IMG/VR virus record: IMGVR_UViG_3300033148_003596
Coordinates: 1 to 49,066 of that record
Strand: one strand, 5' to 3'
DNA length: 49,066 nt
Source of the DNA: a virus
Shown here one piece after another: positions 1 to 49,066 of this stretch (position 1 is the first letter of the stretch; each line of letters starts with the position of its first letter). Below the pieces are notes generated by a model. It saw nothing but the letters and a program-made list of their open reading frames with translations, was not told where the DNA came from and did not search any database. The position numbers were made by a program, and so were the translations under genes.

Positions 1-578
1 GTCATTCTCGGTGGCCGCCCAGGTGTACATCTCTGGTCAGTCACAACAAACTGACAATGGCAGTTTATCCCGTGACAAGCCAAATGGGGTGATTGTGGCC
101 GGATATTGTACCGCGCCCATGTGCTGGCTCGGTAAACCCGTCCGTCATAGTTTAGACAGTCCCGACATTTGTCTTTCGTGTCGCCCTCGATCCACATGAG
201 TTTTTTGTCTTTCGCCGCCATTACCGTGGCCTGACTCTTAGCTGCGTTATACGCGTTCGCCCACATCTCCGCACGTGATAGCAACGGCGTTAGCTTGCCG
301 CCCTTATCCTTCGAGTTATCGTCGATATCAACCCCGAACGCCTCTAGCCGATCATACTGAACAGAAATCATCACCTGTAAAGCGTTTCGCTCTGCGACTG
401 ACAACTCACTTGGTAAAATCCCTACCTCCTTCGCTCCCTCATACCATGCTCGTGTTAACCCAGCTCGAATTGTATCTAACATATCTTGATACCATTGATC
501 AAGCGACCATTCCCCAGTCCATAACGCGCGTGTAGCAGATCGAATCGCCGACCTATACCGCGCCAGCCCTTTCGCCAT
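1..578 (-). CDS. Phage minor head protein (SPP1 gp7 / Mu F type), C-terminus cut by window edge
   Basis: Open from an ATG at 578 to the left edge without a stop, so at least 192 residues are present and the C-terminus is missing. An early segment WTGEWSLDQWYQDM is followed by a helical region. Near residues 152-190 there is a cysteine/histidine cluster, with CRDCLNYDGRVY followed by HLACHGINCHCQF. This is the layout of the C-terminal metal-binding region of phage head-morphogenesis (minor head) proteins, usually encoded just after the portal, as here. The start is supported by GGAGGAGA upstream. Its role would be head assembly or DNA ejection at the portal vertex. The family call rests on the Cys/His pattern and gene position. 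Confidence 0.75.
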   Translation of the reverse strand, partial: MAKGLARYRSAIRSATRALWTGEWSLDQWYQDMLDTIRAGLTRAWYEGAKEVGILPSELSVAERNALQVMISVQYDRLEAFGVDIDDNSKDKGGKLTPLLSRAEMWANAYNAAKSQATVMAAKDKKLMWIEGDTKDKCRDCLNYDGRVYRASTWARYNIRPQSPHLACHGINCHCQFVVTDQRCTPGRPPRM

Positions 579-657
579 GTTTCTCTCCTCCCCATAGACT
601 TTTGCAAATCTTGATGTCGATTTCACACAGAGCGTCCAACGTTGGTGGCGCGTTCAT
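553..657 (-). CDS. Possible 34-residue protein, coupled by ATGA overlap
   Basis: The ATG at 657 overlaps the TGA of the preceding small gene (ATGA), and a GGAAGTGGG stretch lies a few bases upstream. The reading frame ends at 553, inside the start of the minor head gene, and it contains that gene's ribosome-binding site. It has no recognisable domain. It may simply be a translational coupling peptide, or not translated at all. Confidence 0.3.
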   Translation of the reverse strand: MNAPPTLDALCEIDIKICKSLWGGEKHGERAGAV

Positions 658-842
658 AAACCCACTTCCGCACGACGGGATATAACACCCATCAACACAC
701 AGAAAGCCAACCACAACACGAGCAGTGCAATCATCATACACTTAACATTGCTCCCCTGTTCCATTGTCTCGGTGTGCTTCTGCTCACGCCATAATGGCAA
801 CCCGACAAATACATAAAACCATATAATTATCAATACTAGCAT
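654..842 (-). CDS. Small two-helix membrane protein, 62 residues
   Basis: The ATG at 842 is preceded by AGAGGCGGGAA. The product has two hydrophobic segments, residues 1-16 (VLIIIWFYVFVGLPL) and about 36-53 (MIALLVLWLAFCVLMGV), joined by a polar loop containing a histidine and acidic residues. It lies between portal and minor head protein with two still smaller membrane peptides. The function is unknown. It could be an inner-membrane protein or a holin-like peptide, but nothing decides this. Confidence 0.5.
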   Translation of the reverse strand: MLVLIIIWFYVFVGLPLWREQKHTETMEQGSNVKCMMIALLVLWLAFCVLMGVISRRAEVGL

Positions 843-852
843 TTCCCGCCTC

Positions 853-921
853 TTATGATGTTGGCGTAGTCGTCACTAAGAATAGAAAAATAGACATCAC
901 GATCGGTAGCAGAAACTTCAT
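853..921 (-). CDS. Tiny membrane peptide, 22 residues
   Basis: The start ATG at 921 has GGAGGCGGT just upstream and overlaps the stop of a 12-codon frame (ATGA). The peptide begins MKFLLPIVMSIFLFLV, a single hydrophobic helix or signal-like segment, and ends TTTPTS. Its upstream region is a diverged copy of the 3' end of the portal gene (926-956 against 1038-1068), so it seems to have arisen by local duplication. It is too short to assign by family. Confidence 0.4.
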   Translation of the reverse strand: MKFLLPIVMSIFLFLVTTTPTS

Positions 922-925
922 ACCG

Positions 926-956
926 CCTCCAGCAAATCGGCCAAAATGTCACGCAT
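926..956 (-). repeat. Diverged copy of the portal 3' end (copy 2)
   Basis: These 31 bases match 1038-1068 at 27 of 31 positions. On the minus strand copy 2 reads MRDILADLLEAV then stop (918-956), against the portal ending MRGILADLLEV. The duplicated unit carries the GGAGG ribosome-binding site for the small membrane peptide that follows. Confidence 0.7.
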
Positions 957-968
957 TATATTATCTAC

Positions 969-1031
969 TTACACCGCATCTATGATGAGAAAAAAGAAAA
1001 GGAACACCACGATCAATAATAACCACTCCAT
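969..1031 (-). CDS. Tiny membrane peptide, 20 residues
   Basis: It starts with ATG at 1031, one base after the portal stop, behind a strong GGAGGTGTGAG site. The product is almost entirely one hydrophobic helix: MEWLLLIVVF, then a Phe/Leu/Ile-rich stretch ending DAV. The strong ribosome site and coupling to the portal make translation plausible, but no function can be given. Confidence 0.45.
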   Translation of the reverse strand: MEWLLLIVVFLFFFLIIDAV

Positions 1032-1032
1032 C

Positions 1033-2604
1033 TCACACCTCCAACAAGTCAGCCAAAATGCCACGCATAATTCCCCCAGCCTGCGGAGTCTCGGCTTCCA
1101 TTTCCCGTAGCACTTCCTGCACCAACTCAATCACCTGCTCACGTCGTGGCGCTGCGATCTCCTCAGTCAGTTCTTCGGGGAAAATGCTTTTTAGTATGTC
1201 CTGCGCATCGCTCACGTTCAGAGCCTCTAGTGCCAGTTGTGTGCGTAATTCGATGGGGAGCTTGGCCACCTCGGAAAACGTCTTCAGAGCCTGACTGAAT
1301 TCAGTGAGATTCGTCTCTAGCAGAGAGTCCAGCGCAATGTAGGCTCCATGGCTCTCAAACTTCGTCCCTGTCGCATCCTCATAAGCCGATAAAACCACGT
1401 CTACGATGTCGCCCCAAACACTCTCCCAAAACATCTGGTATCGCGCAAAGTGTCTCAAGGTCGGCATCTCCATCGCAGAAGCCGTTGCCAGTCTGAACGA
1501 TTCACCCGCCCCCAGCCAATGAGGGAAAACCCCGCCGCTCAGGGCAATGGATCGCAGGAATAGTGCCCCATCCTTCTCTGCATCTACTGCCCCTGTAGAT
1601 AGCGGCATTCGGGTTCGCGTCGCCGCTTCATTCTCCAGCCATGTACTGCCAGCCGTTGGGTTCGGGTTCATCTCTGTGTCACCAGTTACCAGGCTCGATT
1701 GCAATTGCTGGGCGATTAGTTTTAATCCCCTCGATCCGCTCTTGAATTTGACCTTTTCGGTAAAGGTCGCAATACTCTTTATCACTGCTGCACGATCCTG
1801 TGCAAATTCTTTGTTTAGCTCGATCCATGGAGTGCCACGCATCAGCATTGACAATCCACGCTTCTCCAATCCAGGCAGTTTAACGTGCATCATTCGAACT
1901 GCCGTCATAGGCCGCAAGTTCTGTGCCAATTTCGCATCCCTCAGCAACTTCGCCCGATCCAACTGGTCAGGCTCTGCCATCCAATCGGGGTAGTATAATG
2001 TTTGCTGCTTCAGAGAATTGGCGGGGGTCCACTCCCTCCGATAGTATAGAACCGTCGCACTGTCATTCGGGTCTGTAATACATTCAATGATCTGCTCAGT
2101 GCGAATGAGCCGCACGTAGGTCTGGCCCTTCGTGCGCCCCGCCGTGGCTGTGAAAAAGACAAGGAAAAACTCCCCGTCCACACAAAGGCGGTCGGAAAGT
2201 TCCTGGATGTTTTTCACGCCCAAAACTGCGCGGTTTCGTTTCGCCGTCCAGAATTCGTTGAAGACCTCCTTAGCCTTGTCGTCGTCGGGCGTGATGTTAA
2301 CCCGCCGCCCAAAGCCAAAATCGGTCTGAATGCGTACCAACGCTTCCGCATAGACCGACTTTTCATAAAGATACCGTGCCGCCGCAACAATCCCTAGTCG
2401 CTCCTGTTCACTCATCTCACCAAGACTGGACGGCGATAGTAAGTAGTCTCCTGCGTGACGACGCATCATATCTAGCGTCCCCGCATCCTCTTGTATAAGC
2501 CACGGGCGCTGAGCCATCGCTCGTTGGAACGCAACGACCGTCTCCTGCAATTCTTGAACCTGTGGCGCTAACAACCACCCCGCAACCTGATCTTTGATCC
2601 CCAC
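1033..2604 (-). CDS. Phage portal protein
   Basis: 523 residues, starting at GTG 2604 behind AAGGAGGGAAACC. Portal hallmarks are an N-terminal anchoring region, a central DGEFFLVFFTATAGR segment (about residues 140-155) with following beta strands, and a helical region near 290-400 (GTPWIELNKEFAQDRAAVIKS; LFLRSIALSGGVFPHWLGAG). The helical C-terminus carries acidic residues. It sits 15 bases after the large terminase and before the minor head protein, the usual packaging order. The protein would form the dodecameric portal ring at the capsid vertex through which DNA is pumped. The last 31 bases are duplicated downstream (926-956). Confidence 0.9.
   Translation of the reverse strand: MGIKDQVAGWLLAPQVQELQETVVAFQRAMAQRPWLIQEDAGTLDMMRRHAGDYLLSPSSLGEMSEQERLGIVAAARYLYEKSVYAEALVRIQTDFGFGRRVNITPDDDKAKEVFNEFWTAKRNRAVLGVKNIQELSDRLCVDGEFFLVFFTATAGRTKGQTYVRLIRTEQIIECITDPNDSATVLYYRREWTPANSLKQQTLYYPDWMAEPDQLDRAKLLRDAKLAQNLRPMTAVRMMHVKLPGLEKRGLSMLMRGTPWIELNKEFAQDRAAVIKSIATFTEKVKFKSGSRGLKLIAQQLQSSLVTGDTEMNPNPTAGSTWLENEAATRTRMPLSTGAVDAEKDGALFLRSIALSGGVFPHWLGAGESFRLATASAMEMPTLRHFARYQMFWESVWGDIVDVVLSAYEDATGTKFESHGAYIALDSLLETNLTEFSQALKTFSEVAKLPIELRTQLALEALNVSDAQDILKSIFPEELTEEIAAPRREQVIELVQEVLREMEAETPQAGGIMRGILADLLEV
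1038..1068 (-). repeat. Portal 3' end, copy 1 of a local duplication
   Basis: This is the last eleven codons of the portal gene, matched by 926-956 with four transitions. See the copy-2 entry. Confidence 0.7.
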
Positions 2605-2619
2605 GGTTTCCCTCCTTGC

Positions 2620-3984
2620 CTACCACACCTTCGGCGCGTTGTAGATGATTCGTGTCCCTTCATACTCAGTCAACCCAACAACGATATATCGCAACGCATC
2701 GAGGGCATGGAACGCCTCCTTGTCCTCGATTGTATCGGTAAACTCACCGCGTATCATTTTCCGACGATAGGCCCCCAGCTCTGAAATCAAATTCTGACAG
2801 CCTTTGTGGATGACCAGCATCCCATCGGACAGCAACTGTTGGACCCTATCGATTCCTGCCCATACATCTACGATAGGAGGCGCGGTGAGAGGTATCCCCG
2901 CCGCCTGCCAATCCAACCGCGCCTGACGCTCGCTCGGCCCGCCACCAACCCATGCGAATACCCTATGCTCGCCCGTGCGTCTGAGAATGTTTTTGACGTG
3001 CTCTGGCGTTGTGATACCGTACGGCTCGTAGTATTCTTGGTAGACGTGCAGCCTTGGATTCCCTGGCAACACCTCCATCGCGACCCAGATCGCGGCAATC
3101 CGTTGCCCCATCGGATCAATCCCCACAAATACAGGCCAATTAAGCGGTATCTGTTGATCTGGAACAAAGGTGTCGTCCGAAAAGTTATAAATCGCCCCTT
3201 CTGGCGCGGCCCATTGCCCATACAACCAGCGCAATTTACGCGCCCCACTCAAACGCTCCAACCGTTCGATATACGCCTTCCCGTAAGGCGTCCAGTCCTG
3301 CGTGGCCTCGTCCCACATTTTGGGGTTGTCCGTATGATATGTTTGCCACAACTGCAATACCCCAGCCTCGGCCCGCTGTTTGATCCAGTGATACGGCGTT
3401 TCGGGGTTGCAATCGCCGATCAACTGTTGATAGGGCATGACCCCGTTTCGCAGGCCGCCGCCCAGCGTTTCCCACTCGTAGACCGTCAACTCCTCGGCCT
3501 GCAGGACAAAAATAATGTCATACTCGCTCGAAAGCGTGCGGCTTGGCTTGTCCATGCCCAAGACCACGATCTCAGACTTGTTGGGGAGTTTATAACTCGA
3601 TCTGCCACCACGGCTTGGGCCTGTCTCTAATAATGGGTGACCGACCCCCAATACCTCGTTCTCAAACGTGACCAAGCCCGTCGTCGTGAGGCTAACCCGC
3701 GTCTTGCGCACTATCGCCGCTCGCGCCCCAGGCCAGCGATTCATGCAATACCATAGCTTCGATAGCCCTGCTCTCGATTTCCCCGTCCCGCGAGCCCCTG
3801 TCAGAATGATCTCTGGATCAGTAGCTGTCTGCAACCGCGCCGCCGCCCCCCTTGGGTGATAGGGTGGCTCGGCTATCCTGGCTCGTGCCCCTTGTACAAT
3901 ACTCCACAACCCGCGTCGTTGTAATTCAGTCTCGATCAGGGCTTGGTATCTCAGTTTCGTCCTCTGCGCCGTCGTCAGTTGCAT
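2620..3984 (-). CDS. terL: Terminase large subunit
   Basis: 454 residues. The N-terminal ATPase has Walker A GARGTGKS at 63-70. A Walker B-like strand IIFVLQAEEL (about 157-166) uses the Q-A-E-E form seen in some phage terminases rather than DE. The coupling segment is LIGDCNPETPYHW (188-200). The C-terminal nuclease has VFVGIDPMGQ (D290) and HALDALRYI (D429), acidic residues placed as in the RNase H-like metal-binding site. It would translocate DNA into the prohead through the portal and cut the concatemer. Its start lies 59 bases inside the 3' end of the small terminase-like gene. Confidence 0.95.
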   Translation of the reverse strand: MQLTTAQRTKLRYQALIETELQRRGLWSIVQGARARIAEPPYHPRGAAARLQTATDPEIILTGARGTGKSRAGLSKLWYCMNRWPGARAAIVRKTRVSLTTTGLVTFENEVLGVGHPLLETGPSRGGRSSYKLPNKSEIVVLGMDKPSRTLSSEYDIIFVLQAEELTVYEWETLGGGLRNGVMPYQQLIGDCNPETPYHWIKQRAEAGVLQLWQTYHTDNPKMWDEATQDWTPYGKAYIERLERLSGARKLRWLYGQWAAPEGAIYNFSDDTFVPDQQIPLNWPVFVGIDPMGQRIAAIWVAMEVLPGNPRLHVYQEYYEPYGITTPEHVKNILRRTGEHRVFAWVGGGPSERQARLDWQAAGIPLTAPPIVDVWAGIDRVQQLLSDGMLVIHKGCQNLISELGAYRRKMIRGEFTDTIEDKEAFHALDALRYIVVGLTEYEGTRIIYNAPKVW

Positions 3985-4495
3985 TTGTCAGCATCCCTTG
4001 GTAGGCTCGCAATAGTTCCTCATCGCTCATGCCCATAACTGCGATCAATTCATGGGGCAATCCACGTGCCCGACGCTCTAGGTCAATGCCCTTCCCCAGG
4101 AACCGACGTATCTCAGCAGGCCCCAGCCTCATGTCGGGATCTTCCTTCAGTTCCGCAGTTAGCTTTTGCAAGCTCCGACCACCTGCCGATTGTAGCCCTA
4201 TCGCTATCTGCAAATGGCGCTTGTTCATCTCGTCTATCTTTTGCTGCTCTAGAGCCAGTCTACGCATTTGTTGGTAATGATCCCATGCCTCGGCACGGTC
4301 TCGCCAAGCCCACTTGTTAGCGTTGCGCTCCCACGGGCCAGATACCGTCATTATCTTGCCCCCCTCTGCCCCCCTTTGCACTCGCCAAGCTCGATATGCA
4401 CCAAGCAATGACCGCTCTGGCCCAAGTTCGCGAAATAGCGTGAATCTGCTATACCAGAGCATCGGCTCACCTGTTTTACGATCCCAAGGGTTCAT
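3926..4495 (-). CDS. terS: Probable terminase small subunit
   Basis: 189 residues. The N-terminal half has the W-rich, arginine-rich pattern of small terminase-type DNA-binding regions (SLLGAYRAWR, then WAWRDRAEAWDHY), followed by a helical stretch rich in Q, E and K. The C-terminal tail is acidic (DDGAEDETEI). The start ATG overlaps the upstream TGA (ATGA at 4495-4492), and the gene overlaps terL by 59 bases. Position directly before terL supports DNA recognition for packaging. The sequence alone would not exclude another terminase-adjacent DNA-binding protein. Confidence 0.7.
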   Translation of the reverse strand: MNPWDRKTGEPMLWYSRFTLFRELGPERSLLGAYRAWRVQRGAEGGKIMTVSGPWERNANKWAWRDRAEAWDHYQQMRRLALEQQKIDEMNKRHLQIAIGLQSAGGRSLQKLTAELKEDPDMRLGPAEIRRFLGKGIDLERRARGLPHELIAVMGMSDEELLRAYQGMLTNATDDGAEDETEIPSPDRD

Positions 4496-6663
4496 GTCTC
4501 AAATCCTATCCCCACATCACCCAGCGCCCCGACCACCTCTCGCCAGTCGCCCTTGACGAATACAAGCACATTCTGATGTGTCTTGCCCAGCTTGCGGCCT
4601 TTCGGAAATTGGCTTGATACCCGTATCGGCAATGATCCCACCGCCGTTACCAAGATCGCCTCGTTGTAGAGCATGGCCCCTGCATCCTGAAAAGCCGCTA
4701 TCGTATCACTCACGAAGTTGCGGTATAGCCCCTTCTTGTCCCTTATATCGCCCACCACAAAGCAAGCGAAGCGGTTATCTTTGAGCATTGCCACTGAGGA
4801 GGCTATGATCTGCCTGTAGCACGCCAAAAAGTCGGCATACTCTGTGAGGTTGCTCAAGCCACCTTCCGCGTCGCTGTATATCTCGAGATCATAGTACGGT
4901 GGGCAACTAAAGATAAAGTCATACTCACCAGGAGCCAGCGTTGCGATCTCAAGGCTATTGCCCACGATCCACTTGGGCACGTTCGCATCTTCTGTCTGTC
5001 TAATACCGACAATCCAAAACAAATCGCCGTCTTGCAGATATGGCAAGCACTTTGCCTCATAACCAGAATCTACACGCACGCCCTCAATCTCAACGTCCGT
5101 CACGGGCTTGGCATAGTCACCCGTTGGCTCAATAAGCTCTACCCGCTTGGCCCAGTCTGGCGGGGCATATTTGTTCAGACGCTTTCGTGGGTCAGCCCCC
5201 ACGCAAACTCCTACTACGGGAATATCTAGCCCGCCATCTCGCAAGCCCCACAGTAGACCACTTAGAGACATGCCCGACCCAACGGGCGCGACGATCCTTT
5301 GCACATCGGGGGGAATATCTTTGACCTGCTTGCGCGTTTGTTCAACCGCCTCTTGACATTCCATACCAAACGGGATATTCGTCCAGCCATACTCTGCCGC
5401 TGCGTCCTTGGCCCGCTTGATAATGACATTATTGTAGCCCGCCTTGTGCTGTACCACCTCGGCCCCCGCGCCTTGCGCCGCTAATACCTCTGGCGATAGT
5501 TCACCCGTCGGCGTGTGTACTTGGCAAGGAATTCCCATCGCCTTAGCGACATGCGCCACAATGTTTACTTGTGGCGATGAGCGCGAGCCCGCCGTTGTCA
5601 GGCCCGCCGCCCCTTGAGCTAGTGCTATGCACGTCCTAACCTTGCCCCCCCGCACGCCACCAGAAGTGAAATAATCGTCTCTCTTGAACCAGATATTACC
5701 GTGCTTCTCAATAGGCGTTACGGCATTCGCGTCATATATCTCGTTGCGCCCAGGCCCCAGTATCTCCTTCGCCTGTACCTCATTGGCCGCTATCTGCTCT
5801 GCGCTTAGGTCAATCCCCGTATAGCGCCGTCCCAGCTTGGCCGCTACAATGCCCCGCACGCTACCTCCCGCAAAGGGATCAAGCACCTTGCCGTCAGGAG
5901 GGCAAAACCAGGTATAGGCCAGCTCGCAGAGCACGGGGTCAAAGATACTTCCACCAGGAGCCATATTGGCTACGCGGTTATTTGCCTGCGCCCACTCCGG
6001 CAATGGCGGTGCTCCTGTGATATTGCAGGCGGCTTCTCGCGCTATACGATCTTTCGTATAATTGCCCGTATGCTCAATCGGCTCCGTTGCGCCACCCCGC
6101 CCCAGCTCGCTCTCTATCCCTAATGCTATCCAGGCCCGCTTGCGCTCTTGCCAGTACCCCTGCCGTGCGTCCAGCACCGAGAATGGTGGCACGATGAATC
6201 GCTCGGCCAGTGTGCTCCTTGGCTCTTGCTCGTTGTCATCTGCAAGCACCCCATCTGCCACACCTTTCAGTAACTCTTGTAACTCGTAGTCCTGCCACAT
6301 ATTCCCCAGGTCCAGCCCCGCGTCGAGATCAGCTACTAGCTGTTCGGCATTCCATTCGGCTAATTCTGCCGTTCTGTTATCGTATAGCGCCAGCTTGACC
6401 TTCTGCTCGTCTGTAAGCCCCGTCCGCCTGACCGCTATGATCTCTTCGCCGCCGGCCTCAATGACATGCACTCTTCTGATCCCCGCCGCTTCTGCCGCTG
6501 CAATGACGCCATTGCCTGCCAGAATCACATTGTCCTCATCGATCACAATAGACCGTGCAGCACCGACCTCTTGTAGGCTTTTCTGGATCATCTGAAGGTT
6601 GCGCTCCGGATGCCTCCGCGCATTCTTTGGATCAGGCTTCAAGTCAGTCAGCGTTATCTCCAT
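4492..6663 (-). CDS. ParB-like / DNA methyltransferase protein with an inserted PLP-dependent enzyme domain
   Basis: 723 residues. Residues 1-115 are ParB/sulfiredoxin-like (LKPDPKNARRHPERN; ILAGNGVIAAAEAAG). A methyltransferase follows, with motif I KVLDPFAGGSVRG (259-271) and YTGIDLSAEQ (281-290), then motif IV FIFSCPPYYD (583-592) and a C-terminal part. Between them, about 305-558, lies a fold-type-II PLP enzyme of the ACC deaminase / D-cysteine desulfhydrase type: WFKRDDYFTSGGVRGGKVR with presumed Schiff-base K341, TTAGSRSSPQ (356-365) and the phosphate-binding loop VGSGMSLSGL (461-470). Methyltransferase sequence resumes at PKWIVGNSLE. ParB-methyltransferase proteins beside phage terminases are familiar; the in-frame PLP insertion is what stands out. 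A role in DNA base modification is inference. Confidence 0.85.
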   Translation of the reverse strand: MEITLTDLKPDPKNARRHPERNLQMIQKSLQEVGAARSIVIDEDNVILAGNGVIAAAEAAGIRRVHVIEAGGEEIIAVRRTGLTDEQKVKLALYDNRTAELAEWNAEQLVADLDAGLDLGNMWQDYELQELLKGVADGVLADDNEQEPRSTLAERFIVPPFSVLDARQGYWQERKRAWIALGIESELGRGGATEPIEHTGNYTKDRIAREAACNITGAPPLPEWAQANNRVANMAPGGSIFDPVLCELAYTWFCPPDGKVLDPFAGGSVRGIVAAKLGRRYTGIDLSAEQIAANEVQAKEILGPGRNEIYDANAVTPIEKHGNIWFKRDDYFTSGGVRGGKVRTCIALAQGAAGLTTAGSRSSPQVNIVAHVAKAMGIPCQVHTPTGELSPEVLAAQGAGAEVVQHKAGYNNVIIKRAKDAAAEYGWTNIPFGMECQEAVEQTRKQVKDIPPDVQRIVAPVGSGMSLSGLLWGLRDGGLDIPVVGVCVGADPRKRLNKYAPPDWAKRVELIEPTGDYAKPVTDVEIEGVRVDSGYEAKCLPYLQDGDLFWIVGIRQTEDANVPKWIVGNSLEIATLAPGEYDFIFSCPPYYDLEIYSDAEGGLSNLTEYADFLACYRQIIASSVAMLKDNRFACFVVGDIRDKKGLYRNFVSDTIAAFQDAGAMLYNEAILVTAVGSLPIRVSSQFPKGRKLGKTHQNVLVFVKGDWREVVGALGDVGIGFET

Positions 6664-6938
6664 ATCTCGTATAATGCCTCCCGTACATCGTCAACACTCG
6701 TAACGTCTGCCAGTACAACTGCACCCGCGTCGTGCCACTTTCGCTGGACAGCCCGCTGTGACAGCCGCGAGTGTTCCCCTGGACGCTTTACCTCAATCAC
6801 GACGGCTTGCCCGTGCCAGCATCCGATAATATCCGGCTCACTCGAATGGTATGCCGAGCCGTATTCCTTAAAAAAGTAAGCGTTTGGCAGACTGTTCAGA
6901 TAACGCAAAATCGCCGCCGTAATCCTACTCTCCTTCAT
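6654..6938 (-). CDS. VRR-NUC family nuclease, 94 residues
   Basis: The protein starts MKESRITAAILRYLNS and has the compact VRR-NUC core: a Y-rich strand, EPDIIGCWHGQAVVIEVKRPGE (about 48-69; catalytic D and ExK) and LSQRAVQRKWHDAGA, then a final VTSVDDVREAL helix. Phage VRR-NUC proteins of this size are standalone nucleases, often next to helicases, and may act on replication or recombination intermediates. The start at 6938 is chosen because a consensus promoter's -10 box ends at 6945, giving an essentially leaderless mRNA. An in-frame ATG at 6944 is the alternative. The gene overlaps the following ParB/methyltransferase gene by 10 bases. Confidence 0.85.
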   Translation of the reverse strand: MKESRITAAILRYLNSLPNAYFFKEYGSAYHSSEPDIIGCWHGQAVVIEVKRPGEHSRLSQRAVQRKWHDAGAVVLADVTSVDDVREALYEIWR

Positions 6939-6944
6939 AATCAT

Positions 6945-6973
6945 ATTATACCATAGAGACCACGCTATGTCAA
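6945..6973 (-). promoter_or_regulatory. Consensus sigma-70 promoter for the VRR-NUC / packaging genes
   Basis: On the minus strand, TTGACA (6973-6968), a 17-base spacer and TATAAT (6950-6945) with a TGG extension. Transcription should begin near 6938, at the ATG of the nuclease gene. It overlaps the 3' end of the helicase gene. Confidence 0.85.
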
Positions 6974-8560
6974 GGCAAAATTGACCGCCTTTCGCGTCGA
7001 TGGTGCACACAATACCAGCGTTTCACGGGCACGCGTCATGCCGACGTAAAATTGCCTTATTATCCCATCCCGCCGATCTCCGCCATGCACCCAACTCCTC
7101 ATACCGGCAGTTGACAGGTCTGGGAATAGATACACCGTGGACGCCTCCCCACCTTTGACAGAATGAATAGTCCCCGTAACTATGCGCGGCCTATCACGTA
7201 ACGCCTGTTTATCTCGTTGTGCGACCGCAATCGGATATTCCAAAAGGCGGCGTTTTGACGGGAGAACGGCCCCCAAAAACCAGATCATATCTAACTCAAA
7301 GGCTCGATCCAACGCCGCCTCGGTGAAGACGTGTTCCAGAAGTACACTCAAGGCCGCCTCATTATCGATTTCTTCCTCTGGTAGATCGTTGAGCCACTTT
7401 TTTCCGCCTCGTTTCAGAGCCCTGCCCGACGCAAGGATCGCCGCAAAATCTCGAACGTCCCGATACGTCCACATACGCGATTGATCTCCCCATACCGCTG
7501 TATCTGGCCTCAGAAAAGCAAGTAGCCGGTCAACAGCCGTTCTCCTCTTTGTGCTCCCCCATCGTAGCGGGTTCCAATCCCCTCGCTTACGACGGTACGG
7601 ATTGTGGTACGGAATCCCCGCCCTTCTCAATTCATGCAATAACGGCTTGAGCAAGTAGGCACATGATGCAAGCACCATCACTGATTCATGTTGTTCGAGG
7701 TCATATGCCAATCGGTCTACATTTCGCAATGACAAAGAGGCCCTTACAACCTCCCCCTCGGCGTCCCGAGGATTGTAGGTAATGTCAGTGCGCTTTTTGA
7801 TCTGGCGAACCCATCTCTGGCTTACGTCAAGGACTGTGCGTGGTACGCGGTACGATTGTTTCAATGTTCGAATGTTTTCGGTGGGAAGAGGGGTCATAAA
7901 TGGCTCCACAGCCGCCCCACGCCAACCGTAAAGAACTTGATCTCCGTCCCCTACAACGATCAAGTCATCGGCCTGTGCCCCCCACTTGCGCAATAAAGCC
8001 CATTGCAATACCGACAAGTCCTGCGCCTCATCGACAAAAATCACGCTCGGCGATCCAGGCGCGACATCGATCTCATGCAACGGTATCTCGATCATATCTT
8101 GAAAGTCGATATATCCCGTATCCTGTTTCCAGGCTTCCCATCGCTCAGCAAAACACCGAACGCGATATGGCCATCTGTCACGTGGTGTCATTTTCGCCCG
8201 CGCGACCTGGTACTCCATAAACAGGGCATCGCCCTCGTTTGTCATTTCCGCCTCTAGTGGCTCATCTAGACTCACCTTCGATGGTTGCAACCGTACACCG
8301 CCCGATTCGTTCCACTCCGTCAAATGTAGCTCGGCAATCTCTGGCTTGTCAAGTGCCCTGTACCCCATCGCATGTAACGTCCCGATCTGGTCACGATCAA
8401 TCGACACTTCTCGTGACGCAACCTCGACCGCTGCCGCTCGCGTAAAGCTCACGACAAGCACATTCTCCGAACCACGTGCCGTAGCTGCATCATTTATGCG
8501 CCGCGACAGCCACGTCGTCTTTCCTGTCCCAGGAGGCCCATAAATCCTCCATTCCGCCAT
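6965..8560 (-). CDS. UvrD/Rep-type superfamily 1 DNA helicase
   Basis: 531 residues from ATG 8560, chosen over longer in-frame alternatives because GGGGGAAAGACG precedes it and the Walker A comes at residue 8. Motifs in order: GPPGTGKT (8-15, motif I), VVSFTRAAAVEV (Ia region), VIFVDEAQD (173-181, motif II), VVGDGDQVLYGWRG (202-215, motif III), GTIHSVKGGEA (motif V) and YVGMTRARETL (505-515, motif VI). It would be an ATP-driven 3'-5' helicase serving replication or recombination. It overlaps the 3' end of the primase gene by 71 bases and precedes a VRR-NUC nuclease. Confidence 0.92.
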   Translation of the reverse strand: MAEWRIYGPPGTGKTTWLSRRINDAATARGSENVLVVSFTRAAAVEVASREVSIDRDQIGTLHAMGYRALDKPEIAELHLTEWNESGGVRLQPSKVSLDEPLEAEMTNEGDALFMEYQVARAKMTPRDRWPYRVRCFAERWEAWKQDTGYIDFQDMIEIPLHEIDVAPGSPSVIFVDEAQDLSVLQWALLRKWGAQADDLIVVGDGDQVLYGWRGAAVEPFMTPLPTENIRTLKQSYRVPRTVLDVSQRWVRQIKKRTDITYNPRDAEGEVVRASLSLRNVDRLAYDLEQHESVMVLASCAYLLKPLLHELRRAGIPYHNPYRRKRGDWNPLRWGSTKRRTAVDRLLAFLRPDTAVWGDQSRMWTYRDVRDFAAILASGRALKRGGKKWLNDLPEEEIDNEAALSVLLEHVFTEAALDRAFELDMIWFLGAVLPSKRRLLEYPIAVAQRDKQALRDRPRIVTGTIHSVKGGEASTVYLFPDLSTAGMRSWVHGGDRRDGIIRQFYVGMTRARETLVLCAPSTRKAVNFALT

Positions 8561-10139
8561 CGTCTTTCCCCCAATTCTCAGGTAACGCCCACCAATATCG
8601 TGTCGTTTTTCGTCCGATATGCAACACCCTTGGATCGATCCCTGCCTGCCGTAACCAAACACCCAGCGTTCGTTGTGTGATTTTCTCGTCTGTCAAAAAG
8701 TTCACCCATCGAGTAAAGGCATCCAGACGAATATGTATCTTTCCTTCATAGATCATCGGTTCATCGGATAGAGGTTCAACTTCATCAATAGGTGCATGAG
8801 ATTCCAGATATTGTTCCAGCCATGCCCGCACCTGTGATACGATGGTCGTTTCCTCACCGAGGTCTCGCTCCTCACACATCGCACGCAGAGCCTGAGCAAT
8901 TTCTTGCCAAGCAGGCCCCTTCATCATCGGAAGCACGATCCCAACACCATCTGCTAACCTACGTCTGAAAATCCGTTGCTCTATAAGTCCCGTAATATCC
9001 CCAAGCGCAAGCGATCCCTTGTCGGTCACCAGATAGTAGTCCCCGCCTGCCGTTGTCTGGTATCGAATCACCCGACGAATCGTACAGCCTAGTCGTTTCG
9101 AGAGAACATCTGGCGGCATACTCCCCTGGCTTCGAGAAGGCGAAACGCCAGATCGTGCCCGCTCGATGGTGCGAATTAGATAATCACGCCGCCTTCCTTT
9201 TTTCGCGCCTTTCGATCCCGCGCCAAGGTTACGCTGTCTCACCTCTGCTAATATAGCTGCAATCTCTGTATCTGTAAATCCAGCCTGTACCAATTTGTTG
9301 GCAATGCGTAGGTCATAGCCCGACGGCGAATCGTCTTTTGGCAAGGCCCCTTTATAGTCCAATGCTTGCGCAAACAAATGATCATTGGCGATCAAAGCCT
9401 CTAACTTTTCGGTCGGGATCGTAACCACACCAATCTCATCAGGCAAATCGATCTGGGCGGGTACTCCCGCCTTTTTCAGTGGGAATGTCTCCGTTCGCGC
9501 ATGTTCCCAAAACGGTTCTAATGACTCATATCTGCGGCCCGTATCCTCAATGATACGAGCCTCAACGATATGCGCCGTATCTTTGTGATTCTCGGTTCCA
9601 GGGATGCGCATAACCCGCGCCAGATCGTAGACAGAGTCGATTTTCCACTGATCATCCGCCAACTGTCTCAGAGTATCCTGCCAGCGACGGCTAATGTCTT
9701 GTATCTCTGCTCGTTCCTCGTCTGTCTCAATCTCCCAAGGCTCATCGAATATCCACCACGCATGATATCCATGCCCACTCGCTACGATAAACGACGCTGG
9801 TAAAGGCATACGTCTAATCAAAGCCAACGCTTCAGCCCTCGTTGGTAAAGCCGTCGTCTTGTGGGCCTTCGGGCCAGCGTTATAGTCTACCTCGACACAT
9901 AGCCCAGCAACTGCGACAACCTGTGCAGCGCTGGCTCTATGTTCACGCCCAAGATTATTACCCGCCAACCCCCGTGCGACGTAAATATCCCTTGGATGTC
10001 GCATAACATACGTGACAGCCTGACCGACTGTCTGAAAATAGCGCGTCCCTTGAGGAAACTGGGCAATCTGTATCCAGTGCGCGGGGTCTTTGGCTCCAAA
10101 AAGCTCTGTCAAAAAGTGCTCGATGTCATAGCGATTCAT
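8490..10139 (-). CDS. Archaeo-eukaryotic-type primase (RepB/prim-pol family)
   Basis: 549 residues. The N-terminal AEP core has LCVEVDYNAGPK (80-91, E83/D85 metal ligands), FIVASGHGYHAWWIFDEPW (117-135) with the catalytic histidine region, and DSVYDLARVMRIPGTENHK (168-186), a signature of RepB-like primases. A PriCT-like helical region follows around 270-330 (YDLRIANKLVQAGFTDTEI; KGAKKGRRRDYLIRTIERA). The C-terminus (about 440-530) looks like a winged-helix DNA-binding region (TRWVNFLTDEKITQRTLGVWLRQAG). It would prime phage DNA synthesis and might also polymerise. No separate DNA polymerase gene lies in the window. Confidence 0.88.
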   Translation of the reverse strand: MNRYDIEHFLTELFGAKDPAHWIQIAQFPQGTRYFQTVGQAVTYVMRHPRDIYVARGLAGNNLGREHRASAAQVVAVAGLCVEVDYNAGPKAHKTTALPTRAEALALIRRMPLPASFIVASGHGYHAWWIFDEPWEIETDEERAEIQDISRRWQDTLRQLADDQWKIDSVYDLARVMRIPGTENHKDTAHIVEARIIEDTGRRYESLEPFWEHARTETFPLKKAGVPAQIDLPDEIGVVTIPTEKLEALIANDHLFAQALDYKGALPKDDSPSGYDLRIANKLVQAGFTDTEIAAILAEVRQRNLGAGSKGAKKGRRRDYLIRTIERARSGVSPSRSQGSMPPDVLSKRLGCTIRRVIRYQTTAGGDYYLVTDKGSLALGDITGLIEQRIFRRRLADGVGIVLPMMKGPAWQEIAQALRAMCEERDLGEETTIVSQVRAWLEQYLESHAPIDEVEPLSDEPMIYEGKIHIRLDAFTRWVNFLTDEKITQRTLGVWLRQAGIDPRVLHIGRKTTRYWWALPENWGKDDGGMEDLWASWDRKDDVAVAAHK

Positions 10140-10167
10140 AATGCCCCCGCCCTAGACAAAAGGAACA

Positions 10168-10194
10168 CACCCCGCCCTTATTTGGGGCAGGGTG
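10168..10194 (-). terminator. Hairpin between the 10952 gene and the primase
   Basis: Ten-pair stem, 10168-10177 with 10185-10194, with a 7-base loop. The one non-Watson-Crick pair is G-U only in minus-strand RNA, which supports function in that direction. TTCCTTTTG follows on the minus strand. It may be a weak terminator or attenuator lowering expression of the primase relative to the gene before it. Confidence 0.6.
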
Positions 10195-10208
10195 CATCCC
10201 ATGATATG

Positions 10209-10952
10209 TTAGACCTCCCCCTCCGCTGTGAATGCCGAGGCTGTCCGCTCCAAAATCCCTCTCAGATTCGCGGTGTAGCTCGCCACCACATGCGCGATTT
10301 CTGGCTCAAGCCTCCGTTCAAGCGAAAACACCATTTTGCTTACCGGTTGGCCGCGTTCTAGTGTTATCTTGGTCACGACCGCGTAATGCGGTAGATTCTG
10401 TTTGATCAGAGAGAAAAAGTATTGGCGGCTGTTTGCCAGTGACGTTGGCGGTACGATCACCACGTCGGGCAAAATCGCCTCCTCGCCGCGATTGATGAAC
10501 AGCAATCTGTACTGTGAACACGCCTTCCCACGCGACGGCTCCCCGTCAGGGCCTATGCCCGATCCCCATTGATTTAGGGGACACTCAGAGCAAAACCCCC
10601 CAGGTTCGCCCTCACCGTGAATCAAGTCATTCGAGAAACAGTCGGGCGGGCGGTTATCCCCAGTGTAAACGTCAGAGTAATAGCGCCGACGCTCAGTCCA
10701 CCATGTAATGATCCCCGTAATCTCCTTCTCAGCCTGTACGCCATCCAGCGTATTGATCTGCCACATCTCCGCACCGCCAAGCGGTAGCGTGATTGTATCG
10801 AAGGAAAAAACGTCCAGTTCCGCGCCCCCCAAGTTCGCTTCGAGGGTTGCGATAGCCGACTGATCAGGCAGAATGCCATACTCCTTGAGGGTGCTCTTTG
10901 CCGCATCGCTCAATGTCGCGACAGCCGATTGACTCAGAACCAATTCGTGCAT
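10209..10952 (-). CDS. Conserved-looking phage protein with a four-cysteine cluster; possible ssDNA-binding or recombination role
   Basis: 247 residues. The middle has a cysteine cluster, PPDCFSNDLIHGEGEPGG then FCSECPLNQWGSG and KACSQYRLLFI (about 120-160), followed by VIVPPTSLANSRQYF and VVTKITLER. This arrangement recurs in phage proteins of early replication/recombination operons, but I cannot name the family with certainty. Its place after a host-nuclease-inhibitor-like or recombination-type protein (11382) and before the primase suggests binding of DNA during replication. The hairpin at 10168-10194 lies directly downstream. Confidence 0.6.
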   Translation of the reverse strand: MHELVLSQSAVATLSDAAKSTLKEYGILPDQSAIATLEANLGGAELDVFSFDTITLPLGGAEMWQINTLDGVQAEKEITGIITWWTERRRYYSDVYTGDNRPPDCFSNDLIHGEGEPGGFCSECPLNQWGSGIGPDGEPSRGKACSQYRLLFINRGEEAILPDVVIVPPTSLANSRQYFFSLIKQNLPHYAVVTKITLERGQPVSKMVFSLERRLEPEIAHVVASYTANLRGILERTASAFTAEGEV

Positions 10953-10965
10953 GATACTCCTTTCA

Positions 10966-11382
10966 TTACGCTTTACGTACTTTTACCGAGGCCCACGTTC
11001 GCAACTCAAACATCTGGGCGAAATCATCGCCCAATCGATCCAACACCTGCTCGATATTCCCTCCTTCCTCCTGAACGATCTCTCGCAACCACGCCGAAAG
11101 AGAATTCAGGTTAAATGTTTCTGCAACCAACTCTGGCGCTACACCACGCACCCACTCCGTCGCTTCGTGTCTATCCCCAGTAAGTTTGGCCGCCAGCATG
11201 TGTGAGACGTACAGCGTTCGCCCATTGATCGTCATGTTCTGAACGCCGCGTTGCTCGAAAATCGTCAAGGCAATTTCCTCAAGCTGGCTAAACTCCTCAT
11301 TGATTTGGCGGAGCCGTGCTTTCAGAGTGTCGCGTTCAGTAGCCAGGTCGACCATGCGAGACAATATCCCGATCTCGTCCAT
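10966..11382 (-). CDS. Phage early protein with coiled-coil N-terminus (Gp157-like layout)
   Basis: 138 residues. The start at ATG 11382 is preceded by AAAGGGG. The helical, coiled-coil-prone first third (residues 8-42, heptad pattern ATERDTLKARLRQINEEF) leads into VQNMTINGRTLYVSHML, then ATEWVRGVAPELVAETFNLNSLSAW and a final basic strand SVKVRKA. Proteins of this layout are common in phage early operons and resemble the Gp157/nuclease-modulator type, but the assignment is tentative. It is the first gene after the long structured leader at 11404-11513. Confidence 0.5.
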   Translation of the reverse strand: MDEIGILSRMVDLATERDTLKARLRQINEEFSQLEEIALTIFEQRGVQNMTINGRTLYVSHMLAAKLTGDRHEATEWVRGVAPELVAETFNLNSLSAWLREIVQEEGGNIEQVLDRLGDDFAQMFELRTWASVKVRKA

Positions 11383-11403
11383 AATGCCCCTTTCTGCTAG
11401 ATA

Positions 11404-11513
11404 GGATGGGCCCCGACAGCGTTGCAAGTAGGCGCATGGGAGGGCGCGTTTGCGGGGGTGCTGTCAAGGCCCTAATCCTCAGAGTAAAGCGGATAATTTC
11501 CTCGTGCCCTCCC
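11404..11513 (-). promoter_or_regulatory. Structured 5' leader with pseudoknot topology
   Basis: The leader runs from the expected transcription start (about 11518) to the ATG at 11382. Helix B pairs 404-420 with 460-478: GACAGC/GCTGTC, then GGGCC/GGCCC across a 2x2 loop, then GGAT/ATCC past a 2-base bulge. Helix A pairs GGGAGGGC 438-445 with GCCCTCCC 506-513. The strands interleave, so both can form only as a pseudoknot or as alternatives. Most other promoters in the window have leaders of 45 bases or less. The function is unknown; an autoregulatory or ligand-binding leader is possible. Confidence 0.5.
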
Positions 11514-11524
11514 TTTCTGGCTAT

Positions 11525-11552
11525 ATTATATCATAGACCGCGCCCCCTGCAA
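11525..11552 (-). promoter_or_regulatory. Sigma-70 promoter with extended -10 for the 11382-8490 genes
   Basis: On the minus strand, TTGCAG (11552-11547), a 16-base spacer and TATAAT (11530-11525) with a TGA extension. It overlaps the stop of the SNF2 gene. A leader of about 136 bases precedes the first ATG. Confidence 0.75.
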
Positions 11553-13166
11553 AATTGAGGTCACGATCTCCTCGCGCTTTTGGATTGCCTTGAGGATTTT
11601 CTCATCTAGTGTGTTCTCAATCACTAGATAGGTGTTCGTGACGGGGCGTGTTTGCCCTGCTCGATCAAGCCGCGCCTTAGCCTGCTCATGCTGGGCAAGA
11701 CTAAACCCCAAGCTGTAAAAACACATTTGCGAGGCTCGCGTCATATCCAGACCCTCTGCGCCAGCCTGAATCTGACATACCAGAACATTTGTTCGCTCGT
11801 TCTGCCAATCTGAAAACTCATCCACCCCACCGCATAGCAGAGAGACCGCGCGATCCTGTTTGGTTGCAATCTCCTTCGCTGCATACACGTCTGCCAAAAA
11901 GCGACAGAACACCACAATCGGCTCGTCTATTGGTAGATCATCCAGATATTCCCCGAATAGCTGGCGTTTTTCGTCTCCCACGATAATCGTCTCGTCATTG
12001 TCGGTCACCACGAACCCTGAAGTGATTTGGTGCAGGCGCATCAGTTTGACCAATGCATTTTGGATCGTGACTTCTTGGCCTGCTTCAACCCAGGCGTAAA
12101 ACTCTTTGGCAAGCTGATCATACACTTTGCGTGCCCTTTTGCACAACGTCCCTGTACGTGTTTCAGTGATGACCGGCGGCAGATCAAACACGTCGTCCTT
12201 GGTCACACGCACCATGATAGCCCCTAGCCGTCGCTCAAATTCGCGGCGATTTTTCAGGCCGATCACCTCATGGCCTTGGAATCCGCCCATGACGCAAAAC
12301 CGCCCACGAAAACGGGCAAACGACGTGCCGAATACTCCAGGATCAAGGCATCGGCACTGCCCATATACGTCAGGAAATGAGTGTGGAATCGGCGTCCCAG
12401 TCAACCCCAATCGTCTCGTTGCACGCTTGCTCAGTTCGTAGGCGTATCGGGATTGCACACCACCAGGTGATTTCAGGTGGTGGACCTCGTCGAAAATCAC
12501 CGCGTCCCACGTTTGACCTAGTGACCAATCACGAAACTCTGGCCGAATCGCCGCCTCATAGTTAATGACAAACGCAATCGCCCCCATCGTTGTACGGGAT
12601 AGCTCCAACTTTGCTTTGCGGGTGCGCGCCGAAACCGCTCCCTCCTTGAGAAACACGATCCGCCATTTGCGGGGACTATGCCGCGCAAATTCAGGGGGCC
12701 AGACCGACAACACCGACCGAGGGCCAAGCACCAAGACCTTACGAGCCTGCCACGCATCCAGCAAAGTAATCGCCTCGGCAGTTTTCCCCGTCCCCATGTC
12801 AAACGCAATCAAGCCGCCACGTAAGGGGTAGAGCCTGCGAAATGCGTCAAGCTGGTGTCGCCATAGCGACGTATTGCTCACGGGATCAGGCATGTCTTCT
12901 GCCGCCCAAAATACCCGCAGATCAGCATCCAGGATGCGCTCATCCCACGCCTCTATGATGTCAGTTACGACAGCATGGGATAGATGATATTGCCAGCACC
13001 TCCGTTGTCGGTTCCAACCACGCCCGATACGTCCAGGGATGTCGCGACAAAGGTCACGGTTCATTGTCGAGAACGGTACGCGCAACTCGATCATGTTCTC
13101 CACTATCGACGCAGAGTATTGCCCCCGCGTTCGATATATCAGTTCAGGTTTATCGATTATGACCAT
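11526..13166 (-). CDS. SNF2-type superfamily 2 helicase
   Basis: 546 residues from ATG 13166, which overlaps the upstream gene by 10 bases; a TTG at 13181 is an alternative. Motifs: LWRHQLDAFRRL (Q/motif 0, 101-112), LIAFDMGTGKTAEA (119-132, motif I), VLVLGPRSVLSVW (Ia), VIFDEVHHLKSP (223-234, motif II), RRLGLTGTPI (251-260, motif III), then the second domain with VLVCQIQAGAEGLDMTRAS (motif V) and KARLDRAGQTRPV (motif VI). Phage SNF2 proteins of this size act in replication or recombination as dsDNA translocases. It lies between two HTH genes and the primase block. Confidence 0.9.
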   Translation of the reverse strand: MVIIDKPELIYRTRGQYSASIVENMIELRVPFSTMNRDLCRDIPGRIGRGWNRQRRCWQYHLSHAVVTDIIEAWDERILDADLRVFWAAEDMPDPVSNTSLWRHQLDAFRRLYPLRGGLIAFDMGTGKTAEAITLLDAWQARKVLVLGPRSVLSVWPPEFARHSPRKWRIVFLKEGAVSARTRKAKLELSRTTMGAIAFVINYEAAIRPEFRDWSLGQTWDAVIFDEVHHLKSPGGVQSRYAYELSKRATRRLGLTGTPIPHSFPDVYGQCRCLDPGVFGTSFARFRGRFCVMGGFQGHEVIGLKNRREFERRLGAIMVRVTKDDVFDLPPVITETRTGTLCKRARKVYDQLAKEFYAWVEAGQEVTIQNALVKLMRLHQITSGFVVTDNDETIIVGDEKRQLFGEYLDDLPIDEPIVVFCRFLADVYAAKEIATKQDRAVSLLCGGVDEFSDWQNERTNVLVCQIQAGAEGLDMTRASQMCFYSLGFSLAQHEQAKARLDRAGQTRPVTNTYLVIENTLDEKILKAIQKREEIVTSILQGARSMI

Positions 13167-13615
13167 CGCACGTTCTGCCAATCGTTGATCTTGGAAAGCA
13201 AAGATTCCACAAATAGTTGCAATTCGATGTCCCCATTGATTTTGCCCATCGGGGTAGAAAATTGCGAATACTGGGCCACATCCGACAAATCATACCAGCG
13301 CATTCTCCCGACTCTAAATGCCTCGATTTTGCCGCGTTTGGTCAAATAGTGGATTAGCTGGCGAGAACACCCGAAATACCGTGCAAGCGCAGCTCCTGAT
13401 AACAAAATCCCCTCGTTATAGATACGTACACCTTCCTGTAGCATACGTCGGTACAATCTGACGCGCCGTACAGCCTCATCGTTGTAGATCAGCACACGCC
13501 CCACGCGCCCTGACGGGGAGATAATCCCCCGTTTGTCATAGATGGCGATTTGCTGGGGCGTTACCCCCAGCATTTCGCCTAACCGTTTCCGTGTTAGCAA
13601 TTTCATTATAGACAT
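13157..13615 (-). CDS. Double helix-turn-helix (excisionase/MerR-like) protein
   Basis: 152 residues with two successive DNA-binding modules: residues 4-45 (LLTRKRLGEMLGVTPQQIAI, YDKRGIISPSGRVGRVL) and about 72-112 (LSGAALARYFGCSRQLIHYL, TKRGKIEAFRVGRMRWY). Each is a helix-turn-helix followed by a short hairpin wing, as in excisionase-like and MerR-type domains. An ATG at codon 4 is an alternative start. It is coupled to the SNF2 gene downstream and overlaps the upstream gene by 10 bases. Possible roles are operator binding or origin recognition near 15.1-15.4 kb (inference). Confidence 0.75.
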   Translation of the reverse strand: MSIMKLLTRKRLGEMLGVTPQQIAIYDKRGIISPSGRVGRVLIYNDEAVRRVRLYRRMLQEGVRIYNEGILLSGAALARYFGCSRQLIHYLTKRGKIEAFRVGRMRWYDLSDVAQYSQFSTPMGKINGDIELQLFVESLLSKINDWQNVRWS

Positions 13616-14034
13616 ACCTCCTCGATCCTTTCCTCACCGCATGACGCACATTTGTATACTGTGTACCCGTGCTTGCTTTCCAGCGACCCACCCTGCATGT
13701 ACACTTTCCAGTCATGTTGCATCTCAGGATGATCGCGCAAGTACGATACCGCGGCCTTATAGGTCGGGTTGTCAAAGTACATCCGTGCCTGTCTCCTCTG
13801 ACCCTTGCGTATAAGTTCCACACATTCATGGAGTTCGGAGTCGCTTTCATACCCCGCCAGTGCACCCCCACGGGCTTTTATCCTGGCCTCCATTACAATG
13901 TCATCGGCCTCTGTATAGGAGATTCCATACTCGCCCATGAGATACTTGCGCATAGCAGAGTTCGTCGTCGTAGGGCAAGTATTGATTTGCCCCACTATCC
14001 CCCACATTACTCTCGTTCGCTCATTCTCAGTCAT
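13606..14034 (-). CDS. Unknown phage protein with C-terminal zinc ribbon
   Basis: 142 residues from ATG 14034 behind AGAAAGGAGCGAACG. The first half is helical with a TNSAMRKYLMGEYGISYTEA segment resembling a small DNA-binding helix pair. The end holds YKCASCGEERIEEVC, half of a zinc ribbon with a further C, so one Zn site is plausible. No family is recognised. It is first in the operon leading to the HTH and SNF2 genes. Confidence 0.65.
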   Translation of the reverse strand: MTENERTRVMWGIVGQINTCPTTTNSAMRKYLMGEYGISYTEADDIVMEARIKARGGALAGYESDSELHECVELIRKGQRRQARMYFDNPTYKAAVSYLRDHPEMQHDWKVYMQGGSLESKHGYTVYKCASCGEERIEEVCL

Positions 14035-14073
14035 CGTTCGCTCCTTTCTGCTAATAAAGAATCCTACATTCAT

Positions 14074-14102
14074 AATATAGCATATTATCCTGTATTTGTC
14101 AA
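14074..14102 (-). promoter_or_regulatory. Sigma-70 promoter upstream of the 14034 gene
   Basis: On the minus strand, TTGACA (14102-14097), a 17-base spacer and TATATT (14079-14074) with a TGC extension. The leader is about 35 bases. Confidence 0.75.
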
Positions 14103-14164
14103 GTGTTTCCGATAGGATTTCACGACTTCCCGCTCGGCTCCATGTCGCGCCCCCCCCAAGTTAT

Positions 14165-15073
14165 TTATGCCCCACTCGACTCAAATATGCGCCAGTTCTC
14201 ATACAGGACGGGGTACACCCCAGGATATGACTCCCAATGCTCAGACTGGTAAAGCTGCTCTCCGCCTGGTCCATATGAAATCGCCTCGCAGAACCATCCC
14301 CACAGCCAACCGCCTCCGCGCCATGCCTTTGCATTGCGCACCAAGGCAAATGGACGCCCGCCGACCGTTATTTCTCGGTCAGCAACTTCCCATGATCCGA
14401 CGAAGGACTCAGCATAGTAGTCGCGCACGTCGTCGTACTCGCTATCCCACCACGGCTCTTGCCCTTCAAGAATATACTGATACCCCGCGGCCGGTCTCGG
14501 CTCGGCCAGCTTGACCAGATCAGTAGAGCCGTTTTCATAAAGCACTGGAGCCCAGCTACAGCGATACCACTCGAATATCTCCATCAGCTTTTTGGGCGGT
14601 ATGTCAATACGTGAGGTTGTACGAATTCCCATAATCTCCGGCCCCAACTCGTCGGGGACTACCCAGCAAGAGGCCACTGTATCGATGCGGCGCTTTGGGT
14701 AGTGTACCCGAAGCCTTTTTTGTGCAAACCCCATACGCTTCAGAACACGCCCCATGCGATTGCGGGGCCATCCTGTCGTCCAAACCAAGGCTTTGTTAGA
14801 GATATATACCACACCGTTTTTGTCAGCCACGGGATGGAGAGAGTCGATCAGCGGCACACGCCACAAGTATTCCTTGTCCGCAGGGTAAGCGATTTGAGGC
14901 ACAATCGGATACTGTCTCAGGTATGCACGCAACCCATCCACAACCACAGGCTCTGACAACACTAATGGCTTTTCGAGCGCAGCTAGGAGTGCTTGCGCAT
15001 AGACTTCGTCTGGGTCTAACTCAGTCTCCTGAGCAACCCGCTTCCGCAAACTCTCGATTTGTGACTTCTCCAT
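14165..15073 (-). CDS. Unknown replication-block protein, 302 residues
   Basis: ATG 15073 is chosen because AGGAGGTGGGTT precedes it; an upstream in-frame start lacks this. A helical N-terminus (KSQIESLRKRVAQETELDPDEV) is followed by a region with SNKALVWTTGWPRNRMGRVL (about 100-120) that could be a winged helix, and a tryptophan- and tyrosine-rich C-terminal half (EPWWDSEYDDVRDYY; KAWRGGGWLWGWF). I do not recognise the family. As first gene of a promoter facing away from the repeat-rich region 15074-15389 it is a candidate initiator or regulator, but this is only positional. Confidence 0.7.
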   Translation of the reverse strand: MEKSQIESLRKRVAQETELDPDEVYAQALLAALEKPLVLSEPVVVDGLRAYLRQYPIVPQIAYPADKEYLWRVPLIDSLHPVADKNGVVYISNKALVWTTGWPRNRMGRVLKRMGFAQKRLRVHYPKRRIDTVASCWVVPDELGPEIMGIRTTSRIDIPPKKLMEIFEWYRCSWAPVLYENGSTDLVKLAEPRPAAGYQYILEGQEPWWDSEYDDVRDYYAESFVGSWEVADREITVGGRPFALVRNAKAWRGGGWLWGWFCEAISYGPGGEQLYQSEHWESYPGVYPVLYENWRIFESSGA

Positions 15074-15106
15074 AACCCACCTCCTGGCTAAGTTTTGTGT
15101 GACCAT

Positions 15107-15135
15107 ATTATATCACAAAACATCATGTGTGTCAA
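15107..15135 (-). promoter_or_regulatory. Consensus sigma-70 promoter for the 15073 gene
   Basis: On the minus strand, TTGACA (15135-15130), a 17-base spacer and TATAAT (15112-15107) with a TGA extension. The spacer contains a TGTGATA copy, giving a ready means of repression. Confidence 0.85.
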
Positions 15136-15166
15136 TTGCCACGCAACTTGATTGTGTGATAACCTT

Positions 15167-15336
15167 CCTTATATATACTGAAAATACGTATGACAATACA
15201 CTTTGCAAACAATCACACCACACTCAACTTATGCTATCACACTATCACACTATCACAAAACTCCTTCAGAGTAGTCTAATGGGTGCTGGTATGGTTCGGA
15301 AACCTTCCGATCATACGTATTCCCAGTATATATAGG
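15167..15336. repeat. Long inverted repeat bracketing the iterons
   Basis: Arm 1 (15167-15193) and arm 2 (15311-15336) are reverse complements over about 26 bases, with the pattern CC(T)TATATATACTGRRAATACGTATGA. One base is inserted and two positions differ. The 117 bases between the arms contain the tandem TATCACAC repeats. Confidence 0.8.
15235..15257 (+). repeat. Three tandem TATCACA(C) iterons, period 8
   Basis: Copies start at 15235, 15243 and 15251. The last continues as TATCACAAAAC, an 11-mer identical to 15111-15121 next to the leftward promoter. Multiple phased copies are typical of operator or iteron binding sites. Confidence 0.75.
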
Positions 15337-15353
15337 GAAACTATCAGGCCCGC

Positions 15354-15382
15354 TTTTTTTTTCGTGAGATATGTGGTATAAT
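15354..15382 (+). promoter_or_regulatory. Extended -10 promoter for the plus-strand genes; leaderless
   Basis: TGGTATAAT with the -10 hexamer at 15377-15382. The -35 region is only a T run (15354-15359). Seven bases separate the hexamer from the ATG at 15390, so the transcript should start at or beside the start codon. No Shine-Dalgarno sequence is present. Confidence 0.7.
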
Positions 15383-15389
15383 ACAATAT

Positions 15390-15755
15390 ATGAGTAACCT
15401 ATTAACAGTTCGAGAGGCGGCAAGGAAATTGAATATCCCCTATGCTGGCGTACTGTATCGTATTCGACGCGGCTTGATCCCCGTGGCTGCAACCCTGGGT
15501 AAGTCTTACTTGTTGCGTGAAGAAGACATACAGCGTGTAGTGCATACTATACAGCGACGGCGAGGCCGACCGTCCCGCCCGATCACGTTTGATGAAGATA
15601 TGGCGACGACACGCGACGTAGCACGTTTGAGCGGCAAAACGATCCACCAGATCAACTATGCAGTCACAACAGGTCGACTTGTTCCCGATGGGCAGATCGA
15701 TCATACCTACTATTTTCTGCCAGAGACTGTGGACGCATTCATAAAGGAGGAATGA
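15390..15755 (+). CDS. Double HTH DNA-binding protein with an AT-hook-like linker
   Basis: 121 residues. The first excisionase-like module is TVREAARKLNIPYAGVLYRI with wing LGKSYLLREEDIQRV (residues 6-52). A basic linker RRRGRPSRP (about 57-65) contains the RGRP core of AT-hooks. The second module is TTRDVARLSGKTIHQINYAV with YYFLPETVDAF (about 73-117). Two modules separated by a minor-groove binder suit recognition of repeated A+T-rich sites such as the TATCACA repeats just upstream, so autoregulation is plausible (inference). It is expressed from a leaderless promoter and coupled by ATGA to the nuclease gene. Confidence 0.75.
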   Translation: MSNLLTVREAARKLNIPYAGVLYRIRRGLIPVAATLGKSYLLREEDIQRVVHTIQRRRGRPSRPITFDEDMATTRDVARLSGKTIHQINYAVTTGRLVPDGQIDHTYYFLPETVDAFIKEE

Positions 15756-16498
15756 TGATACATGAAGCGATTTCCGAGGTGCTATCCGAGCCGCGCAAGC
15801 CGTACAAATCACGTCGCGCGCCCCATCTGTGGCCTTCGAGTCTAGGCCGGTGTCCGCGCGCCGCAATGCTCAGAGTAAAGGGCGTCACGCCAACCGGTGA
15901 ATTCCCGCCCACGATACGCTCAGTCATGGAGCTTGGTGTGCGATATGAGGACTCGACCTACTCATATCTGCAAAGCGCATACGGCGGGCAGGTCAAGCAA
16001 TCCGTGCCGTTGCGAACCAAGATTTGGAGCGGCAAGATTGATTTTCTGGTGACCTTGCCACAGGGCGTGTACATCGTCGAGCACAAAGCCGTCGGGGATA
16101 AATGGTGGGACTATCAACAGTCGCTACCCAAGGCTGAGCATATCTGTCAGGCGTGTTTGTATCGGCATCTGTATGAGCAAATACACGGCATCATCCCGAC
16201 CGTCATACTCTATTATCGAGCATGGTCATCATGGGCTGAGTTCACTCTGGCTGAGTATGAGGATGGCGTTCGCTGTACGGGCAAGATAAACGGAGAAGAG
16301 GTTTCGCGGTGGCGCTGGGTCTCGCCGACAAAGCTCAGACTAGAGTTAGAACATTTGTTCGAAACAGGTACAATCCCAGACCCACCAAATCAGCCATCAG
16401 TCGAACAAGGATGCTTGTTCCAGGGCAAGCCGTCATGCATCTATTACGGTATCTGTTATCCTCAAGGGCAGACTCCTTCCCATGCGACCAGCACATAG
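15752..16498 (+). CDS. Cas4/RecB-like PD-(D/E)XK nuclease with Fe-S cysteines
   Basis: 248 residues. One cysteine near the N-terminus (SLGRCPRAAM, C34) and three near the C-terminus (CLFQ, PSCI, GICY; C221, C229, C235) match the four-cysteine iron-sulfur arrangement of Cas4 and AddB-type nucleases, with the same last spacing (x5). Catalytic motifs are GKIDFLV (D), YIVEHKAV (ExK) and QACLYRHLY (the QhxxY helix). Phage members are exonucleases in replication, recombination or end processing. There is no CRISPR array or Cas1 here, so an adaptation role is not indicated. The 3' end overlaps the convergent gene 16462-16869 by 37 bases. Confidence 0.85.
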   Translation: MMIHEAISEVLSEPRKPYKSRRAPHLWPSSLGRCPRAAMLRVKGVTPTGEFPPTIRSVMELGVRYEDSTYSYLQSAYGGQVKQSVPLRTKIWSGKIDFLVTLPQGVYIVEHKAVGDKWWDYQQSLPKAEHICQACLYRHLYEQIHGIIPTVILYYRAWSSWAEFTLAEYEDGVRCTGKINGEEVSRWRWVSPTKLRLELEHLFETGTIPDPPNQPSVEQGCLFQGKPSCIYYGICYPQGQTPSHATST

Positions 16499-16869
16499 GA
16501 GTCTCGCACGATAATGCGATCCCAGTAGGTCTTTGGCTTTGCATAGGCTGTGACGGCGATCCCCGATGTCGTTGTAATCATGCCGCCCTCCAGGTGGGTA
16601 TCTGCATAACAGAATCGGTATAACAATCGATTCTTTGCCGTTGACCTGTATACTTTCACGCATAAGTATCCCTTGTCGGTATAGCGATCATAGATCGTTT
16701 GGGCCTCAATGTGTTTTACGGTCGCATGCTCGTTCACAGGTTGTGCGGTGGGGACGTTGACCATCCCCACCAGCAATAATCCATTCAACATGACATACAC
16801 GATCAAGGCGATTAGCGCGAAAGCGATTACTTTGCCGATTCCTCCTCGGTCAACTCGTTCTGCTTGCAT
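16462..16869 (-). CDS. Unknown protein with one N-terminal membrane helix
   Basis: 135 residues. After a short basic start there is one hydrophobic helix (about 12-37, VIAFALIALIVYVMLNGLLLVGMV), followed by an exported or periplasmic-type domain with two cysteines (YLCVKVYRS; YRFCYAD). The ribosome site is AAGGATGAGGA. It overlaps the plus-strand nuclease gene tail to tail. The function is not recognised. Confidence 0.6.
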   Translation of the reverse strand: MQAERVDRGGIGKVIAFALIALIVYVMLNGLLLVGMVNVPTAQPVNEHATVKHIEAQTIYDRYTDKGYLCVKVYRSTAKNRLLYRFCYADTHLEGGMITTTSGIAVTAYAKPKTYWDRIIVRDSYVLVAWEGVCP

Positions 16870-16872
16870 TCC

Positions 16873-17235
16873 TCATCCTTCTCGTCTGAGACTATTGTTC
16901 CAGTAGGCTGTCAACTGTGTTGTGCGCTGTACGATTTTCAACAATGTGGCAGCTTTTTCGGACTCTGTCGAAATGCCGGTTTCCAATTGCTTTGCCAGAT
17001 CACGCAACAAATGTGAAACGAATAGGATGACGCCAAATTCATCCGTGTTTCGCCGTGATTTTGGCTTCTCAACATGCCATGCCTTTCGAAGGTCATTTAG
17101 TTCGTCTTGCAATATATCAATCAACATGTGACGACTCCCCACTGTGTCAGGGCGCAGTGTTTGTGCCCCATCAATGATTTTTGCAGTCGTTTCGGCATAT
17201 GCGTTCAATGTTTCCATATAGTTTTTGTCAGTCAT
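16873..17235 (-). CDS. Unknown helical protein, 120 residues
   Basis: ATG 17235 follows AGAAGGGGGTAACCG. The sequence is mostly helical, with a basic KPKSRRNTDEFG centre and DILQDELNDLRKAW before it. No domain recognised. It ends four bases before the membrane protein gene, so the two are co-transcribed. Confidence 0.6.
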   Translation of the reverse strand: MTDKNYMETLNAYAETTAKIIDGAQTLRPDTVGSRHMLIDILQDELNDLRKAWHVEKPKSRRNTDEFGVILFVSHLLRDLAKQLETGISTESEKAATLLKIVQRTTQLTAYWNNSLRREG

Positions 17236-17299
17236 CGGTTACCCCCTTCTGTGGCAATTGCGATTATTCTCGATCATGCGATCATACCATTTTGGCAGT

Positions 17300-17578
17300 T
17301 CACCTCCTTAGCCGCTTTTGCTTCTCGTGGGTAAGAGGCCCCGTCCAACCACTCTGTTGGTGCAATTCAAGCTCGCGATCCGATAATCCAGCGATTCTCG
17401 CCAGCAGTTTTGCCAACAACCGGATTTGCAGTTTTTGCAGGCATATGGTTTTATCGAATTGTTCAACAATCTTGCTCAGCTTAAAATACCAACAAATGAG
17501 CTCGCGAATGATGGTAAAGACAGCGCCCGCCAACACAAGTAATAAAACAAACCATATCCATCTCTCTATTTGACTCAT
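17300..17578 (-). CDS. Small membrane protein with coiled-coil tail, 92 residues
   Basis: The start at 17578 has AAAGGAGGAAAGAG. An N-terminal helix (WIWFVLLLVLAGAVFTII, about 7-24) is followed by a leucine-rich amphipathic region (LQKLQIRLLAKLLARIAGL) and a basic end. The layout recalls i-spanin-like or other single-anchor phage proteins, but it lies outside the lysis cassette, so no role is assigned. Confidence 0.55.
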   Translation of the reverse strand: MSQIERWIWFVLLLVLAGAVFTIIRELICWYFKLSKIVEQFDKTICLQKLQIRLLAKLLARIAGLSDRELELHQQSGWTGPLTHEKQKRLRR

Positions 17579-17591
17579 CTCTTTCCTCCTT

Positions 17592-17867
17592 TCAACACCC
17601 ACTTGATCGGCCTGAGATATCGCATCTTCGACCTCGATGCGGCAACGGACTCAGGGTACGCAACCCTCGTTGCCAAACGCTCGGCTCTATTCCAACGCTC
17701 TCGGCTAGATACCATGCATAGTTGCCAAGCAGAAAATAGTACGCACTCCATCGCTCCACTGCCGACCGGTTATCAGCCCTTACATCCTTAATGGCTTGCT
17801 CCAAGATTGCTTCGTAGAGACCAAGAATGCCTTCGCTTGGCAATTCACCGCCCTTTACGTGTCCCAT
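17592..17867 (-). CDS. Unknown protein, 91 residues
   Basis: ATG 17867 follows TTGGAGCGAC. A helical domain (ILGLYEAILEQAIKDVRADN; VERWSAYYFLLGNYAWYLAES) resembles small DNA-adjacent phage proteins of early operons, but I do not recognise it. The C-terminus is basic and cysteine-containing. Confidence 0.55.
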   Translation of the reverse strand: MGHVKGGELPSEGILGLYEAILEQAIKDVRADNRSAVERWSAYYFLLGNYAWYLAESVGIEPSVWQRGLRTLSPLPHRGRRCDISGRSSGC

Positions 17868-17901
17868 GTCGCTCCAATACGTCCTACCCCAGATTGTGAC
17901 A

Positions 17902-18114
17902 TCACTTCATCATCGCCCATGTTACGAAAAAGAATCCGCCTATTGTCCATACCCACCAAGCGGCCCAGGCCACACGCGGTTTCCACCGTGGCTCAATAAA
18001 CACCCCTATCTGTTCGCTTTTCCATTGGCTAAAGTCAATCCTCGCTGCTAGAACCATTAACCCAATCATACCGCCTATCCAGGAAAGTATATATAGCGCC
18101 GCCTTATCACGCAT
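17902..18114 (-). CDS. Small two-helix membrane protein, 70 residues
   Basis: Start at 18114 behind GGGGGCAGAGG. Hydrophobic helices at about 7-23 (LYILSWIGGMIGLMVLA) and 49-68 (AAWWVWTIGGFFFVTWAM) are separated by a polar, tryptophan-containing loop. Function unknown. Confidence 0.55.
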   Translation of the reverse strand: MRDKAALYILSWIGGMIGLMVLAARIDFSQWKSEQIGVFIEPRWKPRVAWAAWWVWTIGGFFFVTWAMMK

Positions 18115-18129
18115 CCTCTGCCCCCTTCA

Positions 18130-18546
18130 TTAAATGTCTGCCTCGTCTTCCTCTAAGCCGCGCAATCGCTCATTTTCGACTATAAGTGCATCGTTCTTGG
18201 CGCGCAGGGCGGCATTGTCGGCGGTGAGAGTATTGATTCTCTCGCGTAGCCGGCCCGCCTTGCCATGCTCTGCCCACAACACGTCCAGGCGGTGCAGAAG
18301 CTCCACCCAATCAGGCAAATCAAATAGGCACCCCAACCTCTCTGCCAACATCTTGTCGCTCATGTCTCTCTCCTCGCATAGCTGGCACTCGTCGGCAGGG
18401 CAAGAATAGGAAAATAACTCTCCTGCCTTTAACTCGCCATCTTTTATATCCAGCATATACCTATTATCATAATCTGCCCACCTTTTTCCCCACACCAACA
18501 CTCGCCTCCCATGGTGCATCATCCAGTCACCGACCTTGATTGTCAT
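18130..18546 (-). CDS. Unknown protein with C-terminal coiled coil, 138 residues
   Basis: ATG 18546 with AAGGAGGTGATCCC. The N-terminal part is beta-rich (IKVGDWMMHHGRRVLVWG) with a CPADECQLCEERD cysteine group near 49-61. The last third is a coiled coil (LRERINTLTADNAALRAKND, ALIVENERLR). It is coupled to a 20-residue upstream frame by ATGA. No family recognised. Confidence 0.6.
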   Translation of the reverse strand: MTIKVGDWMMHHGRRVLVWGKRWADYDNRYMLDIKDGELKAGELFSYSCPADECQLCEERDMSDKMLAERLGCLFDLPDWVELLHRLDVLWAEHGKAGRLRERINTLTADNAALRAKNDALIVENERLRGLEEDEADI

Positions 18547-18605
18547 GGGATCACCTCCTTGTACGTGACCAGCAGGCCACTTGCATCTACGCGCAGAACG
18601 TTCAT
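18543..18605 (-). CDS. 20-residue upstream mini-ORF, translationally coupled
   Basis: ATG 18605 has GGGAGGGAGACG upstream; the frame ends TGA at 18543, overlapping the ATG of the next gene. The peptide starts MNVLRVDASGLL. The strong ribosome site and exact ATGA junction support translation. It may be a coupling leader rather than a functional protein. Confidence 0.4.
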   Translation of the reverse strand: MNVLRVDASGLLVTYKEVIP

Positions 18606-18635
18606 CGTCTCCCTCCCTTCGTTGTTGCTTTCCCG

Positions 18636-19121
18636 TCAGCCGTCATCACCTCTCGTACCTTCTCCCTCTCTTTCACTTGTGCCTGCGCTATTTTCGAAGT
18701 GCTGTTCAAGTGCCAATACTGCACAACAGTCAGAGCAGAGAACACCGCCTGCCCACTCTCCAAATCCGTCCGATGCCTCTGTCTGCAGAATCTCCAGCCC
18801 ACAACGATCACAAATCGTCATGTCTCCCAAATCATCACCAGACAAGGATACATCATCATACATTGTTGAGCAACGGCCACCACAAGCAGGACAAATTGGA
18901 GATCGCCCCCGCTGCTCAATGATAGCTATCGTCTCAGCACAATGACATGGCTCGTCCACGAGTAAGTCAATAGCTTGTGCTATTCTCTTAGCGACGTTCT
19001 CGTTGGTATTATCGCCAAGAACCATGTCTAGGCTCCCCTTACCCTCACATAGGCGTTGCAACCCAAGTGCGGCTTCTGCAATTGTCACGAGCGAATTTAG
19101 ATTTACCACTACTTTACACAT
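18636..19121 (-). CDS. Zinc-binding protein with several CxxC pairs, 161 residues
   Basis: Start at 19121 with AAGGAGAAATCA. The first 55 residues are helical. Then come CHC (59-61), ICPACGGRC (76-84), ICDRCGLEIL (about 103-112) and VLCSDCCAVL (about 127-136), enough ligands for two zinc ribbons. The acidic and glycine-rich tail EREGEGTRGDDG is probably disordered. Such proteins often bind nucleic acid or host protein; no specific family recognised. Confidence 0.6.
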   Translation of the reverse strand: MCKVVVNLNSLVTIAEAALGLQRLCEGKGSLDMVLGDNTNENVAKRIAQAIDLLVDEPCHCAETIAIIEQRGRSPICPACGGRCSTMYDDVSLSGDDLGDMTICDRCGLEILQTEASDGFGEWAGGVLCSDCCAVLALEQHFENSAGTSEREGEGTRGDDG

Positions 19122-19139
19122 TGATTTCTCCTTGTTCTG

Positions 19140-19325
19140 TTATGCTCTCTCGCGCTCTTTCCTATGTCGTAACTTCGTGTCCCGCAAAAATACGTTGCTC
19201 TTACACAAGCACAGAAACGGCCTCACTTTGTACATCCGGCCACACAAACTGCAAATACACACGGCGTCTGCTTTGTCCTCTGTCAACAGTGGCTCTGTTT
19301 CTGCGATCAAAGTCATCTCAGCCAT
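19140..19325 (-). CDS. Small zinc-finger protein, 61 residues
   Basis: ATG 19325 with GAGGTGAAAT. Ligand pairs CICSLCG (23-29) and CLCK (39-42) form one likely zinc site. The last 15 residues are strongly basic (RDTKLRHRKERERA). Probably a nucleic-acid-binding accessory protein. Confidence 0.55.
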   Translation of the reverse strand: MAEMTLIAETEPLLTEDKADAVCICSLCGRMYKVRPFLCLCKSNVFLRDTKLRHRKERERA

Positions 19326-19328
19326 ATT

Positions 19329-19511
19329 TCACCTCGCTTCCAGGCATTTTATAATAAAGTCAATAACACCCACCAACGTTTCCTCATTCCATCGCATCAC
19401 CCGTATAGCGTAGTCCCGCCTTTCCATAGCCCAATCCTTTTTCGGGAATAGATCACGGCGCAACAACATGTACAGGTCAACCACCCATTTTTCGAGCTTC
19501 TCGCGATTCAT
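19329..19511 (-). CDS. Unknown helical protein, 60 residues
   Basis: The start at 19511 forms ATGA with the stop of the preceding gene and has AAGGAGGAG upstream; a longer in-frame start at 19568 is less likely. Basic, helical, with LYMLLRRDLFPKKDW. Function unknown. Confidence 0.55.
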   Translation of the reverse strand: MNREKLEKWVVDLYMLLRRDLFPKKDWAMERRDYAIRVMRWNEETLVGVIDFIIKCLEAR

Positions 19512-19687
19512 TGGTTTAACTCCTCCTTCAACTCTTTGATCCATTCTCGCAAATATTCTTCTGGACACTGCATTGCCACACCTCGTAAGTGCTCTCTCAC
19601 AAGCATATGCTTTTCAATGGGAATCTCAGACCTGTGCAAGCGCATCCAGAGATATTCCACTTGATCTACCAACCATGGATTTCTCAT
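19508..19687 (-). CDS. Unknown protein, 59 residues
   Basis: Starts MRNPWLVDQVEYLWMRLHRS and ends KELKEELNQ. It is linked on both sides by ATGA overlaps (19687 and 19511) and has GAGG upstream. The overlaps and start signals make it a credible gene; no function can be given. Confidence 0.5.
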   Translation of the reverse strand: MRNPWLVDQVEYLWMRLHRSEIPIEKHMLVREHLRGVAMQCPEEYLREWIKELKEELNQ

Positions 19688-19950
19688 AAACCCAACTCCT
19701 CTTTAAGCTCCATGACCAGTGCTCGTACTTCCTCTAGTGTAGCAACCCCTAACCACTTGTGAGCCAACGTTTTCACAACATAGTCACTGCTCATTCTCGA
19801 TTCATAGGTTGTCACATCGTTTATGAGGGTCAGTAAAGCGCGCTGTGCCTTGGCCCACTCACGTGCCCTTTCACTCGTATTTTCCCAACCCTGTGCCAGA
19901 TTCGCTCCAGCACGCGCACTTGACTTGCCTGTGCTTTTCGCACTCATCAT
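19684..19950 (-). CDS. Unknown protein, 88 residues
   Basis: Start at 19950 or at the next codon, with GAGAGGGGG upstream. A basic low-complexity N-terminus (SAKSTGKSSARAG) is followed by a helical domain ending VATLEEVRALVMELKEELGL. The C-terminal LKEEL is also found in the next gene, a small local similarity. Not recognised. Confidence 0.5.
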   Translation of the reverse strand: MMSAKSTGKSSARAGANLAQGWENTSERAREWAKAQRALLTLINDVTTYESRMSSDYVVKTLAHKWLGVATLEEVRALVMELKEELGL

Positions 19951-19976
19951 TCAGTCCCCCTCTCTGCAATACCAAG

Positions 19977-20105
19977 CTATGAGAGCTCCGCCCCCTCATC
20001 TATGCTCATGTCATTGGGATCAAAGTCCCGTAACTGCCTCATTGTGTCATCTATTGAGGTGTTGATCTGCCCTAGTCGCCGCCTGAGTTCTTGCTCGTCT
20101 TTCAT
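19977..20105 (-). CDS. Unknown acidic protein, 42 residues
   Basis: ATG 20105 overlaps the stop of the preceding gene (ATGA) and has GAGGAGGAAGC. Sequence begins MKDEQELRRRLGQINTSIDD and ends with an acidic tail. Function unknown. Confidence 0.45.
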   Translation of the reverse strand: MKDEQELRRRLGQINTSIDDTMRQLRDFDPNDMSIDEGAELS

Positions 20106-20302
20106 GCTTCCTCCTCTACCTTGACTGTATCCTCGATCTCAATATGTCGCCATGTCATCTTGTGCTGGTCACAATCTTTTTTTACAATATAATCATCATA
20201 GCCATTTGGTGGCACATAGACTTCTATCGTTTGACCAATCAACTTGGTATACCAAGCTGACTGGTCGTAGCTCTTTATGATCCGTACCGTACAGGATTTC
20301 AT
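20102..20302 (-). CDS. Small beta-rich protein, copy 2 of a tandem pair
   Basis: 66 residues. It is paralogous to the upstream gene: CTVRIIKSYDQSAWYTKLIG aligns with ITVCITKAKRRSYWYAQLIG, and then EVYV with EVYL. Both continue as a short strand, a charged loop and an IE/V motif. Start at 20302 overlaps the upstream stop (ATGA). The layout suggests a small beta-barrel; the role is unknown. Confidence 0.6.
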   Translation of the reverse strand: MKSCTVRIIKSYDQSAWYTKLIGQTIEVYVPPNGYDDYIVKKDCDQHKMTWRHIEIEDTVKVEEEA

Positions 20303-20490
20303 GCCACCACCTCGATGCAATCCTCACGGCGGATATAATGATGCGGGCCGTCTCCTCTATCGCGGTCCTCTTTGAGAATGTACGTCGCATTGTCATAGCA
20401 TAGATAGACCTCGAACGACTCGCCAATAAGCTGAGCATACCAATAGCTCCTGCGCTTGGCCTTTGTGATACACACTGTTATTGCACCCAT
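20299..20490 (-). CDS. Small beta-rich protein, copy 1 of a tandem pair
   Basis: 63 residues starting MGAITVCITKAKRRSYWYAQ. ATG 20490 follows GGGGGAAATGAG and a consensus promoter about 25 bases away. It is first gene of the leftward operon of small proteins ending near 16462. See its paralogue at 20102-20302. Confidence 0.6.
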   Translation of the reverse strand: MGAITVCITKAKRRSYWYAQLIGESFEVYLCYDNATYILKEDRDRGDGPHHYIRREDCIEVVA

Positions 20491-20512
20491 CTCATTTCCC
20501 CCTGCAATCATT

Positions 20513-20541
20513 ATTATAGCAAAATAGCTAGGCCGTGTCAA
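20513..20541 (-). promoter_or_regulatory. Consensus sigma-70 promoter for the small-gene operon
   Basis: On the minus strand, TTGACA (20541-20536), a 17-base spacer and TATAAT (20518-20513) with a TGC extension. The -35 lies inside the direct repeat 20536-20565. Confidence 0.85.
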
Positions 20542-20565
20542 GTCTCAATATGATGCCTTTGGCGT
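20536..20565 (-). repeat. 30-bp promoter-linked direct repeat, left copy
   Basis: Matches 22233-22262 at 26 of 30 positions in the same orientation. On the minus strand each copy reads ACGCC-n-AAGGC, then a TCATATTGAG stretch running into the TTGACA -35 box. Both copies contain a frame ending TPKASY-stop; it is the true C-terminus of the 22242 gene in the right copy. The two copies bracket the HNH, methyltransferase and MutS-I genes. Confidence 0.75.
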
Positions 20566-20587
20566 CATATCCCCAGCCTCGGCTGTA
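20565..20587 (-). repeat. 23-bp exact repeat of the methyltransferase 3' end
   Basis: Identical to 20915-20937, which spans the last codons and stop of the adenine methyltransferase. This copy lies between the MutS-I-like gene and the next promoter, directly adjoining the 30-bp repeat, and looks like a recombination scar. Confidence 0.75.
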
Positions 20588-20627
20588 GCAATATGTTTTC
20601 AGCATCATTATAGATGCCAATGTGCGT

Positions 20628-20918
20628 CTACTGTTCCTTCGTGATTTCCTCAAGTACGCCAACTTTGTGGCCTGCTTCAATGAGCTTGGCGATAATCGGC
20701 TTCGCGTCTGTGATGGGAATAGATACAAAGTCAAGTATCTCGCCTAGGCATCCCCTGCGTGTCTCTAGCGAAACGCCACACAACTGTGCTATTACTTGTG
20801 CATCTTGCTCGTATGCCTCATAGGTCTGCTTATTGACAGGGAATAGCATAACGAGGGCTGGTTGCTGTACCTTGATGCGGATGTATATCTGTTGCCATTG
20901 GAAGGGTTTCTTGCTCAT
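20628..20918 (-). CDS. Standalone MutS domain I-like protein, 96 residues
   Basis: The order of elements matches the N-terminal mismatch-contacting domain of Mut[21 protein letters not shown] against the family's YlxLKaqhPd-LLFyrmGD; [20 protein letters not shown] against FYElFyeDAkxaaxlLdItL; then [20 protein letters not shown] against IPMAGvPyHaxxxYlxkLvxxGykV, ending GVLEEI against aicEQ. The tyrosine and glutamate of the wedge are present, but the wedge phenylalanine position is T. There is no clamp or ATPase, so it cannot be a full repair protein. Start at 20918 overlaps the methyltransferase stop (ATGA). Role unknown; a DNA-binding partner of the methyltransferase or nuclease is possible. 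Confidence 0.65.
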
Positions 20919-20937
20919 ATCCCCAGCCTCGGCTGTA
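20915..20937 (-). repeat. 23-bp repeat, methyltransferase 3' end copy
   Basis: Exact match to 20565-20587; includes the methyltransferase stop codon. Confidence 0.75.
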
Positions 20938-21550
20938 ACTGTGCCTCTGCGATCCTTCTCTGTGCAATCTCAAAGTAACCCTGATCTATCTCGATGCCGA
21001 TGAATGAGCGTCCTGTCTTGACGCAGGCGACGCCCGTTGTGCCAGAACCCATAAAGGGATCAAGGATGGTGTCGCTAGGTTGGGTATAATTCTCAAGAAG
21101 CCAGCACATAAGTGCAAGTGGCTTTTGTGTTGGATGATAGCGTTCTTCTGGACGCTGCTTGATAAAGCCGCTCCAGCGCCATACAAACTTTCTAACAGCT
21201 TTTTTGTGTGACGTCCAGGCCAATTCGCAGTCAGCAAAATCATTCGCAGTGCATTTGTCCCAGACGACCCATGAACTTGAGGCGGGTAGCCAGTTGGCAT
21301 AATAGTTCCCGCCGAATAAGACAACGTGCTTGCCAATTCTGAGCAGATGATCTATGTAGACACGACTTAGCTTTTTGTCCCACTGATAGTCACCATAGTC
21401 TCGCGGTTTTGCCAAGCTCTCCCTTGACATATTCTTGCGGCCCGATTCGCCTATCCCATACGGCGGGTCTGTTATCACCGCATCCACGCTATTCTCTGGC
21501 ATAGTTCGCATTATGGCAAGGCAATCACCACAATGTAATTCAATCGTCAT
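20915..21550 (-). CDS. DNA adenine N6-methyltransferase (beta class)
   Basis: 211 residues with the permuted motif order. Motif [11 protein letters not shown] (26-34) comes first, and motif [12 protein letters not shown] (163-173) with FIGIEID lies near the C-terminus, with target-recognition sequence between ([31 protein letters not shown]). The DPPY motif indicates an amino-methylating enzyme of the adenine type. It follows the HNH gene by 15 bases and is coupled to the MutS-I gene. The pairing with an HNH nuclease suggests self-protection or host-restriction evasion. The recognition sequence cannot be told from here. Confidence 0.9.
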
Positions 21551-21565
21551 TGCCTATACTCCCCG

Positions 21566-22075
21566 TCATTTTACAAGAAATACCTCTTTCCCCTTCGGCT
21601 CCTTATCATGACACTTTTTACAAAGCGTTAGCCCATTGTCTATCGCAAACCGCAATTCGGGGTACGTCGCGAAGGGTTTAATGTGATGAGCCTCAAGCCT
21701 TATTAAATGCCCCTTTTTGCTTCTTGCCCCACATTTTTGGCATGTCCAGTTGTCTCTCTTGAATACGCTTTCTCGCCATAACTTGTATCTTTCGCCATTT
21801 CTGTCTTTTCTATTTTCATAATTCACTCCCCCCCTCCAGTTTGGATTATTTGAACCAGTTCTATCGCGTGGTTTTCGTGCCACTTTCTTTTTGCCGATTT
21901 GCCACTGAAAGTAGCATTCTTTTGAACAGAACTTATTCTCGCCCTTTTTGATTGCTGAGGGCTTTCTCCAAAACTGTTTACCACAAACCCAACAGAAAAA
22001 GAAGCTCCCCTTTTTATGTGCTTCTGATATTTTCCTTGCTCTTTCCTCTGGGTTTGAATAAACCCCCTTTGGCAT
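21566..22075 (-). CDS. HNH endonuclease with NUMOD3-like region
   Basis: 169 residues from ATG 22075 behind AGGAGAAATAG. Two cysteine pairs near the start (CWVCG 28-32; C50 and C54) form a zinc site. GSNNPNWRGG (74-83) matches the NUMOD3 DNA-binding motif of homing nucleases. The HNH core has CQKCG (112-116), LEAHHIKPFATYPELRFAI (about 128-146) with N147, and LCKKCHD (151-157). It is lysine-rich and its DNA is more A+T-rich than its neighbours, consistent with arrival by transfer. It is preceded by a 130-base structured leader and followed by a methyltransferase. Confidence 0.9.
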   Translation of the reverse strand: MPKGVYSNPEERARKISEAHKKGSFFFCWVCGKQFWRKPSAIKKGENKFCSKECYFQWQIGKKKVARKPRDRTGSNNPNWRGGVNYENRKDRNGERYKLWRESVFKRDNWTCQKCGARSKKGHLIRLEAHHIKPFATYPELRFAIDNGLTLCKKCHDKEPKGKEVFLVK

Positions 22076-22098
22076 ACTATTTCTCCTACAACAGGAAA

Positions 22099-22204
22099 GC
22101 CCCAAGGTACAGAAGGCTCCGTGCGAGAAAAGCCGTCATGTTACCTTGGGGCCGGTTCCACATTATAAAAAATTCCTTCCGTTTATGACGTTAGCTTTTC
22201 TCGC
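22099..22204 (-). promoter_or_regulatory. Structured leader RNA of the HNH operon, pseudoknot topology
   Basis: Helix A: GCCCCAAGGTA (22099-22109) with TACCTTGGGGC (22142-22152), 11 pairs. Helix B: GCGAGAAAAGC (22123-22133) with GCTTTTCTCGC (22194-22204), 11 pairs, plus CGTCA (22134-22138) with TGACG (22186-22190), 5 pairs past a 3-base bulge. The order A-B-A'-B' makes an H-type pseudoknot or two exclusive states. It fills the whole leader from the expected transcription start (about 22204) to the ribosome site at 22083-22087. It matches no RNA family I know. Confidence 0.65.
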
Positions 22205-22210
22205 AACCCC

Positions 22211-22238
22211 ATTATAGCAGATTCCAGGAGAATGTCAA
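22211..22238 (-). promoter_or_regulatory. Sigma-70 promoter of the HNH / methyltransferase operon
   Basis: On the minus strand, TTGACA (22238-22233), a 16-base spacer and TATAAT (22216-22211) with a TGC extension. The -35 is part of the direct repeat 22233-22262. Confidence 0.8.
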
Positions 22239-22262
22239 AACTCAATATGACGCCTTCGGCGT
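22233..22262 (-). repeat. 30-bp promoter-linked direct repeat, right copy
   Basis: Counterpart of 20536-20565 (26 of 30 identical). It contains a perfect ACGCC/GGCGT hairpin, the stop of the 22242 gene and the -35 box. Confidence 0.75.
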
Positions 22263-23705
22263 TGCGCTTGGCATTGCCTTCGGGTTTGTCGTCGGCCTTC
22301 GCAACACCGCCCGTTTGGCCGCGTGTTGCGCGTAGCTCTCTACCATCGTGCCGAGGCTGTGGTCTTCTGGCGTCCATTCGGACAGCTTGCCCAGGTAGGC
22401 GTACAAGTCCGCTTCCGGCACGTCCACACCTAAGCTGTATTGCCACAGATAGAACGGGCCGATCAAGTGCCGATAGTCCGACGGATACCCCCGCTTCATC
22501 TCGGCCTCGTACGCCTCGCGCTCTTGCACCGGCACGCGCTCAGGGTTGTTATGCCAGCCATCAGTAAAGTTGGCCTTGTAAAACTTGCTGTGTACATTGC
22601 CCGCGATCCTATGCTTGAATTCCCACGGCACGTCCAGGCCTGCGCTTATCATGGCCTCCTGCGCCTGCAAGAGGCTATATAACACTGAGCAGGCGTAGTT
22701 ATGATTTGGGCTCCAACCATGATTGTGAATCGCCAAGTCCTCATCAACCGTCTTGGCATGTGTCCAAGTATGCCCGATGTCGTCAGTGTAACTCTCGTCT
22801 GTGCTCAGCGCAAGGAACGCGCACGTCTTGGCAATACGCAGCCAGTCTGCCGCGGTCTCGTGGTCAGGATACATACTGTATACTTTGGCCAGAAACTGCG
22901 TTTTCCAGGCGCATTCCTCGGCTTTGGTGTCGACCGTCCAGAAATCGTGATACTTTGACACGTGATAGCAGTCTGGAAACGGCCAGCCATCCCACACGAC
23001 CTCTTGGCTAGAGTACATCATGTCCAGGGCGATCATCTTGTTCGCTGGCAGGTTGCCGTTGTGGATATTGTACGGCCCCTCATGCTCCCAATAGTAACGG
23101 TGATATGCCCATGGCCCGAGTCCATCCGGCTCAGTCGGGCCCCGAGGTGTCGCCCTCGGATGCGCCCATACCCAATCTATTTCCGCTACCAGCGCGTCGG
23201 CCTCAGATATAAGCAGGCGCTTGATCTTCTCATTGCCTCCGATATACGCCGCGCCATAGGCCAAGTTGTACAATGTAATGCTATCGTCGCTATATCCCCA
23301 AGTCGGCACGTGGCGTTTCCCGTTGGCATCGATCCAGCCATCGTGCGCCTGAGCTGCCGTATCCAGTATCCAGGCGATGCGATTTAACGATGCTTGATTC
23401 CTATATTTCTCGTAATGCCAGATGAAAGGATAGACCAGGCCGGAATAGGACCTGGCCACGCCTTGCCCGTTGCCATGATGCAGATTGCCCCGATAACGCC
23501 CCGTCCTATGCGCAGCTTGGAGATCATGCCAAGCCCCGCGCAGATAGGCCGGATCAGCTACTATGCTATAGACATACTCGGCCTTGCCATCAAGGATAGC
23601 CTGTAGCCCTTGCGCCTCTGCCACGGTTGTAGCAGTCAGCATGCATATTAGCATAAAAACAACTATCCCCGCCCCTACGTCTATGAATCTCTCTGCCAAA
23701 GTCAT
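22242..23705 (-). CDS. Secreted carbohydrate-active protein candidate (helical-barrel type)
   Basis: 487 residues from ATG 23705 with AAGGAGGGGATC. An N-terminal signal peptide (about 10-32, IVVFMLICMLTATTVAEAQG) leads to a long, tryptophan- and histidine-rich region with regular helix pairs: AHDGWIDANGKRHVPTWGYS, NLPANKMIALDMMYSSQEVV, WSPNHNYACSVLYSLLQAQE, HSLGTMVESYAQHAAKR. This looks like an alpha/alpha-toroid enzyme such as a polysaccharide lyase or hydrolase, but no catalytic signature is certain. A secreted enzyme is unusual in a phage accessory region; degrading host capsule or matrix is one idea. The C-terminal TPKASY lies in the direct repeat. Confidence 0.6.
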   Translation of the reverse strand: MTLAERFIDVGAGIVVFMLICMLTATTVAEAQGLQAILDGKAEYVYSIVADPAYLRGAWHDLQAAHRTGRYRGNLHHGNGQGVARSYSGLVYPFIWHYEKYRNQASLNRIAWILDTAAQAHDGWIDANGKRHVPTWGYSDDSITLYNLAYGAAYIGGNEKIKRLLISEADALVAEIDWVWAHPRATPRGPTEPDGLGPWAYHRYYWEHEGPYNIHNGNLPANKMIALDMMYSSQEVVWDGWPFPDCYHVSKYHDFWTVDTKAEECAWKTQFLAKVYSMYPDHETAADWLRIAKTCAFLALSTDESYTDDIGHTWTHAKTVDEDLAIHNHGWSPNHNYACSVLYSLLQAQEAMISAGLDVPWEFKHRIAGNVHSKFYKANFTDGWHNNPERVPVQEREAYEAEMKRGYPSDYRHLIGPFYLWQYSLGVDVPEADLYAYLGKLSEWTPEDHSLGTMVESYAQHAAKRAVLRRPTTNPKAMPSATPKASY

Positions 23706-23880
23706 GATCCCCTCCTTCATATCTGGCCTGTACCCGCTGCAACCCCACCTCTGCGATGAACCCCTTGTACTTGATCCACTCGACCTCTCGTGCCCGTGCT
23801 GTTGCGATGTTGGCATGGACTATCGGATAAACAGACCACCAGTGCCCCAGGCCCATCACTCCGATAGCATACATGGCGGT
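23706..23880 (-). pseudogene. Remnant copy of the lysozyme-like gene 3' half
   Basis: Translation includes TAMYAIGVMGLGHWWSVYP and IVHANIATARAREVEW, matching the C-terminal part of the lysozyme-like protein (TAMYAIGVMGLGHWWSTWE, IAKSNVTAAREQEIGA). The catalytic half is absent and the frame runs on into the next gene's start. It looks like a decayed duplicate, although a start at 23874 could still give a short protein. Confidence 0.6.
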
Positions 23881-23884
23881 TAGA

Positions 23885-24065
23885 TTAGAAATATCCTTCA
23901 AACAGCATTTCCACGCGCCCACACTTTTTGCAGGTTGCGTTGGGCTTGCTGTATTCGCCCAGACCATTGACCATGATAGTTTTATCGGCTTTCACAAAGC
24001 ATCTACAAGTTGGGCAGACGGGAATGAAAACCGCCTCGCCGCATCCCCTCGTATTCGTGGCTCAT
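23885..24065 (-). pseudogene. Zinc-ribbon small protein interrupted by a one-base frameshift
   Basis: The ATG at 24065 forms the usual ATGA overlap with the upstream stop and gives MSHEYEGMRRGG, then stops early. Reading one base fewer in the TTTT run gives FIPVCPTCRCFVKADK, then SKPNATCKKCGRVEMLFEGY and a stop at 23885. That would be a two-CxxC zinc ribbon of about 59 residues. The natural gene is either broken by an indel, or the extra T is a sequencing or assembly error. Confidence 0.55.
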
Positions 24066-24472
24066 GGCATCACCTCTAGTATTGATAGAAATACCTCATA
24101 TGGCACTTCTAGCGCCCCGATCTCTTGCTCCCGTGCCGCTGTGACATTGGACTTGGCTATCTCCCATGTAGACCACCAGTGCCCCAAACCCATTACGCCA
24201 ATTGCATACATCGCAGTCTCAGTGTTTTCGCGCGGATCGTATCGCAGATCAGGGTCAGAGTCACGTCCCATGTGATAACGTACTGTTTCCCACGGCCCCC
24301 TATCATCAGGGTCAGAATGCCACTGGTAGAGGCCTACGGCCTCGCCATTGTCTCCTATCGCTGCTGCGTCAAAGTCCGACTCTAGCTCGCAGATGCGCAG
24401 AGTGAGTGCAGGGTTCACCCCATAGGTAAGAGCAAAGAATACAATCAGGGCCTTGATAGCTATGATTGACAT
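24062..24472 (-). CDS. Lysozyme-like / lytic transglycosylase protein, 136 residues
   Basis: ATG 24472 with GGAGGTACGCC. An N-terminal hydrophobic segment (IIAIKALIVFFALTYGV) serves as signal or anchor. Then comes the goose-type/SLT catalytic pattern LRICELESDFDAAAIGDNG with EAVGLYQW (25-51), E31 being the likely catalytic acid. The rest includes the HWWSTWEIA helix. It would cleave peptidoglycan in the periplasm. It is separate from the main lysis cassette (27964-29848), so it may serve in entry or as a second lysin. A decayed partial copy lies at 23706-23880. Confidence 0.7.
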   Translation of the reverse strand: MSIIAIKALIVFFALTYGVNPALTLRICELESDFDAAAIGDNGEAVGLYQWHSDPDDRGPWETVRYHMGRDSDPDLRYDPRENTETAMYAIGVMGLGHWWSTWEIAKSNVTAAREQEIGALEVPYEVFLSILEVMP

Positions 24473-25194
24473 GGCGTACCTCCGAATACTAGCGGCATCT
24501 GTGCCTTATATCCAGTGGCTCGTTCTGCCAATGTCACTTTCCCTCCAGGATCAAGCGTACTCATCCAGCGGCCTCTTTTCTTGGCCTTATGTTCCTGGAC
24601 ATACCGCTCCAACGTGCTCGCCTTTTCGTATAAGTCCCGATGATCACGCCAGAGTTGATGCCACTCGCGCTCGGTCTGAAACGGGCAGAGCCAGCACTTG
24701 CTGCGTATTGGTATTGGTAGGCCCGCATCCCGGATGATCTCGATACACGAAAGCCCTGGCCGCATGTTGGAAGGGTTGCGCATGATCTCCCTATCTACCA
24801 AGGGATAGATATAATTTGGGTTATGAGCACGGTGTCTCTCATCTATCGAGATGCCAAGCGCCTGCACCCTTCCGTCAGCATAGTTCACCATCGGCGCAGT
24901 CTTGTACTTAGCAGTGCAAAAGCGCGGAAAGGGAAAGGGTAAGATACCATAGTAGAGACAATACTCATAGAGAGTCTTGTCTCGCGCCTTCTTTTCCTTC
25001 CGCCACTCACCATCAAGCACCTTGATTGATAGCCCATATCGCGCCAGCCAATCATCCATGATCGCTCGGTATGCTACCGTCTCAGGCCATTCACAGCCTG
25101 TGTCGGCATGAACGACCTCGCCCCGCCAGCCGTCTTGCACCATGAGAACAACTAATGCTGTCGAGCCCACCCCTGCACCGTAACTGATGATCAC
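24460..25194 (-). CDS. PAPS reductase-like PP-loop enzyme
   Basis: 244 residues with a GTG start. The PP-loop is ISYGAGVGSTAL (3-13; A-type variant of SGGxxS). HADTGCEWPE (29-38) is the characteristic HADTGxExP-like segment of adenylylsulfate/PAPS reductases and DndC-like proteins. Cysteine pairs RFCTAKYK and SKCWLCPF are positioned for a cluster or zinc. Phage members of this superfamily are often of unknown substrate. Activation of a substrate by adenylation for nucleic-acid or cysteine metabolism is possible. The start codon has no clear ribosome site, and coupling to short upstream frames may drive it. Confidence 0.75.
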   Translation of the reverse strand: MIISYGAGVGSTALVVLMVQDGWRGEVVHADTGCEWPETVAYRAIMDDWLARYGLSIKVLDGEWRKEKKARDKTLYEYCLYYGILPFPFPRFCTAKYKTAPMVNYADGRVQALGISIDERHRAHNPNYIYPLVDREIMRNPSNMRPGLSCIEIIRDAGLPIPIRSKCWLCPFQTEREWHQLWRDHRDLYEKASTLERYVQEHKAKKRGRWMSTLDPGGKVTLAERATGYKAQMPLVFGGTPCQS

Positions 25195-25213
25195 ATTATC
25201 AGAGTATCAGAGA

Positions 25214-25279
25214 TCATCGCGCCTGTGGCCCCGAAACGCGCGGGAGTTGCCTCAGCGCCTTAATCGCTACGACTGTCAT
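25214..25279 (-). CDS. Possible 21-residue coupled frame
   Basis: TAATG overlap with the upstream gene. It begins MTVVAIKALRQLPRVSG and ends just before a second short ATG frame running to the GTG of the PP-loop gene. Weak evidence; it may be a translational relay rather than a protein of use. Confidence 0.25.
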   Translation of the reverse strand: MTVVAIKALRQLPRVSGPQAR

Positions 25280-25656
25280 TAGCTTATTCTCTCTATGTCT
25301 TCCCGGTAACTTATATGAAATCTTGCCACTGGTTTTGTGTCTACCGCGATTGCTATGTTTTTGTCATTGGGCACAGCCAGATCATTTGTGTGCACCAGGG
25401 CCTGCGGATTTGGCGTGTTAAATCCAACTCGTTGTTGGAGATACGTGCGGCTTCCGTCAGCCTCGATAGTTAGTTTGTGAAATACGCCATTTACAGCATA
25501 CTCAACTATCACAAGTGGAATGCCTTTACTAGGGCGTATCAGCCCCCAGAGCCCTGCGTTCTCCTGTTGTTTGGCTTTTGGCTGCCATTTCTTTACCCAT
25601 GACCACAATCCAGCAACCACAAATGGGATTTTGCCAAGAAATGCTCTACGCCTCAT
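25279..25656 (-). CDS. Exported protein with Tat-like signal, 125 residues
   Basis: Begins MRRRAFLGKIPFVVAG, with a twin-arginine-like RRRAFL motif followed by a hydrophobic stretch. The remainder is a beta-rich domain ending VGFNTPNPQALVHTNDL and RFHISYREDIERIS, a style of sequence seen in phage fibre and surface proteins. It overlaps the upstream gene by 11 bases. The function is unknown. Confidence 0.55.
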   Translation of the reverse strand: MRRRAFLGKIPFVVAGLWSWVKKWQPKAKQQENAGLWGLIRPSKGIPLVIVEYAVNGVFHKLTIEADGSRTYLQQRVGFNTPNPQALVHTNDLAVPNDKNIAIAVDTKPVARFHISYREDIERIS

Positions 25657-25930
25657 TACTATCCTCCTCTAGCACTTCAATGCGAAAGTTGTCATGTCTA
25701 GCATCGAATAGAACGGCATAGCCCCTATGAACAGTTATGCCACCGTCTGAGAATAGGGTCACAGCTGGCTCGCGTGGTGTCGCGATATTGAGGGCTAGGC
25801 CGCCGACGTCTCCTAGGGTTTCGCTACCAAAGTATCCCTTCCCCACATAAAAAATCGTTTCTGGGTTTGTGCTACCGAATATGCCTTCTCCCGAACCATC
25901 ATCCGTTACAGTAATAATGTCATCTTTCAC
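25646..25930 (-). CDS. Fibre-like small protein, 94 residues
   Basis: Start at GTG 25930, supported by AAGGAGGGATTAGC; an ATG at 25972 lacks one. Its GSGEGIFGSTNPETIFYVGK and LFSDGGITVHRGYAVLFDAR resemble segments of the large fibre at 31028-34363 (FGSTNPATNVEIYENV). It is possibly a small decoration or fibre-derived module. It is coupled to the Tat-signal gene. Confidence 0.5.
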   Translation of the reverse strand: MKDDIITVTDDGSGEGIFGSTNPETIFYVGKGYFGSETLGDVGGLALNIATPREPAVTLFSDGGITVHRGYAVLFDARHDNFRIEVLEEDSNEA

Positions 25931-25931
25931 G

Positions 25932-26012
25932 CTAATCCCTCCTTGCGATATGAGTCCATAGCCCTGCCGCAATAAGCACCATAATTATGCCAAACACCAA
26001 TAGCTCTCCCAT
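25932..26012 (-). CDS. Membrane peptide, 26 residues
   Basis: TAATG overlap with the next-upstream frame; GGAGGTATA precedes the ATG. Sequence begins [20 protein letters not shown], one hydrophobic helix, and ends in a basic HIARRD. Role unknown. Confidence 0.4.
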   Translation of the reverse strand: MGELLVFGIIMVLIAAGLWTHIARRD

Positions 26013-26128
26013 TATACCTCCGGCTTGTGAAACAACATATTGCTCCCCACGGACACAAGCCTCCAGCGACCCGTCACAAATGATATGAGCATCAATGCGC
26101 CGACGATAACGAGTTTGGTGGTAGTCAT
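26012..26128 (-). CDS. Small membrane-anchored protein, 38 residues
   Basis: ATG 26128 overlaps the pentapeptide gene stop (ATGA) and has AGGAGGATGAGCG. Begins [20 protein letters not shown], one hydrophobic helix, then [11 protein letters not shown] and a short tail. Credible but of unknown role. Confidence 0.45.
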
Positions 26129-26802
26129 CGCTCATCCTCCTGATATATGCTCAGTAACACGATGTCCGAACAGCGAAATTTGCCGTCTGTGTTGTATGGT
26201 ACGCAGATTGAGCCCAAGTTCTTGCGCCAAGGAACAAGAACTTTCCAGATAAGAATCTTTTCCTCATCGCCCTTTCGTTGCTTGATCCACTCTACCGTGG
26301 CGACGTTGATCCCACAACCACACAGGTCTGTCCTGAACATATTGCATTCCTCGTGCAGCTTGCTGCTAGGTTTTATGTTCCAGTATTCTGGCGGGGTCGC
26401 ATATATACCGAACGCCTTATACGCGATGATCCCATCATCCGCGATCTCAAAATGTTCACGTAACCACTCAGCAGGTTGCAAGAGCCCTTGCGCCCCACTT
26501 AGGTTGGCCCCGCTCAGGTCGGCCCCGCTCAGGTTGGCTCCGTGCAGGTTGGCTCTGTGCAGGTTGGCCCCGCTCAGGTCGGCCCCGCTCAGGTCGGCCC
26601 ATCTCAGGTTGGCCCCGCTCAGGTCGGCTCCGCTCAGGTTGGCTCCGTACAGGGTTGCCCCGCTCAGGTCGGCCCCGCCCAGGTTGGCCCATCTCAGGTT
26701 GGCCCCGCTCAGGTCGGCTTTGGTCTTGGGGTTTTCCTTGTACCACCTATTCCATTCCCTAACGCTACTTTTCAATAAAGAAACCCATTTCGGATTCATC
26801 AT
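26125..26802 (-). CDS. Pentapeptide-repeat protein with a DUF5758-like C-terminal domain
   Basis: 225 residues from ATG 26802 with AAAGGACGGAG; a longer in-frame start is unlikely. Residues about 27-105 are tandem A(D/N)LSG-type pentapeptides ([20 protein letters not shown] and so on), forming a right-handed quadrilateral beta-helix. The C-terminal domain has [34 protein letters not shown] and a terminal strand, as in phage pentapeptide proteins with this extension. Some pentapeptide proteins mimic DNA and inhibit gyrase, but nothing here shows that. Coupled to small membrane proteins by ATGA. Confidence 0.8.
26497..26721 (-). repeat. 15-bp tandem repeats encoding pentapeptides
   Basis: The unit on the plus strand is close to AGGTYGGCCCCGCTC, repeated about fifteen times within the pentapeptide gene. 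Units can recombine, so the repeat number may vary between related phages. Confidence 0.8.
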
Positions 26803-26854
26803 CGTTCTCCGTCCTTTCTGATATTTCTTTCGACTGCCGAGATTTCTCGTTTCA

Positions 26855-27121
26855 TCATACTCCTTTCTCTTCATTTTCGACAATGAGCCAACCAGGGCGA
26901 TCTTTGCCGCCCATCGTGTAATCGATGAAATCCCAAACGGCTTGTTCTAGCTTCTTTAGGCTCTTTGGTAAACATCGTGCGTCAACCTGTGAGGCCAAAA
27001 ACACGGGCCATACGCAAAAAAGCTCTTTACCATTATGCTTTACGTTCAGCACGATGGCGGCCATTTTCACTGCCTCGACGAATAGCTCCTTGCGTCTCTT
27101 GCGCTCATTCACCCTTACCAT
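26855..27121 (-). CDS. Unknown basic protein, 88 residues
   Basis: ATG 27121 with AGGAGGGACA. The N-terminus is basic ([20 protein letters not shown]), then [20 protein letters not shown]. No family recognised. It shares an operon with 27115-27456 and 27453-27806. Confidence 0.55.
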
Positions 27122-27456
27122 TGTCCCTCCTGTAAACGTTTTTCGATCTCCTTTGCTAACTGGTCTAGTCTGCTTTCGTAAAGCGATGAGTTGGTGTCAA
27201 GAGCTTCTAGGATATAGATTATCCAAGGGCCCCAAGGGATGCCCGAATTCTTGAGCAAACTAGCAAACTCCTCACATTGACGCATTATAGCCCACTTATA
27301 GCGTCGTCCGCGTGCATCCTCAACTGTGCGCGCTACGCAGGAAAACAACTCCCCGTCCTTAGCGCGATAATCATATTGGATCAGGTATTGATTGGTTGAG
27401 GGTGACCAGAATGACAACCAACGCTCCTCACCATGTTTGCAATCTATCGCGTTCAT
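27115..27456 (-). CDS. Unknown protein, 113 residues
   Basis: Starts MNAIDCKHGEERWLSFWSPS at an ATGA junction with the zinc-protein gene. A mixed alpha/beta layout ends in an amphipathic helix ([17 protein letters not shown]). Not recognised. Confidence 0.55.
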   Translation of the reverse strand: MNAIDCKHGEERWLSFWSPSTNQYLIQYDYRAKDGELFSCVARTVEDARGRRYKWAIMRQCEEFASLLKNSGIPWGPWIIYILEALDTNSSLYESRLDQLAKEIEKRLQEGQW

Positions 27457-27806
27457 TTTCCCTCTTCAAAGGCTTTGTTGCGGATATACTGGATGATTGC
27501 ATGGCCCGCTTCCAATTCATCAACTCGGAAAATTTCGATGATTTGTCGGCGGACTACCACGATCATCGTATCCATGTCCAGTGTCTTCAGGTAGGACGCG
27601 GCCAATGCATCGATGATAGCTTGTCGTTCTTCATCATCTGCATCCTCAAGGATACAATCTGTGCAAAACACAACATCATCGACATCATCCAGCAATTTGG
27701 TTGCCAGCGCATCCATCCGCGCGGGCCAAAGCGAGGTTTGAGATAGGGCCGTTATTGCATCAGCCTCGATCTCAGAGATTTCCTGGTCGCAGAATGTGCA
27801 TTTCAC
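27453..27806 (-). CDS. CxxC zinc protein, 117 residues
   Basis: Begins MKCTFCDQEI, with a second pair VFCTDCILED (about 46-55), making one four-cysteine zinc site. The rest is helical and acidic. ATG 27806 with AAAGGAGGCATCACC, about 40 bases from a consensus promoter. It is the first gene of the accessory operon. Confidence 0.6.
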   Translation of the reverse strand: MKCTFCDQEISEIEADAITALSQTSLWPARMDALATKLLDDVDDVVFCTDCILEDADDEERQAIIDALAASYLKTLDMDTMIVVVRRQIIEIFRVDELEAGHAIIQYIRNKAFEEGK

Positions 27807-27852
27807 GGTGATGCCTCCTTTTTTAGCTTATATCCTCGAACACTACATCGTT

Positions 27853-27881
27853 ATTATAGCATACTTTATGAGCCTTGTCAA
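27853..27881 (-). promoter_or_regulatory. Consensus sigma-70 promoter of the accessory operon
   Basis: On the minus strand, TTGACA (27881-27876), a 17-base spacer and TATAAT (27858-27853) with a TGC extension. Confidence 0.85.
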
Positions 27882-27895
27882 GTGTTAGGGGAAGA

Positions 27896-27941
27896 GAAAA
27901 AGACCGTCTCTGCGGCCTGGAGGCCCACCGTAGAGACGGTC
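27896..27941 (-). terminator. Rho-independent terminator after the holin genes
   Basis: 14-base stem arms at 27928-27941 and 27902-27915 (GACCGTCTCT core, one mismatch) with a GGCC inner hairpin, followed on the minus strand by TTTTT (27901-27897). It lies between the lysis genes and the accessory promoter. Confidence 0.8.
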
Positions 27942-27963
27942 AACAGAAAGGAGCGGGTGTTGT

Positions 27964-28278
27964 CTATTTTGTAGGCGGTTCCGGCTGATCAAGCCAGCAG
28001 TCATAGACCAGCTTTGGCCCAAGCCCACCTGCGACGCAAGTCAGCACACGCCCGACTATGGGGGACACCGCGTTGAATCCGGGAAACATGTCGAGCCCTG
28101 TAAACCAGACCGCCACCCCGGATAGCACGACAATTATGTATCCAAAGATCTGCTTGTAACCATCTGGCAGTTCGTCATACCAGCTACCGGCCTTTTGTTT
28201 CAGCGCCTCGATCAGTGTGGTCACGATAAACGAGGCCACGCCGACCTTAACCAGAACATCGAATGCGATAATACTCAT
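27964..28278 (-). CDS. Holin candidate / membrane protein, 104 residues
   Basis: ATG 28278 with AGGAGGTGACACA. Three hydrophobic stretches are present: about 11-26 (VGVASFIVTTLIEAL), 41-59 (IFGYIIVVLSGVAVWF) and 69-90 (VSPIVGRVLTCVAGGLG). The C-terminus is short and charged (WLDQPEPPTK). Its own promoter overlaps the end of the preceding gene. As the last gene before the terminator, next to a recognisable holin, it may be a second holin or a superinfection factor. Confidence 0.65.
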   Translation of the reverse strand: MSIIAFDVLVKVGVASFIVTTLIEALKQKAGSWYDELPDGYKQIFGYIIVVLSGVAVWFTGLDMFPGFNAVSPIVGRVLTCVAGGLGPKLVYDCWLDQPEPPTK

Positions 28279-28299
28279 TGTGTCACCTCCTACTGACAT

Positions 28300-28329
28300 A
28301 TTATATCATAGATCACCCTCGTTTGTCAA
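28300..28329 (-). promoter_or_regulatory. Sigma-70 promoter for the last lysis gene
   Basis: On the minus strand, TTGACA (28329-28324), an 18-base spacer and TATAAT (28305-28300) with a TGA extension. Confidence 0.75.
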
Positions 28330-28726
28330 ACTTTTTGGTGTTGTTTTCTTCCAAAACTCTGCGGATAATCGACGGGACAGGAACGCCTGCCGCAGTCACG
28401 TTTTCGACCACGCTCAAGGCCTCGGCTATACAGTAGAATGAAATCACAGCGTCACGGACAAGATTTGTATCGAGCATACAATCGACCTGTGCACCTACTG
28501 CAACCATGACATAAATCAGCACCTTACGGAGCGTCCCACGATAACTGCGTTTGCTGGATAAACGGTGTTTAATGATGGCCCGAATCCACCCCGACAAAAT
28601 GTCGGCTACTATGAATAGGGTCAGTGTCGTCATTGTTCTGTCCCAGCCTCCCACTAGGCTACCAAGCCACCCGCCAACCAAGGCAAGGACGGCTTTCACG
28701 GTAAAAATGATCTGTCGTGTTTTCAT
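28313..28726 (-). CDS. Phage holin, Cph1/Holin_4 type
   Basis: 137 residues from ATG 28726 behind AGGAGGTGACG. Hydrophobic helices: AVLALVGGWLGSLVGGW (about 12-28), LTLFIVADILSGWIRAII (about 35-52) and VLIYVMVAVGAQVDCML (about 69-85). RSYRGTLRK lies between the second and third, then AVISFYCIAEALSVVENVTA and VPSIIRRVLEENN. The D-x-x-S-G and ENxxxxG motifs match the toxin-secretion/lysis holin family. It would permeabilise the inner membrane to time lysis. It follows the glycosidase-like lysin. Confidence 0.85.
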   Translation of the reverse strand: MKTRQIIFTVKAVLALVGGWLGSLVGGWDRTMTTLTLFIVADILSGWIRAIIKHRLSSKRSYRGTLRKVLIYVMVAVGAQVDCMLDTNLVRDAVISFYCIAEALSVVENVTAAGVPVPSIIRRVLEENNTKKFDKRG

Positions 28727-28735
28727 CGTCACCTC

Positions 28736-29848
28736 CTAATTCTCGATCTCTAGCCATTCGATGTGGCCCCAGTCGCCGACCTTGCACCGACCGATCAATT
28801 GTTTGTCGGGGTGTGCCGCCGACCTGAAGCCCTGATACCGCCACGCCACACCGCCCCATATAATATCATATTCATCGCTCGCCGGAAGATACCCTATAGG
28901 TGCGGCCTTTGCGATGGCCGCGTGAGGATTTAGGGGGATGATGTGGCGTTGCAGGTCTCTAGCAATCGCCATCCAAGGGTCAACCATCGCCTCGGCTATC
29001 CCCAGCATATCTCTCTGCTCATGATTGTACCCGCCCCACGGCGGCTCGAAACCAGACGTGAACAAAAACATCGCCTCGATATTCAGCATTCGCTGAGCCA
29101 TGCGTTCACCTTGTGCCACTTCCCCGAAATACGCTGACACTCCAGCTTTGCTATGGATATAAAAGTCACGCCAGCCCTGATAGGCTGGATGTCCAGCAAT
29201 CCCGCCGTCAACGCCCCACTCGGTGACCAGCACCTTCAGGCCGCGTATATCGGTTTTCTCGCCCCAATACTCCAAGTCACGCCGCACTCGCCCCAACGCA
29301 TGATAATCGCCCGTCGGCCCCTCTACATCAGGCCGCCAGTAGGCGTGCAAGCCGATATAATGCCCCTGTTTCAGCGCGGCCTCGATGACAGGCAGAAACT
29401 GCCGGACTTTCCAGCGTGTTACGTGCGAATCACCCGTCCCGTTGTCGTGTGGATTGCCTTCTGCCCATTCTAATACGGCCAGCTTGATCCCCTGTCTTGA
29501 CGCCTCGGCCATCGCCCCAAGGGTATAGTCACGCAATTGCACGATTCCCTCGTTCGAGTTACATTCTGGCTCATTTGCTAGAGAATAACACGTGGCCCAC
29601 CGCCGCTCGCCCCAACCGCCGACTCTTAGCATATTCTGAACAAAGTCAATACCGCCTTCTCGTCCGCGAATGATGTATTGGCTATCCAGGCTATCTGTCC
29701 AGATTCGAACCAGTTTATGAGCAATCTCAGGCATAGGATCGTCGGCTGGCGGATTCACCAGCTTGACCCACGACGCGCCTAGCGTTTGTATAGCGTCGCT
29801 CATCCACGGCTCAATCCGCTGTACGTGTAGGCTAGTTTTCGTCGTCAT
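28736..29848 (-). CDS. Glycoside-hydrolase-like (TIM barrel) lysin candidate
   Basis: 370 residues from ATG 29848 with GGAGGTTGGATAC. Residues 1-290 fit a clan-A-like beta/alpha barrel: an early strand WVKLVNPP, CYSLANEPE (86-94; N92-E93 as acid/base), LAVLEWAEG, YIGLHAYW (164-171) and VLVTEWGVDGG (206-216; E210 as nucleophile). The C-terminal 60 residues are a small beta-rich, tryptophan-containing module (WGGVAWRYQG, IGRCKVGDWGHIEWLEI) that could bind the cell wall. Its place before the holin suggests host-wall degradation. The substrate, peptidoglycan or other glycan, cannot be told. Confidence 0.75.
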   Translation of the reverse strand: MTTKTSLHVQRIEPWMSDAIQTLGASWVKLVNPPADDPMPEIAHKLVRIWTDSLDSQYIIRGREGGIDFVQNMLRVGGWGERRWATCYSLANEPECNSNEGIVQLRDYTLGAMAEASRQGIKLAVLEWAEGNPHDNGTGDSHVTRWKVRQFLPVIEAALKQGHYIGLHAYWRPDVEGPTGDYHALGRVRRDLEYWGEKTDIRGLKVLVTEWGVDGGIAGHPAYQGWRDFYIHSKAGVSAYFGEVAQGERMAQRMLNIEAMFLFTSGFEPPWGGYNHEQRDMLGIAEAMVDPWMAIARDLQRHIIPLNPHAAIAKAAPIGYLPASDEYDIIWGGVAWRYQGFRSAAHPDKQLIGRCKVGDWGHIEWLEIEN

Positions 29849-30572
29849 GTATCCAACCTCCAAATGAACTTACGATCCCGAAATGCACGTCATCCCCAAT
29901 CGGCATCACTACGATCCCTTGTGAGAACGTAAGGCAACGGTACGGCCCTACGATGAATTGCGGCCCCCATTGTAAGCCTAGCTGATACTTGTGCCCGGTT
30001 CGCCACAAAGGACTGGTAATGACCTCTTCCCACGGCTCGCCCTCGACCCGCAGGTTTGCGCGGGCGCACTTGGCGATCTCGGCCTTTTCCACATCAGTAG
30101 GCTCGATTATCGGCCACGGCCAACGAGACGGTGGTAACAGATTCGGATCAGGCGTCGGTGTAGCGAATATATGTTCCACAAGGACGATTTGGATAGGCCC
30201 GTACAACTTCCCCACCTCGGCCCCAACGCAAAACTCGATCTCCGTCTGCGTCCAGCGCACGATTCCGGCCCCGCCAACGCCGATGATCGTATACTGGTCA
30301 GGGACGCGAACGGAGAGGGTATAGCGCGTGTCTGGGGCCAAGCGTACATAGAACCCCCACGATCCGCTGGGGTTTGTTGTGCTCGAATGTTCACCCAGCG
30401 CAACGGTTACCTCTGCGACATTTATCCCTTCGGTTGTCTGTGCCGCCCCGTAAACCCATGATTCTGCCGCCAGCGGTAAAACCTCGCCCCCCGCTCGCGT
30501 CTGTATGACTATCAGCATACAGCATACAAGGACAATGAGTATCTGAATCAGCACATCAGTTCGTCGGCGCAT
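29832..30572 (-). CDS. Secreted protein with prealbumin-like region
   Basis: 246 residues. The signal peptide is MRRRTDVLIQILIVLVCCMLIVIQ. A carboxypeptidase-regulatory/Cna-B-like beta domain follows (INVAEVTVALGEHSSTTNPS; WGFYVRLAPDTRYTLSV, about 48-96), then a proline-rich linker (PTPDPNLLPPSRWPWP) and a final beta domain. It may bind host surface or remodel it; no catalytic motif is visible. It overlaps genes on both sides by 16-17 bases. Confidence 0.6.
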   Translation of the reverse strand: MRRRTDVLIQILIVLVCCMLIVIQTRAGGEVLPLAAESWVYGAAQTTEGINVAEVTVALGEHSSTTNPSGSWGFYVRLAPDTRYTLSVRVPDQYTIIGVGGAGIVRWTQTEIEFCVGAEVGKLYGPIQIVLVEHIFATPTPDPNLLPPSRWPWPIIEPTDVEKAEIAKCARANLRVEGEPWEEVITSPLWRTGHKYQLGLQWGPQFIVGPYRCLTFSQGIVVMPIGDDVHFGIVSSFGGWIHDDEN

Positions 30573-30735
30573 CTATCATCCGCTGTACCTTGACGAGCAG
30601 CGGCATTATAGTTTTCTGCCACTCGTCTCCATTCCATCGGCTATTGTATAGTACCCGCGAGATGAGCTGTAACTCCTCGGTTGTCAGCTCTTCCGTCTTG
30701 ATCTCTTTCTTATCCTCTTTCTTATTCTCTGTCAT
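30556..30735 (-). CDS. Small charged protein, 59 residues
   Basis: ATG 30735 with GGGGGGAAC. A charged N-terminus (MTENKKEDKKEIKTEELT) leads to a helical end (NSRWNGDEWQKTIMPLLVKV). It overlaps both neighbours. Of unknown function; it may be a chaperone-like partner of the fibre genes. Confidence 0.5.
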   Translation of the reverse strand: MTENKKEDKKEIKTEELTTEELQLISRVLYNSRWNGDEWQKTIMPLLVKVQRMIDAPTN

Positions 30736-31018
30736 GTTCCCCCCTATTCACTACGCTAGTAAAACTCTCGATGGCTGCATCCCTTGCATCGTTCGTGGCC
30801 TTCATCGCTTCATAACTTTTCACCACCTCGTCCACAAAGTCCGCGATGACCTTCTCCATCCACTCCTTTTTGGTGCAGATAGCCATTGGAGAGACTTCGC
30901 CCTCTATGGCTTCTGGTACCCGGCCCTTGTACATTGCATCAAAGGCATCCTCTGCTCTTGTTGCTGCGCCCGCCCTGATTGTCGTTATCAAGTCCATTTC
31001 CTTCGCTATCGGTTCCAT
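30722..31018 (-). CDS. Unknown helical protein, 98 residues
   Basis: ATG 31018 with AAGGAGGAATC. Helical and acidic, with ATRAEDAFDAMYKGRVPEAI. It follows the large fibre. The position suits a fibre-assembly accessory factor, but the family is not recognised. Confidence 0.55.
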   Translation of the reverse strand: MEPIAKEMDLITTIRAGAATRAEDAFDAMYKGRVPEAIEGEVSPMAICTKKEWMEKVIADFVDEVVKSYEAMKATNDARDAAIESFTSVVNRGEHDRE

Positions 31019-31027
31019 GATTCCTCC

Positions 31028-34000
31028 TTATGCCGCTGTGAACATTTTATCTACAGTATAATGCGTATGCCAGTCTAGTACAAGTATCTCGCCATCTATT
31101 TCTGTTCCAGCGGCAGCGACACGCCGCAGTCGAAACGCGAGCAAGTCGTGAGCTAGAATAACGTCTCCTGCGTCTATATTATAGTCAATGGTGAATACCA
31201 CTTCGTACAAGTGGTACTGCGTGCCATCTGTGATGTTCGTTTCTACAGTGGTATCATGCGTAGTATCTGGTAGAACTTCATCAACACTTGCTTGATTCCA
31301 ACTCAGTTGGAAATTGAAACTATCGTTCACATCCTCGGCAGCAGCGAGGCAAACGAGAAAGTGTACTGTGATGTCAGATGCCCCATCCCATCGCCCAGGG
31401 ACGCTCTCTCTGAAGAAAAGCTCTTCATGGTCACTGTTCCAAATCGGCATAGAATATCCAAAGAACGCCCCTCGCTGTATCTGAACTGGAACAGTGTTTT
31501 TCTTGACCTCATCTACGTTAACCTCTGGTCTTAAAGTGAGTATCCGTTTCGCTGTTCCTTCTAAGGTCACGACGCCCGCATTGCTTATTAGAAGTTGATT
31601 TGTTCCATCTCCGAATCTATGAGCTGATGTGGCTCGATAGTCCATATAGCCATCGGCCAGAGAGTCGATGTACTCATTCTTATCATCCTGTGTGAATGCT
31701 ATTTTGTCCTTTACGAGGACATCACCGTTGATTTCTACTCTGGCAGAAGGGGCAGGCTCGTTAACCCCAATACCCCCATCATGGTGAAGAACTAACTGAT
31801 TTGTGTTTAGCGCGGTTGGACCATAAGTCTCCATTTTTAGATTCGTTGGGACTCTTGTGATTACAGCCCCGTCTTGCGTTGCCGTTATAACAGCCCCCAA
31901 ATCGAAAACTGGAGTTTGGTCTACTCCGCGAAACTGTATTGCTCCAAGTACATCTCCGTCATCAGTTTGAACAGGGACCAGAGCATCAGTATTAGATTTT
32001 CTTATCCGAATAACAGAATAAGAAATGCCATTATCATAGGTATCCACATAAAAGGCGTTTCTGGCATTGGATTTAGCTGTGTGTAATACTGCATCCGGCT
32101 CAATCCCGATGCCGACGTTGCCGTCTTTATCAACGACACTCATCACTGCCCCAGCACTGTCTCGCCACTCAGACAGATTTGCTGTTTGAGCAGCAGAGGC
32201 TTTGATAATCTGTCCGATGACGGCTGCCCCCGATGTCTGGATGTGGTGCTGGGCGAGGGGGGTGGCTTCGTTGATGCCGACGTCGCCGTTTCCGGTTATT
32301 CTCACTACCTCTCTGGCGTTTGTTGTTTGAGTACTGGTATGAAAAGTTATATCTCCATACCAACCAACCGCATCGGCTCCCTGACTAACGATTTTCGTAT
32401 TCCAGATATGGGCAAGCCCATCATTTTTTACCGATTCTATGTATGAGCTACGGTAAACCCAGCTAGTTTCATATATCCCCAGCTTGCGACCGGTATCATA
32501 ATCTACCCTAAGAGAACCTACCACATCTAATTTATTATCCGGGTTCGCCGACCCTATGCCGACATCGCAGCCCATAATCTCTAGGTAGTTGTTCGTATCA
32601 TCAAAAGTTATCAGTGGCCCAGCGGCTTGGCCTATCGTTCCCCCATCGTCCATGACGATGGCTGTGGTAACTGCTAGGTTCTCGAAATAGCCATAGTCCC
32701 ACCTGTCAGCATCCAGGCCAAGCGTCCCCGTCCCGCCGTTCGGGATGACATCATCGTTGGCGTTGGTGGAATGAAGTGTCGTTCCTGTGCGCGTCCAGTT
32801 CGCACCAGCAGCAGGCAAGTCAGCTGCTACCAATGCGCGAAACACCCCGCGAGTGCCGTCGCCAATCAACACATGCCGGTTAGCAGCGGTATCGTTAATC
32901 ATCAGCCCAGAGCCAGCGTGAATGTTTATATCACCGCCAGCGTCTATCAGGTGCGCTGGTGCGGTATCGTTGAGTCCCAGGAATCCAGCATTTGTGATCG
33001 TCAGCAGCGTGCCAGCCCCGACATTCCCGCTGTTTGTACTTAGCTTGAACTTGCTGGCATCCGAGACATCTATCCCAAGCGAATACGCCTGCCCACCCGT
33101 GAGCATCCACCGCATCGCGGCGTCGCCCGTTGCGTGATCCTGCTCTATCGAGAACTGCGGAACCGTGGTGCTGACGTTTTCATATATCTCTACGTTGGTC
33201 GCTGGATTCGTTGAACCGAACCCCGCCCTACCATCAATTAGCATCGTAAAGACGGTATTCGTATTTACGTTGCCCCCACTTGACAATTTCCACTTGTCTG
33301 AGTCAGAGTTGTCAATACCGTGTGACCAACTTTGCCCGCCAGTTAGCAAGTAGCGAATGGCGGCATCACCCGCGCCATCTTGTTCTATTCTCACCGCGGG
33401 TTCTGTATCGGCGTTATCCTCGTAAACATGGAAGTTCGTGACGGGGACTATCCCCACACCGACGTGATCTGCAATGTTCGTTGGATACAGATCAGTGCCC
33501 ACCCGCGTCCAATGCGAGCCTATGGTTGGCAGGTCAGCAGCGACAAGCGCTCTAAACACCCCGCGAGTACCGTCACCAATCAACACATGCCGGTTAGCAG
33601 CAGCATCGTTAATCATCAGGCCGCTGCCAGCATGGATATTGATATCGCCGTTCACATCTAACTTATGCCCCGGCGCGTTATCACCTATGCCAACATTATC
33701 GCCAGGAACAGTCGTATGAACAATGGCTCCGACGTGTGTCCAGCCTGCCGCGACAGCGATGATCGACTTGATAATCGAGTGCAGGAACCGGCAATCATCT
33801 ATCTCGATCCATTCATTCCCAAGTGTCGGGTCGTTCTGCAATGCCCAGCACGGTCTTGCGTAGGCGGTGTTCTTTATCCAGGCCACGTCACCAGCCGGGC
33901 CGATGGTCTTGACCTGTCTTGCCCACACCACCCCAGGCATATCGTTCGCCAATGCCCAGACCGTTCCTAGGTATGCCTTGGCCGAATCATAGCAGAGCGC

Positions 34001-34363
34001 CCCCATGCTGTAGCGGCTATTGCCTGTTAGACCACGCGCCTTGCACTCAATATCATAGTCATTGTCTTCATCAACCGGCATATATCTCAAAGTGCACATG
34101 GTCGGCCCCACAGCCGCACCCGTGGCTCCGCCTCTTAGACAATACTTCCCCGCAACCCCGTTTGCCTCCCTACTCCAGTAGGCTGTGCCTGTCATCGAGT
34201 AGACTTCCCAGCCTTCAGGGAACGGATCACCCCCCAACTGGAATTGCCCGTTCCAAATCCCGAAATCGCCAATCGGCTCGTGCATGTACTGATAGCCGTT
34301 CCGAATCATATCAGGCGCGAGGATGTCTAGTAGGTTGTTGTTCCGGTGTTGTATAGATGGCAT
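31028..34363 (-). CDS. Large tail fibre / receptor-binding protein, 1111 residues
   Basis: The N-terminal 220 residues contain a carbohydrate-binding-like jelly-roll segment (EGWEVYSMTGTAYWSR; GKYCLRGGA; YDIECKARG). The rest is built of repeats of the type VGIG-n-P-n-KLDV-n-G and IGDGTRGVFRALVAADLP, as in long phage fibres. One 126-base unit is nearly duplicated (32811-32936 and 33525-33650). The C-terminal 150 residues form a beta-sandwich-like head (VPVQIQRGAFFGYSMPIW; FQLSWNQASVDEVLPDTTH). The start has GGGGGTGTAGA. It would be the adsorption fibre at the tail tip. Confidence 0.8.
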   Translation of the reverse strand: MPSIQHRNNNLLDILAPDMIRNGYQYMHEPIGDFGIWNGQFQLGGDPFPEGWEVYSMTGTAYWSREANGVAGKYCLRGGATGAAVGPTMCTLRYMPVDEDNDYDIECKARGLTGNSRYSMGALCYDSAKAYLGTVWALANDMPGVVWARQVKTIGPAGDVAWIKNTAYARPCWALQNDPTLGNEWIEIDDCRFLHSIIKSIIAVAAGWTHVGAIVHTTVPGDNVGIGDNAPGHKLDVNGDINIHAGSGLMINDAAANRHVLIGDGTRGVFRALVAADLPTIGSHWTRVGTDLYPTNIADHVGVGIVPVTNFHVYEDNADTEPAVRIEQDGAGDAAIRYLLTGGQSWSHGIDNSDSDKWKLSSGGNVNTNTVFTMLIDGRAGFGSTNPATNVEIYENVSTTVPQFSIEQDHATGDAAMRWMLTGGQAYSLGIDVSDASKFKLSTNSGNVGAGTLLTITNAGFLGLNDTAPAHLIDAGGDINIHAGSGLMINDTAANRHVLIGDGTRGVFRALVAADLPAAGANWTRTGTTLHSTNANDDVIPNGGTGTLGLDADRWDYGYFENLAVTTAIVMDDGGTIGQAAGPLITFDDTNNYLEIMGCDVGIGSANPDNKLDVVGSLRVDYDTGRKLGIYETSWVYRSSYIESVKNDGLAHIWNTKIVSQGADAVGWYGDITFHTSTQTTNAREVVRITGNGDVGINEATPLAQHHIQTSGAAVIGQIIKASAAQTANLSEWRDSAGAVMSVVDKDGNVGIGIEPDAVLHTAKSNARNAFYVDTYDNGISYSVIRIRKSNTDALVPVQTDDGDVLGAIQFRGVDQTPVFDLGAVITATQDGAVITRVPTNLKMETYGPTALNTNQLVLHHDGGIGVNEPAPSARVEINGDVLVKDKIAFTQDDKNEYIDSLADGYMDYRATSAHRFGDGTNQLLISNAGVVTLEGTAKRILTLRPEVNVDEVKKNTVPVQIQRGAFFGYSMPIWNSDHEELFFRESVPGRWDGASDITVHFLVCLAAAEDVNDSFNFQLSWNQASVDEVLPDTTHDTTVETNITDGTQYHLYEVVFTIDYNIDAGDVILAHDLLAFRLRRVAAAGTEIDGEILVLDWHTHYTVDKMFTAA
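32811..32936 (-). repeat. 126-bp fibre repeat, copy 1
   Basis: Encodes INIHAGSGLMIND and IGDGTRGVFRALVAADLP. Closely similar in base sequence to 33525-33650, with a long identical core around AATCAACACATGCCGGTTAG. A recent internal duplication. Confidence 0.8.
33525..33650 (-). repeat. 126-bp fibre repeat, copy 2
   Basis: Partner of 32811-32936; same protein motif. Confidence 0.8.
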
Positions 34364-34364
34364 T

Positions 34365-35708
34365 CTACACCCCCAACCCCATTAGCCCGAGTTTGCTTAG
34401 CTTTTGGTCGATAGTGTAAACTCGTGAGCCAATCAATTCGATCTGTCGTGGCATCGTGTAGGTGACTGTCTCGATGAACATAGCGCGTGGATCGTCTGCT
34501 GGCGGTTGGCTTACGTCCGTTCCCACCAACAGATCGGGGAATAGCAGCCACCGTCCAGGGCACACGCGCCACGGCAAGACCTCATCTCCATGAATTGTCA
34601 TAACCCGTTGCTCAGTATCCCGCAGATATTGCAGATACTCGATTTCAGTAGGTGCGGAACCGTAGGTCACGTATCGCCCATTGCCCACACTGAACAGATA
34701 CCGCGCGTCAGTCGCGTCGCCCATGGCGACCATGCCACGAATCAGCGACCACGCATCCCTGTCCTCGTTCTCGTACCGCACAACTTGCAGAGTGTTCGTC
34801 GCTATGGTAGCATTCGACGACGCAAACAACCCGTCTGGGCTGGCGTCGAGAATATCTGCCATTTTATCGTCAAGATCATACTCGCCTGTATTTGTCACCT
34901 GTCGATAGGGATAATCGAGTTTGTGGACATATCCCAGACAATTGACTGTTAGACTGGGTGCGCCGCTCCCCCCTGTACTCCACTTTTTCGTCGGCTGTGG
35001 TAACGCGTGCTCTGCAAGCCACGTATCGCGTATCTGGTCGGCAAGGCCATCCGCAACGCCGCCAGTCGAAAGCGTTTTGTATAGCGTGCCATACAATGCC
35101 TGGGAGTCGGCGTCGCTCGCATAGTCCGTAAAGGTCCGTTCCCCCATTGTCGGCGGTGTGGTTGTCGTATCTACTGTCGAATAGCCCAGTTTCACCTTAT
35201 TGCCGACCTCTGAAAGCGGCCCGACCGAGAAGGCAAACCCGCCGACGTTGATCGTGATTTGATCGACAAAGCCCTCCCACACGATCTCCAGGGCTGCGTC
35301 ATGGACTTCTACGTGCTGATTTAACGCGTTCGGTATCCACGCCTCCAACTCTGCGAGACTCCCGACAACGGCAAATTGCATATCCCAATAACCGCCTAAA
35401 GCCTCGATCTTGTGTTGATAGATCGTAGGCGCTCGCACTTGCCGGACGTGTTGCCCCTTCGGGCTGTAGCTGACGCCAGGATTGAGATTCGGCGTGTATA
35501 GGTCAATGACCAGGCCCTGTGCCCTTGCGGTCGTCGATAGCTTAGGTGCGATGAAAACGGTAGGTGGCGGCAACGGCACACCTGCCCCCATGAACACAGG
35601 AGGCATTTCCCCCGCCATCCACGCGACAAATGGATCGACATCACCCAGCGGGGCTAGTGGCGGTTCTTCGTCCGCCATCCAGAACCCAAATGTCCCGGGA
35701 TCTTCCAT
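34365..35708 (-). CDS. Tail protein (hub / distal-tail type candidate), 447 residues
   Basis: Begins MEDPGTFGFWMADEEPPLAP, a proline- and acid-rich leader. Then comes a beta-rich domain typical of baseplate-hub or minor tail proteins: LVIDLYTPNLNPGVSYSPKG, VEVHDAALEIVWEGFVDQIT (resembling the strand-turn used to sense field-of-view in hub proteins), then LDDKMADILDASPDGLFAS. The start has GAGGTGACGACG and lies two bases past the beta-helix gene. A minor tail role between the fibre and the large tail protein is inferred from order. Confidence 0.65.
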   Translation of the reverse strand: MEDPGTFGFWMADEEPPLAPLGDVDPFVAWMAGEMPPVFMGAGVPLPPPTVFIAPKLSTTARAQGLVIDLYTPNLNPGVSYSPKGQHVRQVRAPTIYQHKIEALGGYWDMQFAVVGSLAELEAWIPNALNQHVEVHDAALEIVWEGFVDQITINVGGFAFSVGPLSEVGNKVKLGYSTVDTTTTPPTMGERTFTDYASDADSQALYGTLYKTLSTGGVADGLADQIRDTWLAEHALPQPTKKWSTGGSGAPSLTVNCLGYVHKLDYPYRQVTNTGEYDLDDKMADILDASPDGLFASSNATIATNTLQVVRYENEDRDAWSLIRGMVAMGDATDARYLFSVGNGRYVTYGSAPTEIEYLQYLRDTEQRVMTIHGDEVLPWRVCPGRWLLFPDLLVGTDVSQPPADDPRAMFIETVTYTMPRQIELIGSRVYTIDQKLSKLGLMGLGV

Positions 35709-35709
35709 G

Positions 35710-37179
35710 CTACGTCGTCACCTCTACGTCGGCCCAAAACATCTCGCCATTCGCGCTAGTATCCCGTGATTCTAGGCGTATTCGGCAAATGCCCTTGCTT
35801 GTTGGCGTAAATGATGCCGTCAACTCCTCCCAGTTCGCCGCTGCCCCTACCATCGTGGCTGTTAGGTCAGCTACGCCAGGGATGTTCGTAACCACCATGC
35901 GCGGCAGGTTGCCTGTGTAGTTCGCGTCATAATAGCCCCAAACCGTGATTTTCGTGAGCACCGTTCCCACTGGCACGAAAATATCATGGTATCCAGCCCC
36001 TGCAATCTGCAACGAGCTCGGCGCTGTATGAACTGTGATAGTGTCCTCTTCCCCTCTAGCCCTTGCTTCGACTGCTCCAGCGTCGTCGGTATTGCGCATC
36101 ATGGGCCTTGGGTTCCCGTATAAATCATCGGCCGGCGCGTATGCAGAAGCAGCAAATCCAATAGCAGGATTGGGCGGTATTGGTTCCCACGGTTTCCAGG
36201 GTGACCACCCCATGAGACCATACCAGGATATGTCCGCTATTCCACCCATTAGTGGCGGGGCCACTGTTGAGTCGCTATTACCACCAGGAGTCACATTGAT
36301 ATAAAGGGCGTCATAGCAGGCTTGGAATATGTTATAATCCTCTAGACAAGTGCCCGCTGCGCCGTTGCCATAGATACCAACTTCGCAACCGCTAAAAATG
36401 CAGTTGTATACTGTACAGGGATTACCTGCATCTACCATCCCCTCAAATACCACGGCATACTTGAGACCAAAGAAGGTGCAATTCAGAATATCTATTCCGC
36501 TCACGCCAAAAGCACCCGCCCCTCCGCTATCAAGGTGAAAGCCCCATCGAACGCTGCCATAGCCGGAGCAGAAAAACGTGCAGTTACGCACAACCAGTTT
36601 TAGGTCATAGTTGGCCACATCATTTTTTTCATAAAATAGCTGCACAGCACCCACAAACATACAGTATTCAAATATGATCCCAAAGGTAGCTGGAGTTAGT
36701 CCATCATTTAATGCTACACTAAATGCCCCATCCATGTCATCATGGCCGTTCCACATAACGCACCGGGTGAACTTCCATCCCTCGTATGCCCAATCTGTAT
36801 CCCCAGCAGTATGCCCTACCGCAGCCGTTGTCCCGGCGGCGAAAATGACATCTTGCCACCAGTTAAAACTAGAATAGTTCATGTCCAGGCAAAACTCCCG
36901 TACCGCCGCTGCATTGTCCGCATCGTGTGCAGTGATAACAACGAGTCCGGGATCTCCTGTATTCTCGCCCGTTACATCCCCAACCCACTTGATCTCATTG
37001 CCATTTGTTCCGTTAGTGTCTATCGTGACCATTTCTCGATACGTTCCGCTGCCAATGTAAACCGTATCTCCTGCCGCCACATTGTTCGCCGCATGATCTA
37101 TTGTCAACCACGCCTGGGCAGGTGATAACCCCGTGTTCCCATCGTTTCCCATGCTGGCCCTAACATAATATGTTGTCAT
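35710..37179 (-). CDS. Right-handed beta-helix tail protein, 489 residues
   Basis: Starts MTTYYVRASMGNDGNTGLSP, a DUF1565-type head of parallel beta-helix proteins. It is followed by regular coils: AGDTVYIGSGTYREMVTI, LKLVVRNCTFFCSGYGSVRW, GIDILNCTFFGLKYAVVFEG, CTVYNCIFSGCEVGIYGNG. The C-terminus is a beta-sandwich (FVPVGTVLTKITVWGYYDAN). Such coils carry polysaccharide-lyase or hydrolase activity in phage tailspikes. No catalytic set can be singled out here, so it may be structural or a depolymerase. Confidence 0.75.
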   Translation of the reverse strand: MTTYYVRASMGNDGNTGLSPAQAWLTIDHAANNVAAGDTVYIGSGTYREMVTIDTNGTNGNEIKWVGDVTGENTGDPGLVVITAHDADNAAAVREFCLDMNYSSFNWWQDVIFAAGTTAAVGHTAGDTDWAYEGWKFTRCVMWNGHDDMDGAFSVALNDGLTPATFGIIFEYCMFVGAVQLFYEKNDVANYDLKLVVRNCTFFCSGYGSVRWGFHLDSGGAGAFGVSGIDILNCTFFGLKYAVVFEGMVDAGNPCTVYNCIFSGCEVGIYGNGAAGTCLEDYNIFQACYDALYINVTPGGNSDSTVAPPLMGGIADISWYGLMGWSPWKPWEPIPPNPAIGFAASAYAPADDLYGNPRPMMRNTDDAGAVEARARGEEDTITVHTAPSSLQIAGAGYHDIFVPVGTVLTKITVWGYYDANYTGNLPRMVVTNIPGVADLTATMVGAAANWEELTASFTPTSKGICRIRLESRDTSANGEMFWADVEVTT

Positions 37180-39363
37180 CTATCTATTCCCCCTTGACCC
37201 AAGATACCTTTGAACAGCTCCAACTCTGATACTTGCAGATAAGCATGGCTTTGCTCGCCTAGGTAGTCCTGTCTCATCGTAACTCTGCGCAAAGAAGAAC
37301 CACAACCGTTGTATTGCGTTCGCCTGTAAGATCATGTGCCCTGTTGTAATTGGCACATATCGTGTCATTATCTGGTCATTTGTGGCATCCTTCAAGAACG
37401 AAAGAATACGGCGGTTCGGGTGCGTTGTCGAGTCAATATCCAGAATCTCCTGGCTCGTAGCCGAGATACCCGCTGTGCTCGATTCTGTGATATTTTCCAC
37501 AAAGTCGCCTGCCCATTCGTCTGTAGGAATAAGGATCAGATCGTATGCCCGCATAGTGGCCGCTGCGTTGCTCGTAGATAGCTCCAAAACAATGTACATT
37601 TGCATAAGTAGGTCTGGGGACTGGATGTCTCCTGGCGGTAGCTCAAGGCGGCCAAAGTCGAAAAATGCCCACTCGTTTGTCGTTTCGGTGTATAGCGTGT
37701 CAGTATAGTAGCCCAGCGTCCCGTTTGGGTCGTCTGCGACAACATGCAACCGCACCCCAATATCTCCAGCGCTACCATACGTCTGATGATAGCGCACAAA
37801 GGCGTGATAAACACCAAAGTAATCATCTACAAGGGGGGCGGCGATCTCGACACGCACCTCCTCAGCCATCGAGCGGACAGCCCCAGGCGTATAGTCCACA
37901 GCCCTGCCCGTCGGCGCTTCGATGGCGTTAGTGAACGCACTGTCTGTGGCCTCCGGTGTAACAGTTATACCCGCTAGGTTTTGTTCATCTGCAAAGTTAA
38001 GATAGGCAAGGAAGTCGCTTCCTCGATTTATCGACCGCAACCCAACCAGCGCACGGTTCAGATATAGTTCGGTTGAAACCGTCCCCACGTCATAGTCGCT
38101 CTGGACGTGTAGCAAAATGCGCCCTAGCGCCTCCACGTCCCCGCCGATCACGTTCTCAGCAACTTTGACGCTGGCCCAGTCAATCGTGTAGAAATCCCTA
38201 TTTCGCTGGCTCGGCGTCGTAATTGAGTCTCCTGGCGGGGCTGGGATGCTCGCAATGGCCCGCACCCAGTACCCTGTCACGCCATTTACCGCCGTCGTCG
38301 CCCAATCGTCGGGCGGAACCCAGTGAACAGAATTGACTCCAGGCTCTTGGAACGGCTTGTTCTGGACGTTGCCACCGCCAGTATTGTCCTGTACCGTGAG
38401 TTGTGCCCATGCGCCGCCATCCCAATATTGCCATTCCATCGTTGCTGCACCAGTATAGGTACTCACTGCTTGCAGATCAAAGACTAGCGAACAGAATGGC
38501 CCCGTATCTCCTACGCTGGTATCGATCCCCCAATAGCATATATCCCCGTTTGCGACGGGATTCGGGTAAAACTCAAACGGCATAGCCGCGCCGATTAGAT
38601 TGCCGCTCCATACTGGTCCACTTGCATCATAATAGTAGCTGTGCGTCAATTGCGCGATCTTTTGGTGGTTAATGATATACCACTCATCGACTAGTTCCGT
38701 GGGACTAGATGATTCTAGCAAGACCAGCCCGCCACCAGTTTCCTGCTCGAACGCATTAATGCCGTCCTCATTCAACAGGTAGTAGACTATGCCCGATCCC
38801 AGGCAGAAGTTATCATCGCGCCCATACATTGAGCCGTCCCACTCCTGTTCAGCGCTTATGCAAATTCCGACATCTGTACCAGGAATGACCGCCTGCCAAA
38901 GCCCGTGCTCAATTGTGAGAGTTAAGCCCGTCATGCTCGGTTTCGAGAAAAAGTTAAGGACAGGCTGGCTATACGGGTTATCCTCTTGCGGAAAGGAATA
39001 GTCATAGATCACCGCATAGCGCACGTTGCTTTCCGCCGATCCCCGTGCCACAAGATAAACCGGCTCAGTCTGCCACGCCGTTGTCCAGTATTGACGCGCC
39101 TTAATGAGCAACCGATCAAGGTTTTGACAAGCTCGAATCAGCATATCGACGTTTTGGTGGCGGTTTGTCAATGTGAACGTATCGAACATATTGTTATAGT
39201 GTATATCGCGCAACTGTCGCCCGTCGGACAGCGCCGAGGACTGCCAGACCGCTTTCGTACTAGGGCGCACGGGCGTCCAATTGACCAACATGAAACCGCC
39301 CTTGGTCAATAGACTGACTTCTGTTGTCCCATCCGTGATATAGAGCCGTGGTGTATAGATCAT
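37180..39363 (-). CDS. Large minor tail protein, 727 residues
   Basis: ATG 39363 follows AGGACAGGG and comes two bases after the collar-type gene. The N-terminal 120 residues (MIYTPRLYITDGTTEVSLLT; WTPVRPSTKAVWQSSALSDG) fit a tail-tip protein of the distal-tail kind. Multiple beta domains follow (YAVIYDYSFPQEDNPYSQPV; AATMEWQYWDGGAWAQLTV; VAENVIGGDVEALGRILLHV), suggesting host-binding Ig- or sandwich-like modules. The length and order support a tail-tip structural role. Confidence 0.65.
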   Translation of the reverse strand: MIYTPRLYITDGTTEVSLLTKGGFMLVNWTPVRPSTKAVWQSSALSDGRQLRDIHYNNMFDTFTLTNRHQNVDMLIRACQNLDRLLIKARQYWTTAWQTEPVYLVARGSAESNVRYAVIYDYSFPQEDNPYSQPVLNFFSKPSMTGLTLTIEHGLWQAVIPGTDVGICISAEQEWDGSMYGRDDNFCLGSGIVYYLLNEDGINAFEQETGGGLVLLESSSPTELVDEWYIINHQKIAQLTHSYYYDASGPVWSGNLIGAAMPFEFYPNPVANGDICYWGIDTSVGDTGPFCSLVFDLQAVSTYTGAATMEWQYWDGGAWAQLTVQDNTGGGNVQNKPFQEPGVNSVHWVPPDDWATTAVNGVTGYWVRAIASIPAPPGDSITTPSQRNRDFYTIDWASVKVAENVIGGDVEALGRILLHVQSDYDVGTVSTELYLNRALVGLRSINRGSDFLAYLNFADEQNLAGITVTPEATDSAFTNAIEAPTGRAVDYTPGAVRSMAEEVRVEIAAPLVDDYFGVYHAFVRYHQTYGSAGDIGVRLHVVADDPNGTLGYYTDTLYTETTNEWAFFDFGRLELPPGDIQSPDLLMQMYIVLELSTSNAAATMRAYDLILIPTDEWAGDFVENITESSTAGISATSQEILDIDSTTHPNRRILSFLKDATNDQIMTRYVPITTGHMILQANAIQRLWFFFAQSYDETGLPRRAKPCLSASIRVGAVQRYLGSRGNR

Positions 39364-39365
39364 CG

Positions 39366-40064
39366 CTACCCTGTCCTCTGGATGATACAAAGCGCCCAGT
39401 ACGGCGGTCTATTTTCCTCGGCGGCATTCCCGCCGCTGGCGGTCGCCCCCTTCCAAGCATGAGTATGATCACCCTCGACTGTGGAGGAGTGCGTTTCTGA
39501 CCAGTCCCATACGGTAACATGCGTGTCTACCTTAATCTTTGCGGTCTCCGAGGGAGTATGGGAATGCGCTCCAGTGAGATTGACCGACAACTTGTTTACG
39601 CCATCGCTATGACTGTGGGTATGGGAGGTGTCAACCGTGTCCTCGCCGCCATTGTTACCCACAACATACTCGTTCCCCGCGCCAACGATGAACCGATCCA
39701 CAAGGTTCGGCGTGCCGTTCGAGCCATCACACAAACTCCAACCGGCGGGGATAGCCCCCACTGCCCCTGACCACCAGAGCATACCGCCTAATGGGACTTT
39801 GCCGCCGAACAAATCCGAGGCATCCTGGCCGTCTACCATATCCGCGTTGAATCTCTTTGTCACCCCATCAACCGCATTTGCCAACTCGTTCGCCGTAATC
39901 GAGTTCGGTGCGATAGGCCCAGACCCCACATTACCAGGCCGTAAGATTCGGTCTTTGATCTCAAGGGCAGTCCCCCTATAGTTCGCCTTCTGTCGAACGA
40001 TTGCAAACTCATGGGTATCTACAACTCCCGCAACTGCTGGTAGACCACTGATTTTCGTTCCCAT
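39366..40064 (-). CDS. Collar-type tail protein, paralogue 3 of 3
   Basis: 232 residues. The N-terminal region (KISGLPAVAGVVDTHEFAIV; GTALEIKDRIL) is followed by RFNADMVDGQDASDLFG and a phage tail-collar domain: PLGGMLWWSGAVGAIPAGW, LCDGSNGTPNLVDRFIVGAG, histidine-rich HTHSHSDG and HSHTPSE, ending AEENRPPYWALCIIQR. As in T4 short-tail-fibre and microcystin-dependent proteins, the histidines probably bind metal in a trimer. It is one of three adjacent copies. Confidence 0.85.
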   Translation of the reverse strand: MGTKISGLPAVAGVVDTHEFAIVRQKANYRGTALEIKDRILRPGNVGSGPIAPNSITANELANAVDGVTKRFNADMVDGQDASDLFGGKVPLGGMLWWSGAVGAIPAGWSLCDGSNGTPNLVDRFIVGAGNEYVVGNNGGEDTVDTSHTHSHSDGVNKLSVNLTGAHSHTPSETAKIKVDTHVTVWDWSETHSSTVEGDHTHAWKGATASGGNAAEENRPPYWALCIIQRTG

Positions 40065-40066
40065 CT

Positions 40067-40753
40067 CTAGCTCATCCTCTCGATAAATGCCAGCGCATAA
40101 TAGCGCGGCCTGTTTTCCAGTGTGGCATCTCCAGCCTCGCCCGTTGTGCCCAATACCGTGTGATTATGGATACCGGCATCCGCAGTTTGTGTCCCGCTCC
40201 AGGCCAATGTACCATCCCCTCCTATACGATCATAGAGGAAATTCATTGGGTGTCTGTGTGCGGAACAGTTTTGAGTCGCCAACGTTCCCACGCCATGTGT
40301 ATGTACTCGGTTGGAGTATTTTGCTCCTCCTGTGGCCCCCACCGCATATGCGCCGCCTGCGCCGACCAAAAACCTGTCCCGATAATCAGTCGTGCCGTTT
40401 GTGCCGTCGGCCAATTGCCAGTTCGTAGGCAAGTCAGCAATATCACCTGCCCACATAATCACACCGCCGACAGGGATGTTGCCCCCGCCAAGCGCTAGCG
40501 CCGCCGCATGTTGTCCGTCTAGCATATCGGCGTCGAAGCCTAGGGGCTGGGCGTCTACATCATATTTCAGTTTTTCCGTAGTCACCGCGTTCGCTGCTAT
40601 CGTCGGCGGCCCTACGTTATCATCCCGTAGTATCCGCTCCTCGATCTGATTCACCGAAACCTTGCGCCACACACCACCGTCATTGACCATCAGCTCATCG
40701 GACGCCTGTATCGCCCCGCTTGCGGTCAACCCGCTAATCTTCGTTCCTGCCAT
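40067..40753 (-). CDS. Collar-type tail protein, paralogue 2 of 3
   Basis: 228 residues. Same layout: KISGLTASGAIQASDELMV, GFDADMLDGQHAAALALGG, then PVGGVIMWAGDIADLPTNW, LADGTNGTTDYRDRFLVGA, HTHGVGTLATQNCSAHRHP, ending ENRPRYYALAFIERMS. Linked to the upstream copy by TAATG. Confidence 0.85.
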   Translation of the reverse strand: MAGTKISGLTASGAIQASDELMVNDGGVWRKVSVNQIEERILRDDNVGPPTIAANAVTTEKLKYDVDAQPLGFDADMLDGQHAAALALGGGNIPVGGVIMWAGDIADLPTNWQLADGTNGTTDYRDRFLVGAGGAYAVGATGGAKYSNRVHTHGVGTLATQNCSAHRHPMNFLYDRIGGDGTLAWSGTQTADAGIHNHTVLGTTGEAGDATLENRPRYYALAFIERMS

Positions 40754-41445
40754 TATGACACCCTCTGGATAAATGCTTGCGCTAGATACGGCGGTCTGTT
40801 TTCCTCAGCGGCATTCCCTGCATTTGCCGTTGTGCCCGTTACTCCGTGAGAATGCTCTCCCCTATATTCAACACGAGTAACAAGCCAAAACTTCTTGGAC
40901 GGCCCCCCTTCAAGAGCCATCCAAACGGAGGCTGTTGCCTCGTGTTTGTGGCTGTCACTGTTTTCCAATGCCAGCGTGCCCACGCCGTGGCTATGCGTCC
41001 AGTCCACGGTCGCCGCACCGCCATTGTCGCCAACGGCATACGATCCTCCCGCCGTCACGACGAACAAATCCCGCAGGTCTACCGTGCCGCCTGTGCCGTC
41101 GCATAATTGCCAATTTGCCGGTATCGCGCCAAGTGCCCCATCCCAAGAGATAATCGCCCCGATAGGTGCACCCGTCCCAATGATGTCGCTTGCGTGATAA
41201 CCGTCCACTGTGTCAGCGTCAAAAGCCTTGGCGACGGCGTTTATCGCGTTCGCCAGTTCATCGGCTCCCACGCTTTCATCGGCAAGCTCGGTCGTGCCCA
41301 CGTTGCCCGCTGCCAGCACGTAAGTCTCTAACTGAGCGCCCGTGGTTTTTTTACTTGTGCCGCCCTCGTTGACAGCAAATTCGGTCGCGTCCACGACCTC
41401 AGGCGCCTGTGGGGCCTCACTGATTTTCTTGTCGCTTCCAGCCAT
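40753..41445 (-). CDS. Collar-type tail protein, paralogue 1 of 3
   Basis: 230 residues. Same layout: DKKISEAPQAPEVVDATEFA, AFDADTVDGYHASDIIGTG, PIGAIISWDGALGAIPANW, LCDGTGGTVDLRDLFVVTA, HSHGVGTLALENSDSHKHE, ending AEENRPPYLAQAFIQRVS. The start overlaps the tape-measure stop (TAATG). Confidence 0.85.
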   Translation of the reverse strand: MAGSDKKISEAPQAPEVVDATEFAVNEGGTSKKTTGAQLETYVLAAGNVGTTELADESVGADELANAINAVAKAFDADTVDGYHASDIIGTGAPIGAIISWDGALGAIPANWQLCDGTGGTVDLRDLFVVTAGGSYAVGDNGGAATVDWTHSHGVGTLALENSDSHKHEATASVWMALEGGPSKKFWLVTRVEYRGEHSHGVTGTTANAGNAAEENRPPYLAQAFIQRVS

Positions 41446-44400
41446 TATCTGATTGCCTCCGCTACTGTTTGCAATATCCGCCCTTGCACTGTATTCCAGT
41501 CGCTACCATCCGAAATTGACACATCGCCAAAGTGTATATCTACCTTGTATTGGCTGCCCCGTTGTCCACCGATCATCCCTGCCGGTACAGGTTGTATGGG
41601 GACTGGCTGGGGAGCATTAGCGGCTTGTATCTGCCGCATTGCATCGGCCACGTCAAAGAGCGCATTTGCGAGTGGTGGCGGCGACCCAGGTTTCAGCCAA
41701 TCTGGTAGCTCTTGCGGCATATTCGCAATCGCGCCACTGAACCCGTTGATCGCGGTCGTCATACGGTTTGCGCTGTTCACAATCGGGTCATCTACCTCAG
41801 CAAACGCATCTTTGATCGAGACCAGGTCATCCCACGCCGTTCCGACCGCATCGCCAAGATACTCCGCAACATCCTCGGAAAACGTCTTCATCGGCCCTGA
41901 GTCCGGCGCAGACTCCCCGCCGAGCAGGTCAAGTCCCGTATCAATTGCTTGCCCAATCGCTGTGGCAATCGCCTTGAACTGGTCGGCCTTGTCGATCCCG
42001 TCTTGTCCTTTCAAGGTCGCTGTCACATCATCTAGGCCTCCTAGAAACTCGATCAGGTCGGCTTTGAACAACAGCATCTGCTTCGTGATGTCTTTGTCTT
42101 TGTAGTCACCTAGCTTGACCAGCGAATCGACAGACGCCCCTATCGGCCCTACGATATTCCCTACCGCCGTCGCAAACTTGGCTGTCGCCTCGATCCCCGT
42201 GATCTCATAGTCAGAGGCGATTTCGTTCATCTTGTCCAGCACGACGCCCAACTGTACGCTCAGCTTGTCCATCTGCGTCGGCAGGTTGGACACTTGTTCA
42301 TAATCCGCGATGGCGGCCAATGTGTCAATAGCTGGCTTTACGATCTCCAGGATATTTTTGACTGAGGTCGAAAACTCCCCGATCTCCTCACTCCCTTGCT
42401 CAAACTCAAAGGTGATTTGCGTCAACTCTTCCAAGGCGATCTGCAGATCAGCGGCCACACCTGCCATTTTACCACGCAGGTACTGAGTTCCCGTATACTC
42501 TCCGAGGCTTACCAACGCGTCGATAGTCGGCTTGACGATCCCAACCGCTTTCGAGGCTTTTTCGGCAAACTCGCCAAGATTCGCGACCGCCTTATCTGCG
42601 TCGCTTGTATCCAGCGCCATCAATTCTTCCAACACAATCGTCAAATCGACAACCATCGCGCCGATCTTGCCGCGCAAATACTGTTGCTGTTCATACTCTG
42701 CAACAGCGGCCAATGCATCGACTGTGGGCTTTATGATCCCAATCCCCTTCGTGACAGTTTCGGCAAAATCGGACAGGCCCTTAATCGCATCTGCTTGCTC
42801 TGCGTCTTGTATCTGTGACAGCGACGCAAGATTCGTCAATACAATCTCTAGATCATCAACGATTTTCTCACTATTATCTACCACCTCTGTGCTCGACTCA
42901 TACTCTGCCAACTTTGCAAGTGCATCTACGGCAGGGACAACCACGCCGAGGACAGTTTTGGTAATTGCGATAATCCCAGCCGCACCGCGTAAGGTTGCCC
43001 CTTGCTGTCGCCCGACGTCATTCAGCATTGCAACGATAGCCGTCAGCACCAAACGAACCTGCTCAGCCCATGTTGCCATATCAGGCAATTCGCTTACAGT
43101 CAGGTCGCCGAGTTTGAGGCTCGTTATTGAGAATAGCGGTTTGAGTAGATCAAGCGTCTTGGTTGCCGCCTTGAGCTTGTCTTCTGGTACTTCTGTGGCA
43201 AGCGCCTCCAACGTATCTGTCAGAATCCCGATAAACTCACGGGTTTGTTCCGCCCATGGTTTGAGGCTGGCGGCCACATTTCCAACGGTTTCTGGATCTG
43301 CCCCAGCACTTGTGATTGCATTTATCAGCATCGAATAGCCTTCGAAATATAACTGAGCTGCCTGTGCCATCTTGCGAATCGTCTTGCCGTGCTTGTATGA
43401 TCCCTCGGCGGCTCCATACATCCCTATCAATATCTCGTTCACGAACTCGTTAAATCGTCTTAGACCTTCCTCGGCCTGGACAGGCACGTCAAAATACAGC
43501 AACTTGTCAATTGCATCTAGTGCTGCTTCGATTCCCCTGTCAACATCTTCGACTACCGATGTGAGTCGCGCAACTGCTGTTTCTGTCAGCTTTTTCGACG
43601 CCGTGCTGATTCTTGCTGTTGCAGAAGGCACACTGGCATCAAACAAGGTCGGGTCAATTGCGGGTAACTCGATTGTGAACCCTTCCCATGCCTTCTGCGC
43701 TTCTTGCGCCGCACTTTTCGCCGCGCCCTGCATTTTCCCGATTTCGCTGATATACCCCTCAGTCGCTTGCCGCATTCCCTCACGGTCCCCAGCCCGCGCC
43801 GCATCCTGGAGAGCCAACAACGCGTCAAACTTTTTCTGCTCTGCCCGTAACTGATCGCTCCCAGCCTGCTTGAGCATATCGAGGATGACTTTCGCGTGGG
43901 TCTCGTCCGCGTTTTCCTGTGTCTTGTACGCCTCGACCTTTTGGATCAATGCCCTGATCTCATTATCATGTTGCGCGACCAACTGTTTATAGTATGCCCA
44001 CTTTTGATCGGCGATCTGCTTTAGAAGGGCCCGCTTTTGCAACTGCTCTTGTATACTGTACTCGCGAGCGGCCATCTGTTTTTGCTGTGCGTACTTTGCA
44101 TCCAGGGTGCGCACCTCATCCATGCGCCCCGCGTTGACCAATGCGATCCGTTGTGCCTGGTACTCTTGCTCTGCTTTGAGCATATCGAGGTTATGTTGCC
44201 ATCGCATGTCGAATATAGAGTTGGTATAGGACGTTTGGATTTCCTCCAATTTATTCAGGTGTTTGCTCGTAACGTTTGCGATCTTGCTAAATGCCTTGGA
44301 GATGTCTACTGGATCAAAGATGTCATCCCACGTGCGTCCATAAGCCTCCAATGCTATCTCGCCTGCATAGAACTCATCTGATATGTCCCCCAGCCCCTGC

Positions 44401-46355
44401 CCAAGGCTATCCAACCCACGCTCGTAAATGTCAGCCTTTATTGCGCCCGCGCCCATGCTGTCGCTATAAACGCTGACCTCTTTGTCTAGCTCAAGGAGGG
44501 CTCGTTTAGCCGTGATAACTTCTCCCCACCAATCCTTGACCGCATCCTTTGCCATAGCTAGCGGACTGAGCATCTTGAATATCCGTATTGCCGCCTCTTT
44601 TGTATCATCGTTAAGATGCCACCAAAGGCCGCCCAATACCTTCAGGTCTACTTTCAAGTCCTGAATGACAAGTAGGGCCGCCTGAGAATTGAGTACAAAC
44701 TCGGCAAGGTTATCGGCTGCCTGCTCCACGCCCGTAATAAATTGTTCAGAGACCACGATGTCTCTAAACACCTTTAATATATCGGTCGCAACTGGCAGCG
44801 TGTCTTCCATTATTGGCAACAACGCTTCGCCTAACTCGCGGCGCGCGTTCGCCATCGTCGCCTCGAACGTCATAAATCCACCCGCCGCCGAACCCACAAG
44901 ATCGGGCATGGCTGCCGTGTTTGCCTGCAACTTCTCCATGACAACATTCATCATGGCCGTTTGTTGCTGGTTTTTCGTCAATTGATCGGCCTGTACCCCG
45001 AACATCTGCGTTGCGCGGTTTATGGCTTCTGCTTGTGAGACCTGGATGTTGAGGTTATCGAGGATCATCGGTGACAGTCGCCCGACGCCGCGCACCAGGG
45101 AGGTCAAGAGGAAGTCCATGCTTTCGCCCGTGGACGCGGAGATTTTCGCCAGATAACTCATAGCCTCTGGCAACTGTTCAGCGAATGTCTTACTGATTAG
45201 CTGAGCGGCCTGGTTGTACGATTTCATTAGTGCGACATCATCGACAAGCCCGCCAGAGGTGCGTCTCATCTTCTCAATGTCCCCGCCAAGCCCGATAAAT
45301 GCCGCCCTCACGGTTTGTACCTCAGCGGCTTCTCGTGTGAGTTTTACGACTCCCTCAGCGGCTTGAGTCAACCGCCCTGCGATACGATCCAATACGACAA
45401 TAGCACTTCCGATCCCCGCTGTGAAAACCGCGAGACGCTCAGAAGCGGTTAATGCACTTTTCCCCGTGTTCTGAAATCCCCTGTCAGAATACTTTGTTGC
45501 ATCCTCAATCCGCTTCGCGCTCTGTACTGTGTTTTGTTCCATACCGAGAACAGCGGCATTGTACGCTTTTGTGGCCGCATTGAATTGCGTCATATCCAAA
45601 AACGCTTCCATGCCGATTTTTTCGGTACTGTCGTCTCTTTGCTCAGGCTGTCCCACTTGCTCGGAATTATCCCCCACGCTTGAGCCGCCATCATCTCTGA
45701 TAGCCTTAGATTGCTGTACCAGCGCCCCCCAGGTATCGACAGCCGCTCTAATGGCAAGCCGTCCGCGCTCTTCCACCGCACATTGTAGAGCTTCTCGAAA
45801 TTGCGCCTGGTCTTCAGGCGATACCGACCTCCCAGCGGAAAGCACGTTCAGCAACGGGAGTAATATCTGTATATCTACTGGCGTCAGCACCTCTGTGAGT
45901 AGATAATGCAGTTTCCGCTCCAACTCCCCGTCAGGTATCTCGATCCCAAGCATTTTCTGTTTCGAGATCCACGAATCATCTTCGGGTAGATTGAACGAAT
46001 CCCAATCGATCCCATACAGCAAACGCGCCCGCGAATACTGTTCAGATTGCGCAGTTTCCAAGCGTTCCCGCGCATCCTGATAGGCATTCCAACGGGCGTG
46101 GTTCAGTCGGGTCAATTCTTCGTCGCCAGGTACATCCAGCGATTCCTCGTCTAACGGGAACGGCCCCTGTTCCCCACCCCCCACTGTCGGAACCATATAC
46201 ATGGGCACATCTATAGGCTCGCCCCGTTCGCGAAATTGATCTTCAATAGCGAGGGTGGCTCTTGTAAGGACATTCGGGTGAATCGCTTTCAGCTTGAGTG
46301 TTATCCCGTCCTCCGTCACATACTCGTCAGGTACAGACTTATCGTGTTCGATCAT
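41445..46355 (-). CDS. Tail tape measure protein, open in frame with an N-terminal tail-assembly chaperone-like region
   Basis: The open frame is 1636 residues. Residues 1-210 look like a tail-assembly chaperone (ITLKLKAIHPNVLTRATLAI; LTPVDIQILLPLLNVLSAG; LAIRAAVDTWGAL). A hydrophilic stretch (220-246) precedes typical tape measure sequence from M249 or M255 (MTQFNAATKAYNAAVLGMEQ), with a hydrophobic segment near 305-325, long coiled coils around 730-960 and about five degenerate 70-residue repeats near 1180-1500 (IVKPTIDALVSLGEY; YLRGKMAGVAADLQIALEEL). The tape measure fixes tail length; about 1380 residues at the usual 1.5 A per residue suggests near 200 nm. An alternative arrangement has the chaperone ending at 45590 in another frame and the tape measure starting at 45593. 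Confidence 0.85.
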   Translation of the reverse strand: MIEHDKSVPDEYVTEDGITLKLKAIHPNVLTRATLAIEDQFRERGEPIDVPMYMVPTVGGGEQGPFPLDEESLDVPGDEELTRLNHARWNAYQDARERLETAQSEQYSRARLLYGIDWDSFNLPEDDSWISKQKMLGIEIPDGELERKLHYLLTEVLTPVDIQILLPLLNVLSAGRSVSPEDQAQFREALQCAVEERGRLAIRAAVDTWGALVQQSKAIRDDGGSSVGDNSEQVGQPEQRDDSTEKIGMEAFLDMTQFNAATKAYNAAVLGMEQNTVQSAKRIEDATKYSDRGFQNTGKSALTASERLAVFTAGIGSAIVVLDRIAGRLTQAAEGVVKLTREAAEVQTVRAAFIGLGGDIEKMRRTSGGLVDDVALMKSYNQAAQLISKTFAEQLPEAMSYLAKISASTGESMDFLLTSLVRGVGRLSPMILDNLNIQVSQAEAINRATQMFGVQADQLTKNQQQTAMMNVVMEKLQANTAAMPDLVGSAAGGFMTFEATMANARRELGEALLPIMEDTLPVATDILKVFRDIVVSEQFITGVEQAADNLAEFVLNSQAALLVIQDLKVDLKVLGGLWWHLNDDTKEAAIRIFKMLSPLAMAKDAVKDWWGEVITAKRALLELDKEVSVYSDSMGAGAIKADIYERGLDSLGQGLGDISDEFYAGEIALEAYGRTWDDIFDPVDISKAFSKIANVTSKHLNKLEEIQTSYTNSIFDMRWQHNLDMLKAEQEYQAQRIALVNAGRMDEVRTLDAKYAQQKQMAAREYSIQEQLQKRALLKQIADQKWAYYKQLVAQHDNEIRALIQKVEAYKTQENADETHAKVILDMLKQAGSDQLRAEQKKFDALLALQDAARAGDREGMRQATEGYISEIGKMQGAAKSAAQEAQKAWEGFTIELPAIDPTLFDASVPSATARISTASKKLTETAVARLTSVVEDVDRGIEAALDAIDKLLYFDVPVQAEEGLRRFNEFVNEILIGMYGAAEGSYKHGKTIRKMAQAAQLYFEGYSMLINAITSAGADPETVGNVAASLKPWAEQTREFIGILTDTLEALATEVPEDKLKAATKTLDLLKPLFSITSLKLGDLTVSELPDMATWAEQVRLVLTAIVAMLNDVGRQQGATLRGAAGIIAITKTVLGVVVPAVDALAKLAEYESSTEVVDNSEKIVDDLEIVLTNLASLSQIQDAEQADAIKGLSDFAETVTKGIGIIKPTVDALAAVAEYEQQQYLRGKIGAMVVDLTIVLEELMALDTSDADKAVANLGEFAEKASKAVGIVKPTIDALVSLGEYTGTQYLRGKMAGVAADLQIALEELTQITFEFEQGSEEIGEFSTSVKNILEIVKPAIDTLAAIADYEQVSNLPTQMDKLSVQLGVVLDKMNEIASDYEITGIEATAKFATAVGNIVGPIGASVDSLVKLGDYKDKDITKQMLLFKADLIEFLGGLDDVTATLKGQDGIDKADQFKAIATAIGQAIDTGLDLLGGESAPDSGPMKTFSEDVAEYLGDAVGTAWDDLVSIKDAFAEVDDPIVNSANRMTTAINGFSGAIANMPQELPDWLKPGSPPPLANALFDVADAMRQIQAANAPQPVPIQPVPAGMIGGQRGSQYKVDIHFGDVSISDGSDWNTVQGRILQTVAEAIR
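45590..45730 (-). other. Alternative-frame C-terminus of the tail-assembly chaperone (candidate frameshift at G6)
   Basis: At the GGGGGG run (45730-45725) the +1 frame continues as RWYSNLRLSEMMAAQAWG, IIPSKWDSLSKETTV and a final KRFWI, then TGA at 45592-45590. That stop overlaps an ATG at 45593 (ATGA), the in-frame tape-measure start. The residues look protein-like (S-W-G-I-x-P-S-x-W is typical of chaperone extensions), whereas the 0 frame here is a low-complexity hydrophilic linker. Either a +1 shift or a miscalled homopolymer would explain this. Confidence 0.6.
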
Positions 46356-46372
46356 CGTGTTCTCCCTTTCTT

Positions 46373-46433
46373 GCGCAAGGCGGGTAGGTAGCCTGTGGGG
46401 AGAACGGCAAGGCCACCCACTCGCCCGTTGCGC
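46373..46433 (-). promoter_or_regulatory. Long hairpin in the leader before the chaperone / tape measure gene
   Basis: Arms 46373-46393 and 46411-46433 pair as GCGCAA/TTGCGC, CGGG/CCCG, then GGT/ACC and GCC/GGC with one position that is G-U only in minus-strand RNA. No T tract follows, so it is more likely an attenuator, processing or translation-control element between the tail-tube gene and the chaperone than a strong terminator. Confidence 0.5.
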
Positions 46434-46452
46434 CTATTGTATATTCAGGCCG

Positions 46453-47967
46453 TTATACCAACAGCCTATGAGAAATCGGCCCTACCGCCGTGACCTCTCC
46501 AGCCATAAATGCTGTATCATAGTCAACAGCCCATACAGCATTCCAAAAGCCAGCCATCGAGGATGTGGGAGCGTAATACTGCCAGTCATGGCCGCCGTTG
46601 ATCGTACGATAGACCACGCCCTCAGAGATCGGGCCAGACGATTGCCACTTGACTGTCATATAGCCGCAGTAATCATCCAGGAACATGCTGTCTGTTACGG
46701 CAATCGTGCTTCCAACGATACTTCCAGGCGGCAATGAGTAGGCGCGCTCAGTCCATGTGGCCCCGCCGTCCTCGGTATAAAACAGCGTCCCATCATCATA
46801 TCCAACCCACATGCGATTTGGCCCAAGGATTTCGCAACAGTTTATGGCCACCGCACCTTTACCCGACGGTAATCCTGCTGCGTCTTGCCATAGCTCCCCG
46901 CCGTTCACCGTCACCTGGATTTCGCTGTTCTCGCCGACCGCAATACCGTACAATTCATCAATGAATCGCACATAGTTCAGAGGATTCGTTGCACTATGAG
47001 CCTGCGCGTCCCACGTGAGCCCGCCATCTTTGCTCATATAGATGTTCGGCGTATCAGTGACCAGCCAGACATGATGCGCATCGAGGGCAAACAGTGCCCC
47101 ATTGTATTGAGCCGCTTCGCCTGCAACAGCGCCCGCCGTGCTCTCCACCCATGTTACTCCATAGTCGTCTGAGTACATCGTATCCAGAGGCCCACCACCA
47201 CCGCTCAGATCATCCCTTACGACAACAAGTCTCTTTCCGCCACCCCAAGAGAACGCCGTAATTGACATGATATTGTCAAGCGTTGCATAAGGGGCCGTGA
47301 CAGCCGCCCACGTCACTCCGCCGTCTGTGGTTTCCCACACGTTTGCCGGTGCACCCAATGCAACTGAATCAGCGACCATGAACCCATGTTGCCCACCCTT
47401 GATTGCAGGCCCGCAGGCTCCCATGCAGCGTGGCGTGTCAACAAATATCACATCATTCAGTCCGTTCGGCTCACCGCTTGTGGTCATCTGCTCTAGGTGT
47501 GGCTGGTATGCCCGCTCTACACGCTCGCCCGTAATATCATATGCCTGTGTCGATTCGTCGGTCGCCGCCCTCAGAGCCAAGTTTGCCTCAGTAATCGCTG
47601 TGATTGAGCCATACTGAAACACGATTGCTCGATCAAAGTTCAGAAAGGTGTCAGCTCTGCCACATAATCTCTGATTCACATATACAGGCATCGGGCAGGC
47701 TTTGTTTTTTTCGAGCCACGTCGCCGTCGGTCCAAGTAGAACCGTAATCGGTAGACTCGGTTGATCAGGCAGACCCTTTCGTCTGGATACGACTTTCCAG
47801 CCGCCCCTGCGGAAATCGCGGCAATATGTCACCATTGACTCCCCTTGCGGGTCGCCCAAATCCCCAACGTCTGAACACGCCAGCAAATAGCAGGGCGTGT
47901 TTGGGCCATCGGGCTGTACCCACACTACACCCATCTCACCAGTGAAGATTTTGTTATGCGTTGCCAT
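46453..47967 (-). CDS. Major tail protein candidate with C-terminal Asp-box beta-propeller
   Basis: 504 residues from ATG 47967 with AGGGAGGGGATAG. Residues 1-155 resemble a tail-tube domain (IFTGEMGVVWVQPDGPNTPC; RRGGWKVVSRRKGLPDQPS; RAIVFQYGSITAITEANLAL). From about 160 on there are six Asp-box-type repeats: TTDGGVTW, SDDYGVTW, SKDGGLTW, TVNGGELW, TEDGGATW and TINGGHDW, a six-bladed propeller as in BNR or YCF48-like proteins. It would sit on the outside of the tail tube. The neighbour at 47981 repeats the propeller. Placement directly upstream of the chaperone fits a major tail protein. Confidence 0.75.
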   Translation of the reverse strand: MATHNKIFTGEMGVVWVQPDGPNTPCYLLACSDVGDLGDPQGESMVTYCRDFRRGGWKVVSRRKGLPDQPSLPITVLLGPTATWLEKNKACPMPVYVNQRLCGRADTFLNFDRAIVFQYGSITAITEANLALRAATDESTQAYDITGERVERAYQPHLEQMTTSGEPNGLNDVIFVDTPRCMGACGPAIKGGQHGFMVADSVALGAPANVWETTDGGVTWAAVTAPYATLDNIMSITAFSWGGGKRLVVVRDDLSGGGGPLDTMYSDDYGVTWVESTAGAVAGEAAQYNGALFALDAHHVWLVTDTPNIYMSKDGGLTWDAQAHSATNPLNYVRFIDELYGIAVGENSEIQVTVNGGELWQDAAGLPSGKGAVAINCCEILGPNRMWVGYDDGTLFYTEDGGATWTERAYSLPPGSIVGSTIAVTDSMFLDDYCGYMTVKWQSSGPISEGVVYRTINGGHDWQYYAPTSSMAGFWNAVWAVDYDTAFMAGEVTAVGPISHRLLV

Positions 47968-47980
47968 ACTATCCCCTCCC

Positions 47981-49066
47981 TTACATGCTCAGCTTATAGA
48001 TTGTTGCTGTGCCGCCTGCAAGTCCGCCAACTGCATAGACCAGGTTCGGCGTACAGGCCCACAAAGCTTCAAGCTGTTGCGCTGCGTCAAGTGATTCGTA
48101 ATTATATTCTTCCCATGTGTACCCGCCGTCCATCGTGCGATAGACGGAGCTTTCGGCGGTCGGCCCCGCGCTTGACCACGCCAGCAAGAAAGACCCGTTC
48201 AAGTCGTCGGTAAACGTAATATCAGTAACCCCAGTCAGGCTGGTCATACTCGACGGGACTGTGAATACTCTTTGTGCCCATGTCACGCCGCCGTCGTCAG
48301 TGTACCAGAGCTCTCCGTTGTCATACGCGATCCACCAACGCTTGGCATCGAGCACATGACAAGACAGAATGTCATTCCCAGCCGCTGCACCAAGTGTCAT
48401 TGGGGCCTGCCATGTTACCCCACCGTCCAGCGTGTACAGCATATGGTCAGTATCGCCTACCACAAGCCCTGTATCTTCATCGATGAAGTGAACATAGTTC
48501 AGGGCATCGCCCGCCGCCGTCGCTGTCTGCAATGTCCAGCTCAGGCCGCCATCTTGCGAAAAGTAGACGTTCCCCGCCGCGCCACCGCCTGTATCTGTAC
48601 AAAGCCAAATGTGGTGAGCGTCTAGCGCAAACAGTGCGCCACCGCGTACCGCAAACTCGGTGTTTGTCGAGCCAACCGCAACAGTTGTCCAGCTTGCACC
48701 CCAATCATCGGAATATGCGATACTCATAGGCGTAGCTGCCAGCGTATCACGTGCCACGATGATTCGCATCACGTCAGGGCTATACCCGAAACACGTTACA
48801 CTAACAAGTGCATTCGCGTTCCCGTACGGTTGCGTGGCCGCTGCTGTCCATGTCGCCCCACCGTCATGCGTAACCCAGATGTCACCTGGGGCTGCGGCCG
48901 CATGGTCGCTCACAGCCACCCCGTCTGTGCCCAGTGCTTTCGCTGCCCCACACGCTCCTGGAGAGCATACTAGCGTATTGCAAAAACATACATCATAGAG
49001 GATTTGGTCTTCGACCGTTGTCTGGCGAGTCATTTTCAGTGGGTATAGCCGCTGGAGCCAATCGCT
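47981..49066 (-). CDS. Second Asp-box propeller tail protein, N-terminus cut by window edge
   Basis: Open to the right edge in frame (a Leu-Tyr-Pro-Leu-Lys segment precedes MTRQTTVED), so the start is outside; at least 361 residues are visible. Six Asp-box repeats are present: THDGGATW, SDDWGASW, SQDGGLSW, TLDGGVTW, TDDGGVTW and TMDGGYTW. FALDAHHIWLCTDT and DALNYVHFIDEDTGLVVGD match FALDAHHVWLVTDT and NPLNYVRFIDELYGIAVGE of the 46453-47967 protein, so the two are paralogues. A tail-tube or decoration role is inferred; an ATG at 49033 exists but is probably internal. Confidence 0.75.
   Translation of the reverse strand, partial: SDWLQRLYPLKMTRQTTVEDQILYDVCFCNTLVCSPGACGAAKALGTDGVAVSDHAAAAPGDIWVTHDGGATWTAAATQPYGNANALVSVTCFGYSPDVMRIIVARDTLAATPMSIAYSDDWGASWTTVAVGSTNTEFAVRGGALFALDAHHIWLCTDTGGGAAGNVYFSQDGGLSWTLQTATAAGDALNYVHFIDEDTGLVVGDTDHMLYTLDGGVTWQAPMTLGAAAGNDILSCHVLDAKRWWIAYDNGELWYTDDGGVTWAQRVFTVPSSMTSLTGVTDITFTDDLNGSFLLAWSSAGPTAESSVYRTMDGGYTWEEYNYESLDAAQQLEALWACTPNLVYAVGGLAGGTATIYKLSM

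Follow-up and report, generated by a model that had tools for sequence, protein, structure and literature searches.

Phage genes that join a ParB-like domain to a DNA methyltransferase (MTase) and lie upstream of the terminase represent a known setting of base modification, and for the ParB-Tls loci a targeting of phage DNA by ParB has been suggested (PMC6536676); fusions of ParB with N6_N4_Mtase domains were also covered by a survey of the ParB fold (PMC12704722). Concerning thymidine hypermodification, the DNA of Pseudomonas phage M6 is known to carry 5-(2-aminoethyl)deoxyuridine (PMC6449724), and the genome paper of the M6-like phage SN1 lists an enzyme dependent on pyridoxal phosphate (PLP) in the M6-type modification cassette (PMC9476957). 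Taken singly, fusions of ParB with an MTase and tailoring enzymes of phages that use PLP are both on record. The papers searched (Iyer et al. 2013, where a prior mention is possible, lay outside that search) contain no case of the two combined in one protein, nor do they report that this combination recurs in two PLP clades or has the additional companions described below. PLP is not mentioned in the searched text of the ParB-Tls paper (PMC6536676), the ParB-fold survey (PMC12704722) mentions neither PLP nor pyridoxal, and the Pam4 genome paper neither pyridoxal nor methyltransferase.

The protein in question is encoded in a stretch of viral DNA of 49,066 nucleotides (positions 1 to 49,066 of IMG/VR record IMGVR_UViG_3300033148_003596), the whole of which is called the window here. 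Its reading frame is open throughout and gives a single intact protein (Table 1). Families of ParB-like proteins in PHROGs match residues 3 to 145 or so, the family phrog_498, designated 'DNA methyltransferase', matches with E=1.1e-108, and two Pfam profiles exceed their cut-offs: N6_N4_Mtase (PF01555) with 44.3 bits (cut-off 26.7) and PALP (PF00291) with 60.8 bits (cut-off 35) at residues 305-492. The MTase motifs are kept in the order I-II-III-IV (DPFAGGS, GIDLS, WIVGNS, SCPPY), the PLP domain being placed between motifs II and III. In an alignment with homologues devoid of PLP (for example, L009, L013 and L030), the two MTase halves are connected at this site by a short loop, which leads from the helix after motif II to the strand of motif III; the PLP domain therefore is an insertion. 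The original prediction, made from this DNA alone, had given coordinates, strand and the starts of motif I (residue 262) and motif IV (residue 586) correctly, and its claim of an in-frame insertion instead of a read-through of two genes agrees with the PALP match between the halves and with the short loop joining them elsewhere. Read-through or an assembly chimera can be ruled out, since the identical insertion occurs in many independent contigs and in the phages Pam4, R6L and ZS04.

Table 1. Positions in the window of the fusion gene, its domains and residues, and the two terminase genes
Feature	Position	Strand	Basis
Whole ORF, ParB / MTase-N / PLP / MTase-C fusion, 723 aa	4492..6663	(-)	Pfam, PHROGs, AF2 model
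ParB-like domain, residues 1-140	6244..6663	(-)	phrog_15396 E=2.2e-27, phrog_620 E=4.9e-27
MTase N half, residues 148-303, motifs I and II	5755..6222	(-)	Pfam N6_N4_Mtase, phrog_498; aligned with PLP-less homologues
Motif I DPFAGGS, residues 262-268	5860..5880	(-)	sequence
Inserted PLP domain, residues about 308-558	4990..5742	(-)	PALP E=1.8e-16; VIA-align Z 23.9 (1j0a), 23.8 (4d9c)
Lys341, Schiff-base lysine	5641..5643	(-)	conservation; alignment to known enzymes
S363-P364-Q365, altered 'asparagine' loop	5569..5577	(-)	S/P/Q at 97-99%
G462-S463-G464 phosphate-binding loop	5272..5280	(-)	94-100% conserved
D532..Y535-E536-A537-K538, counterpart of ACC deaminase DPVYEGK	5050..5070	(-)	D, Y, E, K 100%; aligned to 1f2d
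MTase C half, residues 559-712, motifs III and IV	4528..4989	(-)	phrog_12517, phrog_498
Motif IV S-C-P-P-Y, residues 586-590	4894..4908	(-)	sequence; family-wide CPPY
Terminase small subunit	3926..4495	(-)	phrog_6299 E=2.5e-8; overlaps the stop of the 723-aa ORF by 4 bases
Terminase large subunit	2620..3984	(-)	phrog_2 E=3.1e-22

An AlphaFold2 (AF2) model of the full protein, built from 53 sequences, reached a mean pLDDT of 86.5, the blocks of the PLP domain mostly lying above 83. In this model the insert folds as a PLP enzyme and not as an unrelated domain: comparison by VIA-align gave Z scores of about 24, the best solved match being an ACC deaminase homologue (1j0a, rmsd 2.9 over 249 residues), together with D-cysteine desulfhydrase (4d9c, rmsd 3.2 over 249 residues). 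K341, which aligns with the GNK-region lysine of both ACC deaminase and D-cysteine desulfhydrase, is invariant in 71/71 non-redundant sequences of the window's own clade (clade A), so the degraded PLP site that was looked for among relatives did not occur. Y535, E536 and K538 are likewise invariant among the 71-72 clade-A sequences; the Tyr-Glu pair within DPxYEAK (both residues in 72/72) agrees with ACC deaminase 1f2d (DPVYEGK), unlike D-cysteine desulfhydrase (DPVYTGK). As to the hallmarks of PLP enzymes that had been read from the sequence, the lysine and the Gly-rich loop stand, but the 'asparagine-type loop' proved to be modified, with S-P-Q in place of the S-N-Q of ACC deaminase and Pro at position 364 in 70 of 72 clade-A relatives. 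Because the active site is conserved and this loop altered, catalysis is likely to be kept and the substrate changed. The PLP proteins of the second clade (clade B) have a conserved Lys of their own and a Y-D-A-K motif, and their profile found no match by sequence in the PDB.

Searching for the same domain order, we found that the architecture recurs in many environmental phages and in two PLP clades; far from being rare, as had been considered possible, the combination is common in these phages. The scan of IMG/VR yielded 157 relatives for clade A and 405 for clade B, of which the best 80 of each were used. Open reading frame maps revealed that in either clade the PLP domain may interrupt the MTase between motifs II and III; elsewhere it is attached C-terminally to the MTase or encoded as a separate gene, which often overlaps the MTase gene and sometimes is located between ParB and MTase genes. 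Within this sample, an MTase lies within 8 kb at 125 of the 138 non-redundant PLP loci. For clade A this holds at 64 of 70 loci (41 inserted, 5 C-fused, 18 separate), the inserted share being biased upward as the scan was seeded mainly by inserted forms; this bias does not explain the linkage of the separate PLP genes. For clade B, 61 of 68 loci are linked (3 inserted, 58 separate), and the ends of 54 of the 58 separate genes are found within 300 nt of the MTase gene. Most of the loci without an MTase within 8 kb lie where their contig ends, and in some larger records the MTase is found elsewhere; among the exceptions, L149 (5512-7779) shows a different order in one ORF, PLP being followed by ParB and then by the methyltransferase. 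In the 50,697 records of annotated phages, the MTase occurs in 23, PLP of clade A or B in 5 and both in 4 (hypergeometric P=1.6e-13, or 2.8e-10 if the two Erythrobacter phages are counted once). The fifth record with PLP, Staphylococcus phage Alsa_1, has its PLP gene near the gene of a distant MTase relative carrying SPPY; this clade-A-like PLP gene lies a few genes past the MTase (L305, 2816-5576), and between them a Cys-containing protein without a Pfam match is encoded. Microcystis phage Mae-JY30 possesses a stand-alone PLP gene (L067, 5570-6280), 71.6% identical to the clade-B query and annotated as 'DNA modification methylase'. In bacterial genomes just two loci match the clade-A profile, both in metagenome-assembled genomes. 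In the MTase tree, much of which is poorly resolved, the branches with strong support require that the label 'inserted A' changed at least 7 times.

The MTase domain itself departs from the familiar amino DNA methyltransferases. Motif I is DPFAGGS in 214 of the 239 non-redundant family members, most having FAGGS and not FxGxG, and motif IV, for which D/N/S-P-P-Y/F/W would be expected, is CPPY in all 235 of these members in which it is readable. The best VIA matches to a model of the insertion-less MTase were RNA methyltransferases, namely TrmN (3tma, Z 18.5) and the archaeal Trm11 and Trm14; DNA amino-MTases were not among the matches listed, an absence that carries no weight as evidence. In a scan for which only the MTase served as seed, PLP was lacking nearby at 58 of 80 loci (short contigs included). 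Residues distinguishing the PLP-bearing from the PLP-less MTases were sought and no clear difference emerged, the motifs being identical. Since the PLP-less MTases retain the same motifs, the MTase reaction should be independent of PLP, and the PLP step looks like an optional second one. It should also be noted that the usual annotation of ParB-MTases is that of plain m6A/m4C enzymes, which counts against reading them as agents of hypermodification.

In the window, the fusion gene is followed by the terminase small subunit, the terminase large subunit and the portal, and clustering of the neighbouring genes in related records returned mainly packaging genes. A gene resembling PAPS reductase (24460-25194, minus strand; PF01507, E=5.6e-5) is present in the window as well. 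Such a gene stands beside the module in Erythrobacter phages and in 2/49 related records overall, and a sulphur-based (Dnd-like) scheme was rejected as a general partner because of this low count. Other genes on the minus strand include a second, small DNA methyltransferase (20915-21550; phrog_67, N6_N4_Mtase E=1.2e-29) adjoining an HNH nuclease gene (21566-22105), a pentapeptide-repeat protein (26125-26883; PF00805, E=1.1e-30) that may act as a DNA mimic, and a match to the DUF7307 'Pam3 gp33-like' family (10966-11427; E=3.9e-11), which may point to a cyanobacterial host.

Two companion domains accompany the module in part of the loci. A Cys-rich domain with weak similarity to DUF3109, below the cut-off, was found at 15 loci, overlapping contig copies counted, with the MTase in 15/15 and PLP in 13/15; it may be inserted after PLP (L004, L111, L129, L131), inserted in an MTase without PLP (L230, 6323-8081; L290, 6977-8507), placed between the MTase and a C-terminal PLP domain (L132, L141) or encoded separately (L006, L108, L120, L143). 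The other companion, a dioxygenase resembling Asp/Asn-beta-hydroxylase (PF05118, above the cut-off), occurs at 11 loci, ten of which also contain PLP: ahead of the MTase C half in L258 (1-1725), behind it in L302 (1-1815), and as a gene of its own in the vicinity of MTase and PLP genes at nine further loci, several of these genes sitting between the two. In the separate form (for example, L261, 8564-9724; L183, 6814-7992), the N-terminal 150 residues or so have no Pfam match. Of the dioxygenase copies, one weakly resembles L-proline cis-4-hydroxylase (E=5.8e-4). Both the dioxygenase and the PLP families are typical of amino-acid chemistry, and the dioxygenase companions point in that direction.

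Kinship with the M6 system is seen in gp52 of this phage, annotated as threonine dehydratase, which matches both PLP profiles (about 50 and 40 bits), resembles clade B in its C-terminal pattern (FYDLKAW...FWN) and groups with it in a tree containing long branches (support 98/92); kinship of the phage PLP proteins among one another, as set against cellular enzymes, is moderately supported (89/56), in a region where long branches meet. In M6, gp52 is flanked by gp51, an amino acid:DNA transferase (PF18724), and gp53, a radical-SAM-like protein (PF04055, E=1.8e-4, below the family cut-off), gp55 corresponds to the 5-hmdU kinase helical domain, and the CPPY methyltransferase was not found. Neither the thymidylate-synthase family (hydroxymethylase) nor the amino acid:DNA transferase ADDT was detected in the window and the 48-49 related environmental records, some of which may be fragments; the kinase domain HMUDK was absent from the window and seen in one of these possibly fragmentary records. 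A 5-hmdU scheme was therefore rejected, the upstream enzymes of M6 missing from the window and nearly all related records, so that the base adduct must have another origin here. Only the CPPY domain constantly accompanies PLP. The idea in the original prediction that the PLP enzyme serves base modification has thus gained strong circumstantial support from the conserved PLP site, the near-obligate MTase linkage, the adjacent terminase and the M6 kinship, but a thymine route of the M6/ViI type is not supported.

We consider it fairly probable that the PLP domain acts in a packaging-linked module for DNA base hypermodification in a tailed phage; DNA as the substrate, the order of the steps and the product are what we infer for it. 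The ParB domain probably would guide the protein to phage DNA near packaging, and the SAM-binding CPPY domain would act first, placing an adduct on a DNA base. The PLP domain, a member of the ACC-deaminase/D-cysteine-desulfhydrase branch, would then perform amino-acid chemistry on the base-attached group, such as decarboxylation, elimination or replacement at an alpha-amino acid, or else would make that group. In some phages the dioxygenase or the Cys-rich domain may also tailor the adduct, and the product would be a bulky, probably charged base blocking host nucleases. Were the adduct an amino acid, its simplest source would be SAM, through its aminocarboxypropyl group; the transfer of this group to the base, where an alpha-amino acid would remain, is the chemistry we prefer, admittedly a guess. 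PLP-dependent decarboxylases were reportedly described by Lee et al. in 2021 as acting on base-attached amino acids. That the CPPY domain is a SAM-dependent aminocarboxypropyl transferase, with PLP, Asp-hydroxylase-like and Cys-rich domains tailoring its product and with 5-hydroxymethyluracil bypassed, is a tentative and rather doubtful proposal; if true, it would amount to a new class of DNA hypermodification.

Should the domain serve auxiliary metabolism by acting on a free amino acid (of D-cysteine, ACC or serine/threonine type), being fused only for shared expression, one would readily understand that its closest folds are free-amino-acid enzymes, that the Tyr-Glu pair of ACC deaminase is retained and that many PLP copies are separate genes. 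We nevertheless hold this to be unlikely: a free enzyme would be expected often far from the MTase, which is seldom so in the loci examined, the substrate loop has changed from S-N-Q to S-P-Q, and insertion into the middle of an MTase by two PLP clades, together with the M6 kinship, favours a shared task. An invariant catalytic Lys and invariant cofactor loops across dozens of divergent sequences also make it quite improbable that the domain is a non-catalytic part of the MTase, be it structural, DNA-recognising or regulatory (for instance, a sensor of PLP or amino acids). The loop between motifs II and III does tolerate an added domain without damage to the core, and most members of the MTase family seem functional without PLP; stand-alone and C-fused PLP proteins, however, would be unable to act likewise as an internal recognition domain.

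Another scheme would let the PLP domain itself use SAM, transferring aminocarboxypropyl to the base by way of a vinylglycine-type intermediate, the MTase domain mainly flipping the base. PLP enzymes of such a type are known for small molecules, and here a SAM fold and a PLP domain are combined in one protein, the latter adjoining the SAM adenine-binding motif III. PLP-less members share the MTase motifs, however, so that the MTase domain seems to be catalytic alone, and we regard this scheme as very improbable.

If the hypermodification reading is true, many environmental phages build amino-acid-bearing DNA bases via SAM and PLP chemistry with one or two genes, ParB-methyltransferase genes beside terminases would be tied to hypermodification and anti-restriction, functions could be assigned to PHROG families of unknown function, and a compact enzyme for DNA labelling would become available. 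The module is present in isolated phages (Pseudanabaena phage Pam4, Erythrobacter phages R6L and ZS04, Microcystis phage Mae-JY30).

Among the known systems, the CmoA-CmoX-CmoY pathway of 5-carboxymethylcytosine (PMC12783734) shares with the proposed scheme the non-methyl use of a SAM-type cofactor, which serves as a handle for hypermodification of the amino-acid type, and often has ParB genes nearby; CmoX, however, has an SPPC motif and requires CmoA, whereas the window MTase has CPPY, and a Cx-SAM scheme was rejected, as a CmoA homologue occurs in 0/50 records. With ACC deaminase and D-cysteine desulfhydrase (PF00291), the phage domain shares the fold, the Schiff-base Lys and the Gly loop, and with the former also the Tyr-Glu pair; these enzymes comprise about 325 amino acids, whereas the phage domain has about 250, is embedded in a DNA enzyme and differs from ACC deaminase in its S-P-Q loop. 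The M6 cassette has in common with the window module a related PLP enzyme and a terminase gene close by, but proceeds from 5-hydroxymethyl-dU by means of a kinase, an amino acid:DNA transferase and a radical SAM enzyme (PMC9476957), whereas hydroxymethylase, kinase and transferase of the M6 type are missing from the window. Finally, the ParB-Tls phage fusions are characterised by a ParB N-terminus, an MTase and a terminase directly downstream (PMC6536676), all three of which are present in the window; what sets its protein apart from them is the PLP domain inserted between motifs II and III and the CPPY of motif IV.
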